From a bacterium (lineage in GTDB: Bacteria > DYJV01 > JALVYZ01): a stretch of 8,727 nucleotides of DNA. A program made the translations under genes and the position numbers. Every line of letters starts with the position of its first letter. Positions within the stretch are counted from its first letter, which is position 1. The DNA lies in NCBI GenBank assembly GCA_027037705.1, contig JALVYZ010000299.1, positions 1 to 8,727 of the forward strand, read 5' to 3'. Positions 1 to 8,727 of the stretch are shown piece by piece. The notes beneath the pieces were generated by a model, which was not told where the DNA came from, did no database searches, and worked only from the letters and a program-made list of their open reading frames with translations.

Positions 1-1439
1 AAAAGATAAAAATCGCAGATGTTATAATTTACGATTACCTGGCAAACAATAAATTCCTGGATTTCGCAAAAAAGGACGCTGAAATTATTTATGTTGGTAA
101 ACAAGGTGGTTGTCATACATTAAAGCAGGAAGAAATTAATAAATTAATAATACAAAAAGCTAAAGAAGGGAAAAATGTTGTTCGATTAAAAGGTGGAGAC
201 CCATATATTTTTGGTAGAGGAGGAGAAGAGGCAGAAGAACTTGTAGAGGAAAATATAGAATTTGAAGTTATACCTGGAATAACAGCTGCTTCAGCTGCAA
301 CTGCTTATGCAGGAATTCCGCTAACTCACAGAGATTTTACAGCTTCAGTAGCATTTATAACAGGTCATGAAAGAGAGGACTCAGAATATTCTAAAATACA
401 TTGGGATAAAATAGCCACTGGTATTGGGACAATTGTTTTTTATATGGGAGTTAAAAATTTACCGTATATAGTTGAAAAATTAATTGAAAATGGGAGAGCT
501 CCTGAAACTCCTGTTGCTTTAATAAGATGGGGGACAATGCCATATCAGGAAACAGTTACTGGAACATTATCAAATATCGTTGATATTGTTAAAGAAAAAA
601 ATTTAAAACCTCCTGCAATTATTGTTGTTGGTGAAGTTGTTAAATTAAGAGAAAAATTAAGATGGTTTGATACAAAACCTTTATTTGGTAAAAAAATTAT
701 AGTTACAAGAGCAAGAGAACAGGCAAGTACATTAGTTGAAATTTTAGAAGAAGAAGGAGCTTATGTAATTGAATTTCCAACAATAGAAATTGTTGAACCT
801 GAAGATTACTCTGAACTTGATAAAGCTATTAAAAATATAAAAACTTATGATTGGTTAATCTTTACAAGTGTAAATGGAGTAAAATTTTTTTTAAATAGAT
901 TAAAATATCATAAAAAAGATGTTAGAGTTTTAGATGGTATTAATATTTGCGCAATTGGACCTAAGACAGCTGAAACTTTTGAAAAGTTTGGAATAATTCC
1001 AGATTTTATTCCAGAAAAATATCAAGCTGAATATATAATCGAAGGTTTAGAAAAAATAGGTATAAATGGAAAGAAATTTTTACTTCCAAGAGCAAAAGTT
1101 GCAAGAGAAATTTTACCTAAAAAAATTAGAGAATTAGGTGGAAATATTGATGTTGTAACAGTTTATGAAACAAAAATGCCAGATACAAAAAAAGATGAAG
1201 TAATTGACATGTTGAAAAATAATGAAATTGACTACATTACATTTACAAGTTCCTCAACAGTTAAGAATTTTATAGAAATGATTGAAAACAAAATTGAATT
1301 GCTAAAAAATGTAAAACTTGTGTCAATTGGGCCAATAACATCTGACACAATTAAATCCTTTGGGCTTACCCCTTCTATAGAAGCTAAAAAATATACTATA
1401 GAAGGATTAAAAGAAGCAATCTTATTCAATGAAAGTTAA
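1..1439 (+). CDS. cobA-hemD: Bifunctional uroporphyrinogen-III C-methyltransferase / uroporphyrinogen-III synthase (CobA-HemD fusion), 5'-partial
   Basis: The reading frame is open from base 3 to the TAA at 1437-1439 (478 residues visible), so the start lies left of the window; about 20 residues with the first SAM-binding glycine loop are probably missing. The ATG at 444 is internal and is not the start. Visible residues 1-225 are the methyltransferase half, which methylates uroporphyrinogen III to precorrin-2 for siroheme or cobalamin. It shows RLKGGDP (61-67), FGRGGEEAEEL, VIPGITAASAA and PLTHRD. From about residue 229 (GKKIIVTRA) a HemD half follows, which cyclises hydroxymethylbilane to uroporphyrinogen III. 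It shows IFTSVNGVKFF, AIGPKTAETFEKFG, LLPRAKVAREILP, ITFTSSSTV and SIGPITSDTIKSFG. Both halves look intact, with no frameshift. Such fusions are known in several anaerobic bacterial groups. The last 11 nt overlap the next gene. Both activities are cytoplasmic; the assignment is firm. Confidence 0.95.
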   Translation, partial: KIKIADVIIYDYLANNKFLDFAKKDAEIIYVGKQGGCHTLKQEEINKLIIQKAKEGKNVVRLKGGDPYIFGRGGEEAEELVEENIEFEVIPGITAASAATAYAGIPLTHRDFTASVAFITGHEREDSEYSKIHWDKIATGIGTIVFYMGVKNLPYIVEKLIENGRAPETPVALIRWGTMPYQETVTGTLSNIVDIVKEKNLKPPAIIVVGEVVKLREKLRWFDTKPLFGKKIIVTRAREQASTLVEILEEEGAYVIEFPTIEIVEPEDYSELDKAIKNIKTYDWLIFTSVNGVKFFLNRLKYHKKDVRVLDGINICAIGPKTAETFEKFGIIPDFIPEKYQAEYIIEGLEKIGINGKKFLLPRAKVAREILPKKIRELGGNIDVVTVYETKMPDTKKDEVIDMLKNNEIDYITFTSSSTVKNFIEMIENKIELLKNVKLVSIGPITSDTIKSFGLTPSIEAKKYTIEGLKEAILFNES

Positions 1440-1725
1440 AAATTTATTTATAGATAAACAAAAATTACAAATAAAAATTAAGGAAATAACAAAAGAAATA
1501 AAAAATTCATTCAATTTTATAAAAAATATTGCACTTGTTGATAATGAGGATATTGATTTAATAATAATTACAAATAATGTTAAAGCAGATGATTTTATGG
1601 AAACTTATAATGAACTTTATAATTTTATAGCAGAAAAGATAGATATGGGTATTGATCTATTAATACTTGAAGAAAATGAATTTAAAAAAGAAAAAATTAA
1701 ATTTAATATTATTCAAATTGTCTAA
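1429..1725 (+). CDS. Small protein resembling a degenerate MNT-type nucleotidyltransferase
   Basis: This 98-residue protein starts with ATG 11 nt inside the end of cobA-hemD, so translation is probably coupled. I do not recognise a characterised family with certainty. The pattern resembles a minimal (MNT) nucleotidyltransferase. There is a hydrophobic strand, NIALV (33-37), then DID (41-43) followed by LIIIT, and a later strand, GIDLLIL (74-80), whose Asp76 could be the third acidic residue. The Gly-Ser loop that normally precedes the first acidic pair by about ten residues is absent: only four residues separate the strand from DID. The protein may therefore be catalytically dead, or the resemblance may be superficial. 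The N-terminal 30 residues are Lys-rich and probably helical. There is no signal peptide or membrane segment. Position and overlap support a real gene; the family call is inference. Confidence 0.6.
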   Translation: MKVKNLFIDKQKLQIKIKEITKEIKNSFNFIKNIALVDNEDIDLIIITNNVKADDFMETYNELYNFIAEKIDMGIDLLILEENEFKKEKIKFNIIQIV

Positions 1726-1730
1726 TGATT

Positions 1731-1736
1731 GAGGTT
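1731..1736 (+). promoter_or_regulatory. Ribosome binding site of nth
   Basis: GAGGTT lies 6 nt before the ATG at 1743, in the 17-nt gap after the preceding stop. It supports that ATG as the nth start. Confidence 0.6.
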
Positions 1737-1742
1737 AGTTAA

Positions 1743-2369
1743 ATGAATTATAAAAATGTAATTGAAATTCTTGAAAATTATTACAAAAATCAGCTATGTG
1801 CTGTTGATAAATATAAAGATCCATATAAGGTATTAATTTCATGTATAATTTCATTAAGGACAAAAGATGAAGTAACAGAAAAAGCAGCCCAAAGATTATT
1901 TCAAAAAGCAGATAATCCGTATGATATGATTAAACTTAAACCAATGAAAATTTCTTATTTAATTTATCCAGCAGGTTTTTATAAAAGAAAAGGATTTCAA
2001 ATTTATAATATTTCAAAAATTTTAATAGAAAAATACGATGGTAAAGTTCCCTGCGATTTAGAAGAATTACTAAAATTAAAAGGAGTTGGAAGAAAGACAG
2101 CAAATTTAGTGTTAAGCGTAGGATGCGGAAAACCTGCAATTTGCGTTGATACACATGTTCATAGAATCTCAAATAGACTTGGCTGGGTAAATACTCAAAC
2201 ACCTGAACAAACAGAATTTGAATTAATGGACATTATTCCTGTTGACAAGTGGTCAAGAATTAATAATTTATTTGTACTTCATGGCAAAAATATTTGTAAA
2301 CCAATAAAACCTCTGTGTGAGAAATGTCCAATTAAAAATTTTTGTGCAAATGGAGAAAGCAATGTTTAA
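1743..2369 (+). CDS. nth: Endonuclease III (DNA glycosylase / AP lyase)
   Basis: This 208-residue base-excision-repair enzyme removes oxidised pyrimidines and cleaves the abasic strand. The helix-hairpin-helix is [16 protein letters not shown] (109-124), with catalytic Lys118 in GVGRKTA and Asp136 in VDTHVHR. The C-terminal [4Fe-4S] motif is complete, Cys185-x6-Cys192-x2-Cys195-x5-Cys201. Length matches the family (E. coli about 211). The N-terminal helix reads [18 protein letters not shown], where E. coli has a 'SAQATD' segment. The LRT/QRT-type version is familiar from archaeal and some thermophile sequences, so the enzyme may be of that subgroup, with altered base-flipping contacts. Its last 8 nt overlap the next gene, an acyl-CoA synthetase subunit, with no functional link apparent. 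Identity is secure. Confidence 0.96.
2352..2355 (+). promoter_or_regulatory. Ribosome binding site fixing the start of the acyl-CoA synthetase alpha gene
   Basis: GGAG lies 6 nt before the ATG at 2362, inside the end of nth. It favours 2362 over the in-frame ATGs at 2317 and 2350, which would add residues not expected ahead of the conserved MAVIGVS strand. Confidence 0.65.
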
Positions 2370-3720
2370 TTTAGAAAAAATTTTCAAACCAAAAACAATG
2401 GCAGTTATTGGAGTTTCTTTAACTAATGATAGACATCCAGCAAATGTGATTTACAATAAAAACCATTTAAGATATCCTGTAAAGGTATATCCCGTTAATC
2501 CCAAAGGTGGCTATATTCATAGAGAAAAAGTTTATAAATCAATTAAAGAAATTCCTGATGATATAGATTTGGCTATTATAGCAGTTAAATCAGATTATGT
2601 TCCTATAATAATGAAAGAATGCATTGAAAAAGGTGTTGGAGGAAGTGTTGTAATTTCTGGCGGATTTGCAGAAATTGGGAAAATTGATTTACAAAATAAA
2701 ATTGTAAAAATTGCAGAAGAAAACAAATTTCCTTTTATAGGACCCAATTGCCTTGGGATATATAATCCTACATTTATGGACTCACTTTTTTTGCCAGCTG
2801 AAAGAATTGTAACCCCTAAACCAGGTCATGTTGCAGTTATAAGTCAGTCTGGTGGAATTTTAATTGATCAGATGGTAAAATTTAAAGATGAAGGTATTGG
2901 AATGAGTATTGGAATAAGTATTGGAAATAAAGCTTTAATAAAAGAAACCCAACTTCTTGAATATTTTAATAATGATCCTCAAACTAAAGTAATAGCATTT
3001 TATATAGAAGGTTTTGAAAAAGGTGAAGGAAGAAAATTTGTAGAATTTGCCCAGAACTGCAAAAAACCTATTGTTGTTTTAAAATCGGGGAAAACTGAAG
3101 CTGGTAGTAAAGCTGTAAGTTCTCACACAGCTTCAATAGCAGGAGACTATAAAGTTTTTTCTGAAATTTTAAAACAGAAAGGAATCATTGAAGCTAAAAA
3201 TGACTTTGAATTAATTTCATTTTGCGAAGCATTGGAATGTTATCATAGAAGGACAATAAAAAATGTTGGAATAGTTACAGGAAGTGGAGGGCATGGTGCT
3301 CTTGCTGTGGATTTTTGTTATAACTATGGTTTTAGTGTCCCAGAAATAAAGGAAGAAGACAAAAAAAATATTAAAAATAACTTAAATCCAAGTATTAAAG
3401 AGATTGCTTCATTAAGAAATCCTATAGATTTAACAGGAAGCGCTGTTGATAATGATTTTATAGTTGCATGTGAAAATATTGCAAAACTTGATTATATTGA
3501 TGTGATAATTTTACTTTTATTACCTTACTTACCTGGAATATCAATGGATTTAAGTGTGAGGTTAAGTAATATTGCTCATGAATACAATAAACCATTAATA
3601 GCTTATATCCCTCATGTTGATAAATATCAGATGTTAATGGAAGGATTTGAATTAAATAATATACCTGTTTCACCATCTGTTAGAGGGGCTGTTCTAATGG
3701 CAAAAGGATTGGCATTATAA
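2362..3720 (+). CDS. acdA: ADP-forming acyl-CoA (acetyl-CoA-type) synthetase, alpha subunit
   Basis: With the ATG at 2362 the protein has 452 residues, close to the roughly 460 of separate archaeal ACD alpha subunits. The ACD complex converts acyl-CoA, ADP and phosphate to the free acid, CoA and ATP (reversibly), conserving energy in acetate or organic-acid metabolism. Residues 1-125 form a CoA-binding Rossmann domain ([25 protein letters not shown]). They are followed by [12 protein letters not shown] and VAVISQSGG of the first succinyl-CoA-ligase-like domain. The phosphorylated histidine is His255 in [10 protein letters not shown], matching His257 reported for the Pyrococcus enzyme. The second ligase-like domain runs from [16 protein letters not shown] (302-317) through NPIDLTG to the end. 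The beta subunit follows after 20 nt, as expected for an alpha-beta pair. Acyl specificity cannot be read from the sequence. No frameshift is seen. Confidence 0.93.
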
Positions 3721-3740
3721 TTTAAAAGGAGCAAATAAAA

Positions 3741-4412
3741 ATGATTAATGAAATTATAGAAAAATGTAAATCATATGGTTGGATTTTAGAGCCTTATGCA
3801 AATGAAATTTTAAAGAATTATAACATTGAAATCCCTGAATACATTTTTACAGATAAAATTGAAAATGCTATACAATTTTTTAAGAAATTAAATTCACCTG
3901 TTGTTTGTAAAGTCGTATCTCCAAAAATTTTACATAAATCTGATGTCGGCGGAGTAATAGTCGGAATTGATACAGAAGAAAAATTAAAAGATTCTTTTTT
4001 AAAATTAATGAAATTAAATGGTGTAATTGGTGTAATTATTGAAAAAATGGTTAAAGGAACTGAATTAATTATTGGTGGAAAAAACGATTTTCAATTTGGC
4101 CCTGTGGTAATCTGTGGAATGGGTGGCATTGGAGTTGAAGTATATAATGATACTTCAATAAGAATGGCTCCTTTAAATGTAAAAGATGCTGAAAGCATGT
4201 TAAAACAGTTAAAATTTTATTCCATTTTAAAAGGATTTAGAGGCCAGAAAGGCATTAATATAAAAAAATTAATTGAAACATTAATAAATTTTTCTAAAAT
4301 GTTAATGGATTTAGAAGATTATTTTGAATCTATAGATTTAAATCCTGTAATATGTTCAACAGATAACTGTTATGTAGCTGATGCAAGAATAATTTTGCTA
4401 AAAAACAATTGA
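3741..4412 (+). CDS. acdB: ADP-forming acyl-CoA synthetase, beta subunit (ATP-grasp)
   Basis: This 223-residue protein is the nucleotide-binding partner of the preceding alpha subunit, with the length typical of separate ACD beta subunits (about 230). ATP-grasp features are SPVVCKVVSPKILHKSDVGG (52-71) and GVIIEKMVKGTELIIGG (97-113). They are followed by FGPVVICGMGGIGVEVYND (119-137), IRMAPLN and SIDLNPV (198-203), the metal- and nucleotide-binding end of the fold. His65 in LHKSD corresponds to the second phosphorylatable histidine known in this family (His71 beta), which passes phosphate between the alpha-subunit histidine and ADP. Both relay histidines are thus present in the pair, so the complex should be active. 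GGAG at 3727-3730 lies 10 nt before the ATG. In other lineages alpha and beta are one roughly 700-residue chain; here they are split. Confidence 0.93.
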   Translation: MINEIIEKCKSYGWILEPYANEILKNYNIEIPEYIFTDKIENAIQFFKKLNSPVVCKVVSPKILHKSDVGGVIVGIDTEEKLKDSFLKLMKLNGVIGVIIEKMVKGTELIIGGKNDFQFGPVVICGMGGIGVEVYNDTSIRMAPLNVKDAESMLKQLKFYSILKGFRGQKGINIKKLIETLINFSKMLMDLEDYFESIDLNPVICSTDNCYVADARIILLKNN

Positions 4413-4445
4413 AAATTTTAGAAAAATTATATAAAAGATAGTACA

Positions 4446-5330
4446 ATGAATGAACTACAAGATTTTAAAAGATTTTATGATATTTCTGAAGAAGAAAAAC
4501 AACTTTTAAAAATAGTTCATAAAATTATTTATGAAAATATTGATTTATTCTATAAAGAATTTAAAAAATTTTTTGAAGAAGATGATGAAACAAAAAAATT
4601 TTTAAAAAATTTTGAAACAAATTTTAAAAAGAATTTCTTAAAATGGGTTGATAAAACTTTCGCAGGAGATTATGATTCTCAATATATAAATTTTCTAAAA
4701 AAAATTGGACATACACATGCAAAAGAAGGGTTAAGACCAAGAATTTTTACAGTAAGTCTTGGGATTGTCAGGAGAATTCTTACAGAAATTATTAGAAACT
4801 ACTTTGAAAATGTAGATGATAGAGTTAAAGTTATTAATGCTGTTAATAAAATTTTAGACTTTAACTTAGAAGTAGTTAATGCTGAAACAAGAGAAACTGA
4901 GCTTGAAGAGAAATTTTTTACATATAAAGTTGAAAGTAAATTAATAAAATTTACAGAAAACTTTTCCCATATTATTAATCTCTTCTTGGTTATTTGTCTT
5001 GTATTACTATCTCTATCATTAATGTATTTTTTTATTCACGATTTTTCTAAAATTTTTTATACTGGCCATGTTGAAAAGGGACTTATTTCAGCATTAGGTA
5101 CAATGCTTGTTCTCTGGATGATGATTGAATTAATTGAAGTTGAAGTTAGAAATTTAAAAGAGCATAAAATTGATACTAAAATCTTTATTAGTGTTGTAAT
5201 TATTGCTTTTATTAGAAAAATTCTAATTATAACATTTGAAAAGTACGATTTACATAAAGAAATATTTCTTGTTGGCACAGTTTTAATCTTAGCAATAGTT
5301 TACTTTCTAATTTCTAAAAGTGAAAAATAA
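4446..5330 (+). CDS. Globin-coupled-sensor-type heme domain fused to a PsiE-like four-helix membrane domain
   Basis: The protein has 294 residues in two parts. Residues 1-150 match globin-coupled sensors such as HemAT. IDLFYKEF (32-39) puts Tyr36 at the distal B10 position. FLKWVDKTFAGDYDSQY (64-80) precedes KIGHTHAKEGLRPRIF (86-101), where His91 is the expected proximal heme ligand. NKILDFNLEVVNAE (134-147) is the closing helix. Residues 174-290 carry four hydrophobic segments (about 174-198, 211-231, 245-264, 271-290). Segments 2-4 resemble PsiE, including the conserved pattern IAFIRKILI (253-261) and a Glu-rich end of helix 2 (MMIELIEVEV). There is no signal peptide, so the globin should be cytoplasmic. 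A short charged stretch (150-170) links the parts. No kinase, cyclase or chemotaxis domain is present. Heme binding and O2, NO or CO sensing are inferred; the function of PsiE is unknown. No strong Shine-Dalgarno precedes the ATG, and the stop overlaps the trmJ ATG. Confidence 0.8.
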   Translation: MNELQDFKRFYDISEEEKQLLKIVHKIIYENIDLFYKEFKKFFEEDDETKKFLKNFETNFKKNFLKWVDKTFAGDYDSQYINFLKKIGHTHAKEGLRPRIFTVSLGIVRRILTEIIRNYFENVDDRVKVINAVNKILDFNLEVVNAETRETELEEKFFTYKVESKLIKFTENFSHIINLFLVICLVLLSLSLMYFFIHDFSKIFYTGHVEKGLISALGTMLVLWMMIELIEVEVRNLKEHKIDTKIFISVVIIAFIRKILIITFEKYDLHKEIFLVGTVLILAIVYFLISKSEK

Positions 5331-6073
5331 TGTTTAATAACTTCTATATTATCTTAGTGGAACCTGCCTTTGCTTCAAATATAGGCTCTGTGGCAAGAGC
5401 AATGAAAAATATGGGGTTTTATAATCTTAGAATTGTTAATCCTCAAGAAGGGATTACAGAGGAAAGTTATAAATTAGCATCTAACGCTGATGATATATTA
5501 GATAATGCAAATATCTTTGATAATTTCATTGATTCTGTAAATGATTTAAATTTTTTAATTGCAACAACAGCAAGAAGAGGAAAAAGGAGAAAAATATATT
5601 CAATAAAAGATACCTGTTCTTTTTTAACTAATCTAACAAAATCTTGTAAAATTGGAATTGTTTTTGGAAGGGAAAAAAATGGATTAAAAAATGAAGAAAT
5701 ACAAGTTTGTAACCTTATAACATTTATACCAACAAATGATGAATATTCTTCTTTAAATTTAGCTCAATCTGTGTTAATAGTTTGTTACGAAATTTTCAAC
5801 AAATTTATAAACTTCAAACTTAATGAAGATGAAAAGATTTATCTGCCAGAAATAAAAGAAAAAGAGGACTTTTTTAACAGATTAAGAGATTTTCTTTTTG
5901 AAATTGATTATATGACAGATAATGATGCAGATTTTAAAATGAGAGGATTAAGAAGATTTTTTAATCGTTTTTTTATGACAAAAAAAGAACTGCATATGCT
6001 TTTAGGAGTTATGAGACAGGTTAGAAATTATCAAAAAATCATTGAAAAAAGGAGTAAAATAAATAATGAGTAA
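5330..6073 (+). CDS. trmJ: tRNA (cytidine/uridine-2'-O-)-methyltransferase, TrmJ type (SPOUT family)
   Basis: This 247-residue enzyme (E. coli TrmJ 246) 2'-O-methylates the nucleoside at tRNA position 32. It has all three SpoU motifs. Motif 1 is VEPAFASNIGSVARAMKNMGF (10-30), with Asn17 and the catalytic-position Arg23. Motif 2 is GIVFGREKNGLKNEEI (109-124), with Glu115. Motif 3 is SSLNLAQSVLIVCYEIF (140-156), with Asn143, which forms the knot and the SAM site. The roughly 80-residue C-terminal extension (FFNRLRDFLF to VRNYQKIIEK) is the helical dimerisation and tRNA-binding tail seen in TrmJ. Its RGLRRFFNRFFMTKKELHML segment (205-224) is the usual signature. The ATG overlaps the previous stop by one base (TAATG), so translation is probably coupled. 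TrmJ rather than a generic SpoU protein is favoured by length and tail; whether it acts on C, U or both is not visible. Confidence 0.92.
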   Translation: MFNNFYIILVEPAFASNIGSVARAMKNMGFYNLRIVNPQEGITEESYKLASNADDILDNANIFDNFIDSVNDLNFLIATTARRGKRRKIYSIKDTCSFLTNLTKSCKIGIVFGREKNGLKNEEIQVCNLITFIPTNDEYSSLNLAQSVLIVCYEIFNKFINFKLNEDEKIYLPEIKEKEDFFNRLRDFLFEIDYMTDNDADFKMRGLRRFFNRFFMTKKELHMLLGVMRQVRNYQKIIEKRSKINNE

Positions 6074-6356
6074 AAAAGAGCTTTATAGGATACAATTTGT
6101 TACAGGAAAAAAAGAATTCGACATTAAAGCTCAAACTATAAAAGAAAGTGAATTTTTTGGATTTTTAGAAATTTCTGATTTTATTTTATCAGATCCATCA
6201 AAAATTGTAATAACTCCAGAAGAAGATGAATTAAAAAAAGAATTTGGAGATAAAAAAAGAATTTTGGTACCCTATCAATACATTAGAAGAATTGATGAAT
6301 ATATTGAAGATGAAAAAAAAGTTATATCTCCATTCATAAAAGTTAAGGATGATTAA
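6066..6356 (+). CDS. DUF1820 family protein
   Basis: This is a 96-residue soluble protein with no signal peptide or membrane segment. It matches my recollection of the DUF1820 family, described mainly from gammaproteobacteria. The order is YRIQFVTGKKEFDIKAQTI (7-25), FGFLEISDFI (31-40), KIVITPEEDELKKEFG (46-61) and RILVPYQYIRRIDEY (65-79). The conserved pieces are the aromatic-Gly-Phe-Leu-Glu segment, the 'P.E..L..EF' segment and the closing 'VP...I.RIDE' strand. The family has no established function that I know of. The ATG lies 8 nt inside the end of trmJ, with GGAG at 6051-6054, 11 nt upstream, so it is probably translated with trmJ. It sits between a tRNA methyltransferase and a ribosomal-protein operon; a role in RNA or translation is only a guess from position. 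Confidence 0.82.
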   Translation: MSKKELYRIQFVTGKKEFDIKAQTIKESEFFGFLEISDFILSDPSKIVITPEEDELKKEFGDKKRILVPYQYIRRIDEYIEDEKKVISPFIKVKDD

Positions 6357-6365
6357 AAATTTTAC

Positions 6366-6392
6366 TTGATTTTTTTTTATTTTTTCTATAAT
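6366..6392 (+). promoter_or_regulatory. Sigma-70-type promoter of the rpsP-khpA-rimM-trmD operon
   Basis: A perfect -10 box TATAAT (6387-6392) is preceded by TTGATT (6366-6371), with a short 15-nt spacer made almost only of T. Transcription would start near 6399-6400, giving a leader of about 32 nt before rpsP. The T-run upstream of -10 may help promoter melting. This is the longest non-coding gap in the window (75 nt) and lies exactly before the ribosomal gene. The -10 is convincing; the -35 assignment is less certain. Confidence 0.65.
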
Positions 6393-6417
6393 GGGGATAT
6401 TCACTAAAAAAATTGAA

Positions 6418-6423
6418 GAGGTG
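6418..6423 (+). promoter_or_regulatory. Strong ribosome binding site of rpsP
   Basis: GAGGTG lies 8 nt before the rpsP ATG. It is a near-optimal anti-Shine-Dalgarno match, as expected for a highly expressed ribosomal protein. Confidence 0.8.
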
Positions 6424-6431
6424 TGAATTAA

Positions 6432-6707
6432 ATGGCAGTACGAATAAGATGTCAGAGATTTGGAAGAAAAAAGAGACCATTTTACAGAATTGTTGCAGCA
6501 GACAAAGATGCACCAAGAGATGGTAGATTTATTGAAATTTTAGGTTATTATGACCCTCTACCAAATCCTTCTGTAATTAAATTTAACAAAGAAAGGCTTA
6601 AATACTGGTTAAGTGTTGGAGCAAAACCTTCTAATACTGTGGCTAAGTTAATTGAAAATACAAAAGCACTTGAAGAAACTGAATCAGAAAAAGGAGGGCA
6701 AGAATAA
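6432..6707 (+). CDS. rpsP: 30S ribosomal protein bS16
   Basis: This 91-residue protein is a small-subunit ribosomal protein bound to 16S rRNA and needed for 30S assembly. The family signature at the N-terminus is intact: [20 protein letters not shown] (1-20), then [22 protein letters not shown] (21-42). It continues with the conserved [20 protein letters not shown] (48-67) and TVAKLI. The tail (76-91) is acidic and Gln/Glu-rich and not conserved. Length is normal (E. coli 82). It is the first gene of the operon, behind its own promoter and strong ribosome binding site. Its stop overlaps the next start by one base (TAATG). Confidence 0.98.
6693..6698 (+). promoter_or_regulatory. Strong ribosome binding site of khpA
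   Basis: GGAGGG, preceded by AA, lies 8 nt before the khpA ATG and inside the end of rpsP. It should let khpA be translated strongly alongside rpsP. Confidence 0.75.
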
Positions 6708-6940
6708 TGTTGAAAGAATTGGTAGAATTTATTGCAAAATCATTAGTGGATTACCCAGAAAAGGTGAAAGTTACAGAAATTGAAGGGGAAAAGACTTCAG
6801 TAATTGAATTAATGGTAGCAAAAGAAGACCTTGGCAAAATTATTGGTAAACAAGGAAAAACAGCAAGAGCTTTAAGAACTATCCTTGCAGCTGCTTCAAA
6901 CAAAGTTAACAAAAGAGCAGTGCTTGAGATAATTGAGTAA
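6707..6940 (+). CDS. khpA: KH-domain RNA-binding protein KhpA (YlqC-like)
   Basis: This 77-residue single KH-domain protein has the family's usual size. The nucleic-acid-binding loop is [20 protein letters not shown] (41-60), with GKQG (47-50) as the GxxG motif. The N-terminal helix [19 protein letters not shown] and the strand [10 protein letters not shown] are also typical. In Gram-positive bacteria KhpA pairs with KhpB (Jag) to bind small RNAs and mRNAs affecting cell division; no khpB is in this window. The position between rpsP and rimM is conserved in many bacterial phyla. Start and stop overlap both neighbours (1 nt and 8 nt), indicating translational coupling. Confidence 0.95.
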
Positions 6941-7439
6941 AAAAAGCTTAATAAAAATAGGAAAAATAACAAGACATCACGGTCTTAAAGGCGAAGTTAG
7001 ATTTTTATATTTTGGTAATAAATTAGAAGACTTTAATTATAAAGAAGTTTACCTTTATGAAAAAGGTGAACTTCTTTCTTTATATATTGAAAAACTTAGA
7101 TTTCATAAGAATTTTATTCTATTAAAATTTAAAAATATAGATTCAATAGATGAAGTAGAAAAAAGGTTAAAGGGGAAGTTTGTTTATATAAAAGAAGAAC
7201 AACTTCCTGAATTAGATGAGGAAGAATATTATTGGCAAGATTTAATAGGATGTAAAGTTATTGACCAAAATAAAGGTTTTATTGGGAAAGTTCTTGATTT
7301 AATAGATGCAAAAAGTAATGATGTTTTAATTGTTAAAAAAGGGAAAGATGAAATTTTAATTCCTTTTATAGATGATGTTATTTTAGAAGTAGACCTTGAT
7401 AATAAAATAATTAATGTTTCATTGTTAGAGGCTGTTTAA
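6933..7439 (+). CDS. rimM: 16S rRNA processing / ribosome maturation factor RimM
   Basis: This 168-residue protein matches the family's length (about 170-180). RimM binds S19 on the pre-30S head and helps mature the 3' region of 16S rRNA. The N-terminal domain starts [19 protein letters not shown] (6-24), the family's 'GKI...HGl+GEV+V' signature. The linker [16 protein letters not shown] (91-106) leads into the PRC-barrel domain, ending with [20 protein letters not shown] (141-160). The start is TTG at 6933, 8 nt inside khpA. No ATG or GTG is available before the conserved residues, and an in-frame TAA at 6930-6932 lies immediately upstream, so TTG is the only ordinary start. Only a weak GAG (6926-6928) precedes it, suggesting low, coupled translation. 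Confidence 0.95.
7427..7431 (+). promoter_or_regulatory. Ribosome binding site for the TTG start of trmD
   Basis: AGAGG lies 9 nt before TTG at 7441, inside the end of rimM. No ATG or GTG is near enough to begin the TrmD N-terminus (FNILSIFPE), so this site supports the TTG start. Confidence 0.55.
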
Positions 7440-7440
7440 T

Positions 7441-8721
7441 TTGTTTGTTTTTAACATACTGAGTATTTTCCCTGAAATTGTTAAATGTTTTACTAATTAT
7501 TCTTTAATTAATAAAGCTATTGAAAAAAATTTAATAAAATTTAATTTCCTAAATTTACGTGATTTTACAAAAGATAAACATAAACAGATAGATGATGAGC
7601 CGTATGGCGGCGGCTCAGGAATGGTTTTTAAAGTTGAGCCTGTTTACAATGCGTTATGCTCATTGAAAACTAATGAAAGAGGAAAAGTTATTCTACTGTC
7701 AGCAAAAGGAGAAAAATTTACTAACTCATTAGCAAAGAAACTTTCAAAAGAAAATTCTTTAACATTAATATGCTGTAGGTATGAAGGTATTGATGAAAGA
7801 ATTTCAAATTTTATTGATTATGAAGTATCAATAGGAGATTATGTATTAATGGGAGGAGAAATCCCAGCTTGTGTTATTATTGAAGCTGTTTCAAGACTTA
7901 TCCCTGGTGTAGTTGGAAAAGAAGATAGTGTAAAATTTGAAAGTTATGAGGACATTTTTTTAGAATATCCGCATTATACAAGGCCTGAGAACTTTAATGG
8001 TTTAATGGTGCCTCAAGTTCTTTTAAGTGGCAACCATAAAGAGATTGAAAATTGGAGAAAAAAGAAAAGTATTGAAAATACTATAAATAGAAGATTTGAT
8101 TTAATACGAAATAGAAAAAGACCTCTTGATAGTTCTGAAGTTTTAGAAATAAAAAATACATTACAGAATAAATTTGAAATTTACATAGGTCTTGTACATT
8201 TTCCTGTTTATAACAAAAAAAATGAAATAGTTTTAACAGCAATAACTAATATGGATATTCATGATATATCAAGAATTAGTAGGACTTATGGAATTAAAAA
8301 ATATTTTTTAATAACTCCAGATGAGGAACAGAAAGCATATGCACTTAGGATTATTAATCATTGGAAAAATGGTTATGGCAGAGAATATAATCCTTCAAGA
8401 AAAGAAGCACTAAAAGTAATTGATATAAAAGAATCAATTGAAGATGCTATTAATGAAATAAAAAAGATTTCATCAAAAAATTTAATTACAATTGGGACAA
8501 GTGCTAAAAAAAGAAAAAATGAAATCACTTTTCAAAAATTAAATGAATTAGCAAAAGATAATGCAATTTTTTTAATTTTTGGAACAGGCTGGGGGTTAAC
8601 AGAAGAAATTTTAGACAGTATGGATTATATATTAGAGCCAATTTATGGCTTAACAGATTTTAATCATTTATCTGTTAGAAGTGCTGTTTCGATAATAGTT
8701 GATAGATTAATTGGATTTTAA
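7441..8721 (+). CDS. trmD: tRNA (guanine37-N1)-methyltransferase TrmD fused to a second SPOUT RNA-methyltransferase domain
   Basis: This 426-residue protein is far longer than ordinary TrmD (about 250). Residues 1-235 are TrmD, which makes m1G37 next to the anticodon and prevents frameshifting. They show DDEPYGGGSGMV (51-62), CCRYEGIDERI (111-121), IGDYVLMGGEIPACVIIEAV (131-150), Arg152 and Asp162 in EDS (equivalent to catalytic Asp169 of E. coli), YPHYTRP (176-182) and VLLSGNHKEIENWR (193-206). The usual CGRYEG is CCRYEG here. Residues 246-426 form a second SPOUT domain like Thermotoga TM1570. They show IYIGLVHFPVYNK (247-259), TAITNMDIHDISRISRTYG (266-284), GTGWGLTEEI (381-390) and NHLSVRSAVSIIVDRL (408-423), the likely knot and SAM site. 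In other bacteria this domain is a separate gene between trmD and rplS. Its target is unknown to me. The start is TTG, 1 nt after the rimM stop. The stop is a clean TAA. Confidence 0.95.
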   Translation: MFVFNILSIFPEIVKCFTNYSLINKAIEKNLIKFNFLNLRDFTKDKHKQIDDEPYGGGSGMVFKVEPVYNALCSLKTNERGKVILLSAKGEKFTNSLAKKLSKENSLTLICCRYEGIDERISNFIDYEVSIGDYVLMGGEIPACVIIEAVSRLIPGVVGKEDSVKFESYEDIFLEYPHYTRPENFNGLMVPQVLLSGNHKEIENWRKKKSIENTINRRFDLIRNRKRPLDSSEVLEIKNTLQNKFEIYIGLVHFPVYNKKNEIVLTAITNMDIHDISRISRTYGIKKYFLITPDEEQKAYALRIINHWKNGYGREYNPSRKEALKVIDIKESIEDAINEIKKISSKNLITIGTSAKKRKNEITFQKLNELAKDNAIFLIFGTGWGLTEEILDSMDYILEPIYGLTDFNHLSVRSAVSIIVDRLIGF

Positions 8722-8727
8722 CCAAAA

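Follow-up and report, generated by a model that had tools for sequence, protein, structure and literature searches.

The window analyzed here, a stretch of 8,727 nucleotides that is the entire 8.7-kb contig of a draft genome (92.8% complete), carries a gene in which a globin-coupled sensor domain is fused to a PsiE membrane domain. The globin-PsiE fusion family is old, widespread and uncharacterized, and the window gene is a new member of it with an atypical distal pocket. The explanation that we favor, with a little better than even confidence, is a membrane-bound heme sensor of the type represented by the Geobacter sulfurreducens globin-coupled sensor (GsGCS), with PsiE as the effector; its heme binding, dimerization, ligand, signal path and PsiE activity are those that we infer. 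The features of the gene are the following:

4446-5330, + strand: globin-coupled sensor/PsiE fusion gene, 294 aa (open frame; Protoglobin and PsiE Pfam matches)
4449-4883, + strand: Protoglobin (globin-coupled sensor) domain, residues 2-146 (Pfam, phmmer to 2w31, AF2 model)
4563-4565, + strand: Lys40, in the B10 column, which usually holds Tyr (alignments)
4635-4637, + strand: Phe64, in the E11 column, which holds His66 in GsGCS and Phe93 in M. acetivorans protoglobin (alignments; PMC4476040, PMC3680402)
4716-4718, + strand: His91, predicted proximal heme ligand F8 (alignments)
4812-4961, + strand: helix H (residues 123-172), predicted to continue unbroken towards TM1 and proposed as the signal helix (AF2 model)
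4968-5324, + strand: PsiE domain, residues 175-293 (Pfam; NCBIfam PsiE under cut-off)
4968-5039, + strand: TM1, about residues 175-198 (hydropathy, model)
5082-5138, + strand: TM2, about residues 213-231, with invariant Gly218, Trp224 and Glu228 (hydropathy, alignments)
5127-5129, + strand: Glu228 in TM2, invariant among fused PsiE domains, retained in aligned solo PsiE (alignments)
5181-5237, + strand: TM3, about residues 246-264, with invariant Arg257 (hydropathy, alignments)
5214-5216, + strand: Arg257 of TM3, in IAFIRKILI, invariant in fused PsiE (alignments)
5259-5315, + strand: TM4, about residues 272-290 (hydropathy, model)

The gene is a single unbroken frame with an ATG start, in which Pfam gave two independent and significant matches, to Protoglobin (PF11563; E 1.2e-20; 74.5 bits, cut-off 25) and to PsiE (PF06146; E 1.2e-19; 71.1 bits, cut-off 23.9). 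This was in agreement with the sequence-only reading of this DNA, which had proposed a globin-coupled sensor at the N-terminus, four hydrophobic helices with the PsiE pattern, and a membrane domain as the sole output. Hydropathy gave four membrane segments (about residues 169-204, 209-234, 242-267 and 267-294), all located within the PsiE half, and the IAFIRKILI segment that had been picked out as a PsiE feature sits in the third of them. The Pfam search of the fusion protein returned no output domain besides PsiE, and thus no chemotaxis, cyclase or kinase output. The NCBI model for the PsiE equivalog (NF002763) scored 21.5 bits, below its cut-off of 138. The draft genome (2.05 Mb) contains one Protoglobin match and one PsiE match, and both are the fusion gene. 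The contig is short and the assembly fragmented, so an assembly or sequencing error that merged two adjacent genes could in principle have produced such a frame. However, the same full-length frame is found across many independent genomes, and the nearest relative is 51-52% identical end to end; these independent full-length homologues rule out the artefact, to which we assign a negligible probability.

The globin is closest in phmmer searches to the G. sulfurreducens sensor domain 2w31 (E 2.2e-21), followed by AfGcHK and HemAT; the nearest relatives of known structure are thus globin-coupled sensors with bound heme. An AlphaFold2 (AF2) model of the window protein was built from a two-row alignment, and past the first ten residues its globin part has block pLDDT values that are mostly 73-91. 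In a Foldseek comparison the predicted globin matched 2w31 with a TMt of 0.89 and an rmsd of 2.1, so GsGCS is the best match by both sequence (32% identity) and fold. His91, which had been proposed as the proximal ligand, aligns with HisF8 of both GsGCS and HemAT. With HisF8 and the fold match taken together, the window globin likely binds heme.

The distal side of the pocket differs from that of the best match. The sequence-only reading had placed Tyr36 at B10, an assignment that must be rejected: the helix B alignment is gap-free and sets the B10 Tyr of 2w31 and of HemAT (Tyr70) opposite Lys40, and among 44 fused proteins the window alone has Tyr in column 36. Tyr occupies B10 in 14/24 proteins of the diverse fused set and in 18/20 of those from the order of genome G309, but not in the window. 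Among globin-coupled sensors B10 Tyr is common but not universal, and its absence excludes nothing. At E11, where the window has Phe64, GsGCS has His66, a heme ligand (PMC4476040), and at B10 it has Tyr in place of Lys40; in M. acetivorans protoglobin the E11 Phe senses ligand (PMC3680402). This second, bis-histidyl ligand HisE11 is present in 19/20 proteins from the order of G309 and in 1/24 of the diverse fused set, that one being from the same order. The GLRPRIF segment, cited in the sequence-only reading as a hallmark, does align with a conserved GLxxHYVN segment, but in the window Arg99 replaces a His that is found in nearly all relatives. As judged from the alignments, the distal pocket is atypical because B10 is Lys40 and E11 is Phe64, and it has no aromatic hydroxyl at B10. 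Since B10 Tyr is missing from this pocket, the sensing of NO, CO or redox state appears likelier than stable binding of O2, and Lys is a possible ligand to the heme iron. In two other fused proteins (L026 and L027) the globin has a long insertion ahead of the last helix.

Residues that are invariant across 21 fused proteins include Trp67, Tyr80 and Lys135 of the globin, and Gly218, Leu221, Trp224, Glu228, Leu229, Phe247 and Arg257 of the PsiE half. Glu228 and Arg257 are present in every fused protein read. In the solo PsiE proteins aligned, Glu228 is kept and Arg257 is found in most, with another residue in two rows. The PsiE family (PF06146), to which E. coli PsiE and the PsiE protein expressed from the locus of heat resistance (PMC7010813) belong, shares with the window protein the four-helix domain, the TM2 Glu and mostly the TM3 Arg, but E. 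coli-type PsiE stands alone, and fused PsiE forms a separate clade. From this conservation it is plausible that the Glu/Arg pair within the membrane is the core of PsiE activity. A fold search with the PsiE model (mean pLDDT 66, from two sequences) gave no match at E < 1, and a role of PsiE as channel, transporter or regulator is a guess.

The sequence-only reading had implied that the architecture is rare, a view that the genome census overturned. The census covered 386 bacterial genomes drawn as relatives, nearly all of them at no finer level than 'same domain'. The fused alignment had a match in 31 of them, and in 24 of these a single frame encodes both domains; searches by family placed PsiE in 50 of the 386 genomes, and Protoglobin in 67. 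Pfam confirmed the fusion in four distant examples and in two from the order of G309. Both genomes examined from the window's phylum carry it, and a relative in this phylum (DYJV01000015.1, Candidatus Methylomirabilis sp. isolate SulCav) is 51-52% identical over the full length. When 2w31 was used as query in the order around G309, homologues with 44-68% identity were found in 101 of 141 genomes (one match was partial on the query), and 20/20 full-length frames taken from this order have PsiE at the end. It is therefore very probable, from these sequences, that GsGCS itself has the same globin-PsiE architecture. Of 45 genomes in the order of genome G111, 39 gave a match to the fusion. In the viral contigs, phages and plasmids searched there was no fused or PsiE homologue; the plasmid search gave one weak partial match, beneath an EAL-domain gene. 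In short, the fusion is real, coherent and worth testing, and is not a singular find.

In an unrooted tree built from 24 fused PsiE domains and a sample of 20 solo ones, the fused domains lie on one side of a branch with support of 98/97. The window protein aligns over both domains at full length and is placed within the fused PsiE clade. This single grouping makes one origin of the fusion probable, and the tree is most simply read as an old fusion event, after which the gene was retained or passed on by transfer.

The proximal ligand itself is less constant than the fusion. HisF8 is kept in the window, in its relative L003, in 21/24 diverse fused proteins and in 20/20 from the order of G309. 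In the order of G111 (L113-L142, with L140 left out of the comparison), HisF8 persists in two families (f264 and f265), in genus g361 and in a single f270 genome; in the other members read this position holds Q, L, I, V, N, F, Y or S, and Glu228 and Arg257 are retained. On the tree of the PsiE half for this order, five changes of the HisF8 state are the simplest account, and well-supported branches force at least two. Since HisF8 was lost repeatedly and Glu228 and Arg257 were retained, the heme ligand is less steadily constrained than the membrane half. The losses occurred without loss of the fusion; the architecture can therefore persist without the heme ligand, and by this comparison heme sensing is not obligatory for it.

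In the mechanism that we propose, the cytoplasmic globin would bind heme via His91 and would dimerize as in other globin-coupled sensors. A diatomic ligand (NO or CO over O2) or a heme redox change would shift the G/H helices, and the shift would pass along the continuous helix H into TM1 and change the state of the four-helix PsiE bundle, in which Glu228 and Arg257 would be essential to an activity that is most likely ion passage or control of a membrane partner. In the AF2 model, the helix spanning residues 123-205 is predicted to be continuous, with pLDDT dropping from about 90 to 54 along it; with such an unbroken H-TM1 helix, movement in the globin dimer would be passed straight to the membrane. 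The single fused clade and its wide spread (24/386 genomes of the census, 101/141 for GsGCS-type globins and 39/45 in the order of G111) argue that globin and PsiE act in concert. The idea of a sensory input for PsiE, raised in the sequence-only reading, gains support from this single, old and widely kept fusion. The repeated loss of HisF8 in one order and the low model confidence along the H-TM1 stretch speak against the favored explanation, as do two residues of the window protein: Lys at B10 and Arg99 in place of His may mean weak ligand binding or a self-ligated heme.

The variable ligand invites a reading in which the globin is a heme-optional module for sensing or assembly that dimerizes PsiE or reads a non-gas signal, heme being ancestral and dispensable. 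It would account for the replacement of HisF8 in most members read of the order of G111, where Glu228 and Arg257 stay, and for the missing B10 Tyr of the window, and it has a precedent in B. subtilis RsbR, in which heme was lost and the globin is still used, in parallel to the HisF8-less fused proteins (PMC4476040). However, RsbR has a STAS output and belongs to the cytoplasmic stressosome, and HisF8 is retained in the window, in L003, in most of the diverse set and in all 20 proteins from the order of G309; GsGCS, moreover, binds heme (PMC4476040). We regard this reading as unlikely, yet deserving of serious attention. A membrane-anchored heme enzyme or electron carrier, acting for example in NO removal or quinone-pool exchange with PsiE as the anchor or the quinone-facing part, would be consistent with the absence of a classical signaling output from the fusion protein and with the bis-histidyl hexacoordinate heme of GsGCS, a state shared with redox-active globins (PMC4476040, PMC4686822). 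This is made quite improbable by the relatives in sequence and fold, which are sensors, by the occurrence of PsiE without a globin in many genomes, so that it should be more than an anchor, and by the loci examined, in which a reductase partner is not conserved nearby. A speculative extension of the favored sensor, and one that we would call a long shot, is that PsiE is a small ion-conducting or -exchanging bundle; joined to a heme globin in one polypeptide, such a bundle would be a channel or exchanger gated by gas or redox state, and the heme-less versions would have switched to another signal.

The surroundings of the gene were compared across loci. Upstream of it lies an acyl-CoA ligase pair (ADP-forming type), and downstream are:

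5330-6073, + strand: trmJ-like RNA methyltransferase gene, its start overlapping the fusion stop by one base (TIGR00050, 226 bits; same order in L003)
6066-6356, + strand: DUF1820 gene, next in the apparent operon (Pfam E 1.5e-20; same order in L003)

The succession of fusion gene, trmJ-like gene and DUF1820 gene is the same in both genomes examined of the window's phylum. Elsewhere the neighbors vary and include dapA-/dapB-like genes, ndk and hydrogenase maturation genes (some of them named by eye from translations), and in six loci from the order of G309 a ferrochelatase gene is found near the fusion gene on the opposite strand. No partner gene consistent across the loci was found, and outside the window's phylum the neighbors are unrelated. 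A conserved neighborhood pointing to function was therefore rejected, as among the loci compared trmJ and DUF1820 follow the fusion gene in this phylum alone. In one locus (L051:425-6897) the genes directly downstream of the fusion gene, and on its strand, are an AhpC/TSA-like gene and an operon resembling that of a phosphate ABC transporter, which includes PhoU and a response regulator.

This last arrangement would fit a role in phosphate homeostasis, in which oxygen or redox state is tied to phosphate uptake. Kim and colleagues reportedly found in 2000 that E. coli psiE is under phosphate-starvation regulation and belongs to the pho regulon. However, a phosphate operon is the neighbor in one genome of those examined, the neighbors elsewhere are unrelated housekeeping genes, and the window genome (92.8% complete) gave no PhoU match; the phosphate link was rejected on these grounds, and we consider it very improbable. 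The same genome encodes cytochrome bd oxidase subunit I and, at this completeness, gave no match to COX1. This is in keeping with a microaerobic or anaerobic way of life, in which sensing of O2, NO or redox state would be of use, and counts in favor of the proposed heme sensor.

HemAT and AfGcHK have the globin fold and HisF8 in common with the window protein but differ in their outputs, being a chemotaxis transducer and a histidine kinase, respectively. The G. sulfurreducens sensor globin was reportedly crystallized by Pesce and colleagues in 2009, and the C-terminal part of GsGCS is, we presume, a membrane domain. Among the open papers searched, none joins PsiE with globin-coupled sensors or protoglobin. 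What this analysis chiefly adds is PsiE as the probable output in sensors of the GsGCS type, the grouping of the fused PsiE domains in a single clade, and a heme ligand that was lost time and again within one order. With PsiE and the Geobacter-type sensor as probable partners, there is a testable handle on both, the heme signal being the input and the membrane Glu/Arg the output, and the HisF8-less relatives, as heme-less versions of the same protein, are natural controls.

Some further observations were made in the loci. A frame resembling CobA-HemD (tetrapyrrole methylase and uroporphyrinogen-III synthase) lies at positions 3-1439 of the window, truncated by the contig start and a few kilobases upstream of the fusion gene, and at 7441-8721 TrmD and a second SAM-dependent RNA methyltransferase (PF09936) are encoded in one frame. 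Masked bases occupy L003:8043-8483, just downstream of the conserved gene trio. In family f12 (L054:5175-7762 and L057:5151-7837), the fusion gene is located between a dapA-like and a dapB-like gene, both named by eye.
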